Assembly: GCF_014698505.1 (NCBI RefSeq)
Contig: NZ_JACJTD010000042.1
Location: 1 to 64,000, forward strand
DNA length: 64,000 nucleotides
Source of the DNA: Nostoc foliaceum FACHB-393
GTDB lineage: Bacteria; Cyanobacteriota; Cyanobacteriia; Cyanobacteriales; Nostocaceae
Direction: 5' to 3'
Shown here: positions 1 through 64,000 of the stretch, piece by piece
Position numbering within the stretch: the stretch's first letter is position 1
Layout: each line of letters starts with the position of its first letter
Made by a program: the position numbers and the translations under genes
Notes under the pieces: generated by a model
Told to the model about the DNA's origin: nothing
The model's input: the letters and a program-made list of their open reading frames with translations, nothing else
Databases searched by the model: none

Positions 1-2753
1 AAACTTTCAAGTTCATCAGGTTCACTTTCTGGCTTGAGATACAAAGTACAAATTCTTTCCACTTCTTCGGGTGATATACTCTGCTTGTTGCACCAAGCTT
101 TGATGCAAGCATCGCTCAATTCTTCAACCAAGCCATAATCAACTACAGCAATTTCAGTATCTTCATTACACGCAATTAAATTGAGAAGTTTGATAATATC
201 CGGCTCACGTACTTGTTGATTTTTGGGAGTATATACAAGAGCATGATACTTTTTATTATGATTTAGTAAAACATAAACTGATGGTTCCGAGTCCTGAGTT
301 ATCTTTGCACTGACAATATCACTAAGAATAGTCTTAGCATAATCACGATGCATTTGTAGTTTTGCTGTATGTTGATAGAAGGGAGAAATATCCAAATCTG
401 CTAAAGCGTCTAAGTTTAATTGACCTGATTTTATTATTACTTGAGACGCAAGCTCAGGCAGATTAATTTCTTGGGAATTGGCAATTGTTAAAACGGGTAA
501 GTCCGTCAGCTTTCTAGATTCTCCATGACGCAACATGAGATTTTCCCAACGTTGTCTAATTCTGACTAAATCATACTTAAGGTCTGTCTCTTGTGTCAGG
601 TTAGGAACAAAGGTATATACTTTGACTGTTCGTGGAGAATGCCAAAAACGCAATATGCGTCCAGCTCGTTGAACAGGGCCAATAGGAGTCCAATCAATAT
701 CATAATTTATCACAGCAGATGCATCTTGCATATTAACCCCAACTCCATGAGCATCTGTGGAAATAAATACATCATAGCTTTCTTCAGAAATGGTTTCAGC
801 ATTATTAGAAATCGGTGCAAACTTTTTGATGAGTTTTTCTATTTCATTGGTTTCTTTCATCTGATATTTATCTTCATTCTCACTCGCTTCGATAGTTGCA
901 ACTACTTTTAATGCAGGGAACATTTGTTTGAATGCCTGTGCCAAGTAAACAACAGTAGCGCGACGTTCGCAAAATATAATTGCTTTTTCGGAATTCTGCT
1001 TAAGTTCTTGAATAATTATGTAAAGTGCTCTGAGCTTCAAGTCACTTTCAAAATCCAAATTAGTCAACGTTTCAATTAGAGGATTTAAAAGAGATTGTCT
1101 TTCTTGTTGATCCGACACAAACTTTAATTTCCCAAGTTTGTACTCGTTCTTTCCTCCAGGAGTATCAACAACGCTTTCAAGAACTCCACGAAGAGCCAAT
1201 GGAGAACTTGCCCAAGCAATTTTTACCAATCTCCTGATACATTCTCGAAACATAGGATTACGTGAATCTAAATCAAAATATCTTTTTTTAATTGCATCTA
1301 TCAGTTCCTTATCTAGTAAGAGAGGAAAATTGACACTGTATAGTACAATTTTGGGAATATATCTCTTCTCTGTTCCAAAAAGAATATAATTCTCTTGATT
1401 TTCTGATTGACTGTAATATTTAGCTACGTGAGGTGTAGTTAGTTGAGAAGCTACGGATAGATTAACAAAATCTTCGGTTTGCTCTATATGCCATGCACGG
1501 GCGTTATCGTCGTAATCTTCATCCAGCAAAGTATGAAGTTCGGCAGTATGTGGTAATAAATATAACTGATTATTTAAATTACTTTCATCTCTAGCATAAG
1601 GGGAACCAGTCAACAATAAGACCTTCGTATTGCTGCTCTTTTTCAAGAATTTTTTTAAACGGAGAAAAGCCCGACGCTCTGCGGGGTTTTTCTTCATATT
1701 AAATAAATCTTGTTTGAAACGGTTTCTAAAATAATGACTTTCATCAAAAATAATTAACCATCGTTGCTCATGAAGATTTTTTTGAATTTCTTCAAACAAT
1801 TCTAAGCTCCCATCCTGCTCCGAACCACTCTTATCTAAAGCCTGATAAACAAAATACTCGCAAGGTAGACCAGCATCACGCATTTCGCGTGTCCAACTAC
1901 TGCGGACTGCCTTTGGGCCAATAACCATAATATTATCAATTAGGTCATCATTGCGAAGGTGTAAAGCTACGTGAACTGCTACGACTGTTTTGCCAAGTCC
2001 AGTAGAAGCTACTAGCATTGAACCGCCAAACTCTTTTATCTGCCGCAGTGTTTGAGCAATCATATCCACCTGGTATGAAACAGGTTGTTTATTATAATTA
2101 CTTTTGATTGGTTGTATGTCTTCCAGCGCTAACATAGTCTTTAGGTATACATCCCACGGTGGCACAAAGTTAAGCCAGCGCTGCAAGACTTCTAATAATT
2201 CTTGGGTAATGTCTTTCGCTTCAGCAAAATATGTATCAAACTCGTTTACCAGTGCCACAACCTCGCGGTGTTTAGTTATTATATTCCCTGCCTCAACTTG
2301 CTCCCTCAAACCACGTTGGGTAAGATTTGACGAAGCCATAATTGCGACTTTGCGATCAACAATATATAGCTTGGCATGATGGTCTGTAGCTCTAGCATCT
2401 ACAAGGTGTAATCTACCTTGTTGCATTTTTTCTATTAAATCCAGTACTGTCTGTCGCCGCTCCCTGTCCAGACCTGTTCGCAGGTCGCGTAATATTTCAT
2501 CAATTAGAGCTTGCCGCGCTCGTTCTTCTCCGGGGTCATCAAGACCAACTAAAATATAAACGCGCTTGCCTTTTGTGTATCGTCGAACTAGCCCCCAACC
2601 TCTGATGGTAAAGAATCCAGAAGCGATGCGAATCTCTTTTTTAGCTGTTTGGAAGTAGTGGCTTATATACTCCAAAGCCTTTCTTCTCTCAAACCAGCTT
2701 TCTCGTGGAGTACCTATTTCACCGCTTTCGTTATTTTCTATTTCTTCATTCAT
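1..2753 (-). CDS. PLD-nuclease / SF2-helicase fusion protein (partial, C-terminus beyond left edge)
   Basis: The minus-strand frame opens at ATG 2753-2751 and stays open for 917 codons to the edge, so the C-terminus is missing. Residues about 20-170 look like a phospholipase-D-type domain: the segment HAKLYIVD followed by ASSNL matches one HxK(x4)D motif near residue 125. From about residue 240 there is a superfamily-2 helicase: STGLGKT (Walker A, about 251), DESH (about 334), LTGSPY, and a C-terminal lobe with FISTDAHGVGVN and QRAGRILR (motif VI, about 694). Proteins that join PLD and a RapA/SNF2-like helicase are known from bacterial defence and restriction-like loci, but I cannot assign a named system. 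No partner gene is visible upstream; the next region is non-coding. Helicase call sure, PLD likely, biological role inferred. Confidence 0.85.
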   Translation of the reverse strand, partial: MNEEIENNESGEIGTPRESWFERRKALEYISHYFQTAKKEIRIASGFFTIRGWGLVRRYTKGKRVYILVGLDDPGEERARQALIDEILRDLRTGLDRERRQTVLDLIEKMQQGRLHLVDARATDHHAKLYIVDRKVAIMASSNLTQRGLREQVEAGNIITKHREVVALVNEFDTYFAEAKDITQELLEVLQRWLNFVPPWDVYLKTMLALEDIQPIKSNYNKQPVSYQVDMIAQTLRQIKEFGGSMLVASTGLGKTVVAVHVALHLRNDDLIDNIMVIGPKAVRSSWTREMRDAGLPCEYFVYQALDKSGSEQDGSLELFEEIQKNLHEQRWLIIFDESHYFRNRFKQDLFNMKKNPAERRAFLRLKKFLKKSSNTKVLLLTGSPYARDESNLNNQLYLLPHTAELHTLLDEDYDDNARAWHIEQTEDFVNLSVASQLTTPHVAKYYSQSENQENYILFGTEKRYIPKIVLYSVNFPLLLDKELIDAIKKRYFDLDSRNPMFRECIRRLVKIAWASSPLALRGVLESVVDTPGGKNEYKLGKLKFVSDQQERQSLLNPLIETLTNLDFESDLKLRALYIIIQELKQNSEKAIIFCERRATVVYLAQAFKQMFPALKVVATIEASENEDKYQMKETNEIEKLIKKFAPISNNAETISEESYDVFISTDAHGVGVNMQDASAVINYDIDWTPIGPVQRAGRILRFWHSPRTVKVYTFVPNLTQETDLKYDLVRIRQRWENLMLRHGESRKLTDLPVLTIANSQEINLPELASQVIIKSGQLNLDALADLDISPFYQHTAKLQMHRDYAKTILSDIVSAKITQDSEPSVYVLLNHNKKYHALVYTPKNQQVREPDIIKLLNLIACNEDTEIAVVDYGLVEELSDACIKAWCNKQSISPEEVERICTLYLKPESEPDELES

Positions 2754-3228
2754 GAGTTGGGATTGCTTATGGTAGATCCAGTTTCGAGGTCAACGTACCA
2801 TTTTATAAATTTTCAACTTTAATAATTCCCGTACTATTACTAGAAAACATGAAATTCAAAATCAAAAATAACCCCACAGAATTGGTGGGGATAATGGTCA
2901 GCTAAGGAAGTATGTCTAAGTAGTACAATAATACTATTAAGTGATTATGCGGTCAAGTGTGCCGGAGTCGTTATACTTCAGTTAGACGTAGAATTACTAA
3001 ACCAAGCTAGTTGTTGGCCAATTCCTAATCCTATAAAAGGAATTTCAACTGTATAACCAACTACTTGAAACATCAAGACTGTACTTTATTAAGTAGTACT
3101 ATTTTTAGTATTCCCAAAATAAAATTTCTATACCCCCAGTTGATAACAAGCCGTTCACGGAAACCTCTACTTGTGATGTCGAGTCTGCCGTACAGTCATG
3201 GGGTTCGGCATTATGCACAATAAAGTTA
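2754..3228. other. Intergenic stretch upstream of the PLD-helicase and tmRNA-like gene
   Basis: No convincing gene is seen. It holds the promoter side of the minus-strand helicase and a small hairpin at 2872-2890 (CCCCAC / GTGGGG, 7-base loop). The one minus-strand frame here (3105-3293) lies largely antisense to the tmRNA-like sequence and has no family features. Confidence 0.5.
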
Positions 3229-3377
3229 GGGTCTGTAATGGTTTCGACTCTTTGGCGAAAGCATCTCTGTGAAACAGATCGAGAGTGAGTCATATCTCGT
3301 AAATCACTGGCTCTTTTTATAGAAGAAACGAATATACGGTAGCAACCGCTTTGGGTTAATCATGTCCCAAAGCGGTT
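3229..3377 (+). ncRNA. ssrA-like: tmRNA-like RNA (5' domain, pseudoknot 1, tag hairpin); 3' half not recognised
   Basis: From 3229 the sequence follows the 5' half of cyanobacterial tmRNA: GGGTCTG acceptor strand, then TAATGGTTTCGAC (the conserved D-loop region), TTGGCGAAAGC, and a pseudoknot 1. In the pseudoknot CGAGA (3280-3284) pairs with TCTCG (3295-3299) and GAGTCA (3287-3292) pairs with TGGCTC (3308-3313). An open frame then reads NEYTVATALG and stops at TAA 3357-3359. That stop lies in the loop of a perfect 12-bp hairpin (3344-3355 / 3366-3377), as in the tag helix of real tmRNAs. I could not find the pseudoknots, T-arm or CCA-side acceptor strand downstream, so this is either a reduced or split tmRNA or a decayed copy. 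The tag end (TALG) differs from the usual ALAA/AVAA. Confidence 0.6.
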
Positions 3378-3555
3378 ATTGAAATGTTATGCCATCGCTT
3401 TAGACCGAAATAAAGACCTCTGGGAAATGTCGAAATTGTTGACGGGAATGTTGAAGAATGCCGAGTGAGAAAAATTAATAAATCGACTAATTATAGTAGA
3501 TTAATCGTAATCCAAGTACTGGTAATTAAATCGCTACGCATTTTGAGAATCAGAA

Positions 3556-3759
3556 ATGCCTTCTAAATCCCAGTCACGTTATCCAGAAAACTGGTCAGAT
3601 ATCGCTCTTGATGTTAAACAACCTGTGGGCTGGCGTTGTTCTAAATGTCGGTTGCAGTGCATTCGCCCCCTTGATGATACCAAAAAACTTACCCGTTCCC
3701 TTAGAATGGAGCAAATGCAACCATATACTGAAGAAATGGTTGAGTTAGATAAACAGTAG
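3556..3759 (+). CDS. Small CxxC protein, truncated HNH-endonuclease-like
   Basis: A 67-residue product starting MPSKSQSRYPENW, with WRCSKCRLQC near residue 27. This resembles the N-terminus of the small HNH proteins common in cyanobacteria (pattern: MPSKS..RYPENW...A..VK...W.C..C...C). Those proteins continue with a second zinc pair and an HH motif; here the frame stops before them. It is therefore probably a truncated or recombined derivative, and nuclease activity is unlikely. It is followed after 6 bases by another small gene. Confidence 0.5.
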   Translation: MPSKSQSRYPENWSDIALDVKQPVGWRCSKCRLQCIRPLDDTKKLTRSLRMEQMQPYTEEMVELDKQ

Positions 3760-3765
3760 TAAATT

Positions 3766-3987
3766 ATGTCAACAATCCAACGCTTATCAAACGGATTAAA
3801 CCTAATTGTTAAGTACGATGAATCAGCCAATGTTGGTATTGGCTCAGAGATAAACGAGCCGGGTATCATTTATGTAGAAGATAAATCTTTGAAAACTTAT
3901 ACTAATATGTCAGAGCTTGAACGTTATAATATGAATTCTTGGGGTTGGAAATGGGATAATGGATTGTGGATAATAGACTTAGATTAA
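3766..3987 (+). CDS. Small orphan protein (73 aa)
   Basis: Begins six bases after the preceding small gene, so the two may be co-transcribed. The product is soluble and acidic with an aromatic C-terminus (NSWGWKWDNGLW). No motif, signal peptide or membrane segment is visible and I do not recognise the family. Confidence 0.4.
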   Translation: MSTIQRLSNGLNLIVKYDESANVGIGSEINEPGIIYVEDKSLKTYTNMSELERYNMNSWGWKWDNGLWIIDLD

Positions 3988-4218
3988 GGTATTACTGGAC
4001 AATAGGAATAAACAGTAGATTTTAAGTTAGCTTGCGGTTATTTTTAAGAGAGCATAGATGCAAATTTTTTATGTCATTATTGGCGCTAAAGTACGAAATT
4101 ATATTCCCTCTTGCTCTGTTTATGGTTTAGAAGTTTTCTCATTTTTTAGTTCAAAGCACAGTTACACAACTTGAAGTTCTGTTAAAGTAAAACTTAGGAA
4201 AGAAGTGTAGAGAAAAAT

Positions 4219-4500
4219 ATGAGCGATCGCTTAATGGAAAAACTGTTTAATGAGGCAGTCAGCCCAATCTTCTCTTCAAACAACTTAACTAAATATTCAG
4301 CGCTCAAACAAAGAGAAGACGAATTCAAAGCATTATTTAATATTGAACTAGTAGAATATGTTGACTCGAAGAGAGGATTTAACTTTTCTCTATTTATCCG
4401 CGACTTTTTGAGCGAAGCTAAATTGCCATATAGCAGTGCTGTTAAGCAAAAATATGGAGAGCGAGCGGCGAATTTGATTGGGGAATTAATTTGTATTTGA
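4219..4500 (+). CDS. Small orphan protein (93 aa)
   Basis: The start codon overlaps a HIP1 site (ATGAGCGATCGC). The product has an even charge pattern and no transmembrane segment, cysteine motif or helix-turn-helix that I can identify. Its coding character is reasonable (no neighbouring frame is better), but the function is unknown. Confidence 0.45.
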   Translation: MSDRLMEKLFNEAVSPIFSSNNLTKYSALKQREDEFKALFNIELVEYVDSKRGFNFSLFIRDFLSEAKLPYSSAVKQKYGERAANLIGELICI

Positions 4501-4591
4501 AAGCCAGATTTTTTCTCAACTAAACTAAAGCATAAATAAGGATTTTAATTGATTTTTAGTAGCTAAAGCATTACAGAAATCTAAGTTGAGC

Positions 4592-5005
4592 CTAATTAAA
4601 ATGCTGTTTGAGAAGTGGGTAAAGTTGTGCAGCCATAGATTCAAATTTATCCCCATCTGGATAGGGGCTGGCAATCTCATTTCCATCTTCATTCAGCCAA
4701 AAATGCTGATTTGGAGAATAATACAAGGATAATATTGCTCCACGCCACCATCCTCCAAGAATTAGTTCATCTTTAAAGTAATTAAGAGAAAAATCCACTC
4801 TCGGATTTCGGTATAAATTGCTATTAGGATTTGGGTCAGGGCGATTTTTGGGGTTAAATTGTTCAGTAAAATATCCTTGAAATTCAATGGTAATAAAATC
4901 CTCAGATATTTTAACAATCAGCTTGTATCTAGTATGTGCATAGGCTTGCGCTGCAATCGCGCAAACAGCCAACTCTAATTCTAATGATAAGTTTGATAAA
5001 TTCAT
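4592..5005 (-). CDS. Orphan protein (137 aa)
   Basis: Starts at ATG 5005. The N-terminal 25 residues are mildly hydrophobic (LELELAVCAIAAQAYA) but not a clear signal peptide. The rest alternates beta-type stretches with Pro/Asn-rich turns (NPKNRPDPNPNSN) and the aromatic motif GGWWRGAILSLYY. It faces the previous small gene tail to tail. Function not recognised. Confidence 0.45.
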   Translation of the reverse strand: MNLSNLSLELELAVCAIAAQAYAHTRYKLIVKISEDFITIEFQGYFTEQFNPKNRPDPNPNSNLYRNPRVDFSLNYFKDELILGGWWRGAILSLYYSPNQHFWLNEDGNEIASPYPDGDKFESMAAQLYPLLKQHFN

Positions 5006-5183
5006 AGCTCTTTTTTGCTGTCAACTCACCACCACATTAGGGACACCTTAACTGAGTTTCCCCACACTTAACATCTTCACCCTAAACTTCGACTTTCTCA
5101 AGGTTAATTACTCTGTTGCATTAGTAGTGAAGCATAAAATGGTTCTTGTCAGATTTTGGTGATGATGAAAGGTTACGCACTTT

Positions 5184-5363
5184 AAGGCAGAAGGCAGGAG
5201 GCAGAAGGTTTTAAAACGTTTTCTTATCCGAGCGTGGGATTTGTGACTTCACTCTTGCGATCGCTTACGGCTTTCTTGTGATGCAGATGTTCTATAATCC
5301 AAGCAGAGCTTCAATTGTGGGAATTTTTCCTTCCTCTTCCTTCTGCCCTCTGCTTTCTGCCTT
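5184..5363. repeat. MITE-like element with 25-bp imperfect terminal inverted repeats
   Basis: The left end (5184-5208) and the inverted right end (5339-5363) match at 22 of 25 positions; both are built from AAGGCAGAA and GGCAGAAGG units. The 130-base interior has no frame of note and includes one HIP1 site. The size and ends fit a non-autonomous miniature repeat. It accounts for most of the gene-free stretch 5006-5477. Confidence 0.6.
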
Positions 5364-5477
5364 ACCTCAACCAAGATCACCAAAAGTTGCCAATAACCCA
5401 TATTTTGACCTTTTTATAGTGTAAGTTACAGAATGCTAATCGCTCTCACTAGTATTGTTGTATCGAATATCACATCC

Positions 5478-6056
5478 TTAGTTCTTCCTTTGGACAAGAT
5501 AGCCTTGGCGGTAATCACTCTTCTTTAATTTGGAAGCTTGACGTGCAGACCACTGACGCATAGGAGTAACTTTTTCTACATGAAGTAGCTGATGGCGATA
5601 AGTATCATTGCCCGTTAGTTGAGCGATCGCACCAGCAATAAATCGAGCGCAGCGTTCTGGCTGAGACGAGACTTGTTCCTCTGCAAACCGAATGACAAGC
5701 CAGTTTGCATCGACAAAACACTTGTTTCGGTAATCATCCTCGCCGATACAGTGGGTAGGCTTAAGAGTTGCAAACGAAATTGGCTCATCAACCTCCAAAT
5801 CTATGTGTAAGCCAGTATTTGGTTCAATAATAAGAAAATCAGCCGTAAATGGTAGTCGATGCCCTGGAGGAAGCATCACCTGCTGGGGAGAAACAATTTC
5901 ACCAAAATAGTGTTTGAGAACATTTTCAAACAGCCCCTCACTTGCCCCGATTGGTGCATCTCCCTGTCCAGAAGGAAAAACTAAAGGGGTGAACTGTTTT
6001 TTTTCTTTAACTAACTCTGGGATAACAACAATTGGATATTCTGGTGTCTTTGCCAT
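5478..6056 (-). CDS. PD-(D/E)XK-like (DUF559/Vsr-type) nuclease domain protein
   Basis: 192 residues. The middle contains FTADFLIIEP followed by LHIDLEVDEP and, further on, DDYRNKCFVDANWLVIRF. This is the arrangement seen in small restriction-fold proteins of the DUF559/Vsr group: an acidic residue, an E-x-D strand, a D-x2-R-x2 element, then a W-x-V-x-R-F strand. The canonical lysine of E-x-K appears to be replaced (EVDE), so catalysis is uncertain. It is divergent from the AAA ATPase gene with about 100-180 bases between starts, so they may share a control region. Similar genes appear both in restriction systems and as free-standing orphans in cyanobacteria. Confidence 0.55.
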   Translation of the reverse strand: MAKTPEYPIVVIPELVKEKKQFTPLVFPSGQGDAPIGASEGLFENVLKHYFGEIVSPQQVMLPPGHRLPFTADFLIIEPNTGLHIDLEVDEPISFATLKPTHCIGEDDYRNKCFVDANWLVIRFAEEQVSSQPERCARFIAGAIAQLTGNDTYRHQLLHVEKVTPMRQWSARQASKLKKSDYRQGYLVQRKN

Positions 6057-6238
6057 ACTTGCACTAACTCTTCATACTGCAATTATCTAAATTCACAACG
6101 TCATTACACAATCAACAAAATACTGAAAATAAACCAACTTTTTTCTAATTTATGGACGCAATAATTAGAAAATTATCAGTTCTCGTACAGCATCTCTTCT
6201 GGATAAGATTACTTCTGAGTACGCTACAAGCAACTAAG

Positions 6239-7873
6239 ATGAAGTCTAGCTTTGACTATCTAGAAGACCTTCTTGCGGACAACTATCCAATCATCGCCTG
6301 CGAATCTCCCCTCCAAGAACGTCACCGCCTCCTAACCCGGATCACTACTTACTGTCAGCAAGCAGGCAGAAAAGCCTACATCTGGAATCTCAGCGAGGAC
6401 AGTATTAAAGAACTAGTAGTCAGCGCCGAAGAAAATCTGGTTCTTCGAGAATTTGACGAATATAAACCTTCCATAAAACAAAATAAAGAAGACTATTTTC
6501 AAGTACTCAATTTCTGGAAGGTTTATTCTGGCACTGGAGTATTAATCGTTGAGAATATCTTCCCTTGGATAAAAGAAAATACACCGAAAGAAACCGATTT
6601 TATTATATCAGAATGGATGAAGTCGTCGTTAATCAATCTCAAATTTTATACCAAAGATAGTGGTAAAACTACTATATTACTAGGAGCTAACGCCGAGATA
6701 GCAAGCGAAATAGCGGCAGAAATTCCCCTATGGAGTCAAGAACTACCAGATGCACAAGAAATTATTGACAGTTTAATTAAAAGCAAAAAATTTTCTTTCA
6801 CATATACGGAACAAGACTATTTAGAAATTGCTAACGCTAGTGCTGGTTTGTATATTTCTGATATTATGTATTGCCTAAACGATATTAGTAAAAATCATGA
6901 TTTAGGAAATTCCAGTAAGATAGCCAAGCTTCTGCTATCAAAAAAAATTCAACTGCTCAACCGCTTGTATGACATCGAATTCTTACCTCCGCCAAAAGTC
7001 CAGCTTGGTGGGTTGGAACTCATGCAGCAGTCATTCAAAAGGTTCAAGCGATTGCTTACCCCGCGTGCCAAACAATATAATCTGCGTGTACCCAAAGGGA
7101 TTATGCTTGTGGGGCCACCGGGAACAGGAAAATCACACTCAGCAAAAGCCTGTTCCCAGAATATGGGTATTCCCCTTATCATGGTCGATTGGGGCAACTT
7201 TAGAAGTTTTGGCAACCAAGCAGAAATGAAGCTTAAACGCTTGTTGCGACTGGCAGATAGGCTCAATCAAGTAATTTTGTACTTCGACGACTTTGATAAA
7301 GGCTTCGCTGGGGATGATGACCTCGCCAAACGGCTTGCTGGTCAGCTGTTGACATGGATGCAAGAGCGCACGTCAGATGTACTGGTCATCGCCTCAGTCA
7401 ACCGAATGGAATGGCTGCCACCCGAACTCACCCGTGCCGGACGGTTTGACTATTTATTTAAGGTAGACCTGCCCAATAATGGGGAAAGATATAGTATCTT
7501 CAAACTGCACGCTGCCCGATTTGACGAACGTTTTCGCAATGGCGGCGACCCCTGGAGCGAGGAACAGTGGCGCAGAATTCTTAAAGCCACCAATCGGTGT
7601 GTAGGTGCAGAAATCCAGACAATTGTAGAACGCGCCGCTAGTACCATATTCTGCGAAACAGTAATAGAAGATACCTACGCATCAAGCAAACTCCCGGCAC
7701 TCGAACTAACAATCGAAGCATTGCTAGAAGAACGCCGCCAGATTAACCCGCTTGCTATCCGCGAAGCCGATAAAGTCGAATCGATGCGTAACAAAGCTGA
7801 CCAACAAGCTTTACCTAGTAGTCCCCTCGATGAAAGCAAGTTTGCTGTTGGCAACATCGAGATTTTTAGCTAA
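6239..7873 (+). CDS. ycf46-like: Ycf46-like AAA+ ATPase
   Basis: About 544 residues from ATG 6239. An upstream in-frame ATG at 6152 would add 29 residues that do not resemble the family start. The N-terminal part (FDYLEDLLADNYPIIACES, then YIWNLS) matches the Ycf46 layout. The C-terminal AAA+ module has VGPPGTGKS (Walker A, about residue 290), YFDDFD (Walker B, about 347), ASVNRMEWLPPEL (sensor 1) and RAGRFD (arginine finger region), followed by a small helical lid. Ycf46 proteins are soluble ATPases linked in cyanobacteria to inorganic-carbon and photosynthesis regulation; the role of a plasmid copy is unknown. The family call is solid. Confidence 0.85.
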   Translation: MKSSFDYLEDLLADNYPIIACESPLQERHRLLTRITTYCQQAGRKAYIWNLSEDSIKELVVSAEENLVLREFDEYKPSIKQNKEDYFQVLNFWKVYSGTGVLIVENIFPWIKENTPKETDFIISEWMKSSLINLKFYTKDSGKTTILLGANAEIASEIAAEIPLWSQELPDAQEIIDSLIKSKKFSFTYTEQDYLEIANASAGLYISDIMYCLNDISKNHDLGNSSKIAKLLLSKKIQLLNRLYDIEFLPPPKVQLGGLELMQQSFKRFKRLLTPRAKQYNLRVPKGIMLVGPPGTGKSHSAKACSQNMGIPLIMVDWGNFRSFGNQAEMKLKRLLRLADRLNQVILYFDDFDKGFAGDDDLAKRLAGQLLTWMQERTSDVLVIASVNRMEWLPPELTRAGRFDYLFKVDLPNNGERYSIFKLHAARFDERFRNGGDPWSEEQWRRILKATNRCVGAEIQTIVERAASTIFCETVIEDTYASSKLPALELTIEALLEERRQINPLAIREADKVESMRNKADQQALPSSPLDESKFAVGNIEIFS

Positions 7874-7884
7874 TGAAAGGAGCC

Positions 7885-8066
7885 AGAATACAGAATTCAG
7901 GAGTCAGAAGAACTCCAGCCATAAAGGAAGGAGTTTCGGGCTGGTGGTTAAAAACTTTTTTGTTTTGCTTAACAACTCTGATGAGGCTTTAAACCAACAG
8001 TTAAAAGTCATTCGTACAAAGTCCTCAAGCCTTACGCAAGCTTTCTCCTGAATTCTGACTCCTGAG
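7885..8066. repeat. MITE-like element with AGAATTCAGGAG inverted ends
   Basis: AGAATTCAGGAG at 7892-7903 recurs inverted at 8045-8056, with further partial matches outside. The 140-base interior has no supported gene. The same core (GTCAGAATTCAG) is found in tandem at 15135, and the related GAGTCAG pair at 32919, so this is a dispersed family. It accounts for the gene-free stretch 7874-8207. Confidence 0.5.
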
Positions 8067-8207
8067 TTACGACTACTTCTTTGTAAACATCATAAATAAA
8101 TTCAAAGTTTCACCATGTTTGGACGAAAGCAAATGTAGCCAAAACATTTCAACAGATAATAATGCCTGCTATTTATAACCACTCTACTACTTTATTTATC
8201 TAAAACT

Positions 8208-8765
8208 ATGGAAGTCACAAGACAAACCGCTCAAACCAACATTCAAACTAAACAAGCACAAAATCCAGAAAAAAGCCTATTTTTCAAAATTCTCAATATC
8301 GTAGGGCCAATTGCTGGTTTTACTGCTGCTCTCTCACCCCTACCACTATACTTTTGGACTCGCCAGCCCCAGTATCTACCTATTGGTGCAACCTTTACCA
8401 GTAATAATCAGATAGTTCAACTCGAACTAGCAGACGATAGAAAAGAATATGCCCACGGACTCAAATTCCGTGACTCGATTCCCGAAAATCACGGAATGTT
8501 ATTTGTCCTTAACAAACCTGAAAAAGTTAAACTTTGGATGCAGGATACGTATATTCCTTTAGATATGATATTTCTCCAAGATGGAGTTATTAAATCAATC
8601 GTAGAGGCGGCTCCCCCCTGCAAAACAAAAATCTGTCCTAAGTACGATTCCATCTATCCTGTTAACCAAGTTATCGAACTACCTGCTAACAGTACCAAAA
8701 CCCTCAACCTCAAAGTAGGCAAGAAGCTCCATCTCGACTTCAACCCAAATCAAACGCAGAATTAG
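8208..8765 (+). CDS. DUF192 family protein, membrane-anchored
   Basis: 185 residues. A single hydrophobic segment at about residues 25-48 (ILNIVGPIAGFTAALSPLPL) suggests export or membrane anchoring. The rest is a typical DUF192/UPF0127 domain: ELADDRKEYAHGLKFRDSIP, then GMLFV, LWMQDTYIPLDMIFL and IVEAAPPCK. The function of the family is not established. It lies between the AAA ATPase and the conjugation cluster and is followed by a strong palindrome, so it is probably a single-gene unit. Confidence 0.85.
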   Translation: MEVTRQTAQTNIQTKQAQNPEKSLFFKILNIVGPIAGFTAALSPLPLYFWTRQPQYLPIGATFTSNNQIVQLELADDRKEYAHGLKFRDSIPENHGMLFVLNKPEKVKLWMQDTYIPLDMIFLQDGVIKSIVEAAPPCKTKICPKYDSIYPVNQVIELPANSTKTLNLKVGKKLHLDFNPNQTQN

Positions 8766-8838
8766 TTGACGGACAATTTATTTCACTCGGTAACTTAACG
8801 GTAAACACCGTAATTACACTACCTCATATATCAATTAC

Positions 8839-8869
8839 TGACCCCCGATATAGACTATATCGGGGGTCA
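8839..8869 (+). terminator. Perfect 15-bp inverted repeat downstream of DUF192 gene
   Basis: TGACCCCCGATATAG and its exact complement are separated by one base (8854). This is a very stable hairpin but has no T-run, so it could be a terminator or barrier, or an operator for the conjugation operon that starts at 9165. The rest of 8870-9164 is AT-rich, ends in a T-tract abutting the next ATG, and shows no gene. Confidence 0.55.
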
Positions 8870-9164
8870 AACATTATGAAATAAACCACTGATTTAAATG
8901 TTGAAAGTTGTCAATTCAATTTTTCTAATTTTTTACTAATGATTTACTGAAAATCATAGTGTTTAAAAATGGAAAATTCTTAGATGCTTTTACGGATATT
9001 AGTCTCATAAAATAGGTTCACAAGCGAGAAGTTGGAGCAGAGATTTACTCCAATCCAAACTATGTACTAGGGGCAGACTCCGCCAACGGAATAAAGCAGT
9101 AATTCAGTCGTAATTACCCCTACAAAGTTTCATCCAGTAATTTCCGAAATCATCTACTTTTTTT

Positions 9165-9767
9165 ATGAGAACAGACTACGAATCTAATTTTAGCAATGAC
9201 CGCGATCGCATTCCTTCCTACGAAGAATACGGATACGCCGCTCCCACCCGTCGCCGTCGCAACTGGAAAGAAAACGCCAGCATCGCTGGACTAATGGCAG
9301 TTGGTACTGGCTTGATGATTGCAGATATCTCGATTCATCACATGGTAATGGCATCGCTGGCCTTTGGAACTGGCATTGTAGCGTTACTACCCAAGGAAGC
9401 AAACTTGCTACTTTCCAACTTCGAGAAATGGCAGCGCAAGTATGGCATCAATATCTATACCGTCTTGTTCTGCTTAGTAGGTGTAGTATTTATGTTGGAT
9501 ATCGCCGCTGCACCCGCAAACGCCCAGTTCATGCAAAACGCAGAGGACTTCTTCACAGAATACTTTACTGGTGTTAATGAAGATATTATTAGGTACGTAT
9601 TTGCAGTACTGCGCGGTTTGTTCCTAATTTACCTGGGTATTGGTCTGATCCGGGTTGTTCAAGCAGCCAGAAACGACGAAGATTGGCAAACAATCGCCCG
9701 TACACCAATTATCGTTGCCCTCACAGTTGTAGTCGGAGACTTGCTTGCAGGACTGGTAACAGGCTGA
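9165..9767 (+). CDS. virB2-like: VirB2-like pilin precursor
   Basis: 200 residues. An unusually long N-terminus (Arg-rich TRRRRNW, then two hydrophobic segments at about 40-62 and 65-78) precedes a third hydrophobic segment ending in APANAQF, a good signal-peptidase site near residue 120. The predicted mature part is about 80 residues with two membrane helices separated by a short polar loop (VVQAARNDEDWQ), the classic VirB2/TrbC pilin layout. It is first in the secretion cluster, directly before VirB3- and VirB4-like genes. It would form the conjugative pilus. The long leader is not typical of well-studied pilins. Confidence 0.7.
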   Translation: MRTDYESNFSNDRDRIPSYEEYGYAAPTRRRRNWKENASIAGLMAVGTGLMIADISIHHMVMASLAFGTGIVALLPKEANLLLSNFEKWQRKYGINIYTVLFCLVGVVFMLDIAAAPANAQFMQNAEDFFTEYFTGVNEDIIRYVFAVLRGLFLIYLGIGLIRVVQAARNDEDWQTIARTPIIVALTVVVGDLLAGLVTG

Positions 9768-9858
9768 TACGTCACTCGTCAAAAAAGCCACCACGAGTGG
9801 CACTTTGAAGTGTGCCACTCATCAAAATTTCAAAAGCTGACTTTTGCCTTTCGTAATA

Positions 9859-10194
9859 ATGACAAGAGTTCGGGAATTTCGTACTGTCAACCGCGTATTA
9901 GGAGACCAGCCACGCCTCGGGCCATTCCCCGCCGACCAAATTGTTCCCTGGAGTGCGATCGCTCTCATCTCCTACATGGTAGTCAAGGGTTTTATGCAAG
10001 CTTCCTGGCTTGCAACCGGAATTGTAACCGCCTGGGGATGGGCAACCTGGTGGACAGTAAGTTCCAACAAAGCCTTTTTCGGTAAGTTTGTCGGCACGCC
10101 CCGCATCACTCGTGGTTACAAACCTTTTGTCTCCCTCGTTAATCCTCTACAATCTCAACCCAAGAAGAAGCGCCAGCTTAAAAAACGCAGATAA
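9859..10194 (+). CDS. virB3-like: VirB3-like inner-membrane protein
   Basis: About 111 residues from ATG 9859; a TTG five codons upstream is less likely. There is a short basic N-terminus, one or two hydrophobic helices (PWSAIALISYMVVKGF and LATGIVTAWGWATWW) and a very basic tail (QPKKKRQLKKRR). Small size, topology and position between pilin and VirB4 ATPase are typical of VirB3. The family has weak sequence conservation, so the call rests mainly on context. Confidence 0.6.
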   Translation: MTRVREFRTVNRVLGDQPRLGPFPADQIVPWSAIALISYMVVKGFMQASWLATGIVTAWGWATWWTVSSNKAFFGKFVGTPRITRGYKPFVSLVNPLQSQPKKKRQLKKRR

Positions 10195-10236
10195 GGCTTC
10201 TCAATTAATAAATATCAGCGAACAAAAATACAGGCT

Positions 10237-13065
10237 ATGAGTTCGACCGCCTCAACAAAAATAAAGCACAAAATTGGTAAAAAATCCCTTGATACTGAAC
10301 AATTAGGTGTTGTCAAAAACCTGACACCGTTTGAGGATATTACCCATTTAGCCGGGATTGCAAGTATCTCGCTTGCTGGTCGTAGAGATATCGGCGCACT
10401 CATCCTCCAGAAAAAAGAAGATATTCAAATTAAGTTTTGCTTCGACGTACAAGGAATTCACCCGTCTTTACCAGAAGAACAGATTCTCCCCATTTTTGAA
10501 AATATTGAGGGCGGACTCAAAGAACTTCCCGAACGTGAAACCTTGACAATTCATCTTGGTTCGTTTACTGATGACTTTCTCCGGCAGCAGGAACTAAAAA
10601 AGATAGAGGATAAATGCGATCTAGAGCAATTAACTTTATTAGTGCGATCAGAACGTCTGCGAGCGAGAGAACTCACCGAAGCAGGAACCCGTAAAAACAA
10701 GTTCTTACGTTTCTGGTGTACCTATAGTATCCTGGCTTCTGAAGACACTCGCTCAAATGATGCGATTGAAAAAACTATCAAACAGTTGCAGAACGCCTGG
10801 TTCCAATTTACTGGTCAAATCCACGGTGTTCGGCAAGAACGAATCGAAACAATCTTACGGGATAGTTTTACCTCTGGGTTTCAACGGTGGGAACAACTTT
10901 TTACTAACTCAATGGGGCTTTCAGTACGAGCAGTCACAAGTGAGGAAGTATGGTCGATTCTTTGGAGTCAGTTTAACCGTAGCGATGCACCCAAAGTTCC
11001 CAATCCCCTCATATTAGATGAAGAGGGGCTTCGAGAAGTTCAAACCAGTGATTTTCATATTCGCCACCTGATGCTGGAGAATGAAAAATCTGTCCCGTTT
11101 CTCGATCGCAGCTGGGTAAGACTGCAAGATAAGTATATTGGTGTCTTACAATTTAGCGAAAAGCCCCAAGGGTGGGTAGACGAATACGCCCAGCTTCGAT
11201 ACCTTTGGGAGGTAATATCCAAAGAAAAAATTTCCGATACTGAGATTATCTGCCAGCTATCTAAAGCTAACCAGGGACTCGCTAAAACTGCCCTTCAACG
11301 GATTACCAAACAGTCAATTACTTCCAGCGCGATGTCTTCTGAGAAGGGGTCAATTGACGTAAAAGCCAATATGAACATCGAGGAAGCGGTCAAGGCACAA
11401 GAAACTATCCTCAGAGGCAGCTTACCCATCCATACTGCCGTTGTTTTTTGTGTTCATCGTCATAGTCGTCAAAAACTCGATGAAGCTTGCCAATACCTTT
11501 CTAGCTGCTTCTTACGACCTGCTGTAGTTGATAGAGAAATCGAATATGCCTGGAAAACATGGTTACAATGTATACCTGTAGTCTGGGAAAACCTACTTAC
11601 AAGACCTTTTAACCGTCGCCTCCCCTATTTCTCATCAGAAGTTCCCGGACTCATGCCGATAGTTAGAACGGCTACGGGAGATAAATCTGGGTTTGAGCTA
11701 ATCGCTGAAGAGGGAGGAACTCCAGTACATCTCGACTTGTACAAGCAGCACAAAAATCTCGCCATTTTCGGTACTACCCGTGCAGGTAAATCTGTCTTAG
11801 TAGCAGGTCTATTAACACCTGCCTTGGCTCAAGACATTCCCGTAATTGCACTTGATTATCCCAAACCCGATGGTACTAGCACGTTTACCGACTATACCAA
11901 ATTTATGGGAGAAGAAGGGGCGTATTTCGATATTAGTAAAGAATCGAACAATCTATTTGAATTACCTGATTTAAGGGGGTATGAACCTGAACTTATTAAG
12001 GAAAGGATGACAGATTTCAAGGAATTCTTGAAATCCACATTAATGATAATGGTACTTGGGACAAATCCTGTAGGGGTAAGTCCGACAATGATATCAAATA
12101 TCGAAAGTATCATTACAATCACAATTGAAACTTTCTACAACGATGAAGATATCAAACTTCGATATAAACTTGCACTAGAAAATGGATTAGGAACACCTGA
12201 ATGGGCAGATATTCCCACACTTAAAGATTTCTATAATTATTGTTCGCCTGGGTTTATCAAACTTGATTCCATCACCAATAATAGTAAAGAAATTCTTGAT
12301 GCTCTTGACCAAATCAGATTGCGATTAAAGTTTTGGCTGAACTCACGAGTTGGACAATCAATCGCCAATCCATCTAGCTTTAAAACTGATGCCCGACTAC
12401 TGGTATTCGCATTGCGATCGCTTGGGAGTGAAGCTGATGCAGCAGTCCTTGCCCTTAGCGCCTATTCCGCAGCATTACGTAGAGCTTTATCATCTAAAGT
12501 CTCAATATTTTTCTTAGACGAAGCGCCGATTTTATTCAGTTTTGACAGCATAGCCGAGCTAATTGGTAGACTCTGCGCCAACGGTGCAAAAGCAGGTATA
12601 CGTGTAATTTTATCTGCCCAAGAACCAGAAAGTATTTTCCAAAGTAAGTCTGCTTCCAAGATATTTGCTAACATCACGACCCGCCTTATCGGTCGGATTC
12701 AAACATCAGCTGTTGACCCATTTGTTAACAGGTTTAAATACCCTTATGAAATTATCTCGCGTAATAGTACTGAAGCATTCTTCCCAAAACGCGAAAGTAT
12801 TTATTCACAGTGGTTACTTGATGACAATGGCAAACTTACCTTCTGTAGGTATTACCCTGCTTATTGCTTACTTGCAGCAGTAGCAAATAACCCGAATGAG
12901 CAAGAATTACGCACTCTCTTCCTCAATAAATATGCCGATAATCCAATGCTGGGTATGGTGAGATTTTCTGAGGCATACATACAAATGCTTAGAGGAGATG
13001 AGTTAAGCCAAGAAGCACAACAATTACTGGATAACAATAACAATAGGCAATTAAAGCCAGCATAA
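10237..13065 (+). CDS. virB4-like: VirB4-like conjugative transfer ATPase
   Basis: 942 residues. The C-terminal half carries the ATPase: FGTTRAGKSVL (Walker A, about residue 511), FFLDEAPILF (Walker B, about 757) and ILSAQEPESIF (downstream conserved motif). The N-terminal half (about 1-450) is the less conserved VirB4 domain. VirB4/TraC ATPases power pilus assembly and substrate transfer at the inner membrane. It is the third gene in the cluster, as in VirB-type operons. Length is in the usual range and there is no disruption. Confidence 0.9.
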   Translation: MSSTASTKIKHKIGKKSLDTEQLGVVKNLTPFEDITHLAGIASISLAGRRDIGALILQKKEDIQIKFCFDVQGIHPSLPEEQILPIFENIEGGLKELPERETLTIHLGSFTDDFLRQQELKKIEDKCDLEQLTLLVRSERLRARELTEAGTRKNKFLRFWCTYSILASEDTRSNDAIEKTIKQLQNAWFQFTGQIHGVRQERIETILRDSFTSGFQRWEQLFTNSMGLSVRAVTSEEVWSILWSQFNRSDAPKVPNPLILDEEGLREVQTSDFHIRHLMLENEKSVPFLDRSWVRLQDKYIGVLQFSEKPQGWVDEYAQLRYLWEVISKEKISDTEIICQLSKANQGLAKTALQRITKQSITSSAMSSEKGSIDVKANMNIEEAVKAQETILRGSLPIHTAVVFCVHRHSRQKLDEACQYLSSCFLRPAVVDREIEYAWKTWLQCIPVVWENLLTRPFNRRLPYFSSEVPGLMPIVRTATGDKSGFELIAEEGGTPVHLDLYKQHKNLAIFGTTRAGKSVLVAGLLTPALAQDIPVIALDYPKPDGTSTFTDYTKFMGEEGAYFDISKESNNLFELPDLRGYEPELIKERMTDFKEFLKSTLMIMVLGTNPVGVSPTMISNIESIITITIETFYNDEDIKLRYKLALENGLGTPEWADIPTLKDFYNYCSPGFIKLDSITNNSKEILDALDQIRLRLKFWLNSRVGQSIANPSSFKTDARLLVFALRSLGSEADAAVLALSAYSAALRRALSSKVSIFFLDEAPILFSFDSIAELIGRLCANGAKAGIRVILSAQEPESIFQSKSASKIFANITTRLIGRIQTSAVDPFVNRFKYPYEIISRNSTEAFFPKRESIYSQWLLDDNGKLTFCRYYPAYCLLAAVANNPNEQELRTLFLNKYADNPMLGMVRFSEAYIQMLRGDELSQEAQQLLDNNNNRQLKPA

Positions 13066-13178
13066 ATTATATAAGACAAACTAACAAATAATCTGGACTG
13101 GGAAAAAGAAGAATCAATAAATCATAAAAAAGTGGCTTAACTTTAATTGCCACATTGGTTATTTTATCCACCAAAAGT

Positions 13179-13910
13179 ATGAAACCAAAGTTCAAGTTTA
13201 CTAAGAAAGGGGTAATAATCGGGTCAATCATTGGTCTGGTTACTTTACTCAGTACAGCACCCAGTTATGCCTTTTCAATTGACGATTTTTTCAAGGTTTT
13301 AGGCAAATTCAATAACTATTTTGAAGAAACCAAAAACGAACTCACCGCAGCAGCTAATGAATGGGGTGGGATGAAAGGCGAAGCTAAAACTGCTATTCAG
13401 ACTGGCAGTATGGATATGCCAGACCCAGTAAATTCAGCAGAAAAGCTCAAAGAGCAACTCAAGGAAAAGGGTAACTGGAATGAAAGTAACACAGTTGAAG
13501 GTGCTGTAGGTGCAGCTAACGAACTGGAGAGAGAAACCACCCGCGCTACGATCGCCAGCGTCTTAGGGGAAGTCGGTCAGGAACGTACCAAAAATGAAAT
13601 AGAAGCAACTGAACAAACTGTAGCTGAGGCCAAAGAACTCGCGGAATCTGCACAGGCAATGGATGCTTCACAAAACATCCTCAAGGTAATTGCTGCCCAA
13701 AACTCGCAAATTGTCTCAATGTTGGGGCAATCCCGCACCGATGGACTGCAAGCACGGCACGATGTCCAGCAAACTAACCTGATGCTAAGTCAACTTGCCG
13801 AACAGGGGGCAAGCGATCGCCGTCGTCAAAACCTGATGATGGACGGTATCAGCGCCCAGTACATCGAAATCAGCGGGTTTAGCAGTCTCAAAACTACAGC
13901 AGGTGAATAA
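13179..13910 (+). CDS. virB5-like: VirB5/TrbJ-like secreted protein
   Basis: About 243 residues from ATG 13179; a TTG eight codons earlier is possible. It has a clear signal peptide: KFKFTKKG, a hydrophobic core and cleavage near PSYA-FSID. The mature part is strongly helical and charged with heptad-like stretches (about residues 90-190), as in VirB5/TrbJ minor pilus proteins. Position between VirB4 and VirB6 supports this. Sequence alone would not prove it. A small hairpin (GTGGC at 13132, GCCAC at 13149) precedes the gene. Confidence 0.6.
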   Translation: MKPKFKFTKKGVIIGSIIGLVTLLSTAPSYAFSIDDFFKVLGKFNNYFEETKNELTAAANEWGGMKGEAKTAIQTGSMDMPDPVNSAEKLKEQLKEKGNWNESNTVEGAVGAANELERETTRATIASVLGEVGQERTKNEIEATEQTVAEAKELAESAQAMDASQNILKVIAAQNSQIVSMLGQSRTDGLQARHDVQQTNLMLSQLAEQGASDRRRQNLMMDGISAQYIEISGFSSLKTTAGE

Positions 13911-13924
13911 TTCACCCTAATTAG

Positions 13925-13953
13925 TTGGTCATCTCTGCAATTGAGATGACCAA
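13925..13953 (+). terminator. Strong hairpin between virB5- and virB6-like genes
   Basis: TTGGTCATCTC pairs perfectly with GAGATGACCAA across a 7-base loop. No T-run follows, so it may be an mRNA-stabilising or attenuating intercistronic hairpin rather than a full stop. Confidence 0.55.
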
Positions 13954-13979
13954 ACCTTCACGCCTGTTAATCAAGTGCT

Positions 13980-15131
13980 ATGTTAGAACATCTCATAATT
14001 GCAACCGACCCATTTTTTGGGCAAGACATTTTAGAAAATGCCGCAGCCGGGGCGCAACTAGTAGCTGAAGGTTTTAATGAACTTTGGCAGGAAACCCTCA
14101 ACGGTAGCTTGTATGGCTCGATGTGCAAAGTTGGTCAGTTTTTTGCGATCGCAACTCTCACCCTTTTTATGGTTGAGTTAGGCAAAAACTGGATAAATCA
14201 AGAGGATATGAAAGCTCTCTCCAGTTGGATATGGCCCATCCTGGTTATCGGGCTACTAGCTAACAATGGCACTTTACTCAGAAGTGGAACACTTGCCATA
14301 CGAGGATACATTAATACTGTCAATAATGACATCCTTGAGTTTACTGCTGCCGGAGCAAACCTAGAAGTAGCATTTAACCGAGCAGTCGGCAATATTGCTC
14401 TCCAGCAGCAAGTAGGGGCAGCAATGGAAAGATGCCGCTCAATCCCTGGTAACACGCAAGATTCAATCACCTGCTTGCAACAAGCAGAAGCAGAACTCAA
14501 AACCTCTGCGCCCGATCTATTCAAAGGAGAAGCCCCCGATAGCGGTAGTTGGGAGTTTAACCCACTTCAGGCTTTATCTGATGCCAAAGATGCGCTTGAC
14601 GACCTCTCCCCCGGTCAAATTGCCGAAAAGATTGGTAATTCTATCACCAGTACAATCGGCTCGATGATTACCGGATTTGTCGCAGTCATCCTCCTCGCCC
14701 TAAATAACGCCTACCAGTGGGGTATCGAATTCACGATGCTTTTAACTGCCTTACTTGGGCCATTGGCAATAGGCGGTTCACTACTCCCCTTTGGCGCGAA
14801 ACCTATTTTCGCTTGGCTAACGGGTTATTTCACCGTTGGAATGGCAAAACTTTGCTTCAACATGATTATTGGTTTGTGCGGACAACTTATTGCTAATTCC
14901 GAACAAAACCAACCGATGATATTTCTCCTTTTTGTCGGATTAGTTTCTCCTATCCTTTCATCTGCATTAGCCGCAGGTGGTGGAATAGCTGTTTGGACAG
15001 GATTAGGTAAAACAGTAGCATTTGGATCTGAAATTGCAGCAGGAATCGCTACTGGTGGAGCAAGTACAACTGCAACGGTTGCTGTCAATGCCACCAAATT
15101 TGTTAGTTCCAAAATTAAAGTTAAAAATTAA
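13980..15131 (+). CDS. virB6-like: VirB6/TrbL-like polytopic membrane protein
   Basis: 383 residues. Hydrophobic helices occur near residues 45-62, 75-95, 220-245, 250-275, 280-300 and 310-350, separated by a large soluble loop (about 120-215) with two cysteines. The C-terminus is Gly/Ala/Thr-rich, as in TrbL proteins. VirB6/TrbL forms part of the inner-membrane channel of the transfer machine. Order in the cluster (after the VirB5-like, before the VirB8-like gene) fits. Confidence 0.75.
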   Translation: MLEHLIIATDPFFGQDILENAAAGAQLVAEGFNELWQETLNGSLYGSMCKVGQFFAIATLTLFMVELGKNWINQEDMKALSSWIWPILVIGLLANNGTLLRSGTLAIRGYINTVNNDILEFTAAGANLEVAFNRAVGNIALQQQVGAAMERCRSIPGNTQDSITCLQQAEAELKTSAPDLFKGEAPDSGSWEFNPLQALSDAKDALDDLSPGQIAEKIGNSITSTIGSMITGFVAVILLALNNAYQWGIEFTMLLTALLGPLAIGGSLLPFGAKPIFAWLTGYFTVGMAKLCFNMIIGLCGQLIANSEQNQPMIFLLFVGLVSPILSSALAAGGGIAVWTGLGKTVAFGSEIAAGIATGGASTTATVAVNATKFVSSKIKVKN

Positions 15132-15134
15132 TTA

Positions 15135-15167
15135 GTCAGAATTCAGAAGTCAGAATTCAGGAGTCAG
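15135..15167 (+). repeat. Tandem 14-bp repeats, dispersed family
   Basis: GTCAGAATTCAGAA and GTCAGAATTCAGGA lie head to tail (15135-15162), followed by a partial GTCAG. The same core occurs at 7892 and, inverted, at 8045. It abuts a coding remnant. Confidence 0.65.
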
Positions 15168-15266
15168 CTAAGACATTTCAATATTTGATAGTTTGGCAAA
15201 AAGCACATCAGTTTGTTTTATTAGTATATCAATTTACTAGTGAGTTTCCTAAATCGGAAATATATG
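15164..15266 (+). pseudogene. Remnant of a four-helix-bundle (23S rRNA IVS-type) protein gene
   Basis: The frame starting at about 15176 reads FQYLIVWQKAHQFVLLVY then QFTSEFPKSEIYA. This is the conserved start of the small four-helix-bundle proteins found in rRNA intervening sequences and scattered in cyanobacterial genomes (LxVWQKAHxxVLxxYxxTxxFPxxExY). It has no start codon and ends where the virB8-like gene begins in another frame, so only about 30 codons survive. It sits directly after the tandem repeat. Confidence 0.7.
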
Positions 15267-16049
15267 CTTAAACCTAAGTCTAAATCTCAACCAGCCCGCC
15301 TTCTCAGTTACGGTCAATCTACCTCTACACCTATTGCAATGGCAATCACCATAACAGCAGGAGGAACTATTTTATCTATCCTATTGCAAATTGTAAATAT
15401 TGGTATAATTTCTAGTACAAATCGTCATGTCAAAGGTATGACGGTTGTTCAACTCCAAGATGGCTCTATTTCACCTGGTAAATTTGCTGCTCCCAACGAA
15501 CGCGAAGACGAAACTATCAAACGCTTTATCTCAGATAGCATGATTAAAATGTTCGGTTGGAACGGAATAATCGAAGCAACAGAGAATGGCGAAAACGTTA
15601 CCAAACCGGATAAAGGAATAGATGTTCAAACAACAAAAAATAGTAGAAAAAGAATTCCGACTAGAGCTTGGGAAGCTGCATTCGCACTATCTGAAAATCA
15701 AGATTTTCGGGCAAACTTCCTCAAAAAATTAGCAGAAATTGTCCCAAATGGTGTATTTAACGGTGAGGTTCAAGTCTCACTCGTCACCCGCCATATCTCT
15801 GAACCCAGAAAAATCAAGGATGGAAAGTGGGAGGTTGATTATATCGGCACGCTTGTAAGCTTTGATAGAAATGAAAATCAAGGTAAAGGAATCGCCTTTA
15901 ACAAAACAATTACTGTCGAAGCTATCGATACTCCCAAGTTACCAGTCAAGCCAACTGAACTTGATAAAAAAATTTATTTAGTACGAGAGCCAGGTTTAGA
16001 AATTACTCAAATTCTTGATTATAATCTCGGCAAAAAAGAAAATAATTAG
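15264..16049 (+). CDS. virB8-like: VirB8-like inner-membrane protein
   Basis: About 261 residues from ATG 15264; GTG 15240 would add eight residues read out of the remnant in front. A short basic N-terminus is followed by one membrane helix (about residues 25-50) and a soluble periplasmic domain of about 200 residues. This matches the bitopic VirB8/TrbF layout. The beta-rich stretch near the end (VEVDYIGTLVSFDRN-like region) is consistent with its NTF2-like fold. Assignment is by topology and position before VirB10. Confidence 0.6.
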   Translation: MLKPKSKSQPARLLSYGQSTSTPIAMAITITAGGTILSILLQIVNIGIISSTNRHVKGMTVVQLQDGSISPGKFAAPNEREDETIKRFISDSMIKMFGWNGIIEATENGENVTKPDKGIDVQTTKNSRKRIPTRAWEAAFALSENQDFRANFLKKLAEIVPNGVFNGEVQVSLVTRHISEPRKIKDGKWEVDYIGTLVSFDRNENQGKGIAFNKTITVEAIDTPKLPVKPTELDKKIYLVREPGLEITQILDYNLGKKENN

Positions 16050-16066
16050 TAATTAGATACCCAAAT

Positions 16067-17917
16067 ATGTTACAGCTACAAGATGAGGCTTCAAATAAGC
16101 ATGAATTATCTTCCGTAGATAGTCTTTTACCAATCGAGAGTAAAGATATAAAACCTTTAGAAGATGAACTGGAGGGATCACAATATGAGGTAGCTGAAGA
16201 AGATGATCTGGAAGTAGAAGACCCCGCATTAATACAAACTAAACACGATTTTGTCACATCCCCCTGGTCAAGATTAGGAATTATTGGTGGTGCATTCGGT
16301 GCTGGGTTCCTAGTTATATTTGTTGTCCTCAACGGCATGATGAATGGGGGTGGTAAAAATGCAAAAAAACCAGAAGTAACCCCTACCCCCACTCCCACCG
16401 TTGCGGCATCTGAGAAAAAAGATGGGGATGTTTATGCCAAGCTTGCCCTTGCCAAGCAACAGGAAGAACTTGATGCACTAAATGGTAAAGGCAAGACGGA
16501 AGACAAAGAAGAGAAAAAGGAAGCTACTGAAGAAGAACAATCCAAAAACAAAGAGAAAACACGTTCTACTCGACAACGAAGGGTAGTCACTCAAGAAACT
16601 CCCCCTACTTCCAGAAGACGTGTATACCGAGAAGAAGCACCCGAAACTGTTAGACCAAGACGTAGAGAAGTCGCCTCACAGCCAATACCACCCCTGCGTC
16701 CTAGCGCTCCTCTGCCAAAATTTGCCAAACAAATAGTTGCCAGCAACCAGAGTGTCGCCAAAGACCCAATAGCCGAACTCGAACGCCTACGTAGCCTGGG
16801 TTCGGTTGGTCGGGTTGATTATATGTTAGCCAGTACCACTGTAAGTGAACCTACAAGCACAACAGTACAAGAAGTTACAGCTAAAACTGAAGAAACATTA
16901 CGCCCAGCAGAACAAAATACCAGTCGCTCCCGTCGTCGCCGTAACCGCCGCAGCGAGAATACCGAAACAGTTACCAACACTCCCAGTCAAATTGAAGAAC
17001 TACAGCCGCGTTGGGAACCTGTAAACATAAACGACAGTACTCCAGAGTATAGCAATACTGATGGCAAAGAGAACAATCAAGCCGTACCAGTTATTTATAG
17101 CTTCTTGGTAGAAAAACCACAAACTAGCTCAGAACTTGGCAGTAGCAAAGAAAAAACCTTAGAATCCAGTTTTGCTGGTAATAAAGAAAACAATTCCCCT
17201 CAGCAAGTCGAACGAGTTGCAAATGCCTACCTGCCAGAAGAAGCACAGATACTTCAAGAAACACAACCACAGTATTTAGTTGTCGGTTCGTTTGCAAGTG
17301 CAACCCTCGTAACTCCGCTCGTGATGCCCCAAATCAGTAATAACGGTCGTTCCCAGGAGCAGACAAATACGTTACGGTTTGTCGCCCAGTTGAACGAGCC
17401 GCTTTATAGCAATACTGGCGAAATAGCCATTCCAGCAGGAACGCAGGTAACTATCGCTATGATTTCGGTTGATAGCACATCAGGCGTGCGTGCCGAAGTT
17501 ACGGCTATTCTCAAAGACGGAACCGAATACCCCCTATCACCCGGAACGATATCAGTCCTGGGAGAGGCAGGTTCCCCCCTAGCCGCCAGACCATACGACA
17601 ACAAGGGATCTGAAATTGCCAGGTATGATGCCACTTTGGGGACAATAGCTGGTCTTGCCAAGGTAGGGGAAATTATCAACCAGCCAGATGAAGAAGTCAC
17701 AGAAGATTTGCCTTTAGGTGGGACAAGAACCCGCAGCCGCAATAACAACCGCAACCTGGGAGCTGCCTTCCTTGAAGGTGCCTTTGGCAAACTTGGCGAA
17801 ACAGTCAGCAAGCGGACAGAACGTGCTACTGACGAAATCAACCGCCGTCCCAATGTCTGGTATGTGCCTAAAGACACCAAAATCACAATCAAAGTCGATA
17901 GGTCAATCAAGCTGTGA
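16067..17917 (+). CDS. virB10-like: VirB10/TrbI-like channel protein
   Basis: 616 residues. An acidic cytoplasmic N-terminus leads to one membrane helix (about 69-90), then a long low-complexity Pro/Arg/Glu-rich spacer (about 95-390, with repeated Arg clusters such as RSRRRRNRR). The C-terminal VirB10 beta-barrel domain follows (about 410-616): LVVGSFASATLVTPL, FVAQLNEPLYSNTGEIAIPAGTQ and YVPKDTKITIKVD. VirB10 spans both membranes and links the ATPases to the outer channel. The stop overlaps the start of the next gene (GTGA), showing translational coupling. Confidence 0.85.
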   Translation: MLQLQDEASNKHELSSVDSLLPIESKDIKPLEDELEGSQYEVAEEDDLEVEDPALIQTKHDFVTSPWSRLGIIGGAFGAGFLVIFVVLNGMMNGGGKNAKKPEVTPTPTPTVAASEKKDGDVYAKLALAKQQEELDALNGKGKTEDKEEKKEATEEEQSKNKEKTRSTRQRRVVTQETPPTSRRRVYREEAPETVRPRRREVASQPIPPLRPSAPLPKFAKQIVASNQSVAKDPIAELERLRSLGSVGRVDYMLASTTVSEPTSTTVQEVTAKTEETLRPAEQNTSRSRRRRNRRSENTETVTNTPSQIEELQPRWEPVNINDSTPEYSNTDGKENNQAVPVIYSFLVEKPQTSSELGSSKEKTLESSFAGNKENNSPQQVERVANAYLPEEAQILQETQPQYLVVGSFASATLVTPLVMPQISNNGRSQEQTNTLRFVAQLNEPLYSNTGEIAIPAGTQVTIAMISVDSTSGVRAEVTAILKDGTEYPLSPGTISVLGEAGSPLAARPYDNKGSEIARYDATLGTIAGLAKVGEIINQPDEEVTEDLPLGGTRTRSRNNNRNLGAAFLEGAFGKLGETVSKRTERATDEINRRPNVWYVPKDTKITIKVDRSIKL

Positions 17918-18747
17918 AATTCAGATATATAGCCGACTTTAGTTTAATGATGCCCTGGGCGATCGCCTTTGGCGGATGCCTCACCATTGCCTCCGTGCTT
18001 GCACCAAACCAACTTGTACTGGCAAATACTATCCGTCAAGTTGCAGCGTCCCAGGTGTCAGGGGAGAATGCCCAATTGCAGACAGTTAAGGTCTGGCCTG
18101 GACATGGGGTATCAATATCGTTCTACAACACCAGAGAAATCATCAAAAAAATCTGGCTGGATGATCCATCTAGGTTTGTTTTTGATGTAGACGGATGTCT
18201 TGAAGGCTTGGGTAAGTGTTCTGGAAACAGTACGGGCGCAGGACTAATTCACATTCGCCGCATCGAGACAGTCAAAATCCCCGGTTTACCACAAGCTTCT
18301 TACGGGGGGCACATGACGGTGATTACCGAATCTGGGTCAACAAGGAAAAGCTATCACTTTCGGATTCTAGCGGGCAGTGGCACACCAGAGTACAGCCAAA
18401 TTGAAATTATTGGCGATACTCCTAGTAAACCTGAAGAAGTAAAACCAAAGGTCAGTTACACCGCATTATCTGATAGCAGACATATCGCTAAAGGGATGCA
18501 AGTTGCCCTTAAAAATCAGTGGGTTAATACAGACAGCAAGCTTTGGAAGCGTCTGAACCAACTTGTTGAGTTGCGATCGCAAGGAGAGGAACTTGTTGTC
18601 GCCGCCAGCACCACCGGAGTATCAATGCAGTTGGTTGAAAAACTCATGGTGCTAGGTGGAAAGCGCTTTTTAGAAATACCGCCACAGCGCAATAACCCTC
18701 CCATAACACCAAATACAGGTAAAACAAACTTTCTCTTGAATCAATAA
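17914..18747 (+). CDS. virB9-like: VirB9/TrbG-like periplasmic protein
   Basis: 277 residues from GTG 17914, overlapping the virB10-like stop by four bases. The N-terminal signal segment is hydrophobic (MMPWAIAFGGCLTIASVL). The following domain has beta strands typical of VirB9 (VKVWPGHGVSISFYN, then a WLDDPSRFVFDV strand and MTVITESGSTRKSYHF). VirB9 joins VirB7/VirB10 in the outer-membrane core. The order VirB10 before VirB9 is the reverse of the Agrobacterium virB operon but occurs in divergent systems. No VirB7 lipoprotein is visible. Confidence 0.65.
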   Translation: MKFRYIADFSLMMPWAIAFGGCLTIASVLAPNQLVLANTIRQVAASQVSGENAQLQTVKVWPGHGVSISFYNTREIIKKIWLDDPSRFVFDVDGCLEGLGKCSGNSTGAGLIHIRRIETVKIPGLPQASYGGHMTVITESGSTRKSYHFRILAGSGTPEYSQIEIIGDTPSKPEEVKPKVSYTALSDSRHIAKGMQVALKNQWVNTDSKLWKRLNQLVELRSQGEELVVAASTTGVSMQLVEKLMVLGGKRFLEIPPQRNNPPITPNTGKTNFLLNQ

Positions 18748-18764
18748 TTTTTAAATAACCAGTG

Positions 18765-20177
18765 ATGTATAACGAAAATTTGACCTCCAACAACCAAATT
18801 TTAGATATCACAACCGAGGTAACTGCGATAGTACCAGTGAGAGATGCAAGTCAGGAAACCACTCACAAAAAAACCAACCGAGCGCTTGAGTATCGGATGG
18901 AAAAATTTAATAATTTACGCTACCTGATGGTAGCAGGACTTATTGCAGGACTTGCCCTACATGGGTTAATCCGGTTTGGAGGTAGCTACAATATCGGCAG
19001 TCTCCTATTCGGTGAGAAAGCAGTAGCTCAAACAGTTCCATCGAAGTATTCAAATTTGAACACTTCGATAAATAAAACAAAACAAACCAAACAGCCACAG
19101 CCCGTCGCAACTAAATACGTCAACGGCGCACCTACTCCTGACTGGAGTAGTATCACGTTCAAAAATATGAAATTTAGCGGTGCTGGCAGCGTCGAATTCC
19201 CTAATATCAAAAACCCTGGTATGAAGGAGACACGCACCTGGAGCGCAGGACAAAGCCTTTCCGAAGTCATGGAACTGGGTGATTTTGAAGCAACTGAGTT
19301 CAATATTGAAGATTTCACGCTTGAAGATATCGCCAACATCACGGGAATTAACCTCAAAAATCTCAAACTGTCAGATTTTGAGACACTAGAGTGGCAAACA
19401 CTCGAAGACCTTGCTGAAGCAATTCCTAATTTAGAAGATTCAAAAGTCGGAGCCATCCCACCAATTCAAGAACTAGTGACCAAAGTTACAGGCAGCACTG
19501 CAAGTTACCAAACTGTTGGTGAAGTGCTAGACAATTATCCCAAACTGGGAGAAGTGGAACTTGGTAAGTATGTCAAACTCGATAAGTATAAACTAACCAG
19601 CATCCCCGGTATTCAGGATGCACAGCTAAAGGACTTTACTAACTGGCAAAACACAACAATTAGTAAGGTTCCGGGATTAGCAGATGTACCGTTTGATCAG
19701 TTCCCCAGTGTTCCCATCCCCGATGTTAGCTTTATCGGCAAAGTAGACTTACCCCTCGGTTCGCTTGAAAGCGGACGCTGGAAGTCAATAAGCGGTAGCT
19801 ATCAAGCTGGGTTTAATGTCCCGTGCGAGAAAAAGTGCGGTCACATCGAAGTTTCGGGTAGTGAGACTATCGTTGGCGCACAGTGGATGTCCGGTAAAGA
19901 TCAAAACGTTAAAGGCGGATTCGGCATCTTGGGCAGCCTCAACGGCGGCAAAGAACCTACAGGTCGTCACCCCTTTGGAAAATCATTTAAACAAGTCATT
20001 TGGGATATTAACGAAGCTGACGGCAGTATCACCACCGCGATGTTCTTCCGTATCTGCAAGCGGGGATGGGTTGACTTGGGCTGCTCGCCCTACTTCATTG
20101 GCCCTGTTCCCTTCTTCACCTACCGCGAAATAGACCCAATTATTCTTGGTACACCTCTCACTGTACCTAAAAAGTAA
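18765..20177 (+). CDS. Large exported orphan of the conjugation cluster
   Basis: 470 residues from ATG 18765 (GTG one codon earlier). The N-terminus is cytoplasmic, with one membrane helix near residues 48-66 and then VAQT, possibly a cleavage site. Residues about 150-320 contain irregular repeats built on acidic-phenylalanine units (LGDFEATEFNIEDF, then FTLEDIANI; ELGKYVKLDKYKLTSIPGI; LADVPFDQFPSVPIPDV), suggesting a repeat fold. The C-terminal 150 residues have six cysteines and a Gly/Phe-rich pattern. It lies between the VirB9- and VirD4-like genes, so a surface or mating-pair role is plausible but unproven. Confidence 0.55.
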   Translation: MYNENLTSNNQILDITTEVTAIVPVRDASQETTHKKTNRALEYRMEKFNNLRYLMVAGLIAGLALHGLIRFGGSYNIGSLLFGEKAVAQTVPSKYSNLNTSINKTKQTKQPQPVATKYVNGAPTPDWSSITFKNMKFSGAGSVEFPNIKNPGMKETRTWSAGQSLSEVMELGDFEATEFNIEDFTLEDIANITGINLKNLKLSDFETLEWQTLEDLAEAIPNLEDSKVGAIPPIQELVTKVTGSTASYQTVGEVLDNYPKLGEVELGKYVKLDKYKLTSIPGIQDAQLKDFTNWQNTTISKVPGLADVPFDQFPSVPIPDVSFIGKVDLPLGSLESGRWKSISGSYQAGFNVPCEKKCGHIEVSGSETIVGAQWMSGKDQNVKGGFGILGSLNGGKEPTGRHPFGKSFKQVIWDINEADGSITTAMFFRICKRGWVDLGCSPYFIGPVPFFTYREIDPIILGTPLTVPKK

Positions 20178-20315
20178 AAAGGTAATTAGAGAAGAATTTA
20201 TTCTCTTTAACTTTTGACTTGGAGAAGACATTACACACAACTAATGGAGAAATATGCAACTTCACTTCATTGCATATTTCTTCAATTATCTCATGCAAAA
20301 TTAACACAGATTAAT

Positions 20316-22082
20316 ATGAATAATTATCTGTTTGCAACCGCTAAAGCTAAGACTGTTAGAGAAGTAAAAGCTGCTCATAAAAATAGTAATACTGACTTTA
20401 GTAAATATACAGATAAGCTCATGTCACCTCAAGGTTTACTACTTGCAGGGGGAATTGGCTTATTGTTGCTTTTACAGCTTTTTAGTAATGGTAAAAAAGG
20501 CAAGCTTGCTACTAGCTATTGGGGTGGAGCAAAGGAAACTGCCCAAGCTAAGAAAAAAGCCTTAAAGCAAATCTTAGCTCCTAAGTGTGATAGTGCTAGT
20601 CTGTATATCGGAGTACATAGATACAAGGGTCAAAAATCACCCAAGGGGAGTGGGGGAGTACCAGTTTATGTACCCGATGTCCAACGCGGAACTGCTGTAA
20701 TTGGCGCACCTGGTAGCGGTAAATCATTCTCGGCTATCAACCCGATGATTTACTCAGCAATAGACCAAGGTTTTGGTATCGTACTATACGACTTCAAGTA
20801 TGCCAGTCAAGCCAAAATCGCCAGTTATGCCAAATCAAAGGGGTATGACGTACACATATTTGCACCAGGATTCGCCGAATCGGAGGTATGTAATCCCATC
20901 GATTTCTTGCGCGATTCCTCTGATGCTGAAACCGCACGGCAGTTAGCTACAGTAATTAACAAGAACTTCCGCCTGTTAGGTAATGCGTCTGAGGATGCAT
21001 TCTTTGGTCCTGCGGGCGATCAGTTGACGCAGGCTATCTTAATGCTAACCAAGGAGTTTGGCGACCACGCTGATATTATGACGGCTGCGGCAATACTTTC
21101 CAGCGAGAAGATGGTCGAACGCTTGATGGCAGCAGCACTAAACCCCTGGATTAAGATAGCTTTTGGTCAATTATTTAGTTCAGCTGGCTCCGAAAAAACC
21201 GTGGCGGGTATCGCTGGTAGCGCTTCATTGATGTTCACCCGGTTCATGGCAAGGGGTACATTGGGATGCTTTGTCGGTAAAACAACCCTTCCCCTGGAGG
21301 TAAAACGCAAACAGATGATTATCTTCGGGTTAGACCGCGAACGCCGCGATGCTGTCAGCCCCCTGATGACCAGCATTCTCCACATGGTAGTTTCCCGCAG
21401 TATCGCCAAAAAACGCAAGGAAGATGGGCCATTAGTAGTATGTCTTGACGAGTTGCCAAGTATCTTCCTTCCAGATTTATTTAAATGGCTTAACGAATCT
21501 CGTTCCGAAGGATTCTGCGGTATCTTGGGTTGGCAAAATATGGGTCAGCTTGAAAAGATTTATGGTAAAGAAATCTCTAAAGCTATCCTCGGTGCGTGCG
21601 GCACAAAATTTGTTTTTAATCCTGGTGAAGAAGAATCAGCACGATTATTTTCTGCGTATTTAGGTGAAGAGGAAATTAAATATAAACAAAAATCTCGCTC
21701 AACTGGAGGGGGTAGGGCTAGCACATCTATCAGCGAACAAGAACGGACTCGGAAGCTATTCGAGCCTGCCCAATTCCTCAAATTACCACCTGGTAAATGT
21801 CTATTTATTAACCCAGCTTATAGTAATAAAAATGAGGGTTCAGTACCAATATTAAAAAAAATCAAAATTCCGAAACATATTATCGGAGTCGAACAAGAAA
21901 ACGATACTAACTGGGATAAAGTCATTAAGGAGCTTGCTAGGAAAAGTACCCAGAAAAAACCCACACAAGAAGATTTAGATTTGCGAGTCAAGGAAGTAGA
22001 TCGAAAGTTTCCTATCCCACAAGCACCCGTACAAGCAGGCAATGCCCCGTTGCCTGTTGACGCATACAAGAGCTTTTTCTAA
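20316..22082 (+). CDS. virD4-like: VirD4/TraG-like coupling ATPase
   Basis: 588 residues from ATG 20316; TTG 20214 and ATG 20244 upstream are in frame but add an unlikely leader. A membrane helix at residues 40-56 anchors the protein. It has GAPGSGKSFS (Walker A, 130-139), VVCLDELPSIF (Walker B, about 378), and the later LNESRSEGFCGILGWQNMGQL and KFVFNPGEEESARLFSAYLG typical of type IV coupling proteins. It should recruit relaxosome DNA to the transfer channel. It closes the recognisable secretion cluster. Confidence 0.9.
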   Translation: MNNYLFATAKAKTVREVKAAHKNSNTDFSKYTDKLMSPQGLLLAGGIGLLLLLQLFSNGKKGKLATSYWGGAKETAQAKKKALKQILAPKCDSASLYIGVHRYKGQKSPKGSGGVPVYVPDVQRGTAVIGAPGSGKSFSAINPMIYSAIDQGFGIVLYDFKYASQAKIASYAKSKGYDVHIFAPGFAESEVCNPIDFLRDSSDAETARQLATVINKNFRLLGNASEDAFFGPAGDQLTQAILMLTKEFGDHADIMTAAAILSSEKMVERLMAAALNPWIKIAFGQLFSSAGSEKTVAGIAGSASLMFTRFMARGTLGCFVGKTTLPLEVKRKQMIIFGLDRERRDAVSPLMTSILHMVVSRSIAKKRKEDGPLVVCLDELPSIFLPDLFKWLNESRSEGFCGILGWQNMGQLEKIYGKEISKAILGACGTKFVFNPGEEESARLFSAYLGEEEIKYKQKSRSTGGGRASTSISEQERTRKLFEPAQFLKLPPGKCLFINPAYSNKNEGSVPILKKIKIPKHIIGVEQENDTNWDKVIKELARKSTQKKPTQEDLDLRVKEVDRKFPIPQAPVQAGNAPLPVDAYKSFF

Positions 22083-22168
22083 AAACTTTAAGTTTGATGG
22101 CCAACTGGTTTTTGTAAAGCATAATCAGACTGTTTGAGTTTATAGATTATTTTCACCACAATTAATAT

Positions 22169-24430
22169 ATGTTTGACCCCAGACACGCTCAAATTAATGA
22201 ATCATATTTAAATACAGCTGATACTGCAATTAAAACAAGTCGGGAATTAAGTAAAACCCTCATCAATGCACTTACTAAGATAACTAAAGTAATTCTCGAA
22301 AAACTAAAAGAAACTCAAGAAGCAAGTAAAATTGCAGTTGAAGTTGGCAAAGACATTTACAATCTTGTATCTGATGAATCTACCCCTGGTGCATATAAAT
22401 GGGAAAAGGTAGATTTAACCAGCCAAAGTATAAAAAGCAATCAAGAAACTAATATTGTGTTCATGCCAGATGTATTAATAGAAGGTCAATACACAATAGA
22501 AACTGAACCTTTTACAGACTATCAAGCACAAAGAATTGCTGCCAGATTAGTAGAAGATGTACCCAATTTAAATAGTGATTATCAGCAAACAGGTGAGATC
22601 GCTCTGAAAATTACAGCTTATCTGGAGTCAGAGGGTTCAGAAAAACAAATCGTTATCTATGAACAAGATAGCGAAGGTAAATGTACAACTAATCTCGTCA
22701 CTGAAGTACTTACCCCAGATGAAATAATAGATGTAGCAAGTGAACCACTAATTAAGCTACTACCTCCATCTGCTGAAATTATTGAAAATTCTGAAGATAC
22801 AAAAGAGTTATTATCTGATAATGAAAATTTCACTGCTATAGAAGTAAATCCACTGTTAGATGATAGTCAGCTAACTATAAATAAGTTACTACAAGATGAA
22901 AACAGCGAAAACAGTTCGCCCATAACTCAAGTAATAAACTCATCTGTTGAAATAGAAGCAGATGAGAGTTTTGAAGATGATGTAGTCAATAATCTTCAAG
23001 AAGAAATAGCACAGTCCAAAGAAACTCTTCAAATCAGAGAGATAGTTGTTAGTAACTACCAACCTCAAAATAAAGCTGAAGAAGAGGTAAATGAAAATGG
23101 AACTCCCAATCAGTTTTTCGCACAAGAGCCAGAGGAGCTAGAAACTAATAATCGAAACAAATATGCACCTGAATTTATCTATCAAGAAGTAGCTAACTCC
23201 CAAGGTGTAGAGTCAGCAGCGCAGCAGTGGGCGCGTCAAGTTGAAGTACCTATCTATCAAATTAATAATAAACAAGCGCGGGAGGAACGCTACAACGGGG
23301 AAAATAAAGACATTGCTGAAACCGCGATCGCAATGTTGAAAAAATACGGCATCCTTGAACAAGACGGGTCGCGTATTTACCGTAGCGATACATTTGTGAT
23401 TCGCCAAGAGGGAGACACTGTTAGCATTCACCGCCGCAGTGATGAACTATTTGGGTGGGAAAACTCCTTGATGGATTTTAAACTCAACAAAAAAGAGGAA
23501 CCCAAAATAACGAAAAAACCTACAGAGATGTTACCTATTGAACGTCAGGAGTTTCTGATAGTGGCAGAGTACTTGGGCGACAATGGCAAGCTCCCTGACC
23601 TCAACAATGCCGATATCCGTGATGTAGCAAATAGCTTGGGAAGTCTTGCACCCTCTGGCACGATTAAAACCCTCGAAGTATTTAAACAAAACGAGATGTT
23701 GCATACCCTCAATAATGTCCTCATCCAGGCTGATAAGGAAGAACTTACAGTAGGTGAATTTACTATCAAGCGATCGCGCGACCCCGAAAATAATCGAGCC
23801 AGCCTGCAATTATTTAAAACTACTCAAGAGAAAGGTACTCAGGAACTTGTCCGGTTTGACCTAACTAAAACCGAAGCTGGGATTACTAAAGAGGTCAGCA
23901 AGATGAACATCTCTGACTACGACATCAACCAAGTCAAGTTTATTGCCCAGAACGCCAGCAAACTCAACTTGGAACAAATTTTTGGTAACGAACAATCTAC
24001 ACCCACAGCCGCAGCTGCACCCAAAGAACGAGTAATACAAGCAGCTGGTGATATGCCTGTGAAAATTCACCCATATATCGCTGAGGAATGGGCGAACATG
24101 GTCAAGCATGGTAGCCCTGACTGGGGAAAGGCAATGAACCAGGGTAATGAAGAGATTCTTCAACGGATAAATGAGAATGACGGCAAGTTACCAATTGCCG
24201 ACCAGAGGGAAATGTACTTCAAGATTTTAAACCATAAGACAAATGAAGCTGAAAAGAAAGGAGAAACAGTCGTCGATTTGGTTCCCCTCAAAGACATTAT
24301 GCAAGACTTACAACAATGGCGAGGGAAAGAAATTCGGCAGCAATATACCCCAACTGAATACATAGCCTCCCCTCAAAGGCAAACTGTTGCGGCTGCACCT
24401 AAAAGCAAGTCGAGAGAAGTTGAATTGTAA
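22169..24430 (+). CDS. Large orphan protein after the coupling ATPase gene
   Basis: 753 residues, very acidic in the middle (about 200-330, low complexity). Residues about 395-430 (GSRIYRSDTFVIRQEGDTVSI) and about 520-560 (KEELTVGEFTIKRS, then NRASLQLFKT) look like two copies of a small beta domain. The C-terminal 120 residues are helical, with the stretch IHPYIAEEWANMVKHGSPDW. No HUH or tyrosine relaxase motif can be seen, although the position after virD4 is where mobilisation proteins often lie. Probably conjugation- or DNA-handling-related; function unknown. Confidence 0.5.
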   Translation: MFDPRHAQINESYLNTADTAIKTSRELSKTLINALTKITKVILEKLKETQEASKIAVEVGKDIYNLVSDESTPGAYKWEKVDLTSQSIKSNQETNIVFMPDVLIEGQYTIETEPFTDYQAQRIAARLVEDVPNLNSDYQQTGEIALKITAYLESEGSEKQIVIYEQDSEGKCTTNLVTEVLTPDEIIDVASEPLIKLLPPSAEIIENSEDTKELLSDNENFTAIEVNPLLDDSQLTINKLLQDENSENSSPITQVINSSVEIEADESFEDDVVNNLQEEIAQSKETLQIREIVVSNYQPQNKAEEEVNENGTPNQFFAQEPEELETNNRNKYAPEFIYQEVANSQGVESAAQQWARQVEVPIYQINNKQAREERYNGENKDIAETAIAMLKKYGILEQDGSRIYRSDTFVIRQEGDTVSIHRRSDELFGWENSLMDFKLNKKEEPKITKKPTEMLPIERQEFLIVAEYLGDNGKLPDLNNADIRDVANSLGSLAPSGTIKTLEVFKQNEMLHTLNNVLIQADKEELTVGEFTIKRSRDPENNRASLQLFKTTQEKGTQELVRFDLTKTEAGITKEVSKMNISDYDINQVKFIAQNASKLNLEQIFGNEQSTPTAAAAPKERVIQAAGDMPVKIHPYIAEEWANMVKHGSPDWGKAMNQGNEEILQRINENDGKLPIADQREMYFKILNHKTNEAEKKGETVVDLVPLKDIMQDLQQWRGKEIRQQYTPTEYIASPQRQTVAAAPKSKSREVEL

Positions 24431-24674
24431 ACTAACTATCACCAAGTTATCTAATACCAAGTTTGCAAAGTCGCATTGAAAATATAAAAACTTGAATTGA
24501 GAATTTATCCAAATTTGTACGAGTTACGAAATTTAAAAAGCTTATAAAGTAAGCTTTTAACTGATTTTGAATGATTAGTCTCTTTACTTAAATCATTAAC
24601 GCGATTAAAACAAAAATTACTACGTAAAGCTCACGCAGATACTCAATGTAGTATCTCAAACAAAAAAGCCAAAA

Positions 24675-25559
24675 GTGAGCTTAACATCCGAACTAAAAAA
24701 TAGAAACTCACCTATCAGGAGATGGTTTGACTCTAGACTCAACAAGATAGTCATCAAGATGATTACTAACCATAACCAGCTATTAGAAAATCAAGAAATT
24801 ATCAGACCGATTGATGGGGTAGATTTTCCCTTAGTAGGAAATGCGATCGCCAAAGCACTTGCCAAGTATTTAGGAAACATCTATGAAGACCAAACATGGT
24901 TTACTAATTGTCTTGCTCAGGTTGGAGCAAAAGCCCTCAAAATAGAATATGCCTTCGATTATTCCATTACAAATTCAAATTCACTTGAAGAAGAAGCTCT
25001 AAAGTGTATGCTCTTGGGTGCATTAGAAAATTATGCTCGTAGCCGTAATATTCATGAGATTATTCAACCTTTTCTACAAGGAGAAAAAACCCTTCAACTT
25101 GAAGCACAATACTTCAAAAAATGGCTTCCTAGTATCCAAGATACATCTCAAATCATCGGTATTGTACCCCGTACCTGGCAAACAGTAGCTAATCAAGTAA
25201 GTGGGAATATTACCTGCAATGCTTCATATCCTTTAAGTGAATATCTTGGAGGTGCTGATTGCCAGATAATTGCTGGAAATACTCTCATTGATGTACGAAC
25301 AACTGCCAAAAAGCGTCCCTTCTCTCTAGAGAATTTTTACCAACAAATTAGTTACGTCCTGCTTGATAGCAATGATACCTATAGTATCAATCAATTGGTC
25401 TGGTTTTACAGCCGCCAACAGTCGGTATTCTTCTATCCTACTGACAAAATATTCCGCGACTTGCAAGCAACAAGAGAAGAATTTAAGAAAATGATTCTTG
25501 ATAACTATCACACAAATAGGCTAGCAGAACAAAACAAGTGTTTATATCTTCCCCAGTAA
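24675..25559 (+). CDS. PD-(D/E)XK-like nuclease-fold protein
   Basis: 294 residues from GTG 24675; ATG 24759 is an alternative. The C-terminal third has YLGGADCQIIAGNTLIDVRT, with TAKKR after it and NFYQQISYVLL later. The spacing is that of RecB/Cas4-type nuclease folds: D, then a hydrophobic strand with D-x-R/K, a lysine nearby, then a Q-x3-Y helix. No zinc or iron-sulfur cysteine cluster is evident. The previous 244 bases hold no gene. Similar to the other RecB-like gene at 44552 in style but not visibly homologous. Fold call moderate, function open. Confidence 0.5.
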   Translation: MSLTSELKNRNSPIRRWFDSRLNKIVIKMITNHNQLLENQEIIRPIDGVDFPLVGNAIAKALAKYLGNIYEDQTWFTNCLAQVGAKALKIEYAFDYSITNSNSLEEEALKCMLLGALENYARSRNIHEIIQPFLQGEKTLQLEAQYFKKWLPSIQDTSQIIGIVPRTWQTVANQVSGNITCNASYPLSEYLGGADCQIIAGNTLIDVRTTAKKRPFSLENFYQQISYVLLDSNDTYSINQLVWFYSRQQSVFFYPTDKIFRDLQATREEFKKMILDNYHTNRLAEQNKCLYLPQ

Positions 25560-25569
25560 GAATAAAAAT

Positions 25570-25769
25570 ATGATTCAAGACTTTCAACTCAATCCTAGCT
25601 TCAATATCCACTTCGATGGTATGAAGTATCACGCCAAGATTCACTTTGATATGCTTTTGAAACTGAAGCAGAAGAAATTCCAGCAAGTGATATTAGCACT
25701 CTTGCTACAAGAGTATCTAACCGTTGGCGGCAGTATCTTCTGAATATTGCAAATAAATACAGACAGTAA
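25570..25769 (+). pseudogene. Small orphan gene broken by a one-base frameshift
   Basis: From ATG 25570 the frame reads MIQDFQLNPSFNIHFDG then YHAKIHFDML. The natural-looking continuation FETEAEEIPASDISTLATRV then NRWRQYLLNIANKYRQ lies in another frame and ends at TAA 25767-25769. One extra T in the CTTTTG run near 25655 would join them into a 66-residue protein. Uncorrected, the first frame stops at 25743. It could be a real mutation or a homopolymer sequencing error. Confidence 0.55.
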
Positions 25770-25842
25770 TCTACAAGTTAACCTTCTCCAAGCAGAGGGT
25801 TAACTTAACGAATAAAAATCAAATTTTGCTCGTTTAAATACT

Positions 25843-27285
25843 ATGAAATTAGGTTTCTATCCAGTATTGGGTAAGAGCGATTTTGTTAGAAGTAAGGGTA
25901 AAAAAATTCCAATCTGGCAGTTGCTTGAGTATCAGCCTGTGGGCTGGCTATACTCACTCGCAATCAAGGCAGAAATTGTTCCAGATAGTCCCATTATTCA
26001 TGACTGTGGATCATTTAACTACCGTGAGCAAGATATCCCCACTCTAAACGGTAAATATGTTGATGCCCACTGGTCTATTCATAGATATCGAGAACGCTCA
26101 AAGGTCGGCGATATTATTGTTTGTCCCGACCATTTACTTGTTGGAGAAAATATCAGGGAACGGCAAGAATACAACCTTAAACAAGCAGAAACATTTATCC
26201 AGCTTACTAAAAGTTATCTTCCCAACAGAATACCCCTAGCAGTCATCCACGGGCAGTCTCTCAGTGAACGCCTTGAAGTAGCAAAATATCTTTTGGGACT
26301 GGGATACCGCCATCTCGGCATCGGTGGGCTTGTTTCCCAGGCGAGAGAGTATTCGATTAACTTACACATTATCAAAACAATCACTCAAGTTGTGCGATCG
26401 CTAATTGACTCGGAACGAGTATTGTCGAAGGCGGGCGTTTCGCCATCGCTAATTGACTCGGAACGAGTATTGCCGAAAGCGGATGCAATGCCTGCGGCGG
26501 GCGTAGCCATCGCACCATTGCACGAGCCAAATGCTCATCTACACGTTTTTGGATTATGCTCGCCCCAGTATGCCAAAGCTTGTATTCAGATGGGACTATC
26601 CTTTGATGGTTCAACTTTTATCCGGGAAGGACTAGGCGGTGGGATGTTCGTCAGCCACGAGGAAAAATTAATTCGGATACCAACCCACTGTGCGCCAAAG
26701 TGCAACTGTCATGTTTGCAGGGTTCTCAACCGACATAGGATTGACCCTCGGCTGACAAACAAAGGACGGACGCATACTATGGGAAGAATCGCCCACAACC
26801 TCAATTTGGTGATCAGCACCTACAGAAAGTTCACTCCCAAGAAAAAAATCTACCTGGTTACTGGATGTGGCAAGCAGCTTACCTACCCTGCTGCCGCCAA
26901 AGACTTATATTATTCCCAGCACTTTCAAGCGTGCCGTCGCTACGTAGAAGAGCAAGACTCAAGATGGTATATCCTCTCACCTTTACATCAAGTTATTAAC
27001 CCAGAAACAATTATCAAACCCTACGACAAATCCCCCTATTCTTTATCTCACCAGGAACGTATACTATGGGCGCAACAAGTAGCAGAAAACCTCATGCAAG
27101 TTGCGTCTGTGGAAATAGAGTTTGTATTTTTGACAGGCAAGCTTTACAGACAGGAGGTAACGCCCATTTTACACGCGAAGGGATACGAAACAAAAGTACC
27201 AATGCAGCACCTAGCCATTGGACAGCAACTTGCCTGGATAAAGAAGGAACTGGAGCAAGAAAAACAGCTTGTTTTAAATATATAA
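25843..27285 (+). CDS. dpdA-like: DpdA-like transglycosylase (TGT family) fused to a DUF6884 domain
   Basis: 480 residues. Residues about 1-310 match the tRNA-guanine transglycosylase barrel: IHDCGSFNYRE (cognate of the DSGGFQ base-binding loop), AVIHGQSLSERLE, LGIGGL, HVFGLCSP, and SFDGSTFIREG (cognate of the catalytic-Asp loop). A CNCHVC zinc motif with downstream His follows. The C-terminal 150 residues (YLVTGCGKQLTYPAAAKDLY, WYILSPLHQVI) fit DUF6884. TGT paralogues of the DpdA group exchange guanine in DNA for a 7-deazaguanine, so DNA modification is the likely role; a tRNA role is less likely. A tandem repeat is inserted in frame at residues about 185-217. No other deazaguanine gene is in view. 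Confidence 0.7.
   Translation: MKLGFYPVLGKSDFVRSKGKKIPIWQLLEYQPVGWLYSLAIKAEIVPDSPIIHDCGSFNYREQDIPTLNGKYVDAHWSIHRYRERSKVGDIIVCPDHLLVGENIRERQEYNLKQAETFIQLTKSYLPNRIPLAVIHGQSLSERLEVAKYLLGLGYRHLGIGGLVSQAREYSINLHIIKTITQVVRSLIDSERVLSKAGVSPSLIDSERVLPKADAMPAAGVAIAPLHEPNAHLHVFGLCSPQYAKACIQMGLSFDGSTFIREGLGGGMFVSHEEKLIRIPTHCAPKCNCHVCRVLNRHRIDPRLTNKGRTHTMGRIAHNLNLVISTYRKFTPKKKIYLVTGCGKQLTYPAAAKDLYYSQHFQACRRYVEEQDSRWYILSPLHQVINPETIIKPYDKSPYSLSHQERILWAQQVAENLMQVASVEIEFVFLTGKLYRQEVTPILHAKGYETKVPMQHLAIGQQLAWIKKELEQEKQLVLNI
26397..26492 (-). repeat. Two tandem 48-bp HIP1-linked repeats inside the dpdA-like gene
   Basis: Copies start at 26397 and 26445 and translate in frame as SLIDSERVLSKAGVSP and SLIDSERVLPKADAMP. 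On the minus strand each has the form ATACTC-N5-GAGTC-N5-GCGAT(C/G)GC. The same pattern and spacing occur in the primase gene, and related ones in dnaX and holB. The period is a multiple of three, so the gene stays open. Confidence 0.75.
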
Positions 27286-27313
27286 CCCAGCAGTAATAGC
27301 ACCAAAATGATTT

Positions 27314-28156
27314 ATGGAGACTACAAAACGAGTAATTAATATAAGTGAAAAATTCGGTAGCTGGATTGTACTAAATAAACAAGGAAAGCAAGTATTATGC
27401 CAGTGTGATTGTGGAACCCAAAAACTTGTCTACAGTCACACCCTCACCAATGGTCGGTCAACTAACTGCGGTTGTAAAAAAAGAAAAGAATCCATCCCCG
27501 TTGGGGCAAACTTTGGGAGACTAAAAGTTATATCAGATGTAGAAGTTAAGGGGAAAAGGGGTGAATTACTACTCCTTACCCTATGCAGCTGCGGAACCCA
27601 AAAGTATATCAGTAAAAATAGCCTAAAAAGAGGGCTTACACAAAGCTGCGGATGCTTACAGCGCGAAACCCTCAAGAGCGATAAAACTGTCCACGGACAC
27701 TGCAAAAGCCACGAGTATAACTCCTGGTTACACATCAAGCGCATCTGTTATAACAAGAACCACCATCAGTACAAGTATCATGGCGGGTGCGGAATTCAAG
27801 TCGATGCATCCTGGCGCGATAACTTTACCCAGTTCTTAAAAGATATGGGAGTAGCACCCGAAGGAACAGTCATAGCACGTATTGATCTAGAGAGTGACTT
27901 TGCTCCCGGAAATTGTCAATGGATACCCAGAAAAGAGCATTACCGTCAAATACATTTCTTAAGAAGAAAAGAATTCTTCATTTCTCAAACTTTACCCAAA
28001 CCAGTTGTTACAAATTGTGAGATTAATGTTTCACCAAATATTATTCGCGCAATTGTCAAAGCTCATGCAAATGGTGAAGCCAATATGAATAAACTTGCTA
28101 CACAATATCAAATTAGCACTCAAGACGCAATAAATATTATCCTTCAGCACGCTTAA
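27314..28156 (+). CDS. HNH-type / zinc-repeat DNA-binding protein
   Basis: 280 residues. The N-terminus has two copies of a cysteine module: CQCDCGTQKLV with TNCGCKKR (about 36-62), and CSCGTQKYIS with SCGCLQRE (about 95-120). The centre (about 135-215) matches the phage/homing-type unit Y.SWLHIKRIC.N, then GGCGIQVDASWRDNFTQFL, DMGVAPEGT and FAPGNCQWIPRKEH. The C-terminus ends in a helix-turn-helix-like stretch (MNKLATQYQISTQDAINI). Such proteins are freestanding mobile HNH-like endonucleases or DNA-binding proteins of phages and plasmids. The normal first His of HNH is not obvious. Followed by a good terminator. Confidence 0.7.
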   Translation: METTKRVINISEKFGSWIVLNKQGKQVLCQCDCGTQKLVYSHTLTNGRSTNCGCKKRKESIPVGANFGRLKVISDVEVKGKRGELLLLTLCSCGTQKYISKNSLKRGLTQSCGCLQRETLKSDKTVHGHCKSHEYNSWLHIKRICYNKNHHQYKYHGGCGIQVDASWRDNFTQFLKDMGVAPEGTVIARIDLESDFAPGNCQWIPRKEHYRQIHFLRRKEFFISQTLPKPVVTNCEINVSPNIIRAIVKAHANGEANMNKLATQYQISTQDAINIILQHA

Positions 28157-28175
28157 TCATAATTTTATTTTTAAT

Positions 28176-28209
28176 AAAAGTGCGTCATCAATTATAATGG
28201 CGCACTTTT
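28176..28209 (+). terminator. Rho-independent terminator after the HNH-type gene
   Basis: AAAAGTGCG pairs with CGCACTTTT across a 16-base loop and runs into further T residues. The following 28210-28514 is AT-rich and contains no gene that I can support. Confidence 0.75.
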
Positions 28210-28514
28210 TATTTCTAATGAATTATTGAACTTTTTAAATAACAATTAATCTATTAATAGATGAATCACCACAGTTATTACACACCTTATAAAGGTAGTT
28301 ATTAGGAGTAATTCAGCAATCAATAAAATCCCAAGTATTTTACCTGAGCATGAAGTTGACTGCACATGGCTAATAAGGGCGAGTTTTAACTAAGTGTTCA
28401 TACAAATACGAAATTATTCTTTAGGTAGAAAAAGTAGCTAAATTTTTTACCACAGACGAAATTATCAACTAGCTAGGCAAGCAAAACCTGAAGTCAAAAT
28501 CATAAAACTTGTAC

Positions 28515-28970
28515 ATGATAATACACAACGGCTCTTATATCTGGTTTCACGCAGGACAAACTGCCAGATGGGGAACTATAAATGCGATTAAAGCATTGCC
28601 ATACTTAATGGTTGCATATCAAATCGACGGACAATGGTATAGTGATCCCGATTTTTTATCACCAAAAAGTCCAGAAGCAAAACCAACAATCCCTATAAGT
28701 TCAGCAATTATTCACATACCAAAAACAACAGTTGAGCTACAACCAATTGTTCAATTATGTGCGGGATTTAGCAACATAAAAATTCACAGTCTTTGGGTGG
28801 TTAATGCTCCAGATCATGTATTGAAAGATATCTTCGAGTGCAAGCAATGGGACAGTATATCACCCAGACAACTATTAAAAACTCTGCACGAATTAATTCT
28901 TTATGGCTACGAAGTCAAAATACTTCCCGCTAAAAAGGAAACCATATCCCCAATCGAATGGATGGAATAG
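28515..28970 (+). CDS. Orphan protein (about 151 aa)
   Basis: Read from ATG 28515; a TTG two codons earlier is in frame. The N-terminal half is rich in aromatic and beta-type residues (SYIWFHAGQTARWGTINAI), the C-terminal half helical. It overlaps the next gene by 13 bases, so the pair is probably translated together. No family recognised. Confidence 0.5.
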   Translation: MIIHNGSYIWFHAGQTARWGTINAIKALPYLMVAYQIDGQWYSDPDFLSPKSPEAKPTIPISSAIIHIPKTTVELQPIVQLCAGFSNIKIHSLWVVNAPDHVLKDIFECKQWDSISPRQLLKTLHELILYGYEVKILPAKKETISPIEWME

Positions 28971-29800
28971 CAATGACTAATAGCAACCAACAACTCACAC
29001 TTTACTATCCTTGTGTAGTTCAAATTTTAGATCAGTTTGTACAGACAATATCAGCTGAGTTTTGGATACACAATCCAAGAACCGAAAAATGGCATTTGAT
29101 ACCATTTAAAAATGGTGATAGCAGCATATCAGATGATACATATACGACAGCACCACGTATAAGGGCATATCTTAATGAAGAATATCTATCAATAGAAGCC
29201 TTGTTTCAAGCCAAAAAAGAGGAAAGTGTAGACTATCCCATTCGACATAAAAGAACTTATCTTACAGTTAAGGGTGCTGCATCTCACAAACTATTCTGGA
29301 CATGGACAAATCCTCAGACCAATAAAATTGAACGCATCCATTGGCATCCTTTAGCTATAAAAGTAAAGGCAAGTGAAGATGACCGAACTGACTACTCAAA
29401 TATAACTCCAGTCAAGATTGTAAATGGAAAATTAATTACACTTGAAAAGGACAATCTACCATCAAATAGAGCAGCTTTTTCGGAGTTTCTTGCAGACAGG
29501 GAAGAAAACCTCCGCGTTGCACTTGAAGCCCTAAAATCACCCAATCCTGATGCAGCCCTTGAACTGCTAGCCATCATGGAAGAAATATCCAAAGACTGCT
29601 TCTACGCCAGTTGGATTATGGGCAATGGATACAATTTAGAATCAATTCTTAAATCATGGGATGGCAATAGCAACGTCAGCTACGGTGGTGGGGAAATTAC
29701 ACAGCAACAGTTAGCACTAATGCACGTTCTTTCTGAACTATCCCAAGGTTGGTGGTTTTGGGATGAAGATCAGGATACTGGGGTAATTTTCCAAAGTTAA
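28958..29800 (+). CDS. Orphan protein (280 aa), coupled to the preceding gene
   Basis: The start at 28958 lies inside the end of the previous gene; ATG 28973 is a second option that would remove the overlap. The first 130 residues are strand-rich (WTWTNPQTNKIERIHWHP). A helical stretch with acidic character follows (about 165-215), and the C-terminus has GWWFWDEDQDTG. No known catalytic motif. The next 291 bases carry no gene. Confidence 0.5.
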   Translation: MDGIAMTNSNQQLTLYYPCVVQILDQFVQTISAEFWIHNPRTEKWHLIPFKNGDSSISDDTYTTAPRIRAYLNEEYLSIEALFQAKKEESVDYPIRHKRTYLTVKGAASHKLFWTWTNPQTNKIERIHWHPLAIKVKASEDDRTDYSNITPVKIVNGKLITLEKDNLPSNRAAFSEFLADREENLRVALEALKSPNPDAALELLAIMEEISKDCFYASWIMGNGYNLESILKSWDGNSNVSYGGGEITQQQLALMHVLSELSQGWWFWDEDQDTGVIFQS

Positions 29801-30091
29801 ACTTACAGGGGAATCGCCTGATTATTTGGGCTGGGAGTATTGCGATCGCTGTACAAGATCGGGAATGCGCTACTGTTAATCGTAAGCGCATTTTTTACAC
29901 TCAGTATATCGAAGGTTAATTTTGAGTATGGGAAAGATGGCGATATTTGAGAAAAGCGTCTAAGACACTTACTTCGAGCTAAGAGTAAGTATCTACCCCT
30001 GTGTAGCAACTGGTTAATCTCTATTTTCAGTCGTTTTAGAGAATAACGATCTCATATCCACTACAGATTATTATTTAGTGATGAATTATAC

Positions 30092-30505
30092 TTACAACTC
30101 CATATCGCAATTCCGAGTTGGAGAAAATTGATATTGCCTTTGCCTTGCAGCCGCTATTTCAAAAGAGGTATCAAATTCCGTAACCTTTGTTCCAAGTTTT
30201 AATTCCTCGTATAAAGGCACACCATCACCGTCATTATCACTAAGAAGAATCTTGGTCATGATATGAGCTGGGACAACCTGCGCGAGGCGATTTACTACAT
30301 TAGCAACAAACTCGTTAGATGCTTCGCAGCTATTAAGGTATCTAATCAAAGCATCAGCAGTAGCCTCAGTCATCTTAGCTGGATTTTTTACCCCCGCTTC
30401 CAGAATAAAATCATCGTAAATAGCTTTCTCCCTATCAGTAAAATTTTCCTTGTAAGCTTGTTGGATAATTAATTCAGCCTGCTGTTGTTGATTTAAAATT
30501 GTCAT
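30092..30505 (-). CDS. Orphan with one EF-hand-like calcium loop
   Basis: 137 residues, helical. Near residue 90 the segment LLSDNDGDGVPLYEEL has the DxDxDG...E pattern of an EF-hand or dockerin-type calcium loop. The rest has no recognised domain. It is divergent from the small gene at 30541, with 35 bases between the starts, so both promoters overlap. Confidence 0.5.
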   Translation of the reverse strand: MTILNQQQQAELIIQQAYKENFTDREKAIYDDFILEAGVKNPAKMTEATADALIRYLNSCEASNEFVANVVNRLAQVVPAHIMTKILLSDNDGDGVPLYEELKLGTKVTEFDTSFEIAAARQRQYQFSPTRNCDMEL

Positions 30506-30540
30506 AGTGGTTTTTAAATATTGTTAAAGGAGTAACAGAT

Positions 30541-30771
30541 ATGACACATTATGTTTGCGATTTGTATGGCAATACAAACTGGAAGATTCCAGTAGAAGAA
30601 GTCGCCGCTAGAACATTCAATACAGAACAAGAAGCACAACAATGGTTCCAAGAGAAGTGTTCTGATAACAGTATTGAATTTAGTGGCTTCCATGACACTG
30701 AACGCTACATCACTAACTGGGTTTCCTGCAACGGACAAGAAGTTGGTGAAATCACCAAACGCCCTACCTAA
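30541..30771 (+). CDS. Small orphan protein (76 aa) with strong ribosome-binding site
   Basis: AAAGGAG lies eight bases before the ATG, unusually good for this window. The product looks like a compact alpha/beta protein (TFNTEQEAQQWFQEKCSD, then ITNWVSCNGQEVGEI). Function unknown. Confidence 0.5.
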   Translation: MTHYVCDLYGNTNWKIPVEEVAARTFNTEQEAQQWFQEKCSDNSIEFSGFHDTERYITNWVSCNGQEVGEITKRPT

Positions 30772-30849
30772 TTGCAACAAATCCTAGTAGAAATTCAGAA
30801 AATTGTTTGTACCAGACAATTTTCTTCATCAAATTTAACGCCATATTAA

Positions 30850-32040
30850 ATGACGCTCATAGACGGACAGTTAATACGAGAACACGTAAAGCAAGAATGT
30901 CAAAAATACAAATCCATATTTCAAGCATCTCAAAAAGAAGTAGCAATCATCAGATTTGAGTCTTCAGAAAATGCCAGCAATGAATTAAGAGCTAGATATG
31001 AAGCAGCCAGAATCTCAGCAGAACAAAAAGTAGCTATTTTCAACGCTATTGGCATTACTCCCAATTATATTGTGCTGTCACCCAATATCGCAGTAGAGCA
31101 ATTTGATGGCATTGTTCAATCCATTAACGAAAACACCCAAGTCACTGCTGCTATTGTTCAATATCCAATTCCAGCTAAGTTTACAAGCTCAATTGGGCTA
31201 TTAGAGCCACAAAAAGATATAGATATCGTCCGCAGACAAAGCAACAATTTTTTTGAAAGTTGTGCTACTGCTGAAGGAATCGCCAGAATTGTTGAATCCT
31301 ACGCACAAAGAGATTCCAATGTTGCAGTTGTCGGCGGAGGTGGCTTTGCGGGCAATGGTGTCATCAAATATTTAGAAGCAAGTAGAATCAGCTGTTTCTG
31401 TTTGGAAGACGGCGATGACCTGACTAGAACTCAAGAAGCTGACATTGTAGTATCAGTCACCGGAAGACGAGGAATTTTCACGGACTATGTACTCCCCTCT
31501 CATCGCTTGGTTGTCGATGGTGGCTTTACACCTACTGCTTCTGGTGCTGCTGGCGATGTAGACCGCAGTGCTTACAGAATCCCCCAGAACATTACGCCCG
31601 TCCCTGGAGGTGTTGGCCCAATAGAAATGGCAATTTTAGCAGAACGTTTGGTAAAAATGGATTTGGGCATAGAACTTGGGAAATGGGACTATCAGCAATT
31701 ACAGCAAGAACAGATGCAACGCGCTACTATAATTGCCCCCATAGCTAGAGTGTTCTTCGCACAGCAAGCAACTGCCTATCCTCAATCCATTCGCACAGAA
31801 AAAGAAAACCTATTTGTCTTGGAAGGCAGTAACTACCAGATCAGCTTCAATAGCACCACGCAAAGTTTAACTGTTGCCAGAACCAATGAAAAGCTAACGC
31901 TGATTCGGCTAACTCTTGCAAGTAATCAAATTGAAACCGCCAGGGGTATAACAAACGAGGATATAGCAAGATGGCAGCAAATTCAAACTGCGATCGATTC
32001 AACAATAACGCAATCAACTGATAGAGGTATAGAGCTTTGA
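30850..32040 (+). CDS. folD-like: Divergent FolD-like (methylene-THF dehydrogenase/cyclohydrolase) with C-terminal extension
   Basis: 396 residues against about 290 for FolD. Recognisable FolD elements are VQYPIPAKF, LLEPQKDIDIV, the NADP-binding AVVGGGGFAGNG, ADIVVSVTGRRG and TPVPGGVGPIEMAIL. The catalytic helix reads ARISAEQKVAIFNAIGI: the Lys is kept, but the usual Tyr four positions before it appears to be Ser. The last 115 residues are an added domain of unknown type. FolD makes one-carbon folates for nucleotide synthesis. The stop overlaps a glycosyltransferase start (TTGA), so the two act in one pathway or at least are co-expressed. Confidence 0.7.
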   Translation: MTLIDGQLIREHVKQECQKYKSIFQASQKEVAIIRFESSENASNELRARYEAARISAEQKVAIFNAIGITPNYIVLSPNIAVEQFDGIVQSINENTQVTAAIVQYPIPAKFTSSIGLLEPQKDIDIVRRQSNNFFESCATAEGIARIVESYAQRDSNVAVVGGGGFAGNGVIKYLEASRISCFCLEDGDDLTRTQEADIVVSVTGRRGIFTDYVLPSHRLVVDGGFTPTASGAAGDVDRSAYRIPQNITPVPGGVGPIEMAILAERLVKMDLGIELGKWDYQQLQQEQMQRATIIAPIARVFFAQQATAYPQSIRTEKENLFVLEGSNYQISFNSTTQSLTVARTNEKLTLIRLTLASNQIETARGITNEDIARWQQIQTAIDSTITQSTDRGIEL

Positions 32041-32873
32041 AACTATCAATTATCACTGCAACCTACAATAGACCTATGCAGCTTGCATCTACTGCACTGC
32101 CAAGCATTCAAAGTCAAACTGACCGCAATTTCGAGTGGGTCGTCATCAATGATGGCGCTAATCCTGATACCAAAGATATCATCAACAGCATTAAGGCAAG
32201 AGCTGATTTTCCCATCAGTTACATTGAAATGGAACACCCTGATCCGAGCAGTGGCTTTGGCTTGTGCTACGCTCGAAACCTGGGACTAGATGCAGCTGGT
32301 GGTGACATTGTTTCATACCTGGATGATGACAACAGCATTGCTCCTGAATTTGTTGCCTCAATGCGGCAGTACTTTGAACAACATCCCAATGTCCGATACA
32401 GCATGGCAAGACAGCAGCGCCGCCGCGATGTCATCCGTAATGGTAGTCTTGTTCGCCAAGGGAAACCGTTTATTTCGCCTAGCAATTGCTGCTCCTTACA
32501 GCAGCTTCTATGGCAACAAGAGATATTCGACAGCAATGGTTTCGTCCACTACCGAAGCAATGCACCTAGATGGAACCCCCAGTTTCAAGTATTCGCGGAC
32601 TACGAGTATTTGCTGCAATGCGCTTGCATCTGGGGTGAAGGTGGCTTTGATCTCAATAACAGCATTCTTGTTAACTATATTCAGTCTTCTATCGGTATTA
32701 TTGGTAGTTCCAACTATGAGCAATGGGCAACTGAGCTATCGCTGATTGTCAGTAACCAAGCAAACTATTTCATCCTTCAGGACAATGCTGTTGAACCCTT
32801 AAAGCAGCTTGTAAACGCTTATAGTACTAAAGGAAAAATCTCATTAACGCCAAAAGCATTTGCCCTTCTTTAA
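32037..32873 (+). CDS. Family-2 glycosyltransferase
   Basis: 278 residues, beginning at TTG 32037 within the folD-like stop. It has the GT-A nucleotide-sugar fold: LSIITATYNRPMQLAS at the start, WVVINDGAN, ARNLGLDAAGGDIVSYLDDDN (DxD metal site, about residue 98), and FADYEYLLQCA (acidic acceptor-side motif). There are no membrane helices, so the product is cytosolic. Acceptor and sugar are not predictable. Direct coupling to a folate enzyme is unusual. Confidence 0.8.
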   Translation: MKLSIITATYNRPMQLASTALPSIQSQTDRNFEWVVINDGANPDTKDIINSIKARADFPISYIEMEHPDPSSGFGLCYARNLGLDAAGGDIVSYLDDDNSIAPEFVASMRQYFEQHPNVRYSMARQQRRRDVIRNGSLVRQGKPFISPSNCCSLQQLLWQQEIFDSNGFVHYRSNAPRWNPQFQVFADYEYLLQCACIWGEGGFDLNNSILVNYIQSSIGIIGSSNYEQWATELSLIVSNQANYFILQDNAVEPLKQLVNAYSTKGKISLTPKAFALL

Positions 32874-32918
32874 ATCTAAAGAAGCTTGTCAACAGCGCTG
32901 AATCTAGCCTGAAGTAGA

Positions 32919-32953
32919 GAGTCAGGAGGCATCTTTATTCTGGCTTCTGACTC
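32919..32953. terminator. Convergent hairpin between glycosyltransferase gene and ilvD
   Basis: GAGTCAG pairs with CTGACTC with a 21-base interval; it sits between two gene ends that face each other. Its sequence resembles the dispersed GTCAGAATTCAG repeat family. Confidence 0.45.
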
Positions 32954-32998
32954 CTCAAAACTTTAAAAGTGAAACTTAAATGGCTATTGGCTTAATAA

Positions 32999-34690
32999 CT
33001 AGTTATTGAACAAATCTAAATCTGTCACAGCCCCAAGACTGCTAGAAGATACTAATTTGGCATATTTCGCCAACACGCCTTTAGTGTAACGTGGAGCGGG
33101 GGGCTGCCAGTTGGCACGACGACGAGCCAATTGTTCTTCAGGTATATTCAACTGCAATAAACGAGCGGGTGCATCAATCGTAATACTATCGCCTTCTTCT
33201 ACAAGAGCGATCGCACCACCAACTGCTGCTTCAGGAGCAACATGACCAACCACCATACCGTAAGTACCGCCAGAAAAGCGCCCGTCGGTAATTAATCCCA
33301 CCGCATCACCCAATCCAGCCCCGATAATTGCTGAGGTGGGAGCCAACATTTCCCGCATTCCAGGGCCACCCTTGGGCCCTTCGTAGCGGATGACGAGAAT
33401 ATCACCAGGTTGAATTTTACCCGCTAAAATTGCATCTAAAGAAGCTTCTTCCGATTCAAACACTCGTGCAGGCCCGGTAATCACTGGTTTTTTCACCCCA
33501 GTAATTTTGGCGACAGCCCCTTCTGTTGCCAAATTACCTCTAAGAACGGCTAAATGTCCTTGGGCATACATTGGGTTATTCCAAGGACGAATCACATCTT
33601 GATTGGCGGATGGTTCTGCTGGGATGTCTGCTAATATCTCTGCAATGGTTTGTCCGCTAATGGTCAGGCTATCACCATGCAATAAGCCATGCACGAGTAG
33701 CATCTTCATGACTTGCGGAATGCCACCAGCTTTGTGCAAATCTGTAGCAACATATTTACCACTTGGTTTTAAATTACACAAAACGGGAACACGGGCGCGG
33801 ATAGTTTCAAAGTCGTCTAGGGTTAACTCTACATTAGCAGCGCGAGCGATCGCTAAGAAATGCAATACAGCATTGGTCGAACCACCCACTGCCATAATCA
33901 CAGAGATAGCATTCTCGATAGATTTGCGAGTGATAATTTGGCTGGGTAAGATTTGTTTTTTGATGGCTTCGACTAACGCATAAGCCGATTTTTCCGTGCT
34001 ATCAGCTTTTTCGGCATCTTCGGCTGCCATTGTTGAGGAATAGGGCAAACTCATTCCCATCGCTTCAAATGCTGAAGACATGGTGTTAGCTGTGAACATT
34101 CCTCCACAAGAACCAGCGCCAGGACAAGCGCGACTTTCGACTTCTAATAATTCCTTTTCGTCAATTTTTCCAGCGCTATATTGACCTACTGCTTCAAAAG
34201 AACTGACTACGGTTAAATCGCGTCCGTTGTAGTGACCGGGTTTTATTGTGCCACCGTAAACGAATATTGCAGGGATATTCATCCGAGCGATCGCTAGCAT
34301 TGCCCCTGGCATATTTTTATCACAGCCGCCGATAGCTAGCACACCATCCATACTTTGCCCAGTACAGGCGGTTTCGATGGAATCGGCGATGACTTCCCGC
34401 GATACTAGGGAATATTTCATCCCTTCTGTTCCCATTGAAATCCCATCACTGATGGTAATTGTGCCAAACATTTGTGGCATTGCCCCAGCGGTTTTTATCC
34501 CAGCCTCTGCTATGAGCGCCAGTTGATTTATCCCCATATTACAGGGGGTGATGGTGCTGTAACCGTTGGCTATACCGACAATGGCTTTGTTGAAATCTTC
34601 ATCTTTAAAACCAACTGCCCGCAGCATAGCTCGATTTGGCGATCGCTGTACCCCTTGCGTTACAACTTGGCTTCTTAAGTTCTCCGACAT
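32999..34690 (-). CDS. ilvD: Dihydroxy-acid dehydratase
   Basis: 563 residues from ATG 34690; an upstream in-frame start at 34753 adds 21 untypical residues. Highly conserved IlvD features are [27 protein letters not shown] and [16 protein letters not shown] (iron-sulfur cysteines), and [19 protein letters not shown] near the C-terminus. It dehydrates dihydroxy-isovalerate and -methylvalerate in valine/isoleucine/CoA-precursor synthesis. It is normally chromosomal in cyanobacteria, so its presence among plasmid genes is notable. A LysR gene is divergent, 105 bases away. Confidence 0.97.
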
Positions 34691-34759
34691 AGTTACATCA
34701 TCCTCTGACTTCCATGTATGAGTATCATAGATAGCAATTTTTGATATGTCCAATATATA

Positions 34760-34784
34760 TTTATAAGTATTTGAGACTTATAAA
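34760..34784. promoter_or_regulatory. LysR-type operator in the ilvD/lysR divergent promoter
   Basis: TTTATAAG and CTTATAAA form a perfect 8-bp inverted repeat with a 9-base spacer, an interrupted palindrome of the size and symmetry LysR proteins bind. It ends 11 bases before the lysR ATG, where binding would repress lysR, and lies about 70 bases from the ilvD start. Confidence 0.6.
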
Positions 34785-34795
34785 ATATCAAAACT

Positions 34796-35680
34796 ATGGA
34801 ACTGCGACACCTGCGCTACTTCATTGCTGTAGCTGAAGAACTGCACTTTAGTAAAGCCGCAGAGCGACTTCACATCGCTCAACCGCCCTTAAGCCAGCAA
34901 ATTCAGCAGCTAGAAGCAGAATTAGGGGTGGAACTTTTTCAACGCAAAACCAAACGACAGGTGCAGCTAACGGAAGCTGGACAAGTATTTTTGCAAGAAG
35001 CTTATCAATTGTTCGCTCAACTGTCCAAGGCAATTGATCTGACTCAAAGGACAGGTAGGGGTGAGAAAGGACAACTACGAATAGGTTTCACCAGCTTGGT
35101 AACTTACGATTTGCTGCCTGTGATTTTGCGGCGGTTTCGAGAACAGTTTCCAGAGGTGGAGTTAGTATTGCAGGAATTAACGACAACTCAGCAAGAACAA
35201 GCGCTATTCAATCACCGCATCCATGTAGGTTTTGCCCATCCACCTTTAGAAGACAACACTCTCAATCAAGAATGCATTCAGCAAGAAGTTTTAATTGTGG
35301 CTATGTTGGAAACTCATTTCTTAGCTAGACAAGAAAATATTTCAGTGCGCGAGCTAAAAGACGAAAATTTTATTATGTTCCCCCGCCATTTGGGCCCCGG
35401 ACTTTACGATCAAATCCTGAGTCTCTGTCAGCAAGGAAATTTCAGCCCCAAAGTGACTCAAGAAGCAATCCAAATGCAGACAATTATCGGGCTAGTGTCA
35501 GCAGGAATGGGGATTGCGATCGTACCGTCTTCTTTGCAAAATCTTCAAAGGGCTGGTGTAGTTTATCGCACTTTAGAAGAAAAAACACCATTAGTAGAAA
35601 CGGCTGTAGTGTGGCGACAAGAGGATATGACACCTGTTTTACGGGAGTTTCTACAAATTGTCAGAAGTATCTGTGGTTAA
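34796..35680 (+). CDS. LysR family transcription regulator
   Basis: 294 residues. The N-terminal winged helix-turn-helix is canonical (MELRHLRYFIAVAEELHFSK, LHIAQPPLSQQIQQLEAELG, FQRKTKRQVQLTEAG). The effector domain (about 90-294) resembles the BenM/CatM-like subgroup that responds to small organic acids. It is divergent from ilvD and has a palindrome at its own start, so autoregulation and control of ilvD are likely. Confidence 0.9.
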   Translation: MELRHLRYFIAVAEELHFSKAAERLHIAQPPLSQQIQQLEAELGVELFQRKTKRQVQLTEAGQVFLQEAYQLFAQLSKAIDLTQRTGRGEKGQLRIGFTSLVTYDLLPVILRRFREQFPEVELVLQELTTTQQEQALFNHRIHVGFAHPPLEDNTLNQECIQQEVLIVAMLETHFLARQENISVRELKDENFIMFPRHLGPGLYDQILSLCQQGNFSPKVTQEAIQMQTIIGLVSAGMGIAIVPSSLQNLQRAGVVYRTLEEKTPLVETAVVWRQEDMTPVLREFLQIVRSICG

Positions 35681-35725
35681 TTAGTCAGTTATGGCAATAA
35701 CAAAAACCACTACTTTTGACTAACG

Positions 35726-35750
35726 CCTACCTGCTAAAACAGCAAGTAGG
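35726..35750 (+). terminator. Terminator after lysR, abutting the next start codon
   Basis: The stem CCTAC-c-TGCT / AGCA-a-GTAGG has a 5-base loop, followed by TAACTTTTT and then the ATG of the helicase gene at 35760. Confidence 0.65.
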
Positions 35751-35759
35751 TAACTTTTT

Positions 35760-38480
35760 ATGACCCAGCTTGAATGGTTACAAGCAAATAAACAGGTTTA
35801 TTCTAAAGAACATGGTGTTATCCATATCGCCGCCATCATCGAGAAAAATCTTTACTTCAAAAAGGGAAGTGTAAATCAAATTATTTTTGACTGGGAGCAG
35901 GAGGTAAATAGCGGTAATTTATTACCTCTTAATCAAGCACCAACAGGTAAAAGTATTCTGTACCAAGAAATAGCAGCTATTCTTGATGGCTCAGGAAAAC
36001 TACAAAATTGTGATGTAATTCCGGCTCAAGAAGCTAAACTTTGTCCCATACCAGATGATATTCACCCTCTAGTTAAACTTGCCTTAAATAAGTCAGGAAT
36101 TACACAACTATATTCTCATCAAGTCGAAGCATGGGAGGCTTACAAAAAAGGGGAAGATATCATTCTCCAAACTCCTACCAGTAGTGGTAAAAGTATCTCC
36201 TTTTTAATTCCAATCGTTCACGAGTGCCTAAAAGGTAAATCAGCTTTAGTATTTTTTAACTTGAAAGCACTTGCATTTGATCAGGTAGAGAAAATTCGCT
36301 CGTTTGTTAGCCACTTAGATGAAGAAATTCGCCCCCAAATTATCAATATCAATGGTGATATTCCTCCCCAGGAGCGCAAACAACTTTACAGCCATCAACC
36401 CTCAATTTTATGCGTGACACCCGATGTATGGAACCACGAACTAAACAACTATCAGTTTGATTCAAACTGGGGATTTAGGGAAACAATCAGAAAAATTTCA
36501 ATCATCGTCTGTGATGAAGCGCATTTCTATCAAGGCATATTTGGCTCACACTTTGCCCTACTTAATCGGCGAACTCAATTAATGATAGAATCTGCTGGCA
36601 ATAATATTTCTAAATTACAGTACATCTTTGCTTCTGCAACAATTAGTAACAGCAGCGAAATTGCCCAGAAGATATCCAATCGAGTAGAACAAAGCAACCT
36701 TGCTATTATCGACCAAAGTGGGGCAAAACGCTCGGAGATTACTTTCCTTAGCCTCAAAGCACGAAACAATACTCTTTACCAAACTGCCCAAGTTGCAGCC
36801 ATGCTTGTAAGTAAAGGAATAGTCGGGATTTGTTTCTGCGATAGTAGAGAACTGGTAAAGGTTTTAACTAATGCCATTCGTAAAGCTTTAGTGGAGATGC
36901 AACTGCCTCACTTGGGAGAAAGCATCTCAGCATTTTATGGCAGCATGAAGGCAAATCAGCGGAACAAAATTATTGCAGATATACAGGGCGGTAAGGTCAA
37001 GTTCATTATATCCACGAGTGCTTTAGAAGCGGGTCTGGATATAGGGTCTATCGATGCAACTATCGTACATAGTTACCCAGGCTCAATTCTTGCCTTTCGC
37101 CAAAGGGCAGGACGTGCAGGCAGACAGGAAGCAGGGCTATTGGTGTTTATCCCATCGAAAAGGTCGATTATGGATTCTTACTACGCCAATCACCCGGAAC
37201 GCCTCTTATCTGATCCTCCAGAAATTATCAACTTTAACCACAATTATGAAACAATTTTGGAGCAGCACATTCTCGCCTGTTGCAAAGAAAGTAAACCGAC
37301 ACAAGCTCAAATTGCTCGACATTTTGGTACTTCTGGCGATGCGATTGCACGACAGCTAATCGGTAATAATCAACTGATTTTCAGTTATAACCAAAGACTG
37401 ACAACTAATCGAAACCTTGGTTATGTCTACTCAAAAATTAAATTCAGAGGTAACACTGACCAAAACATCAGTTATATCAATCAAGATAGCGCGGAAGAGT
37501 TTGAGGAAAGTTCGGCATCATCTGCGCTACGAGAAGTTTACCCTGGTGCTATATATCTTGCTCAAGACTTTGACGGCAACCCCGTACAGTATAAATCACA
37601 AGAGCTAAATTTAACCGAAGGTAAAGCAATTCTCAAGCCAATTGAGGCAACTAACTTATTTAGTCGTCCCGAAGGAAACCTAAATTTCGAGGAAATCAAA
37701 ATTGCAGGGGAAGCCAAAATTATCAATCTTTCCCAAGGGGCAGCTAGATTTACACCTGTTTCAGCCAAAATCAAAGAAGAAATTTACGGGTACAACTTGT
37801 ACAGGCTGGAACAAAAATGGACTTGCACTAATAACAGATGTCGCAACTTCAATTTAAATTTACCCGGACACATACAAACTTGTCCTGCTTGCAATACCCA
37901 ACTTATTGAACGAGAATTTGTCGAACTCTTGGAGGAAAATAAATACAAGGAAGCATTTGCTCTTAACTACAATACATTCTGCGTTAGGGTTGAAATTAAC
38001 GCTGATGCCAGAAAATATTTTTCAGCCGTCGTCAAAAATCTCCGAAAAGAGATACTCAACAAACAGAAATATATTTACAATGAAGAGAAACAACTATTTG
38101 AAAGCAATGAAACTCAGATTTGCGTTCATACTCTCGCGCACCAACTCATGCTCAGTTTACCACTTGTCGAACATGGAGCAAACAGTCGAGATATCGATTT
38201 CATGTTAATCGAAGTACCATCAAATCATAACATAGTAGGCTATTTCTTCGATACATGCGAACACGGTACAGGTATGTGCGATACTCTCATCAAGTATTTA
38301 GAAATTGCTTTTATGAAGGCAAAGTTTCTAGTAGATAATTGCCCTTGCAAATACGGTTGCTCATCTTGTACAACAATTCAACGCTGCCCTGATGATAACA
38401 AAGCACTGTTTAAATCAGTTGGGCTATCTCTACTGGAGGAAATAATCAATCCGACACAAACAAGAACCATTAATCAATAA
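35760..38480 (+). CDS. MrfA/Hrq1-like SF2 helicase with DUF1998 domain
   Basis: 906 residues. Helicase motifs are LQTPTSSGKSISFLIP (Walker A, about residue 142), CDEAHFYQG (DEAH, about 252), FASATISNS (motif III), ISTSALEAGLDIG (V) and FRQRAGRAGRQ (VI). The C-terminal part (about 690-890) has cysteine groups CTNNRCRNF, CPACNTQ and NCPCKYGCSSC with CP, the four-cysteine DUF1998/MZB layout. Family members (MrfA, Hrq1) unwind DNA in repair of crosslinks and bulky damage; relatives occur in DISARM. No DISARM partners are nearby, so a repair or replication-support role is more likely. Confidence 0.85.
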   Translation: MTQLEWLQANKQVYSKEHGVIHIAAIIEKNLYFKKGSVNQIIFDWEQEVNSGNLLPLNQAPTGKSILYQEIAAILDGSGKLQNCDVIPAQEAKLCPIPDDIHPLVKLALNKSGITQLYSHQVEAWEAYKKGEDIILQTPTSSGKSISFLIPIVHECLKGKSALVFFNLKALAFDQVEKIRSFVSHLDEEIRPQIININGDIPPQERKQLYSHQPSILCVTPDVWNHELNNYQFDSNWGFRETIRKISIIVCDEAHFYQGIFGSHFALLNRRTQLMIESAGNNISKLQYIFASATISNSSEIAQKISNRVEQSNLAIIDQSGAKRSEITFLSLKARNNTLYQTAQVAAMLVSKGIVGICFCDSRELVKVLTNAIRKALVEMQLPHLGESISAFYGSMKANQRNKIIADIQGGKVKFIISTSALEAGLDIGSIDATIVHSYPGSILAFRQRAGRAGRQEAGLLVFIPSKRSIMDSYYANHPERLLSDPPEIINFNHNYETILEQHILACCKESKPTQAQIARHFGTSGDAIARQLIGNNQLIFSYNQRLTTNRNLGYVYSKIKFRGNTDQNISYINQDSAEEFEESSASSALREVYPGAIYLAQDFDGNPVQYKSQELNLTEGKAILKPIEATNLFSRPEGNLNFEEIKIAGEAKIINLSQGAARFTPVSAKIKEEIYGYNLYRLEQKWTCTNNRCRNFNLNLPGHIQTCPACNTQLIEREFVELLEENKYKEAFALNYNTFCVRVEINADARKYFSAVVKNLRKEILNKQKYIYNEEKQLFESNETQICVHTLAHQLMLSLPLVEHGANSRDIDFMLIEVPSNHNIVGYFFDTCEHGTGMCDTLIKYLEIAFMKAKFLVDNCPCKYGCSSCTTIQRCPDDNKALFKSVGLSLLEEIINPTQTRTINQ

Positions 38481-38488
38481 TTAAGATT

Positions 38489-38511
38489 ATCCTACCCAAG
38501 ATGGGTAGGAT
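38489..38511 (+). terminator. Rho-independent terminator after the DUF1998 helicase gene
   Basis: ATCCTACCC pairs perfectly with GGGTAGGAT over a 5-base loop, followed by TACTTTTT. Confidence 0.85.
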
Positions 38512-38581
38512 TACTTTTTCAGTAAGGAAACCACATACATCGCTTACGCACAAGATTTATGAAAATTTGTGAGAATAAGCA

Positions 38582-39328
38582 ATGTACATCGAACTATTAG
38601 CGGATTCAAGTCAAAACCCTAAACGGTTTCAAATTCTCCATGCACCAACATATCTCCTCCTAGAAACAGATTTTAAGTTAGGAGATTTTGTTGAGTCTAA
38701 TAGCATCGATTTTATTATCAATCATGCTGTCAATCTAGGATATGAAGTAAAAATATCCCATCCAAAAGAGCAAGAAAATGATAAATATCCTCTTCCAAAA
38801 ATCAGCGATGAACTTACTGATTTAATGATTACTTATCCATCAGACTTAAAAATGCGAACTAATGGAATGGTTTTTGAACAAAGGGCATATTTAATGTCTA
38901 AAGTTTACGATGAAGTGTGCCAAAATCTCGAATCAAAAGCTCTCTTAAAAGAAGCCGAGTATTGGCTAATAAATTATGCACGAGAGGTAATTTCCAAACA
39001 ATGCCATTACTTACCAGATATTCTGATTAAATTAGATAACCCGGTTATTAGAGCAATGGCAATAGATACACTTATGCTCTGGCAGCCAGACTGGAAAAAG
39101 GCTATCTCCCAATATGCAGGAAGCAGATTTGAAGCTGGTAATAATGAGTTTGAAGTTATCAGCTACTATCACAATCAAGAAAAGAAGAGTAAGGACGGGA
39201 TAATGGTACTGTGCAAGGTAACAAAAACTATGAATAATTATCTGGAATTTCCTAAATTTCCATTGAATACAAACTGTACTCTTGGAACTTATCAAGTCGA
39301 AAATGCCCTGAACAAAAGGTTGGCTTAA
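38582..39328 (+). CDS. Orphan protein (248 aa)
   Basis: An alpha/beta N-terminus (about 1-75) is followed by a mostly helical region with hints of HEAT-like pairs (LIKLDNPVIRAMAIDTLMLW). The C-terminus is strand-rich. No catalytic motif recognised. It sits between two termination or regulatory gaps, upstream of the primase operon. Confidence 0.5.
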   Translation: MYIELLADSSQNPKRFQILHAPTYLLLETDFKLGDFVESNSIDFIINHAVNLGYEVKISHPKEQENDKYPLPKISDELTDLMITYPSDLKMRTNGMVFEQRAYLMSKVYDEVCQNLESKALLKEAEYWLINYAREVISKQCHYLPDILIKLDNPVIRAMAIDTLMLWQPDWKKAISQYAGSRFEAGNNEFEVISYYHNQEKKSKDGIMVLCKVTKTMNNYLEFPKFPLNTNCTLGTYQVENALNKRLA

Positions 39329-39356
39329 AACGAAATCATAAGCTGAAATATCACTC

Positions 39357-39575
39357 ATGAGCGACCAACAAATCAATTATTTAATAACAGGCATTTGCAC
39401 CTTTCATTGGAATGCTGACTTTCATAAATTCTGTGAAGTCTGCAACTTTGATCCCAATCATGCTTACTCAAAGGAGAAATGGCAGCAGTGGCAACAATTT
39501 GTATCTGGCATAAAGGCGTTTGACCAAAATACCCTTGCCAAGCTAGTTGAAGCGGGCCATCAGTTAGCACCGTAA
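39357..39575 (+). CDS. Small orphan protein (72 aa)
   Basis: Helical, with Cys-His-rich start (YLITGICTFHWNADFHKFC, then EVCNF). It could bind metal, though the spacing fits no known finger. It lies 28 bases after the previous gene, so they may share a transcript. Confidence 0.45.
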   Translation: MSDQQINYLITGICTFHWNADFHKFCEVCNFDPNHAYSKEKWQQWQQFVSGIKAFDQNTLAKLVEAGHQLAP

Positions 39576-39648
39576 TCATAATATCAAACCACCACAGTCA
39601 CTAACGCAGCTGTGCATGAATTATCGAAATAATTAGCCACATGAATTC

Positions 39649-40647
39649 ATGCACGCCCAAATCCGTCATTTGGTATCTTCGCTTGACAACTTACCCGAAG
39701 AATGGCGAATCGTCCCTACCTTTGGTAAACGTCCTCTAGGGAAAGAATGGGAAAAAAATACTTACTCTCCCAGAGAACTACAAGCCGAACTCGTCCGCCG
39801 CCGCCTAAAAGTTTGGACAAATAACAGATTGATCACCCCCACTGGTGTAGCTTTGGTATGCGGTTCCAATCATCCTCAAGGGTATTTAGTAGCTATTGAC
39901 TGCGACGGGGAAACCTCCTGGCGACAAATTATTCAGATTAACGAACATACAGAATCAGAAGAACTTAACCAGATAATACCCGTCAAAGCAACCGATACTC
40001 CTATGGAGTCATTGTGCGATCGCGCTCAAAAATACCTTCCTCCCACAATTGCATTTACCTCTGGAAGGAAATATCGGAGCCAGCGCTTATACCTCATCCC
40101 AAATTCAAAAGCTTGGGAAGTAAAATCTCGCAAAATCAAAACTGGGAAGGATGAACATCTGGAGTTTCGAGGCAAAAATCTAGCTTCAATCCTTCCACCT
40201 TCCTTTCACCCAGAAGGCAGAAATTACAGATGGCTTCCTGGCTGTAGTCCATCTGAGCGTCAAATAGAAATAGCCCCCGACTGGGTAATTGCCCAAATGC
40301 TTGCCAAACAGGAGAAAGCAAGAAAGTTTAACCTACCCCAAGAAAAATATAACCGCAGATATAGGGTAGACAGATACGCTCATTTAATTCCCTCAATCGA
40401 GACAAATATCCAGACTGCACTTGTACTAATTGAAGTCATCCACCCTAGATTTGCAGATGATTACCACTCGTGGATTCAAGTCGGAATGGCACTTCATAGT
40501 GTTAGTCCCATTTTATTTAAAGCATGGGACACTTGGAGCCAACTTTCTCCTAAGTACAAATCAGGCGAATGCGCCTACAAATGGCAGTCTTTTAACAAGA
40601 CAGGTATTACTATCCGCACCTTATTTAGATTAGCCAATCTCTCTTAA
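39649..40647 (+). CDS. Prim-pol primase/polymerase with PriCT-2 domain
   Basis: 332 residues. The prim-pol domain (PF09250 type) is seen in VPTFGKRPLGKEW (about 22-34), VAIDCDGE (metal-binding D84/D86), TSGRKYRSQRLYLIP (about 137-151) and HLEFRGKNLASILPPSFHPEG. The C-terminus (about 250-330; DDYHSWIQVGMALHS, WDTWSQLSPKY, CAYKWQSF) is a PriCT-2 domain. Such proteins make primers for plasmid and phage replication. Only two bases separate it from the first PRTRC gene, so it heads that operon. A HIP1-tailed repeat is inserted in frame at residues about 115-125. Confidence 0.88.
   Translation: MHAQIRHLVSSLDNLPEEWRIVPTFGKRPLGKEWEKNTYSPRELQAELVRRRLKVWTNNRLITPTGVALVCGSNHPQGYLVAIDCDGETSWRQIIQINEHTESEELNQIIPVKATDTPMESLCDRAQKYLPPTIAFTSGRKYRSQRLYLIPNSKAWEVKSRKIKTGKDEHLEFRGKNLASILPPSFHPEGRNYRWLPGCSPSERQIEIAPDWVIAQMLAKQEKARKFNLPQEKYNRRYRVDRYAHLIPSIETNIQTALVLIEVIHPRFADDYHSWIQVGMALHSVSPILFKAWDTWSQLSPKYKSGECAYKWQSFNKTGITIRTLFRLANLS
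39993..40023 (+). repeat. HIP1-tailed short palindromic repeat inside the primase gene
   Basis: Pattern ATACTC-N5-GAGTC-N5-GCGATCGC, with the same spacing as the copies in the dpdA-like gene. It is translated in frame (TDTPMESLCDRA). Confidence 0.6.
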
Positions 40648-40649
40648 TC

Positions 40650-41144
40650 ATGAGCAGTCAAATATCACCTGACGAGAATGTAACTAACCTTGAAGACAGT
40701 TATAGCAGTAAAGATTTTAATCCTGATATCCAGGAGAATAGCGATTTAGAAGAAACATTAGATGAATTAGTAAACACTGAAGTCATAAACCAAAATTCGT
40801 CTACCGAGATAGATTTAGGCAATTCTGACACAATAACCACCTTAATAACCATTCAACTAATACCAAATTCTGAAACAGTAATTGTCTCAATCGGAATCAA
40901 AGGCGCACCTCCAATTATTAAGATAATTAATCTGACTGAGATAACATCTCATCCTGTCATCAATAACTTGCTACAGGATTTAGAAAAATCTCTCCCAGAG
41001 ATGTTAGATATCTGCAAGCAAAGGATGGAAAAGCAGACTATACATCAGAATAGACAGGAACAATCAAGACAAGTACAAAAGCGCAACCTGTCTGAAGATA
41101 AAGAGAAAACACCCGCGCCTAACAACCAACTGTCACTATTTTAA
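40650..41144 (+). CDS. PRTRC system protein E-like, with C-terminal clamp-binding motif
   Basis: 164 residues. The N-terminal 60 residues are acidic and disordered-looking. The middle (about 65-125) contains TLITIQLIPNSETVIVSIGI and PPIIKIINLT, resembling the small strand-rich core of PRTRC protein E. A basic linker then leads to the last five residues QLSLF, a perfect consensus sliding-clamp-binding peptide. Position directly before protein C and after the primase matches the usual PRTRC order (E, C, F, B, A, ThiF). E has no assigned biochemical role; the tail suggests that it is recruited to the clamp. Confidence 0.6.
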   Translation: MSSQISPDENVTNLEDSYSSKDFNPDIQENSDLEETLDELVNTEVINQNSSTEIDLGNSDTITTLITIQLIPNSETVIVSIGIKGAPPIIKIINLTEITSHPVINNLLQDLEKSLPEMLDICKQRMEKQTIHQNRQEQSRQVQKRNLSEDKEKTPAPNNQLSLF

Positions 41145-41149
41145 TTACC

Positions 41150-41572
41150 ATGAAGTACATTGCGATTATCGAAGGACAAGAAATTCCTCTTGATGAGGCG
41201 ATCGCCCAAGATGACAACACTCTCAAAACAGCCATTAGCGTCTACTTTCCAGAATATGCTAATGCCGAAATTGAACGGCAAACAACCGATAATACGGTTT
41301 CAATTCGTTTGGTAAAAAAAGCAGGTACTAAGGGAAGTCAATTCAGAGAATTGAAAAATAGTTCTGAAGAAATAAATCCTGCACTAAAGTTAGGGTGGCA
41401 GATAAAGCTTCTGGAGATAAAAAATCAAATTAGTCTCGAAAATTTAATTACCCTACAACCTGAGATAGAAAAAGCTATCAAGCTCGGTCAAAATTGGGAA
41501 ACCTACATCGAAAAAGTAACTCGAAGCCTTAAGCATCAACCTGCTGCCACGAGTAAATATCCCGTACTGTAA
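41150..41572 (+). CDS. PRTRC system protein C (ubiquitin-like), with extra C-terminal domain
   Basis: 140 residues. The first 62 match PRTRC protein C: YIAIIEGQEIPLDEA, FPEYANAEIE, VSIRLVKKAGTKG. This family is regarded as a prokaryotic ubiquitin-like fold ending at the GTKG element (59-62). Normally little follows; here about 78 helical residues continue (EEINPALKLGWQIKLLEIK and onward). If it is a conjugated modifier, the extension would have to be removed after GTKG, for example by the JAMM protein three genes downstream. This is inference. Confidence 0.75.
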   Translation: MKYIAIIEGQEIPLDEAIAQDDNTLKTAISVYFPEYANAEIERQTTDNTVSIRLVKKAGTKGSQFRELKNSSEEINPALKLGWQIKLLEIKNQISLENLITLQPEIEKAIKLGQNWETYIEKVTRSLKHQPAATSKYPVL

Positions 41573-41584
41573 TAACAAATTTAT

Positions 41585-41607
41585 AGCCGCTATGAGTTAT
41601 GGCGGCT
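41585..41607 (+). promoter_or_regulatory. Intercistronic hairpin between PRTRC C and the F-position gene
   Basis: AGCCGCTAT pairs with ATGGCGGCT (one G-T pair) over a 5-base loop. It has no T-run; it may set relative expression of the genes on either side. Confidence 0.5.
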
Positions 41608-41615
41608 GATTAATT

Positions 41616-42344
41616 ATGCTTGCGAACATACAATTATTCAAAATACCCATTACTTGTTTAACAGCAATTATCTACCTAGAAAATCTCTCCGAACGAGTAA
41701 ATCTCTTAAGCCTGTATCAAAAAATCTTCCCAGAACAATGGCTAGAATCAACCATTCATATTGATAAACAATCACATCCAGCAAGTGCCTATCTCGATAG
41801 AGAAATTGAATTTATTCAACTGGTGAATGATCATCTATTCCCAATAGAATATATCGATGAGATTGAGTTGAGTTCCGAACATAATAGTATTCCTGTCTCA
41901 CCACAAAAAGTTGAATGGTGGTATGAAGATTTCGAGGAACTAGAATACTCAGAAAAATTCCTCCTCTCGTTGATGGGGCAAGGGTACAATATAAGCCAAT
42001 GGGAACTAAATTTTGGTTTTACTCCTGATCACATTGCTTTAGCAGAAGAAATTTACTTCGAGACACTTGTCAAGCTATGCCGTCGTTATAAAAGTCCTCT
42101 TCAGTATTTAGATACAGCCATACGAATTATAGATCACTCAACTGAAAATATCTGGCTAGATGTTACGTGTGAAACAAGCGATTGGCTGGAATGGACTTAT
42201 GAGAATATCATATTTCTCGGTCAAAAGTGGAAAGAAGCCGTCTCTATGATGGAAAAATCAAATAAGCTTACCCACTTGCTAGAAACATCTCTTCCTGCTC
42301 GGAAAGCAGCAGTCAAAATTTGGAATAAAGCATCAAAATCATGA
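41616..42344 (+). CDS. Protein at the PRTRC F position
   Basis: 242 residues, largely helical and acidic (YEDFEELEYSEKFLLSLMG). I do not recognise the family by sequence. It is placed here by order: the cassette runs E-C-F-B-A-ThiF, and this gene lies exactly between C and B, overlapping B by four bases (ATGA). It is shorter than typical PRTRC F proteins. Confidence 0.5.
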   Translation: MLANIQLFKIPITCLTAIIYLENLSERVNLLSLYQKIFPEQWLESTIHIDKQSHPASAYLDREIEFIQLVNDHLFPIEYIDEIELSSEHNSIPVSPQKVEWWYEDFEELEYSEKFLLSLMGQGYNISQWELNFGFTPDHIALAEEIYFETLVKLCRRYKSPLQYLDTAIRIIDHSTENIWLDVTCETSDWLEWTYENIIFLGQKWKEAVSMMEKSNKLTHLLETSLPARKAAVKIWNKASKS

Positions 42345-43063
42345 ATGTAGATACAAACATATTACCAATAATTAACTTAGAACATATCTCTCAAATTCTG
42401 CTTGGGAATATTCCCCAAGATGATTTAATAGCGCAGTTAGTTATCCTCAAAGGACAGTTTATTTTAGTCGAACACGAAGGCAAAAAATCTAAGTACAAAT
42501 TTCTTTCCCCTGAAGCAGTAGAGAAAGCCTTCACAAGTAAAACTGCCGCATCTGGATGGCTTTCTAGCAACACGATTTGGTGGGGTAAAAATCCAGAAGG
42601 AGAGGCAATTATTCAGTTTTACTCTCCCCAAAAATATCAAATTCAAATTATGGGGCAGGAAACTAAAGTAATTACTATCCCCATGCCTGCATTCCTCTTT
42701 GCTGGATGCGGTAGTAAATATTACCTGTGGGCAGTTAAAGGGAGGGTATTTAAACCATACGCGCAACTGTACAAGCCACCTCTACCTAACGTTTGGGACG
42801 ACTCTAGTATTTGCTTTGGGGGAAATTCTCTCGGTATGTGCAGTGCTGCAACTATAAGCCAAACTTGGGAGTTGTTCTGGAAATCACCCTTTAATAAGGA
42901 CTTGTCCCAAGGCAAGTCAAAAACTCATCCCGACAACATCTGCAACCAGCTAATCAAATTGCACGAGTCTAAACCCAAATCCTACCCTTCAAGTGACCTT
43001 GTTTCCGTTCATAGCTGGAAAGTCACAACCCCAGAAGACATTATCAATCATTTGTTCAGTTAG
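42341..43063 (+). CDS. PRTRC system protein B (E2-like)
   Basis: 240 residues. Conserved features of protein B are SGWLSSNTIWWG (71-82), VITIPMPAFLFAG (110-122), YLWAVKG (128-134), LYKPPLPNVWDDSSICFGGN (143-162) and TWELFWKSPF. The family has been related to E2 ubiquitin-conjugating folds; C158 in SICFG is at the place proposed for the active cysteine. It overlaps the gene before (ATGA) and is two bases from the JAMM gene after, so translation is coupled. Confidence 0.75.
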   Translation: MNVDTNILPIINLEHISQILLGNIPQDDLIAQLVILKGQFILVEHEGKKSKYKFLSPEAVEKAFTSKTAASGWLSSNTIWWGKNPEGEAIIQFYSPQKYQIQIMGQETKVITIPMPAFLFAGCGSKYYLWAVKGRVFKPYAQLYKPPLPNVWDDSSICFGGNSLGMCSAATISQTWELFWKSPFNKDLSQGKSKTHPDNICNQLIKLHESKPKSYPSSDLVSVHSWKVTTPEDIINHLFS

Positions 43064-43065
43064 CC

Positions 43066-43662
43066 ATGAATCCCTTTATCGGTTATCACTTCGCTACAAG
43101 TAATAATTTTCCTCCCTACAGCCAAAAACTTCAGGAATACTGGCTGGCAGCAAATGGACTTTTCTTGCGATCGCACCGCCGCGAGTTAGAGGTTTGCTTG
43201 CAACTAACTCAAACTCAAGTTGCTGGACTCCAACCCCTTGAACCCTACTTTCGCCTGAAAGTCCCAAAAGTCCCAAGCCTTGTAATCACCGATATTATCA
43301 ATGCTGCCAGTATCAACCCCCAACAGGAAATCCTATTCTATTTGGGAGTGACAAACTACCAATGGTGGTGTCACACGCCACTGCAAACTGCGTCTTCTAC
43401 TCACGTCCTATCTTTAGAAAGCGCACTCGATAAAAGCTATACAGATGGATTAGTGGAAATACATAGTCATGGAACTCTAGCTGCTTACCCTTCAAGTGTG
43501 GACAATCAGGAAGAAAAAGGCAAATTTCGAGTGTTCGCGATCGTCGGCACACTCAATACCATTCCCACAATATACACCCGCATAGGGATATACAATCACT
43601 TTTTCGATATCAACCCCAATCAAATATTTGAACTGCCACCACAGGTAAAATGCTCGAATTAA
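43066..43662 (+). CDS. PRTRC system protein A (JAMM/JAB metallopeptidase-like)
   Basis: 198 residues. The motif HSHGTLAAYPSSVD (133-146) is an exact H-x-H-x7-S-x2-D JAMM signature (H133, H135, S143, D146), preceded by a strand (DGLVEI). JAMM proteins remove ubiquitin-like modifiers or process their precursors using zinc. The upstream catalytic Glu is not certain from sequence alone (E89, E118 and E131 are candidates). It overlaps the ThiF gene by 13 bases. With ThiF, B and C, this completes a Ub-like set. Confidence 0.8.
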   Translation: MNPFIGYHFATSNNFPPYSQKLQEYWLAANGLFLRSHRRELEVCLQLTQTQVAGLQPLEPYFRLKVPKVPSLVITDIINAASINPQQEILFYLGVTNYQWWCHTPLQTASSTHVLSLESALDKSYTDGLVEIHSHGTLAAYPSSVDNQEEKGKFRVFAIVGTLNTIPTIYTRIGIYNHFFDINPNQIFELPPQVKCSN

Positions 43663-44489
43663 CTGCTTACCAACAAGCTTTACCCGTCTTACCTCGCAAT
43701 CATACCCGTATCAACTTCGTTTTAGTGGGAGCAGGAGGAACAGGGGGGTTTCTTGCAGAAGACTTATGTCGAATTATCCTGCAACTTCAGCGCACGGGGA
43801 AAGAAATCAACTTTACGATCATCGATGGCGATACTGTCGAACTTAAGAATATCATCCGCCAAAATTATCAACAAGCTGAAATTGGGCTACCAAAGGTACA
43901 AACACTGGCTGCAAGATGCAGCGCCAAGTATGGAATTGAGATTACAGCCATTTGCGACTGGTTTGAAGAAGACATGATTCGCACCACCAATTCATGGAAC
44001 ACCCTAACAGTAATTATTGGTTGTGTAGATAACAGCGCCGCCAGGAGCAAAATTCACTCAGTTCTCAAACTGAACAGTGCAAATGAGCCAGCATCGCTAT
44101 TTTGGCTGGATTGTGGAAACAGCAACCACTCCGGACAAGTAGTAGTTGGAACGCACTCTAATTTTGATATAGTCCAGGCTTCCAATAACCCAGACAAACC
44201 TAAATTTTGGTTACATCTTCCCTCCCCGGCGCTGGTTCACCCAGAACTGTTAGTTCCTCAACTGGAAGAACTCACAGCCAATAGCCTCTCATGTGCGGAA
44301 ATTCAAACACGAAATTATCAGTCGCTATTTGTCAATAAAATGACGAGTGCGATCGCAGCCCAATACTTGCTAGAATTAACCCTCACCGGGGGTTTGAAAA
44401 AGTTCGCTAGTTATTTTGACCTCAAAGCAATGTCAACTCGAAGTTTATACGCAAGTATCGACAATCTGAAAAAATACTATATACCGTAG
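43650..44489 (+). CDS. PRTRC system ThiF protein (E1-like)
   Basis: 279 residues. The adenylating Rossmann motif FVLVGAGGTGGFLAEDL (23-39) is followed by IIDGDTVELKNIIRQNY (57-73; Asp and Asn/Arg/Gln contact residues), GLPKVQTLA, and IIGCVDNSAAR. The stretch WLDCGNSNHSGQVVVG is typical of PRTRC ThiF. The family activates a Ub-like C-terminus with ATP. A candidate thiol is the Cys in LSCAEIQ, at about residue 211. It is last in the operon and followed by a strong terminator. Confidence 0.88.
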   Translation: MLELTAYQQALPVLPRNHTRINFVLVGAGGTGGFLAEDLCRIILQLQRTGKEINFTIIDGDTVELKNIIRQNYQQAEIGLPKVQTLAARCSAKYGIEITAICDWFEEDMIRTTNSWNTLTVIIGCVDNSAARSKIHSVLKLNSANEPASLFWLDCGNSNHSGQVVVGTHSNFDIVQASNNPDKPKFWLHLPSPALVHPELLVPQLEELTANSLSCAEIQTRNYQSLFVNKMTSAIAAQYLLELTLTGGLKKFASYFDLKAMSTRSLYASIDNLKKYYIP

Positions 44490-44516
44490 AGAAATCACCA
44501 CAAATAGCTCACGCAT

Positions 44517-44547
44517 ATTTATCCCAAAAAACAAATTTGGGATAAAT
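44517..44547 (+). terminator. Rho-independent terminator ending the primase-PRTRC operon
   Basis: ATTTATCCCAAA pairs perfectly with TTTGGGATAAAT over seven bases, then TTTT and directly the ATG (44552) of the next gene. No ribosome-binding site fits between. Confidence 0.85.
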
Positions 44548-44551
44548 TTTT

Positions 44552-45235
44552 ATGAATCGATTCAATCACAAAACACTTGAGCTAGCCGAACATCATCCAG
44601 AGTGTTTATCGACGAGAAATTATTCTAATCTCACTGTAAAAAGTGAATCCGAAGTTGCTGGAGGTCAGTTTCATCTCGTCATGCAACAAATTGGGTTAGG
44701 GCTACCAGTCGAACCTTTCTTAAAGGAATACCCCCAAATTAATAACTGGGTCGATAAGGTAAAACCTTTTCTAAACATCCTTGGAAACAAACAATGGAGC
44801 GCCCAAATTCAATATTTATATCACGATATCCTTCTCTATAGCGAGTGCGACCTCATTATATATGGTGAAAATCAAGTAGTTGGGTTTGACTGGACAATTC
44901 AAAAACCTCTTAAATTTGAAATTCTTGAGAGCAAGTGGCAAACCCAATTGAGATTATTTCTCCTTCACGAACGAACTGGAATGCCATTTGAACAAATTAG
45001 CCTAGTTTACTTGTTCATAAATACTGATAGTATCTACCAGTTTACTTACTCTGATAAGAAACATTTGGCTTTCAAAGAACGGCTAGAACAAACACTCGCT
45101 CCTTTTATAGGAGACAACAATGAAAATAAACATTTAGCCGCTCAAATAACTCCTCAAGAAGCACATGACAAATGGCTAGCAAGAGAAATATCAACTACGG
45201 AATATTTAGCAGCAATTCCTGAAGTGGAATTATGA
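44552..45235 (+). CDS. RecB/Cas4-type PD-(D/E)XK nuclease-like protein
   Basis: 227 residues. YSECDLIIYGENQVVGFDWT with IQK after it gives the D...(hydrophobic)DxxxxK pattern (about 104-120). WQTQLRLFLLHERTG is the Q-x3-Y-type helix of RecB-like nucleases, here with Phe in place of Tyr. No iron-sulfur cysteines are present. It overlaps the next gene by four bases. Similar nucleases accompany plasmid replication modules; the substrate is unknown. Confidence 0.6.
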   Translation: MNRFNHKTLELAEHHPECLSTRNYSNLTVKSESEVAGGQFHLVMQQIGLGLPVEPFLKEYPQINNWVDKVKPFLNILGNKQWSAQIQYLYHDILLYSECDLIIYGENQVVGFDWTIQKPLKFEILESKWQTQLRLFLLHERTGMPFEQISLVYLFINTDSIYQFTYSDKKHLAFKERLEQTLAPFIGDNNENKHLAAQITPQEAHDKWLAREISTTEYLAAIPEVEL

Positions 45236-45582
45236 ATCCAACAGAATTAAATATCACCAAAATCGAACTCACTTCTAACGGTGGTTGGACGCTCAATATT
45301 CTCTCACGTCGAGTAGCAACTATTACTGATCCCTTGGGAAACCGAAAAACCAGCTATTTCGGGTTCGATAGCAAAGAACAAGCCGAAAAGTTTAGAGATT
45401 GGCTTCTCCGAAAAAACAAATGTAGTAGTGCAGTTATCCGTCACTCAGAACGATTAGCTACTGAATGGGAGGTAAAAACTTGGAATGTACCAACCTCCCT
45501 AATTCTTAAATGCGCCGTTAAAGATTTCAAGGAATCTAGCAATGCAACTATCTCTACTGAATCTGTCTTACAACGAGGATAA
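45232..45582 (+). CDS. Orphan protein (116 aa)
   Basis: Starts in the stop of the nuclease gene (ATGA). The first 75 residues look like a small beta domain (GGWTLNILSRRVATITDPLG, then KTSYFGFDSKEQAEKFRDWL). The last 40 residues overlap the start of the methyltransferase gene by 41 bases. Function unknown; translation is coupled on both sides. Confidence 0.5.
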   Translation: MNPTELNITKIELTSNGGWTLNILSRRVATITDPLGNRKTSYFGFDSKEQAEKFRDWLLRKNKCSSAVIRHSERLATEWEVKTWNVPTSLILKCAVKDFKESSNATISTESVLQRG

Positions 45583-46594
45583 CTCATCACTAGATATTTT
45601 CAATATTCCTAACTTAGAAAAAGCAGAATCTCTCCGTAATTTAGCCGCTTCCATGCAGTCAAGAATTGACCAAAAGAAAAATCCTGCTATTGGGAATCAA
45701 AGGGCAACAAAGCGCCGTAAAACCATCGCTCAAGGGATAATCCAAGAAGGAATTGAACTTGAGATTATTCAGTCTTGGCTATTTGCGATCGCACAAATGT
45801 GGGAAGTAGGAAATATCCCACCAATACTACGCGGTATATCTCGTAAATCACAGGTGGAAGTGCTATTTAGGATTTCTCAAAGTGGAGAAATTAGCCAGAA
45901 AGTCCAAGAAATACTAGAAGGCGAATATTACCAAGACTGGGTAAAATCTCTCAGTCGCGCCGGGTTAAATACATCAGGCGAAATCATATCAGCAATAACA
46001 AAAATTCAACAGGTAGTAAAACCTGAAGCAATTGATACTACCAAGCAACAACTTAATAAGCTTGAGTTAGAAATCATTGGCATGAAATCTGGAGATTTCT
46101 TTCCTACTCCTAAAGCAGTCTGTCAACGGCTTGTTCAACTGGCAGATATTGAACCAAATTGGCGAATTTTAGAGCCGAGCGCTGGTAGCGGAAATATTGC
46201 TGAGTATATCACTCAAACTTACCCAAATGTTCAATTAGAGGTAGTTGAGGTGAATTACAACCTACGACAAATTTTAGAACTCAAAGGATTTAATCTTGTA
46301 GGGAAAAACTTTCTGGAGTTTAACCCCAGTCATTTATACAATGCCTGTATCATGAATCCTCCATTTTGCGAACTTGTCGAGCATATCTATCAAGCTTGGA
46401 AGTTAGTTATATCAGGTGGTGTATTAGTTTCAGTCGTCCCTGAATCGGTTTTCTTCAACCGGAAGTATCAAAGCTTAAAAGAGTGGTCACAGAGCAATAA
46501 TAGCTATGTCGAATTGGTAGATAAAGATGCCTTTTTGAGTTCAAACAACCCTACAAATGTAGCTACTAGAATCGTCAAAATAATTAAACCATAG
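45542..46594 (+). CDS. SAM-dependent DNA methyltransferase (N6-adenine type)
   Basis: 350 residues. FFPTPKAVCQRLVQLA leads to WRILEPSAGSGNIAEYI (SAM-binding motif I, about 210-226) and ACIMNPPFCEL (catalytic NPPF, about 275), then VVPESVFFNRKYQS. This is the layout of N6-adenine DNA methyltransferases. The N-terminal 170 residues are helical, possibly for target recognition or regulation. The protein opens MQLSLLNL, and QLSLL at residues 2-6 resembles a clamp-binding peptide. No restriction nuclease is adjacent except the RecB-like gene. Confidence 0.8.
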   Translation: MQLSLLNLSYNEDNSSLDIFNIPNLEKAESLRNLAASMQSRIDQKKNPAIGNQRATKRRKTIAQGIIQEGIELEIIQSWLFAIAQMWEVGNIPPILRGISRKSQVEVLFRISQSGEISQKVQEILEGEYYQDWVKSLSRAGLNTSGEIISAITKIQQVVKPEAIDTTKQQLNKLELEIIGMKSGDFFPTPKAVCQRLVQLADIEPNWRILEPSAGSGNIAEYITQTYPNVQLEVVEVNYNLRQILELKGFNLVGKNFLEFNPSHLYNACIMNPPFCELVEHIYQAWKLVISGGVLVSVVPESVFFNRKYQSLKEWSQSNNSYVELVDKDAFLSSNNPTNVATRIVKIIKP

Positions 46595-46800
46595 TGTACT
46601 ACAAGCGTATGGCGTACTGCCAAATTGATGAAACTAGATATGTCACGTACATTTTCCCTAAATTCGGAAACTATGCGAGATACAAAATCCTTACACAGCA
46701 AGAATTAGAACTAGCAGTTACTAAGTGCAAGCTTGCTGGTTGGAAAATCAGTAATGTCACCAAACTTACTAATAAAATGCTTGAAATTAAACCCAAATAA
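46594..46800 (+). CDS. Small orphan protein (about 68 aa)
   Basis: GTG 46594 shares one base with the methyltransferase stop; ATG 46609 is an alternative. Short alpha/beta product (KILTQQELELAVTKCKLAGW). It faces the giant helicase gene, 27 bases from its end. Confidence 0.45.
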   Translation: MYYKRMAYCQIDETRYVTYIFPKFGNYARYKILTQQELELAVTKCKLAGWKISNVTKLTNKMLEIKPK

Positions 46801-46827
46801 ACCGCAAAGTCTTAAATAACTTCTTGA

Positions 46828-49800
46828 TTACAATGCTTCTTCTACCTCAAAGTAAGGTAAAACAACATAGTGGTGATCCTCATGTCCTTGTTCACCCGCA
46901 TTTGGAAAAAACTTATCATCTCGCTCAACACGAAAGATAGTATGACCGCTTACAACTAAATGTTTATTGACATTAAGATGTTTCTGTAGCTGCTCCTTTC
47001 CTCTTCTAGAGAGAACAGCTACAACATTATTATCTTTCAAATCTTTCCAGCAAACTTCATAGGGAGTATAACCATTATTTTGAGGCATTAAGTAAAGTTG
47101 TCCCCATTCACGAGCATAAGCTTTTATCCGTTCACGCCCACATTGGTTTGTGACGTTCGGCTGACTTAAATATAAGTCTCTTGGATCTAGAAACCATTGA
47201 TAGCGAATACTAGGGGGTAAATTAACTTGAGCTATCTGAACATTCTGAATATGTTGATGAGAGTTCATACTATTGAAAATATCCAATAATATTGGGTGTG
47301 TTGAATCCTTATTCTTGCTGAAGAGTATATATAATTCCTCCTTGGCTCTTGTGAATCCTACGTACAACTCCCTAGCACGACTTTCTAGCTTACTCTTATG
47401 TACAAAACCATCTTCCAACACAAAAACGTGACTAAATTCTGAACCTTTGGCACTATGAAAGGTGGATAGAATCACTTGCCCAGGTCGTACAGGACGAGCT
47501 TCTTCTAAGAGGTATGCCATATCCTCTTGTGTCATCTGTAAACAACCTGACAAAGCCTGTAGCAATGATGACCAAGCAGCATCACGATCGCTATAACCCA
47601 ATTCTTGGCGTAATTCTTCAAGATGGGCTTGGGGGTTAGAAACATGCAGATTAGGTTTTTCCCGTAATCGGTGTAGGACTGCTTGACCGACACAACTCTT
47701 GATAGGACGTAAATTATCTTGTGTGTTGTATAACTGGTAAGCAATATCTTGGTCATTTCCCCAACTATCTCGCAAAACATGCTGTAAAAAACGCAGGTCT
47801 TCCCAGCGATGTGCCAAAACTGCTATTTTTTCTTTTTGAATTTCACCAGGTCGAGTCAAAATTTCGGCTATTTTTTCAGTAATCCACTCAGCCGCATCGT
47901 ACAAATGTCTATACTCTCCCCAAAACACTTTTCCGGGCTGCTGAGTGTTAACAGCCTGTATTCTTTCGTTGACTCCCTTGAGTCGGTTTATTGGAGCGAT
48001 CGCCTTTTCGATAAAACTATTAGCAAACTCAACAATAGTTGGGCGAGAGCGATAATTTTGTACTAAAGGAATTACGTCTTTTTTTAGTACGTCGTAATCT
48101 TTCCAGAAATCGCGAATAAACTTAACACTTGCACCATTCCATTCGTATAAAATTTGGTCATCATCACCCACAGCCATTAAGAAGCTTTTTTGGCTTTCGT
48201 CTTCATCCTGATGGTTAAATCCAGCTAATCGGGTAATTATGTCGTATTGTAATTTATCAATATCTTGGTACTCGTCCACCAAAATATATTGGTATCCAGG
48301 ATGATTTTCCTGAAGATGGATAATAGCTTGCTCTAACAACCACTTAAAACCCCCCTCACCTTTACTTCTAAGTCCTGTCAGTTTAGCTGCAAGTGCATGA
48401 AAAGTTAAAGCATCTACCAGCGTTCCACGCTTACCTAAAAGTTGGTGCAGCCGTTTCCGCACCTCGGCAGCAGCTGTGCGATTGTAAGCTAAAACTAGAA
48501 TACGTTCTGGTGGAACAGCTCTCGCTGATACCAAATAAGCTACACGACTTACAATTGTGTGAGTTTTACCCGAACCGGGCCCCGCCAATACCAATAATGC
48601 ACGACTTTGATCGTCTGTAACAATCCGCTTTTGGGTTGGATTGAGATTTTCTAAAATTGTTTCCACAATTGGTGGATTCCCGTGTATTTCTCCGCAACGT
48701 TGAGAAAATTCATCCAGAGAAAGGGTAAAGTAATCTTCTAATATTTGAATAAGTTTTATTGGTTCTTCTTTATCTTGCATTCCAGCTTCTAAGACTTGGC
48801 GCATAATATCAATGCGTTTACGCCGTTGTGTGTAGTGTTCATCCAGAGGTGGGTACACTCCCTCATACCAGTTTTTTCGGTCTTTTCCTGGAAGCAAATG
48901 ATAAAGCATTAAATTACCTAAATCTCCTCTCCCTAAAACAACTACTCCTAGACGTTGCATGAAAGCTAAAACTTTCAAAAGGTCTAATTTTGGATATTCA
49001 AGAATATCGATGCGTGTTTCTAATTCTGCTAAATCAAGAAGTTGACTATCTTCCCGCTTCCAGTTTTTGTCCTTAAATAACTTATCTAGAATGTTTTCAA
49101 CATAGTCAATTTCTTGCCATTGTTTCTCCCAAATTTTGTTTGCGCTCTCTAACCACTGAGTTAGTGTTTTCTTGGTTTTCAGAAATAGGCGAGTTGTATC
49201 ACGACTTTCTTTAGTGTAAGTAGCTAACTTTAGTTGAGTTAAAATCTTCAAACTATATGCAATATGTACTTTTTTGCCTAATTTATCTTCTAAAGCTTCT
49301 ACGTGAAGCAATATAGATTTTTCTTCATCTATTTCTGGTGATTCGGACTGGAGCCAATTCAAAAAGGCTTCAGTGCTTAATTTAAACTGTTCCAGCTTTT
49401 TATTAGATTGCTTTTCAAATTTAAAAGCGATTTTATATTCCCAATTTACTAAATCAAGATTAACCAATTTACGCACAGTCTTAATCACAGATGGAGGTAA
49501 AATTCCCGTTACTAAAGATACCTCGCGTACATCTAGTTTAATACTACTTTGAGTTCTTCTAAAACCAATATCAAATAAGAACAAAGCTAATTTATTAGCA
49601 TCACCGTTTAATTTACCAATTTCTTCTAAGTTAAGTTCCCGTTTCAAGTAAATATTCAGGTAGCAAGGACAAGATTCTCCTTCCCGTATCAATCCAGCTT
49701 TTTCCAAATAGAAGATAGCAACCCGTGCTTGAGTCTCTAATATTTCTAAATCTTCTGGCTCTTCTAAAGATAAAGGTTTCGCTAAATCCAAAGTACTTAT

Positions 49801-51861
49801 CCAAGCATCTTGAGTTTTTAGTCGGGGTCGAATTAAATCCCAGCAACTTTTGAGAGCCTGAAAACTAATTTGCGATCGCCCTTGTTGCTCAAATATCCAG
49901 TTAAAATCATCTTGATGCCAAAATAGATAAGCTGAACCTCGTTCCCCCTGGTTACGGGCAAGCCGACCAATTTCTTGTACGTAAGCTTCTGGGGTAGCAG
50001 GTGGTGCAACATGAATAACAGTATGGATACCTTCTCTGTCAATACCCATACCAAAAGCGTTAGTTGCGACTACTACTTCTATTTTTCCGGCTTTAAAATC
50101 TTCCAAGACTTGCTGTTTGTTAGAAATGCGGGAGTGAAAATAGGTTGTTTTAAAGTCAGCTTGATTAAGATGCTCTGCATATTTTTCTGCCATACGGCGA
50201 GTAGGAACATAAACAATAGCAACACCCAAACCCAAATTAGGATATTTTTCTATATATTCTTTTTGCTGTTTTTTTAGATATTCTTTGGTCTTCTCAAGTC
50301 GCTCTGAGTCTGGGATATCATCAAGTGACTTAGGTCTTTCCACAATTTCTATATGAGTTTTGATTTCGTCACGCCATTGAAAAGACTTTCCATCAAGTGG
50401 CAAACGCTCTAAAGAACCTGAGCATAATCCGTCAAGTTTTTTTACAGCTTCTTCCAGGTCTTCAATAACTTTGAGTGTTGCGGTAGCAGTAACAAAACCC
50501 CAACGAATAGAAGTATTCTGTCCATTTTTGTAAAATTTCTGAAGACTTTCGGCAATTCGTAAAAAGTCTGGTCGAAAATCATATCCCCACTGAGACAAAG
50601 TGTGAGCCTCATCAAGTACCCACAGATGAGGAAGACGATGTTTAAGAATACGTTGAATTGTTGGTTGCCGCAATCGTTCAGGAGATAAGTAGAGAATATC
50701 TACTTGTCCATTCCAAAGGGCTTCAATAATACGGCGTTGTTCTTCAAGGCACTGTGCTCCTGTAAGTAGTTCTACCCGTTCAGCATACTCAGATAGTTGT
50801 TGATTTTTCAGTTTCTCTTTCAAATTTTGTACTTGATCTGCCATCAATGCTTGAAGGGGAGAAACAATGATAGACAAACCTCGATAATATTTGGAAAGGA
50901 TAAGGGCTGGAAGTTGGAAAATTATGCTTTTACCTCCTCCAGTGGGCAAGATACCTAAAGGAACTGTCTTCCCTTTTAGCAGTGCTTGGACAATTTCTAG
51001 TTGATGTGTTTTAAATGTTTCAAAGCCAAAGAACTGTTTTAGTTCCTTTGAAAGTTTAACTTCATCCAATGGAAGTGGAAATGCATTCTTTTCAGCTTCA
51101 CCAAAGCTTGGGAATTCACACTCTAACCAATTTGGGCGGCGAACCTCAGACACATTAAACTGGTATAACCAATTTAGAAAAACTACTGCTCCTAAATTGT
51201 CAATTCCCTTTGGTAAATTGATTAGATAATTCCGCAAACCCTCAACATTTAATCCTTGATGACGCTGTTTAAGGTTTTGCCACCATTTCAATTGCTCTGG
51301 AGGTTGTACATAACCAGGAATTATTTTACGGGGATAACCTTTAGGAAGTAATCGCGATGCCCAATGACGTACAATCACAGGTAATTCACAGCGTTGCTGA
51401 TAAATACTTGTGTAAAGATTATAACTTTCCCAAGCATCTTCTAATGGATCACTAAGTCCTAATTCTTCACGATATACTTTATTCAGCTTATGTGTTGTTT
51501 TACCTGGAAAAAACAAATTAGATAGTTCTAAGGTATCGCAGATTTTTTCTTGTAGTGTAGCTGGCTGCTCGCGTCCAACTGATTTATACAGTTCTGGTAT
51601 GTCGTGACGACGAATATTATGTCCTACAATGACCTCAGCTTTTTCAATGCGGTCTAAAAGGGAATTAAATTGATTATTATTGGGATTTTCAATGAGATAA
51701 GTGTCTTCTACAGCTACTAAAGCTACTTTGTAAATATCCCATTTATTCTGTTCCGTTACTTTTCGTTCAATATCTAGTAAAACCCAGCCAGATGGAAGTG
51801 AATTATGACATTTATCAATAACTGAACTGTTGGAGTTTGCATCGCTAGATGAAAAAGTCAT
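46828..51861 (-). CDS. Exonuclease-like / RecQ / UvrD triple-fusion helicase
   Basis: 1677 residues from ATG 51861 (TTG 51888 is in frame upstream). Residues about 15-140 have DEDD exonuclease features (WVLLDIERKV; VIVGHNIRRHDIPEL). Residues about 280-650 are a RecQ helicase: GILPTGGGKSIIFQLPAL (about 305), WVLDEAHTLSQWGYDFR, VTATAT, VATNAFGMGIDREGI, YVQEIGRLARN. Residues about 1080-1500 are a UvrD/Rep helicase: LVLAGPGSGKTHTIVSR (about 1095), YNRTAAAEVRKRL, ILVDEYQDID, AVGDDDQILYEWNGA, LSTFHSAKGSEFSHVF, ELYVGFTRAKEELYI. It has two motors of opposite families in one chain. A role in replication-fork processing, recombination or defence is possible. Confidence 0.88.
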   Translation of the reverse strand: MTFSSSDANSNSSVIDKCHNSLPSGWVLLDIERKVTEQNKWDIYKVALVAVEDTYLIENPNNNQFNSLLDRIEKAEVIVGHNIRRHDIPELYKSVGREQPATLQEKICDTLELSNLFFPGKTTHKLNKVYREELGLSDPLEDAWESYNLYTSIYQQRCELPVIVRHWASRLLPKGYPRKIIPGYVQPPEQLKWWQNLKQRHQGLNVEGLRNYLINLPKGIDNLGAVVFLNWLYQFNVSEVRRPNWLECEFPSFGEAEKNAFPLPLDEVKLSKELKQFFGFETFKTHQLEIVQALLKGKTVPLGILPTGGGKSIIFQLPALILSKYYRGLSIIVSPLQALMADQVQNLKEKLKNQQLSEYAERVELLTGAQCLEEQRRIIEALWNGQVDILYLSPERLRQPTIQRILKHRLPHLWVLDEAHTLSQWGYDFRPDFLRIAESLQKFYKNGQNTSIRWGFVTATATLKVIEDLEEAVKKLDGLCSGSLERLPLDGKSFQWRDEIKTHIEIVERPKSLDDIPDSERLEKTKEYLKKQQKEYIEKYPNLGLGVAIVYVPTRRMAEKYAEHLNQADFKTTYFHSRISNKQQVLEDFKAGKIEVVVATNAFGMGIDREGIHTVIHVAPPATPEAYVQEIGRLARNQGERGSAYLFWHQDDFNWIFEQQGRSQISFQALKSCWDLIRPRLKTQDAWISTLDLAKPLSLEEPEDLEILETQARVAIFYLEKAGLIREGESCPCYLNIYLKRELNLEEIGKLNGDANKLALFLFDIGFRRTQSSIKLDVREVSLVTGILPPSVIKTVRKLVNLDLVNWEYKIAFKFEKQSNKKLEQFKLSTEAFLNWLQSESPEIDEEKSILLHVEALEDKLGKKVHIAYSLKILTQLKLATYTKESRDTTRLFLKTKKTLTQWLESANKIWEKQWQEIDYVENILDKLFKDKNWKREDSQLLDLAELETRIDILEYPKLDLLKVLAFMQRLGVVVLGRGDLGNLMLYHLLPGKDRKNWYEGVYPPLDEHYTQRRKRIDIMRQVLEAGMQDKEEPIKLIQILEDYFTLSLDEFSQRCGEIHGNPPIVETILENLNPTQKRIVTDDQSRALLVLAGPGSGKTHTIVSRVAYLVSARAVPPERILVLAYNRTAAAEVRKRLHQLLGKRGTLVDALTFHALAAKLTGLRSKGEGGFKWLLEQAIIHLQENHPGYQYILVDEYQDIDKLQYDIITRLAGFNHQDEDESQKSFLMAVGDDDQILYEWNGASVKFIRDFWKDYDVLKKDVIPLVQNYRSRPTIVEFANSFIEKAIAPINRLKGVNERIQAVNTQQPGKVFWGEYRHLYDAAEWITEKIAEILTRPGEIQKEKIAVLAHRWEDLRFLQHVLRDSWGNDQDIAYQLYNTQDNLRPIKSCVGQAVLHRLREKPNLHVSNPQAHLEELRQELGYSDRDAAWSSLLQALSGCLQMTQEDMAYLLEEARPVRPGQVILSTFHSAKGSEFSHVFVLEDGFVHKSKLESRARELYVGFTRAKEELYILFSKNKDSTHPILLDIFNSMNSHQHIQNVQIAQVNLPPSIRYQWFLDPRDLYLSQPNVTNQCGRERIKAYAREWGQLYLMPQNNGYTPYEVCWKDLKDNNVVAVLSRRGKEQLQKHLNVNKHLVVSGHTIFRVERDDKFFPNAGEQGHEDHHYVVLPYFEVEEAL

Positions 51862-52445
51862 GACTATACTGGATTCTCTTGTTGACAATCTGTAACTATG
51901 CTCAAAAAAGAATACCTTATTCCTTCTTAATACTTAGAGTTCCCAGTTTGAGAAAAAACTAACACAGTTATGACTTATACTGAATCTATATAAAAAGGTA
52001 TATAAAAATCCGACTTGATTCTTGCTAAGTATACTGAGTAATAAACCTTTGTATTGCAAGCTTATAAGCAAATTTGTTTTTCAAAAATCAAATATGAGTC
52101 CTATATAATTAGCCTGTAAAGGCAAGCTTGGTAAATCTAGCCCCAGGCAAACTATAGGCATAATGCCTTATGATTTTTAAAATTTAGAATTGCTGAGAAT
52201 TAATATTACGCATTGGCAAAGTAGGCAAGAAGTAAAGTCTCGCTTAACAAGGAAAGCAGTAGGCGATCGCTAATCATCACGGGCTTGGGTAAATGGGTAA
52301 TATCTATTTCTTGAGCTAGTTAGATAAATATTAATTAATGAAGTCAAAAAATACCTGCTCAAGTTGTTTTTTACCAGACGACTTGAGTTCTTGACCACGA
52401 CTTTGTTGCATACGCATGGAATTTTGGTTTCAACTAGCCAAAATT
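51862..52445. other. AT-rich intergenic region before the replication module
   Basis: Nothing coding is supported. It holds a 13-base palindrome at 52156-52168 (AGGCAT-A-ATGCCT), one HIP1 site near 52263, and two imperfect TATATAAAAA copies near 51990. AT-richness and position make it a candidate origin, but I see no clear iterons. Confidence 0.35.
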
Positions 52446-53444
52446 ATGCCAAAAAGTCAAACACAGCCAAATACTTCCGCCACTGAAGAAACCGCAGTAA
52501 CAGCAGCGCAATCAGAAGCCCCTCAAGTAAATGCCCAGAATAGTAATAACATACAAAAGCGTAAATCAGCTATTTCTAAATTTGCCAATCCTGAGTACAA
52601 TGCGCCGATTAGCAATATCTGCATCTGCCAAGTCATCAACCACATGGAAGCAGAAAAAGTTGGGTTGTTTATAAAAGATAAGTATTTAGCAGCAATTAAC
52701 TGGCAAGGACAAGAACCAACACACAAGCACACCTTCTCCAGTGGCACGCCAGAAATGGGAGTGTTGTTGCAATCGCCCAGAATGCACATTCTTGATGTTT
52801 CTCCCAGATATATTGAACAGCGCGATGACGGCAAAATTGTCGGGGTGTACGAATCACCTGATGGGTACGAAATGTACCAAGCACTCGGCAAAGATGCCGC
52901 AGTATTGAGACGATTCTACTTGTTGCAACTTGTCGATGAAAATAATAACAACCTGCACTCAGTACCAATTGTCTTGTCAATCAAAGGCGTTGCATCATCA
53001 AAATTTGGCGAGGCTTACAAACAGTTCCAACGCGAACTAGAGGTTGCATTCGCCCGATTTACTGATACAACTGTCGCTGAAAAACGTGCAGAGTTTCATC
53101 GCCTTGGTGCATTTCAACCCACCTTCACACCATCCCTTGAACCGAAAGAAGCAGTTAACCAAAGAGATAAATCCTGGGTAGCAGTTGTCACTTCCTACAA
53201 ATCACCAAACCCCGATGGCAGCGATTTTCTCGAATTCTTCTCAGAAGGCAAAGAAATCGATATCCAAACAACGATGCAGGCAAATCCCGAATTCTCTCAC
53301 CGCATCGGTAAAACATCAACCGTTGTAGCAGAACATAACCGCTTGATAGGTGCAGGCGATATGCCAATAGCAGCACTTCCTCCTAGTACAGCAGGTCATG
53401 ACTATACAGCATACAGTACTGAGATGGAAAAACTGCCTTACTAA
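52446..53444 (+). CDS. Plasmid-type orphan (DUF5895-like), possible DNA-binding replication accessory
   Basis: About 332 residues from ATG 52446; ATG 52416 adds ten. The Gln/Asn/Thr-rich N-terminus is followed by a strand-rich core (ISNICICQVINHMEAEKVGLF; MHILDVSPRYIEQRDDGKIV) and a helix KFGEAYKQFQRELEVAFARF. I associate this layout with DUF5895 proteins of cyanobacterial plasmids, from memory. Being the first gene before dnaN, it might act as a single-strand-binding protein; this is only inference, as no OB-fold motif can be proven by eye. Confidence 0.5.
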   Translation: MPKSQTQPNTSATEETAVTAAQSEAPQVNAQNSNNIQKRKSAISKFANPEYNAPISNICICQVINHMEAEKVGLFIKDKYLAAINWQGQEPTHKHTFSSGTPEMGVLLQSPRMHILDVSPRYIEQRDDGKIVGVYESPDGYEMYQALGKDAAVLRRFYLLQLVDENNNNLHSVPIVLSIKGVASSKFGEAYKQFQRELEVAFARFTDTTVAEKRAEFHRLGAFQPTFTPSLEPKEAVNQRDKSWVAVVTSYKSPNPDGSDFLEFFSEGKEIDIQTTMQANPEFSHRIGKTSTVVAEHNRLIGAGDMPIAALPPSTAGHDYTAYSTEMEKLPY

Positions 53445-53470
53445 AACAAACTACCTCATCTAAGCGAAAA

Positions 53471-53490
53471 GGGTGCTAGAAATAGCGCCC
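53471..53490 (+). terminator. GNRA-loop hairpin before dnaN
   Basis: GGGTGCTA-gaaa-TAGCGCCC is an 8-bp stem with one G-T pair and a GAAA tetraloop. It is a stable RNA element between the DUF5895-like gene and dnaN, without a T-run. Confidence 0.5.
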
Positions 53491-53524
53491 GTTAAGAAAT
53501 CATCCACTAAAAACCAAGTAACAA

Positions 53525-54901
53525 ATGAAACTAACAATTGAACAATCTAAACTCGCAGAAATTCTAGAAACCGCTTACCTCGCAATCAGTCCTAAACCCA
53601 CTGACCCAATTTTAGGAAATATCTTACTGATTGCAGACGAAGACGGGATAGTATCAGCAACAGGTACAAACCTTAACCTCACAATTCATACTACAACCAC
53701 CGCTAATGTCGAAATTTCAGGTCAGGTAGCACTTCCTGCCAAACTACTAACTGATACTGTTAGTAATGTTAAAGGCGAAATTACCCTAGAAGTAGAAAAT
53801 CAAGCCTGCATAATTACTCACAATAGCGGTAAGTGCCGACTAATTGGCGGAAAATCTGACGAGTTCCCAACACTTCCCAAGGGAGAAAATCCGACGGAGA
53901 TAAACTTAAGTGCCAAGAAACTCCAAGCTGCACTTGAAGGGACGCTCTATTGCGCCAGCAGCGACGAGACAAAGTTGGTTTTAACTGGTGTCAACTTCAA
54001 AATTGATACCAACAAGTGGCAAGCTGCTAGTACAAATAGTCACAAATTAGCGCTAGTAACAGGAACACTTGATAGCGAATATTCTGACCCAATCAACTTC
54101 ACTGTTCCAGGTAAGTCACTTAGCGAGTTAAACAAAATTCTTTCTCAAAGCGCCGATACAAGCGTCTGCAATATTCTTCTATCAGGTAAAACTATCGAGT
54201 TTAGCCTTCCTAATACAAAGCTCATTTCCCGGCTTCTGGAGGGAGAATATCCCAAAATCAATAGCTTGATTCCCCGGTCGTTTGAGTATGAATTTACATT
54301 AGAGCGCAAGGGATTTGAGAGCGCGCTGAAGCGGGTAAGTTATCTAGCCGAACGCAAGCAAAAGGTTGTCAAAATCCTCTGGGAATTGGAAGCTACACAG
54401 GCAACACTATACACTGAAGCTACTGATATTGGGGATGCAGTTGACTCGGTACTGATGAAATCGGTAACTAGTAATTCAGAAAACATCAGTATTGGATTAA
54501 ACATCGACTACCTTATCGAAGGATTAAAGCATATCAGTACCGATGAAATCGTGGTGCGGTGCAACAAACCCACGCAACCAGTCATTGTCTGCCCGATGGG
54601 AGGACTGCTCAATCAGTTGTATCTGGTAATGCCTGTAGAAATCAAGCAGGGGTTTGAAAAGGTAAATAGCCAAAGTACAAAGGCAAAAGTCAGCATTCAA
54701 AGTGAGCCTGGTACTGAAGAAGTAACAGAAGTTAACACTCAAACTGAGTCTGACACTGAAGAAGTAACAAATGTGGCACAAGCAACAGATGATAGTGAAA
54801 CTCCTCAAATAGAAACGCCAACCGTAGTAGTGAAAGATACCACCAAAGCTAAGTCAACCTCACGATCGCCACGAACGAAAAAAGAAGCGGCGACTGCCTA
54901 A
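53525..54901 (+). CDS. dnaN: DNA polymerase III beta subunit (sliding clamp) with long C-terminal tail
   Basis: 458 residues; clamps normally have about 370-390. The three clamp domains are seen in MKLTIEQSKLAEILETAYLA, the DEFPTLP region (about 117), LALVTG, EGEYPKINSLIP (about 240), and the closing YLVMPVEI near residue 370. An 80-residue tail follows, with repeated Thr/Glu units (GTEEVTEVNTQTESDTEEVT) and a basic end (SPRTKKEAATA). The clamp tethers polymerases to DNA. It is flanked by hairpins and followed by dnaX. Divergent from chromosomal clamps, so an element-specific clamp is likely. Confidence 0.93.
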   Translation: MKLTIEQSKLAEILETAYLAISPKPTDPILGNILLIADEDGIVSATGTNLNLTIHTTTTANVEISGQVALPAKLLTDTVSNVKGEITLEVENQACIITHNSGKCRLIGGKSDEFPTLPKGENPTEINLSAKKLQAALEGTLYCASSDETKLVLTGVNFKIDTNKWQAASTNSHKLALVTGTLDSEYSDPINFTVPGKSLSELNKILSQSADTSVCNILLSGKTIEFSLPNTKLISRLLEGEYPKINSLIPRSFEYEFTLERKGFESALKRVSYLAERKQKVVKILWELEATQATLYTEATDIGDAVDSVLMKSVTSNSENISIGLNIDYLIEGLKHISTDEIVVRCNKPTQPVIVCPMGGLLNQLYLVMPVEIKQGFEKVNSQSTKAKVSIQSEPGTEEVTEVNTQTESDTEEVTNVAQATDDSETPQIETPTVVVKDTTKAKSTSRSPRTKKEAATA

Positions 54902-54913
54902 AAAATCAAACTT

Positions 54914-54934
54914 CCTACCAACCACACTGGTAGG
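54914..54934 (+). terminator. Hairpin after dnaN
   Basis: CCTACCA pairs with TGGTAGG over a 7-base loop. It has no strong T-run; it may be a processing or attenuation point before dnaX. Confidence 0.5.
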
Positions 54935-54967
54935 GAGTAAGTAAAACACCCGTTTATCATCAAAAAT

Positions 54968-56281
54968 ATGTACCAACCACTACATCTCAAATACCGTCCC
55001 CAGACCCTTAGTGAAGTAATCGGGCAAGAACATATCGTCCGCACTCTCATAAATGCGATACTCTCAGGAGGGAGTCACTCCGCGATCGCACTCCAGAAGA
55101 TTGCACCCGCCTACCTATTTAACGGCCCCAAAGGCACAGGCAAAACCAGTACCGCCCGCATCATCGCCAAATCCCTTAACTGTCAGTCAACCGATGAGCC
55201 AACAACCAAGCCCTGCGGAGAATGCAATTCATGCAAGGGAATTACAGCCTCTTCTTCACTGGATGTCACTGAGTTAGATGCTGCCAGCAATAGCGGGGTA
55301 GAAACAATCCGCGAGTTAATTTCCACTACCCAGTTTGCAGCAGTTGAGGGAAGATACAAAATTTTCATTATTGATGAATGTCATGCCCTGAGCAGTCAAT
55401 CGTGGCAAGCACTCCTCAAGACAATTGAAAATCCACCCCGTCATGTAGTTTTCATCTTCTGCACAACTGAAATACACAAGGTTCCTGAAACTATCATCTC
55501 GCGCTGTCAAAAGTTTGATTTTAGGAGAGTAGGACTAGAAACACTTGTTCAGTATTTATCAAAAGTTGCCCAGAATGAAAACATCAACATTAACGCACCT
55601 GGTATTTGGGCGATCGTCAAGTCTTGTGGAGGTTTTATTCGCAACTGTCTTGTATTGCTCGATCAATTGAGCAACCTGGGAGTAGATGAAATCACGCCAA
55701 ACTGGGTTTGGGAATTATCAGGTGTCGTTCCCGAACATGACCTACTTACCCTAACCGAAAACCTTGCTAAAGGGGAGATAACAGCTAACTTACAGATCCT
55801 CCAAGACTTAATTGAGTATGGCAAAAACCCATTCGTCATATACTCAAGTTTAACTAGGTTTCTCAAAGACCTGCTAGTGGCTAAAACTGCTCCTGATAAT
55901 AGACAAATTACTCAACTGGAGGAAGAAACTTGGCAGGAACTCGTTACTATTTCTCAGATGTGGGAACTAACCCAGATTCAGGCAAGTATTGCCCTGTTAA
56001 TGTCAAGACAACAGTTAATGCGTGACTCGGAGGCAGCTAAACTTTGGTTGGAAGCGACACTCATTGAGTTAAGCAATATCAAAGAAGAAAAACAACCTTG
56101 GACTAATTGGAAAACAATCCAAGATGCTATAAATTGGGGTAAGGAACAACTCCCACATTTATCTCAATCTGAACTCGAAAGGCACTGGAACAATCTTACT
56201 CCCATTAAAGGTAAAAAAGCACCTGCGTGGGTACAACTGGTACAAGAGCTTCAGATGAAGTCTCAATTACAAACTGCCTAA
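54968..56281 (+). CDS. dnaX: DNA polymerase III gamma-type clamp-loader subunit
   Basis: 437 residues. YLFNGPKGTGKTSTARI (Walker A, about residue 55) is followed by the zinc module NCQSTD...KPCGECNSCKG, VTELDAASNSGVETIREL, FIIDECHALSSQSW (Walker B), KTIENPPRHVVFIF, and ETIISRCQKFDF (SRC arginine finger). The protein ends after domain III, so it corresponds to the short gamma form and lacks the tau region that binds DnaE and DnaB. A 36-base HIP1 repeat adds about 12 residues (29-40) before the Walker A motif. It works with delta and delta-prime encoded 5-8 kb downstream. Confidence 0.93.
   Translation: MYQPLHLKYRPQTLSEVIGQEHIVRTLINAILSGGSHSAIALQKIAPAYLFNGPKGTGKTSTARIIAKSLNCQSTDEPTTKPCGECNSCKGITASSSLDVTELDAASNSGVETIRELISTTQFAAVEGRYKIFIIDECHALSSQSWQALLKTIENPPRHVVFIFCTTEIHKVPETIISRCQKFDFRRVGLETLVQYLSKVAQNENININAPGIWAIVKSCGGFIRNCLVLLDQLSNLGVDEITPNWVWELSGVVPEHDLLTLTENLAKGEITANLQILQDLIEYGKNPFVIYSSLTRFLKDLLVAKTAPDNRQITQLEEETWQELVTISQMWELTQIQASIALLMSRQQLMRDSEAAKLWLEATLIELSNIKEEKQPWTNWKTIQDAINWGKEQLPHLSQSELERHWNNLTPIKGKKAPAWVQLVQELQMKSQLQTA
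55055..55090 (+). repeat. 36-bp HIP1-tailed repeat inside dnaX
   Basis: GCGATACTC...GCGATCGCA, matching the copy in holB (62117-62152) at 31 of 36 positions and in the same reading frame (NAIL..xSxSAIA). Two differences are compensatory in a short stem: GGAG/CTCC here, AGAG/CTCT there. Confidence 0.8.
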
Positions 56282-56313
56282 TTCAAATGTTCGTCACTTT
56301 GTAAAAACACTTA

Positions 56314-56341
56314 CTTTCCCCAATAAAAACTTTGGGGAAAG
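56314..56341 (+). terminator. Rho-independent terminator after dnaX
   Basis: CTTTCCCCAA pairs perfectly with TTGGGGAAAG over an 8-base loop and is followed by ATTTTTT. Confidence 0.88.
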
Positions 56342-56523
56342 ATTTTTTCATACTTATTCAAAAATTACATTGAATACACTTGCATCTACAGCAATATCTA
56401 CCTTGTGCAGTAAGCCTCAATATTAATAAAGACTGCCCTGACTGGGAAGCAAAAAATTAAGATATCAAGTAATACCACAACAAAATTTAACAACTGGCAT
56501 TTTGGAAGTATCCGATTAAAATT

Positions 56524-56804
56524 ATGCCAGTTGAAGCAATTAGCCTTCGTACAGGACTTGAATTACCAGCAGCGATCGCAGATTTCGATACGTATATTGA
56601 CGAATTACCGCGATGCTCCAAATGTTTTGGCGAATTATGCCTTGCCAAAGGTGAAAAAGGCAACCATTATGGAGGCATTTTCCAGGCGTAGGAAATGAAT
56701 GTCCCGATAAATCAGAAATTAGCGGAGTTATCTATTCCCATCCTAAAACCTTAGATCGTAAACAAACCCTTGCACTATGGGAAAAACTTTTTGGTTTACT
56801 GTAG
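56524..56804 (+). pseudogene. Frameshifted small gene with CxxC motif
   Basis: ATG 56524 opens MPVEAISLRTGLELPAAIAD then FDTYIDELPRCSKCFGELCL and stops at 56691. A continuous second frame from about 56675 gives FPGVGNECPDKSEISGVIYS then HPKTLDRKQTLALWEKLFGL and ends at TAG 56802-56804. Joining them needs a one-base shift in the GGCATTTTCC run and yields a protein of about 92 residues. Function unknown. Confidence 0.6.
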
Positions 56805-56844
56805 ATAGCACAACTCTTTACTTGGTTCGTGAAGAAGGCAAATC

Positions 56845-57684
56845 ATGCAACTACATCGATTCGACAATATTCAGGAGTTCTGGCACTGCACTCAGGCTTA
56901 CTTACTCCAGCATCAGGTAGAAAATAATGTTTTGCTCAGTATTTCGCATAGCTTGCTGCATAACCCAGAACGTTATCTGGGTAAGCCTTATTTAGCAATT
57001 GTCCAAACAAGTGGCGAGATTCTGGCTGTTGCCATCCGCACCCCACCCCAAAAATTGATCCTATCCAAAGCCCAGAATATGGATGCCTTGCGGTTGATTG
57101 CTCAAGATTTACGCCAAGAGCAACTGCCAGGAAGCATGGGACTGGCAACTGAAGCAGAAATATTCTCGCAGACTTGGCAAACGCTGACAGGACAATTCTA
57201 TCAACGGTCGGTGGTAATGAAAATTTACCAATTAACGGCAGTGCAAAGAGTCTCAACGGCCAGTGGATATCTCAGACTGGCAACTGAAGGCGATCGCTCT
57301 CTGTTGATCAAGTGGCTTTCTGCATTTTTATCTGAGATAGATGAGGCGGTGAGCGAAGATGTCGAACACCAAGTAGATAATCGGTTGAAACAGCAGAATA
57401 CTTATTTTTGGATTGATAGCACTCCAGTTTCGGTTGCGTCTGGTAAACAAGTGTTACCTACAATTGGTCGGATCAATTTAGCTTATACACCACCAGAGTA
57501 TCGTCGCAAAGGATATGCCACTGCCTGTGTCACAGCGTTAAGCCAAAAACTGCTAGATCAGGGATGCCGCCATTGTTTCCTCATAGCAGATTTAGCCAAT
57601 CCCACAGCCAATCATATTTATCAAGCGATTGGGTATCGCCCCCTAAGCGATTGGCACGAATACTCATTCACCTCGAAGGAGTAA
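56845..57684 (+). CDS. GNAT family acetyltransferase
   Basis: 279 residues. The C-terminal domain carries the acetyl-CoA motif: INLAYTPPEYRRKGYATACV (motif A, Q/R-x2-G-x-G/A form), then CFLIADLANPTANHIYQAIG (motif B, with the Asn/Tyr typical of GNATs). The N-terminal half is a degenerate companion domain. The substrate is not predictable. Together with the frameshifted gene it separates dnaX from the polymerase gene and looks like an insertion of unrelated cargo. Confidence 0.8.
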   Translation: MQLHRFDNIQEFWHCTQAYLLQHQVENNVLLSISHSLLHNPERYLGKPYLAIVQTSGEILAVAIRTPPQKLILSKAQNMDALRLIAQDLRQEQLPGSMGLATEAEIFSQTWQTLTGQFYQRSVVMKIYQLTAVQRVSTASGYLRLATEGDRSLLIKWLSAFLSEIDEAVSEDVEHQVDNRLKQQNTYFWIDSTPVSVASGKQVLPTIGRINLAYTPPEYRRKGYATACVTALSQKLLDQGCRHCFLIADLANPTANHIYQAIGYRPLSDWHEYSFTSKE

Positions 57685-57825
57685 ACATAATAAAGCTATC
57701 ACTTCGAGGCTTTGGAAATAAATCAAACCATAAATATTGATTTTTTCGTTGGTTATTAATCTTGTTTCCGATTGAGAGTACTTTTTTAGATGCGTTCGCC
57801 CTGAGCAGTACCCTGGTACAGGATT

Positions 57826-57945
57826 ATGACCGCACTATTAGAAGAAAAAGAACCACATACGCAGCCGCTTTCAATATTCGCACTTCCTAATAATCTAGAC
57901 ATGATTTTTGAGGTGTTTTTATCGTCAAAAAAAACCACCAACTAA
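57826..57945 (+). CDS. Possible small protein (39 aa)
   Basis: The frame reads MTALLEEKEPHTQPLSIFAL then PNNLDMIFEVFLSSKKTTN, with a purine-rich ACAGGA just upstream of the start. QPLSIF is reminiscent of a clamp-binding peptide. It may be only a chance frame; no homology can be judged. Confidence 0.3.
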   Translation: MTALLEEKEPHTQPLSIFALPNNLDMIFEVFLSSKKTTN

Positions 57946-57990
57946 ACCACAAGGATTCATGCCAAAAAAGAGTAATTAATTTTGGATATT

Positions 57991-59808
57991 ATGAATTATA
58001 ACCACCGAGATTTTATTACCAAATCTGGTAATAAGATTATCGTTGATGAGGAAAGACTCGACATATTCTGGTCAGATACTACCCCAATACCTGAGTGGCA
58101 TCCCACAGTAAATATTCCGACCTACGGGGCGCTCAAAACTCTGGTAGTCGATATTGAGACGGCAGGGATAAACCCAAGAGAACATCGTATCTATGCAATT
58201 GGCTGTATGAGGGAGATAGGGGAGATTGCCATCTTTATGGATCAAGCCGAAAGCAAAATCCTCCTGGAGTTTTTCAAACACCTAGAAGCAAGCAAACCAG
58301 AAGTAATTTACACCTACAATGGAACAGAATTTGACCTCCCGTTTCTCATCACCCGCTGCGAGTTACATGGCATTTCTCATCCATTTGGAATTGCATCTAA
58401 GAAGCGCACTATCCGAACTGCCCAAGTACGCGGCGAACCACTGGAAATTCGGGAGGTATTCATCCGCAACTGCCTACACGTAGATATCTTTATCTGCGTT
58501 CTCAGGTGGGATTTTGTCGCCAAGGAACTTACTAACGGGCGATCGCTTAAACAGGTGGTACTGGAAATGGGATTGCGTAAGCAAGCGCGACTGGTTCTCC
58601 CTTATGAAGAAATTCTCGCCTGCTGGAAAGCCGGTTCTGGTAGTAGGGGATGGCAGAAAATCAAGGATTACCTTATTTACGACTTGGAAGATACGCAACT
58701 CATAGCTAACAGACTTGTACCCTCATATCATTATGAAGCACTGGTTGTACCGGGAATGAACCTCCAGCAATTAGCCCTCGCTGGTAACGGCACCAAGTGG
58801 AAGCAAATATTCTCGCATCACTACCCAGGATACAAACCCAAGCCCGACCGTAAGTATAAATTTCAAGGGGGGATAGCCTACTCTATTCCAGGACTATATA
58901 AAAAGGTTGGATACATCGATATCAGTTCTATGTACCCCAAAACCATATTGTCGAAAGGAATTGTCTCTCGTAAGGATACAAAGCGAATCGGCTTGAGCAT
59001 CTTGCAATATTTGGTAAATGAGAAATCAAGGTTGGAACAAGTTGCCAGCACCGGAGACATTGTTGCCAAGGAAAAAAGAGAATCCACCAAAGTTTTAGCT
59101 AATTCTCAGTTTGGGTTCTTCGGAACATCGGAACTCGCCTTCAACGATATGGAAGCAGCCGCCTTGGTAACAGCTTACGGTCGGCGCATCCTACAATTCA
59201 TGATTGAGGTAATCAATCAAGCTGGTGCAATCCCTGTAGAAGTTGATACTGACGGGGTGTTCTTTACTCATCCAAACCCAGAAAAAGTGTATGCCACACT
59301 TCAGTCTCAATTACCCAAAGGGATAACCGTCAAATTAGAGTTTATTGCCAATGCAATGTTTATTCCGCAAAGGGGAACTAAGAACTATCTGTTATGGCTG
59401 AAAGATAACTGGATTATCCGCAAAGGTAGTTGGAGAAACCGTTCTCGCTCAAAGCTAGAGAAAGAATTCCCTGTTGAATATCTAACCTACTTAATCCAAA
59501 ACCAATCCACAGCAGAGGAATATTTCAGAGAAGTAAAATCACAGATTTTATCAGGAAAATACCCGATAGAAAAACTCTGCATTATTCGCAAAATTCGTGT
59601 TGGAGAAAAAGAACTTCTTAAATTAGGAAAGCCTGGTGATATAGCAATTTACTATTACGGAATCAGAGGTATTACTAATACCAGCACTAATGAGAGCTAT
59701 TCACGTCAATACTATCTTGACCTAATCGAAAAAAGGCGAGAAGAAATCCTCAAAATAGCCGCTCCTGAAATACTAGAAGGTAATAAACGTCAGTTATCTC
59801 TTTTCTAG
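57991..59808 (+). CDS. polB-like: Family-B DNA polymerase with clamp-binding tail
   Basis: 605 residues from ATG 57991 (TTG 57982 is in frame). The 3'-5' exonuclease has LVVDIETAGI (Exo I, D54/E56), YTYNGTEFDLPF (Exo II, about 108-119) and YLIYDLEDTQ (Exo III). Polymerase motifs are YIDISSMYPKTI (A, about 309), KVLANSQFGFFGT (B, about 366) and VEVDTDGVFF (C, about 417). It is short for the family; the N-terminal domain is nearly absent and the thumb small. The last five residues are QLSLF; E. coli Pol II, also family B, ends in QLGLF. Probably the element's main or fork-associated polymerase. Confidence 0.9.
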   Translation: MNYNHRDFITKSGNKIIVDEERLDIFWSDTTPIPEWHPTVNIPTYGALKTLVVDIETAGINPREHRIYAIGCMREIGEIAIFMDQAESKILLEFFKHLEASKPEVIYTYNGTEFDLPFLITRCELHGISHPFGIASKKRTIRTAQVRGEPLEIREVFIRNCLHVDIFICVLRWDFVAKELTNGRSLKQVVLEMGLRKQARLVLPYEEILACWKAGSGSRGWQKIKDYLIYDLEDTQLIANRLVPSYHYEALVVPGMNLQQLALAGNGTKWKQIFSHHYPGYKPKPDRKYKFQGGIAYSIPGLYKKVGYIDISSMYPKTILSKGIVSRKDTKRIGLSILQYLVNEKSRLEQVASTGDIVAKEKRESTKVLANSQFGFFGTSELAFNDMEAAALVTAYGRRILQFMIEVINQAGAIPVEVDTDGVFFTHPNPEKVYATLQSQLPKGITVKLEFIANAMFIPQRGTKNYLLWLKDNWIIRKGSWRNRSRSKLEKEFPVEYLTYLIQNQSTAEEYFREVKSQILSGKYPIEKLCIIRKIRVGEKELLKLGKPGDIAIYYYGIRGITNTSTNESYSRQYYLDLIEKRREEILKIAAPEILEGNKRQLSLF

Positions 59809-59816
59809 ATGAATAA

Positions 59817-59859
59817 ACTTGATATTTAATCAAAGCGCTTAAACTAATAAATATCAAGT
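59817..59859 (+). terminator. Rho-independent terminator after the polymerase gene
   Basis: ACTTGATATTTA pairs perfectly with TAAATATCAAGT; the interval is 19 bases and CTTTTTTC follows. The remaining bases to 60083 hold no gene. Confidence 0.75.
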
Positions 59860-60083
59860 CTTTTTTCAATTCATGAATTGTCAACAGTTTGTAAATTATA
59901 AAAAAATATTTGCAAGTAAATCAGGCTTTGTAAAAAGTGATTTTGATACGTTCACATAAACCGAAAATATGCCGTAAAAAATCAGATTAGCAAACCCAGT
60001 ATCAGTCAAAAGCTCACTGGTTAATTTAATTGATTGATTGAGGGATTGGTGGAGATATCATTCTTAAATTGGAAAAGTAACTA

Positions 60084-60866
60084 ATGAAAAATAAATCCTC
60101 ATATCGCAAGCCCAGGCTTAATAAAAAACAAAGGGCTTGGGTGAACTCATTCCTTGCATCTCATTCTAATGCCAGAGTTAGAAATATCTATGAATTAGAT
60201 GGCGATCGCGTTGTTGAAATTGAGTGGTGGGAAAATACAAACCGAATAATATTAGACCCAAAAACCTACATTCAAGGAGTTATCAGCTACAAGATGCGGG
60301 TCAAACTAAGGAAATTTGGCGATGCGAGAAAAACAGCCGAGTTCTCGTACCGGATCACCCCGCCAGAAAAACGAAGTGCATCATGGCACTTAACAGGCCA
60401 ACTTTCTCTAGAACTTCCCCAGTGTTACAAAGTTGCAGAACCAAACAACCCAGTTATCGTTAAACCAAAAAGGAGGAATGCTAAAACCAAGAAAGTTAAA
60501 AAATTAATTCAGCATACTCTTCCTCTATCAGGAATTAGTGCCCAACTTCATACTATGAACATCGAATATGGTGGTGTTCCTTTATCCGAACAAGAACTAT
60601 TACTAGAAAGCGTATCACACCTAAATCTAGATACTGGTAAAGAGACTAAACTTCCAGGAGCTATAGTCAAAATTCTTTCCCATAAAAAAGCTAGCTTAAA
60701 GGAATGGGAAACAGCTATTGCACTATATGAGGTAACTGGTTCTAGTGGAGTCATAGAGTATCTCCAACAATTGGATTCTTGGCGGAAATATTTGGGTACT
60801 CAACCAGTAGAAAACACTGTTCAGAAAGTCTCAAATCATAAGTCAGTACAGCCAGCACAAAATTAA
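60084..60866 (+). CDS. Basic orphan protein of the replication module
   Basis: 260 residues, very basic in the first half (SYRKPRLNKKQRAWV; KPKRRNAKTKKVKK). It contains SWHLTGQLSLELPQ near residue 115; QLSLEL resembles the hexapeptide clamp motif of Hda (QLSLPL). The C-terminal part is helical. It could bind nucleic acid; no family recognised. Confidence 0.55.
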   Translation: MKNKSSYRKPRLNKKQRAWVNSFLASHSNARVRNIYELDGDRVVEIEWWENTNRIILDPKTYIQGVISYKMRVKLRKFGDARKTAEFSYRITPPEKRSASWHLTGQLSLELPQCYKVAEPNNPVIVKPKRRNAKTKKVKKLIQHTLPLSGISAQLHTMNIEYGGVPLSEQELLLESVSHLNLDTGKETKLPGAIVKILSHKKASLKEWETAIALYEVTGSSGVIEYLQQLDSWRKYLGTQPVENTVQKVSNHKSVQPAQN

Positions 60867-61004
60867 GTAATTTACTGAGTGCTATATTTTGCTAGCGGCT
60901 ATATAACAAATACTAAGGATGTGGAAAGAGTTAATACTCACTCTTATTTTTTAAACCACCGCTTACGACTAACGCCTGATAAATAAATGTTTATCTAATC
61001 TATC

Positions 61005-61964
61005 ATGACTGTATACCTGTACTACGGCGAAGATAGCTATTCACTAAATCAAAAAATTGATTATTTAGTGAATCAAAATGTTCATGCGGAATGGAGAGCT
61101 TTCAATTACGTTAAGCTATCTGGGAATGAGAAAAATATTGCTGCCAAAGTCTTTACCGAGGTTATGACTTTGCCCTTTGGAGAAGGTAACAAAATTATTC
61201 ATACAGACAGCGACTCTCTAATTGGAAGTTTATCAAATGAAGATAATAACCAAGAACTTGAAAATCAACTTTCCCGAATACCTTCAAGCAACCTTCTATT
61301 AATTACTGGTAATAAAAAGCCAGATTCGCGCAGAACAGTAGTAAAAACTATCCTAAAATATGCCCAACAAGAAGAGTTTCCCCTCGTCTATAGTTGGGAT
61401 AAAAAGGGGATAGTTAACTTGATAGGAAAGTATGCAGCCATCCATCAAGTTAAACTCACGCCAGATGTTACAGATTACCTAGCTGAAGCAATTGGCAATA
61501 ACACTGCGCGAGCCGATAGCGAATTCGCTAAACTTGCTGTTTATGCAAGTGGAAAAATAATCTCTATTGAGGAAGTAAAATATCTCGTTGGCAATCAGAA
61601 TACTGACTACCTAAAGCTTACTATTGCTATGCTAAGAAACCATTCAAGTTTAGCAATAGTGCAGGTATCTAAACTACTAGATAATAATGAGCACCCGCTC
61701 AAAATAGTAGCAACACTTACCTCTATTTTCCGCACTTGGTTAATAACCAAAGCTGGGATAGAAACTAATTTATCTGATACTAAGATTGCAGAAATAGCCG
61801 AACTGAAAAACCCCAAAAGATTGTATTACCTCAAAGAGGAAGTCAAGTTTGTAGGCGTTCAAAAGCTTAAACACAGCCTTATTTTACTTGTACAACTCGA
61901 AGCCGAACTCAAAAGCGGAGTTGACAACCTAACCAGTCGAATTGCTGAAATTTCTACGATATGA
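61005..61964 (+). CDS. holA: DNA polymerase III delta subunit (clamp loader)
   Basis: 319 residues, about the usual length. It begins TVYLYYGEDSYSLNQKIDYL, the HolA start, followed by FTEVMTLPFGEGNKII and LLLITGNKKPDSRRTVVKTI. The helical C-terminal domain has AIGNNTARADSEFAKLAVYA (cognate of the bacterial ...GxDLxxLxxELEKL helix) and a final collar helix. Delta opens the clamp during loading. It overlaps holB by four bases (ATGA). Confidence 0.9.
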   Translation: MTVYLYYGEDSYSLNQKIDYLVNQNVHAEWRAFNYVKLSGNEKNIAAKVFTEVMTLPFGEGNKIIHTDSDSLIGSLSNEDNNQELENQLSRIPSSNLLLITGNKKPDSRRTVVKTILKYAQQEEFPLVYSWDKKGIVNLIGKYAAIHQVKLTPDVTDYLAEAIGNNTARADSEFAKLAVYASGKIISIEEVKYLVGNQNTDYLKLTIAMLRNHSSLAIVQVSKLLDNNEHPLKIVATLTSIFRTWLITKAGIETNLSDTKIAEIAELKNPKRLYYLKEEVKFVGVQKLKHSLILLVQLEAELKSGVDNLTSRIAEISTI

Positions 61965-62836
61965 AAAACAACCCATTTACAGAAATCACCGGACAGCATA
62001 CCGCCAAACTTCTGCTGACTGAAGCAATCGAACAGAATAAAATTGCTCCTGCATACCTATTTAGCAGTCAAGTTGAGGGAGTAGGTAAAGGAAAAACTGC
62101 TCTGGCGATCGCAAATGCGATACTCCCAAGAGAGAGTCGCTCTGCGATCGCAGGAGAAAATAAACATCTAGACATCTTACAAATCAAACCAACCGATCTC
62201 GAAAACGCCTCCCAGCAGAAAGGTATACCTGCTATTCGAGTAGAACAGGTGCGCGAGGTAATTGAATTTCTATCAACTAGTGCAGTCAAGGCCAAGCAAA
62301 AGGTGGTGATTATCCACGAAGCAGATATGCTCAACCCTACCGCCGCCAACAAACTTCTCAAGACGCTGGAAGAACCGAAAACTGGAACATTTATCCTGAT
62401 CTCGTCCTATCCTCAAAAGCTATTACCCACTATCAAGAGTAGGTGTCAAATCATACCTTTCCAAAGGTTAACTGATGAGGAGGTTATCTCTGTCCTCAAA
62501 GACCAACAAATCGAGGTAACAGAAAAAATACTAGCTATCAGTTCAGGCAGTCCTGGTCAAGCGATCGCCAACATTACAATGTTAGCTTCCATCTCAAAAG
62601 AAATCATAACTCAACTGGAAGTGCCTCCTGACGATATTCTCAACGCACTCAGTTTGAGTAACTCCATCTCAAGCTGGAATCACGAGACACAATTATGGCT
62701 GCTTACCTACCTGCAACACAACTGGTGGCAGAAATTAAAAAACACTCAATTGCTAGCTAAATTCACTCAAGCAAGGACGCAATTGCTGCATCACGTTACT
62801 CCTAGAAGCGTTTGGGATAACCTACTTCTGCCATAG
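61961..62836 (+). CDS. holB: DNA polymerase III delta-prime subunit (clamp loader)
   Basis: 291 residues, slightly short. It has FTEITGQHTAKLLLTEAI, APAYLFSSQVEGVGKGKTAL (Walker-A region with a disturbed GxxGxGKT), AIRVEQVREVIEFLS, VVIIHEADMLNPTAANKLLK (Walker B cognate), LEEPKTGTFILISS and IKSRCQIIPF (SRC). Bacterial delta-prime usually does not hydrolyse ATP, consistent with the altered loop. A 36-base HIP1 repeat is inserted in frame at residues 52-64. With dnaX and holA it makes a complete loader. Confidence 0.9.
   Translation: MKNNPFTEITGQHTAKLLLTEAIEQNKIAPAYLFSSQVEGVGKGKTALAIANAILPRESRSAIAGENKHLDILQIKPTDLENASQQKGIPAIRVEQVREVIEFLSTSAVKAKQKVVIIHEADMLNPTAANKLLKTLEEPKTGTFILISSYPQKLLPTIKSRCQIIPFQRLTDEEVISVLKDQQIEVTEKILAISSGSPGQAIANITMLASISKEIITQLEVPPDDILNALSLSNSISSWNHETQLWLLTYLQHNWWQKLKNTQLLAKFTQARTQLLHHVTPRSVWDNLLLP
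62117..62152 (+). repeat. 36-bp HIP1-tailed repeat inside holB
   Basis: Same element as in dnaX (55055-55090), same length, same frame, 31/36 identical. It starts 10 bases after another HIP1 site at 62105. Confidence 0.8.
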
Positions 62837-62861
62837 CAAAACCCATCCATTATCAAAAAGC

Positions 62862-62893
62862 ACTGCCTGTTAGAACTATTTCTAGCTGGCAGT
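62862..62893 (+). terminator. Two-tier hairpin after holB
   Basis: ACTGCC/GGCAGT encloses TAGAA/TTCTA with a 4-base loop and a 3-by-3 internal loop. An AT-rich stretch follows, without a long T-run. Confidence 0.5.
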
Positions 62894-62914
62894 ATTTATT
62901 TACACATAAGGAAT

Positions 62915-63589
62915 ATGAACCAGCAGCAAAGCTTATTTGATGTCGAAGAAACCATCTGTAACAGCAAAAGCCAAAAAGCTAGCGAAATTCTTACTCCTAG
63001 CACTAGAAAGATACTTCAGTTACTAACCAGCCAAGGGATTAACAAAACTGTAACAGCCAGTCTACTCGATCTAGCAGGAGCAAGCCGTGAAATTGTTCAA
63101 TACATCGCCGGGCCAGTTGTAACTCAGCAGAACGGCTGGCAACAGTCAATTCCGTCCTGGGTATGGCGTGCGATCGCAGTTGATAGATTAGATGCAGCAT
63201 TAGAAGATATAGACAAGGGAGAAGTAGGTAAACTCGCTTCTAGCAGCGAAGTTGTTGCACTGATGATGCCAATTGCTTTTGAAGTGCCGCTATCATCCGA
63301 ATGGACAGATGTTTACCTCTGGGCAAGTTATGATGCCCTCGTCAGGCACAGACCTTTCAAGAATTTCAACTACGAAAACCTCTGGGAGAAGATTGGTACA
63401 ACTCCGGTTTCGTATGACAAAATCCGCTCTGATTATGAAACCCTGGCTACTGATATCCGCTCCCGTGTAGTCAAACACGCGGCGAAAGAAGGATGGGGTA
63501 AAAAGTCGTCAAATAAGAACAAACACCCTGTTACAGCAACTTCAACTGAAAGTAATACTAAGATGGAGCAATTGTCACTGTTCTCGTAA
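62915..63589 (+). CDS. Orphan protein with clamp-binding motifs at both ends
   Basis: 224 residues. Residues 4-8 are QQSLF and residues 218-222 QLSLF, both fitting the sliding-clamp-binding pentapeptide. Between them is a helical domain with a winged-helix-like start (RKILQLLTSQGINKTVTASL) and conserved-looking aromatic stretches (WQQSIPSWVWRAIAVDRLDA; WTDVYLWASYDALV). No nuclease or polymerase motif is visible. Placement directly after the clamp-loader genes supports a replication accessory role; the activity is unknown. Confidence 0.6.
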   Translation: MNQQQSLFDVEETICNSKSQKASEILTPSTRKILQLLTSQGINKTVTASLLDLAGASREIVQYIAGPVVTQQNGWQQSIPSWVWRAIAVDRLDAALEDIDKGEVGKLASSSEVVALMMPIAFEVPLSSEWTDVYLWASYDALVRHRPFKNFNYENLWEKIGTTPVSYDKIRSDYETLATDIRSRVVKHAAKEGWGKKSSNKNKHPVTATSTESNTKMEQLSLFS

Positions 63590-64000
63590 CTAATTGTTAG
63601 TACTTTTTTCAACACTCTTTTCAAAGTCCTTCCTCTCCTTCTCTGTGAGAGGAGGTAGTTCTTCTTTATAATAAAAATTACCTAATTTTTGACACTGATT
63701 GATATAAATTCGTCTTGCTGAATCACTCGCTCTCAAGTCCTGACGTAAAAGTAATTTAAACGATTTTTCACGCTCTTTCAATTCCTTTACTGCCACAAGC
63801 ATTTCTTGCGATATGGCAGGATTTTCATAAGTAGAATAAAGTTCCTCACTTGATGAATAAACCTTTAGTTTATTGCCAGCAGGTTGAGTTAGAAGTCGCT
63901 GAGTGTTATACGAACGCCACAGACCCAACTTTTCGCGTCGTAGTGACTCAATTTCAACCTCACCAACTCGGTCTGGAGTACTGCGCCGCACGTAGACAAA
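63590..64000 (-). CDS. C-terminal part of an unknown protein (start beyond right edge)
   Basis: The frame is open from the edge to the stop at 63590. The GTG at 63991 is probably internal, because the codons before it are also open. At least 136 residues, charged and helical, ending in a coiled-coil-like KELKEREKSFKLLLRQDLRA segment and an acidic-lysine tail. It converges on the preceding gene with no gap. No family recognised. Confidence 0.5.
   Translation of the reverse strand, partial: FVYVRRSTPDRVGEVEIESLRREKLGLWRSYNTQRLLTQPAGNKLKVYSSSEELYSTYENPAISQEMLVAVKELKEREKSFKLLLRQDLRASDSARRIYINQCQKLGNFYYKEELPPLTEKERKDFEKSVEKSTNN

What the first reader, a model, noticed from the sequence alone, without database searches (positions are those of the whole stretch)
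3229..3377. tmRNA-like gene on the element with an unusual tag and no recognisable 3' half
The D-loop region TAATGGTTTCGAC, a fully paired pseudoknot 1 and a tag stop codon in a perfect 12-bp hairpin strongly recall tmRNA. The tag would end TALG rather than ALAA, which might label proteins without directing degradation. The missing T-arm means that it is reduced, split or decaying. A second tmRNA carried by a plasmid could rescue ribosomes with a different label.
Basis: partly seen in the sequence, partly recalled or inferred. Interest (0 to 1): 0.75.

Follow-up and report, generated by a model that had tools for sequence, protein, structure and literature searches.

The report
Truncated tmRNA relic on Nostoc plasmid
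A plasmid of a Nostoc-like cyanobacterium carries the front part of a ribosome-rescue RNA gene (tmRNA) that has lost its back half, and the supposed unusual protein tag is really the stretch that lies behind the gene in related plasmids, so it very probably cannot work as a second tmRNA.

Summary
The 5' part is real. Window 3229-3315 matches positions 1-87 of a 389-position profile of genus-level chromosomal ssrA (E 9.5e-17), including the D-loop and a fully paired PK1. ARAGORN and Rfam find nothing.

The "tag" is not supported. Window 3314-3377 belongs to a trailer (ATAGAAGAA...CCGCTTTGGG hairpin) that, in 8 of 13 trailer-bearing copies, directly follows the tmRNA 3' acceptor end. It is 3' flank. 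The tag frame shows no codon-level conservation.

The window copy and three near-identical sisters (own contig C169, G032, G003) join PK1 straight to the trailer. Tag, T arm and 3' acceptor strand are missing, and no convincing partner piece was found in the host. The host has an intact chromosomal ssrA.

Best reading: a truncated, probably dead copy in a patchy Nostocaceae plasmid cassette whose ends are conserved while the tmRNA core has been cut down in different ways. Whether any cassette makes a useful RNA is open: in PCC 7524/G223 the core is more conserved than its flanks.

Side finding: an 81-nt tRNA-like-domain-only tmRNA relative, with covariation support, in 54 of 208 Nostocaceae genomes.

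The parts
3145..3228 (+). Conserved leader upstream of the tmRNA part; CACAATAAAGTTA directly before GGG could be a -10 region with a start at the mature 5' end (read by eye)
   Evidence: Shared with PCC 7524, G223, G234, G076, G075, G140, G217 and, leader only, Tolypothrix. The promoter scan found no sigma-70-like site on the + strand here, so the promoter reading is inference.
3229..3235 (+). GGGTCTG, 5' strand of the tmRNA acceptor stem; its 3' partner (CAGATCC in PCC 7524, G223, G076) is absent here
3236..3248 (+). tmRNA D-loop motif TAATGGTTTCGAC
   Evidence: in sister copy G003 it is TAATGGTTTTGAC
3280..3313 (+). PK1: CGAGA/TCTCG and GAGTC/GGCTC; homology to ssrA ends here
   Evidence: nhmmer alignment of 3229-3315 to model positions 1-87; stems unchanged in all four window-type copies
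3314..3343 (+). First part of the 3'-flank trailer, TTTTTATAGAAGAAACGAATATACGGTAGC; its ATAGAAGAA box is the most conserved part of the family
   Evidence: Nearly invariant in A1; follows GATCCA or AATCCA, the tmRNA 3' end, in 8 of the 13 copies that have it
3344..3377 (+). Perfect 12-bp hairpin with a 10-nt loop; possibly an RNA-level 3' hairpin (terminator-like), not tag helix 5
   Evidence: the terminator scan did not call it
3403..3468 (+). Last codons of a tyrosine recombinase gene (DRNKDLWEMSKLLTGMLKNAE*), broken: the upstream part of the gene is missing
2989..3118 (.). Remains of a neighbouring module: relative to own contig C169 and to Tolypothrix about 1.2 kb (a DUF6884 gene and a hypothetical gene) is missing between 3061 and 3067

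Best explanation
The window holds a truncated, most probably non-functional copy of a plasmid-borne ssrA (tmRNA) gene. An ancestral plasmid cassette held leader, tmRNA and a trailer with a hairpin. In the window lineage, DNA from just after PK1 to the last bases of the gene was lost, so PK1 now runs straight into the 3'-flank trailer. Any transcript would be an RNA of about 150 nt with a D-loop, PK1 and a 3' hairpin, but without tag, T arm or acceptor stem. It should not be charged with alanine, rescue ribosomes or tag proteins. Shown: homology of the 5' part, identity of the trailer as 3' flank in sisters, absence of the 3' half, different truncations in sister plasmids. Inferred: the order of events, whether it is transcribed, lack of function.
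For: Profile match limited to ssrA positions 1-87, stopping at the PK1 end. Sister elements with the same trailer hold other remnants: PCC 7524 and G223 keep ssrA positions 328-389 (E 2.1e-7 and 1.4e-6); G234 and G224 keep about 36 nt that read by eye as a D-loop/T-loop hybrid (profile E 0.78 and 0.38, not significant); G076 and G075 keep about 29 nt, essentially an acceptor stem. Eight of the 13 trailer-bearing copies have GATCCA or AATCCA just before the trailer. No codon-level conservation of the tag frame. No convincing partner 3' piece in the host; intact chromosomal ssrA, 130.8 bits. The copy lies among other broken pieces: a recombinase tail and a deleted 1.2-kb module. In one of the six pairs of window-type copies the core has changed faster than its flanks (window/G003: 6 of 85 against 2 of 151, P 0.027).
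Against: Four copies in three genomes are 96-98% identical, so the form is being copied, not just rotting. PK1 stems are intact in all four. The other five pairs show no significant excess of core changes: P 1.0, 0.295, 0.256 and 0.058, and C169/G032 has 0 of 85 core against 2 of 151 flank changes. The trailer box is more conserved than a dead 3' flank should be. A complete ancestral cassette was not found. No transcription data.
Confidence: 0.7

Rival explanations
1. The cassette is a living small-RNA gene derived from tmRNA. The leader drives it, the + strand hairpin ends it, and the conserved box ATAGAAGAAGCAAATATAC or the remaining acceptor/T-arm part is what acts, for example as a decoy for SmpB or alanyl-tRNA synthetase or by pairing with a target.
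For: Leader and trailer are conserved across several genera while the contexts differ: of all ORF families near the 14 elements only one is shared by four loci. The hairpin varies mostly by G-U wobble on the + strand: in A2 10 cells against 1 A-C cell; over 9 sequences of A1 12 wobble cells of 6 distinct kinds against 1 A-C, 1 A-G and 3 loop-closing A-A cells. Wobble against A-C: binomial P 0.006 for 10 of 11 cells, 0.06 for 6 of 7 distinct changes. In the PCC 7524/G223 pair the 71-nt core differs at 1 site, the flanks at 18 of 150 (P 0.008). A TLD-only tmRNA is reported in mycobacteriophage DS6A, and the authors cite that a similar molecule inhibits tmRNA (PMC4131195, passages).
Against: Folding energies of the nine cores are not unusual: z from -2.13 to +0.81, window -0.92. 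No hairpin pair is changed on both sides. Cores differ so much that no shared active part remains except the trailer box. The acceptor stem is absent in the window type, broken in G140 and weakened in G224, G075 and G217. No promoter or terminator was called on the + strand. Only 13 of 217 family genomes match at E 6e-5 or better.
Confidence: 0.2
2. One reading: a second, plasmid-borne tmRNA that tags proteins with a peptide ending TALG, which would mark without degrading.
For: D-loop and PK1 are intact. The frame RRNEYTVATALG* is open, and the same frame has no stop in the gap-free stretch of the 10 trailers compared. The stop lies in a hairpin loop.
Against: The stretch is 3' flank in sisters. 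Codon test null. No T arm and no 3' acceptor strand. Rfam and ARAGORN negative. The frame has no stop in the loop of G223, G140 and G217 (read by eye).
Confidence: 0.03
3. Split (two-piece or circularly permuted) tmRNA whose acceptor piece lies upstream or elsewhere in the genome.
For: Two-piece tmRNAs exist in some cyanobacteria (recalled). The window keeps just the half up to PK1. One place in the host, C13:165892-165912, has a T-arm-like stretch ending CAGATCCAC, which could pair with GGGTCTG; RF04321 (permuted tmRNA) gives 15.6 bits there, E 0.41, far below its cut-off of 47.
Against: The C13 stretch has its own GGGTCTG with a tRNA-like D arm about 190 nt upstream, so it reads as the 3' end of another, interrupted tRNA-like gene. 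The PCC 7524-type 3' half has no blastn match in the host, a search too weak to show the chromosomal ssrA 3' half either. The pattern search gave 23 matches against 10 for the backwards control. Rfam finds no permuted or cyanobacterial tmRNA in the window.
Confidence: 0.02
4. Scar of a genomic island integrating into ssrA (an att fragment).
For: Fragments of ssrA made by island integration are known (PMC4131195, passages). A recombinase tail lies 25 nt downstream of the hairpin.
Against: The kept part is the 5' half with 79% identity to the chromosome; a near-identical 3' end fragment would be expected (recalled). The same block occurs on other contigs without the recombinase tail (own C169, PCC 7524).
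Confidence: 0.03

Closest known systems
tmRNA / ssrA (Rfam RF00023), as on the host chromosome (G000 C79:125091-125480)
   Same: 5' acceptor strand, D-loop and PK1, 79% identity over 85 nt
   Different: No tag, no later pseudoknots, no T arm, no 3' acceptor strand; own leader and trailer
[quoted passage not shown]
   Same: One gene end missing, second copy beside an intact ssrA
   Different: Carried in a plasmid cassette family with conserved leader and trailer and several different truncations
TLD-only tmRNA of mycobacteriophage DS6A (PMC4131195, passages seen; its sequence was not examined here)
   Same: tmRNA reduced on a mobile element; the PCC 7524/G223 members keep the acceptor stem and a T arm
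   Different: The window copy lacks the T arm and the acceptor 3' strand, and PCC 7524 lacks the D-loop, so neither is a complete TLD

Membership tests
tmRNA (RF00023) | 5' tRNA-like half: acceptor strand and D-loop UUCGAC | tested here: met
   window 3229-3248, profile match E 9.5e-17
tmRNA (RF00023) | Pseudoknot PK1 | tested here: met
   Both stems present, 5 pairs each (read)
tmRNA (RF00023) | Tag reading frame after PK1 | tested here: not met
   Stretch is homologous to 3' flank, outside the profile match; codon test P 0.47
tmRNA (RF00023) | T arm and 3' acceptor strand | tested here: not met
   Absent in 4 of 4 window-type copies
tmRNA (RF00023) | Significant covariance score / ARAGORN call | tested here: not met
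tmRNA (RF00023) | Alanylation, SmpB binding, tagging | not testable with these tools
   needs RNA and biochemistry
Permuted or two-piece tmRNA (RF04321, RF01851) | Acceptor piece upstream of, or separate from, the coding piece | tested here: not met
   Rfam 0 matches; no convincing separate piece
tmRNA pseudogene (one end missing) | Clear ssrA homology covering only one end, beside an intact ssrA in the same genome | tested here: met
TLD-only tmRNA (DS6A type) | Acceptor stem, D-loop and T arm without message domain | tested here: not met
   Window lacks T arm and acceptor 3' strand

The most novel reading that the evidence does not exclude
The leader-core-trailer cassettes, the window's included, are a family of living plasmid RNAs descended from tmRNA. 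They have shed the message and parts of the tRNA-like domain and now act through the conserved trailer box or the remaining tRNA-like part, for instance by titrating SmpB or alanyl-tRNA synthetase to blunt the host's ribosome rescue.
Probability: 0.18. Interest if true: 0.65.

Novelty: new variant of a known kind. Interest (0 to 1): 0.36.

Why it matters
It closes a tempting reading (a plasmid tmRNA with a non-degrading tag) and replaces it with a testable family: plasmid cassettes in which tmRNA has been cut down in several different ways between conserved ends. If those ends mark a live RNA, mobile elements would be using broken tmRNA against or beside the host's ribosome rescue. The search also led to a well-supported TLD-only tmRNA relative in about a quarter of the Nostocaceae genomes searched (54 of 208), which is the better target for bench work.

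Tried and rejected
Tag reading of 3314-3377: rejected by sister loci, profile alignment and codon test. Split or permuted form: no convincing partner. Integration scar: rejected on which end is kept and on identity. Recombinase site: I first read the 12-10-12 inverted repeat with its inverted spacer as a site for the nearby recombinase; set aside because the arms vary by G-U wobble on the + strand and the repeat occurs without that recombinase tail; not formally excluded. Coding peptide in the trailer: the tag frame is open in the 10 trailers compared but has no synonymous excess; another frame gave P 0.035 with 15 stops, which I read as chance. Common neighbour gene: none. Complete ancestral cassette: not found with patterns in genome contigs (only the Nostoc favosum copy), in 388 order-level genomes or in viral contigs (trailer pattern, 0 matches), with model R1 in 217 family and 368 order genomes (stricter filters), or in plasmids and phages (best E about 1). 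Model R1 was built from 9 of the loci it then matched and added no convincing element that blastn had not shown; four of its 17 family matches have E 0.008-0.0099 and are probably chance. L126 (viral contig with the side family's loop letters) is a chance match by eye: no acceptor stem or T arm around it.

Rows dropped: one search used 8 of 18 chromosomal ssrA loci, because my end-finding expression failed on the other 10 (most lay reversed in the locus). One search used 10 of 14 elements (G032 and G003 near-identical to others, G227 has an indel, Tolypothrix has no trailer). Alignment A2 used 9 of 14 elements. Side family: 27 rows, 21 distinct (A3); A4 and model R2 used 15 of these 21, leaving out 6 with a T-loop insertion. 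One search compared five of six window-type pairs; the sixth was added.

Literature: searches (listings only) showed no report of this cassette; only PMC4131195 was opened, as passages.

Full report
WHAT IS THERE. The window is positions 1-64000 of contig C115 (65,509 bases) of a genome of 8.87 Mb. The contig has a TrbI conjugation protein gene, a primase/polymerase and helicases, so a large plasmid is likely. At 3229-3313 lies the 5' part of a tmRNA gene. A profile of eight chromosomal ssrA sequences from the genus, the host's included, matches 3229-3315 at positions 1-87 of 389 with E 9.5e-17, and the host's own ssrA is 79% identical over 85 nt. The acceptor 5' strand, the D-loop and both PK1 stems are present. 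ARAGORN calls nothing; Rfam gives no match over the window at gathering scores and none at E up to 5 over 2600-4300. The host has a complete chromosomal ssrA with tag ANNIVNFARKDALVAA (130.8 bits).

SISTER ELEMENTS. The block occurs again at 96-98% identity on own contig C169, in G032 (by length and place the contig of Nostoc favosum CHAB5714) and in G003. All four are truncated in the same way. More distant relatives share leader and trailer but hold other remnants between them. PCC 7524 plasmid pNOS7524.01 and G223 hold GGGTCTG and the tmRNA 3' part with its T arm (profile positions 328-389, E 2.1e-7 and 1.4e-6). G234 and G224 hold about 36 nt that read by eye as a hybrid of D-loop and T-loop, as if the body had been lost between the two TTCGACTC-like motifs (profile E 0.78 and 0.38, not significant); G224 also lacks most of the leader. 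G076 and G075 hold about 29 nt, essentially an acceptor stem. G140 and G217 hold weaker remnants. Tolypothrix has the leader alone and G227 the trailer alone. Of 217 family genomes 17 match model R1 at E up to 0.01, of which 13 at 6e-5 or better; of 368 order-level genomes 2, both in this family. The neighbours differ: among ORFs near the 14 elements one family is shared by four loci, the rest by three or fewer.

THE TAG. In eight of the 13 trailer-bearing copies (PCC 7524, G223, G234, G224, G076, G075, G140, G217) this stretch follows GATCCA or AATCCA, the 3' end of the tmRNA. It is therefore 3' flank, and the window has lost everything between PK1 and that flank; the junction reads GGCTC/TTTTTATAG against CCAC/TTTTTATAG in PCC 7524. 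The ssrA profile does not extend into it. Among 10 trailers the tag frame has 47 synonymous and 177 non-synonymous codon differences (0.210 against 0.209 with shuffled columns, P 0.47). The frame is open in the ten trailers compared, which is why it looked like a tag. The TTAAT of the loop is part of the exact reverse complement of the PCC 7524/G234 loop.

IS ANY OF IT ALIVE? Evidence for an RNA: the hairpin arms change mostly by G-U wobble on the + strand (10 cells against one A-C cell and three loop-closing A-A cells in A2; 12 against one A-C, one A-G and three A-A over nine sequences of A1; wobble against A-C P 0.006 counting cells, 0.06 counting distinct changes), with no pair changed on both sides. 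In PCC 7524/G223 the 71-nt core has 1 change and the flanks 18 in 150 (P 0.008). Evidence on decay in the window type is thin: window/G003 core 6 of 85 against flanks 2 of 151 (P 0.027), but four other pairs are not significant (P 1.0, 0.295, 0.256, 0.058) and C169/G032 has 0 of 85 in the core and 2 of 151 in the flanks; G003 has lost the D-loop's UUCGAC. Fold energies are ordinary (z -2.13 to +0.81 among the nine cores, window -0.92). The scans show no sigma-70-like promoter or standard terminator on the + strand; a CACAAT box seven bases before GGG is my reading by eye. I conclude that the window copy is a relic (0.70), mainly because the parts that make a tmRNA work are absent, and leave open that the cassette family makes an RNA (0.2).

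NO PARTNER. A PCC 7524-type 3' half is not found in the host by blastn, a search that does not show the chromosomal ssrA 3' half either. A pattern for a T arm plus CAGAYCCAC with up to 2 mismatches gave 23 matches (10 for the backwards control), among them the chromosomal ssrA (C79) and C13:165892-165912. The C13 stretch ends CAGATCCACT and could pair with GGGTCTG, but it has its own GGGTCTG with a tRNA-like D arm about 190 nt upstream and a CUA tRNA between them; RF04321 gives 15.6 bits there against a cut-off of 47 (E 0.41). I read it as another, interrupted tRNA-like gene, not as a partner. A split tmRNA is therefore not supported, though not formally excluded.

SURROUNDINGS. Downstream, 3403-3468 encodes the tail of a tyrosine recombinase (frame from 3397: ALDRNKDLWEMSKLLTGMLKNAE*; whole in Nostoc sp. 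C057). Upstream, about 1.2 kb with two genes present in own C169 and Tolypothrix is missing. The window copy thus sits in a stretch of broken modules.

SIDE FINDING. Following a weak tmRNA match on host contig C13 (24 bits) led to an 81-nt RNA with acceptor stem, tmRNA-like D-loop, a short stem with the loop AAACCAACAAA where the message should be, and a T arm. On 15 distinct sequences six pairs show changes on both sides, 99.0% of cells pair, and the G3-U70 position is G-U in 15 of 15. Model R2, built from those 15, finds it in 54 of 208 Nostocaceae genomes at E up to 1e-6, the genomes of 14 of the 15 among those eligible by construction; many places lie on contigs of several megabases. It also lies in plasmid tRNA arrays of Nostoc sp. 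MS1 and Kovacikia minuta. Of seven loci scanned one passes the Rfam tmRNA cut-off (L145, 48.3 bits). Similar TLD-only matches lie in Streptomyces phage LuckySocke, where none is annotated (57.1 bits), and in IMG/VR contig L075 (59.8 bits). One precedent is in print, mycobacteriophage DS6A (PMC4131195, passages). The paper searches showed no report of the cyanobacterial RNA (listings only).

Noticed in passing
host contig C13:165565-165667 (L003 1501-1603; L125 from 2066; L132); also L127-L151, L123 1502-1582, L122 1481-1578: A conserved 81-nt tRNA-like-domain-only tmRNA relative without message domain: G3-U70 in 15 of 15, six pairs with changes on both sides, 54 of 208 Nostocaceae genomes; in 5 of 13 loci scanned (and in the host) a tRNA that ARAGORN calls Pyl (CUA) lies close by. 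Could be a SmpB/alanyl-tRNA synthetase ligand or a rescue RNA without tag; worth a study of its own.
   Followed up: partly
L122, L129, L132 (host copy), L133, L135, L150: In these 6 of 21 distinct copies of the TLD-only RNA the T-loop carries an insertion of about 20 nt, perhaps a small intron-like insert.
   Followed up: no
L125 2204-2413 (host C13): A tRNA-like 5' half (GGGTCTGTAGCTCTAATGGTAGAG...) and a matching 3' half (...GGTTCAATCCCGATCAGATCCACT) about 190 nt apart, with a whole CUA tRNA between them: looks like a tRNA gene interrupted by another tRNA.
   Followed up: partly
L107 2501-2581 (Streptomyces phage LuckySocke); L075 4240-4319, and by eye L076 and L078 (IMG/VR): TLD-only tmRNAs in phages, about 80 nt: RF00023 57.1 bits in L107, not annotated there, and 59.8 bits in L075; L076 and L078 were compared by eye only. 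tRNA genes lie near in L107 and L075. Phages Alone3 and GiJojo have blastn matches.
   Followed up: partly
L124 708-1129 (-), Gordonia phage Sixama: A tmRNA match (88.1 bits) that is not annotated in the record.
   Followed up: no
window 3356-3365 against L029/L050: The 10-nt hairpin loop is exactly inverted between window-type copies and PCC 7524/G234, as template switching at an inverted repeat could leave.
   Followed up: no
L033 and L031 against window 2989-3118: About 1.2 kb with a DUF6884 gene and a hypothetical gene is present in own C169 and Tolypothrix and missing from the window between 7-bp overlapping ends.
   Followed up: partly
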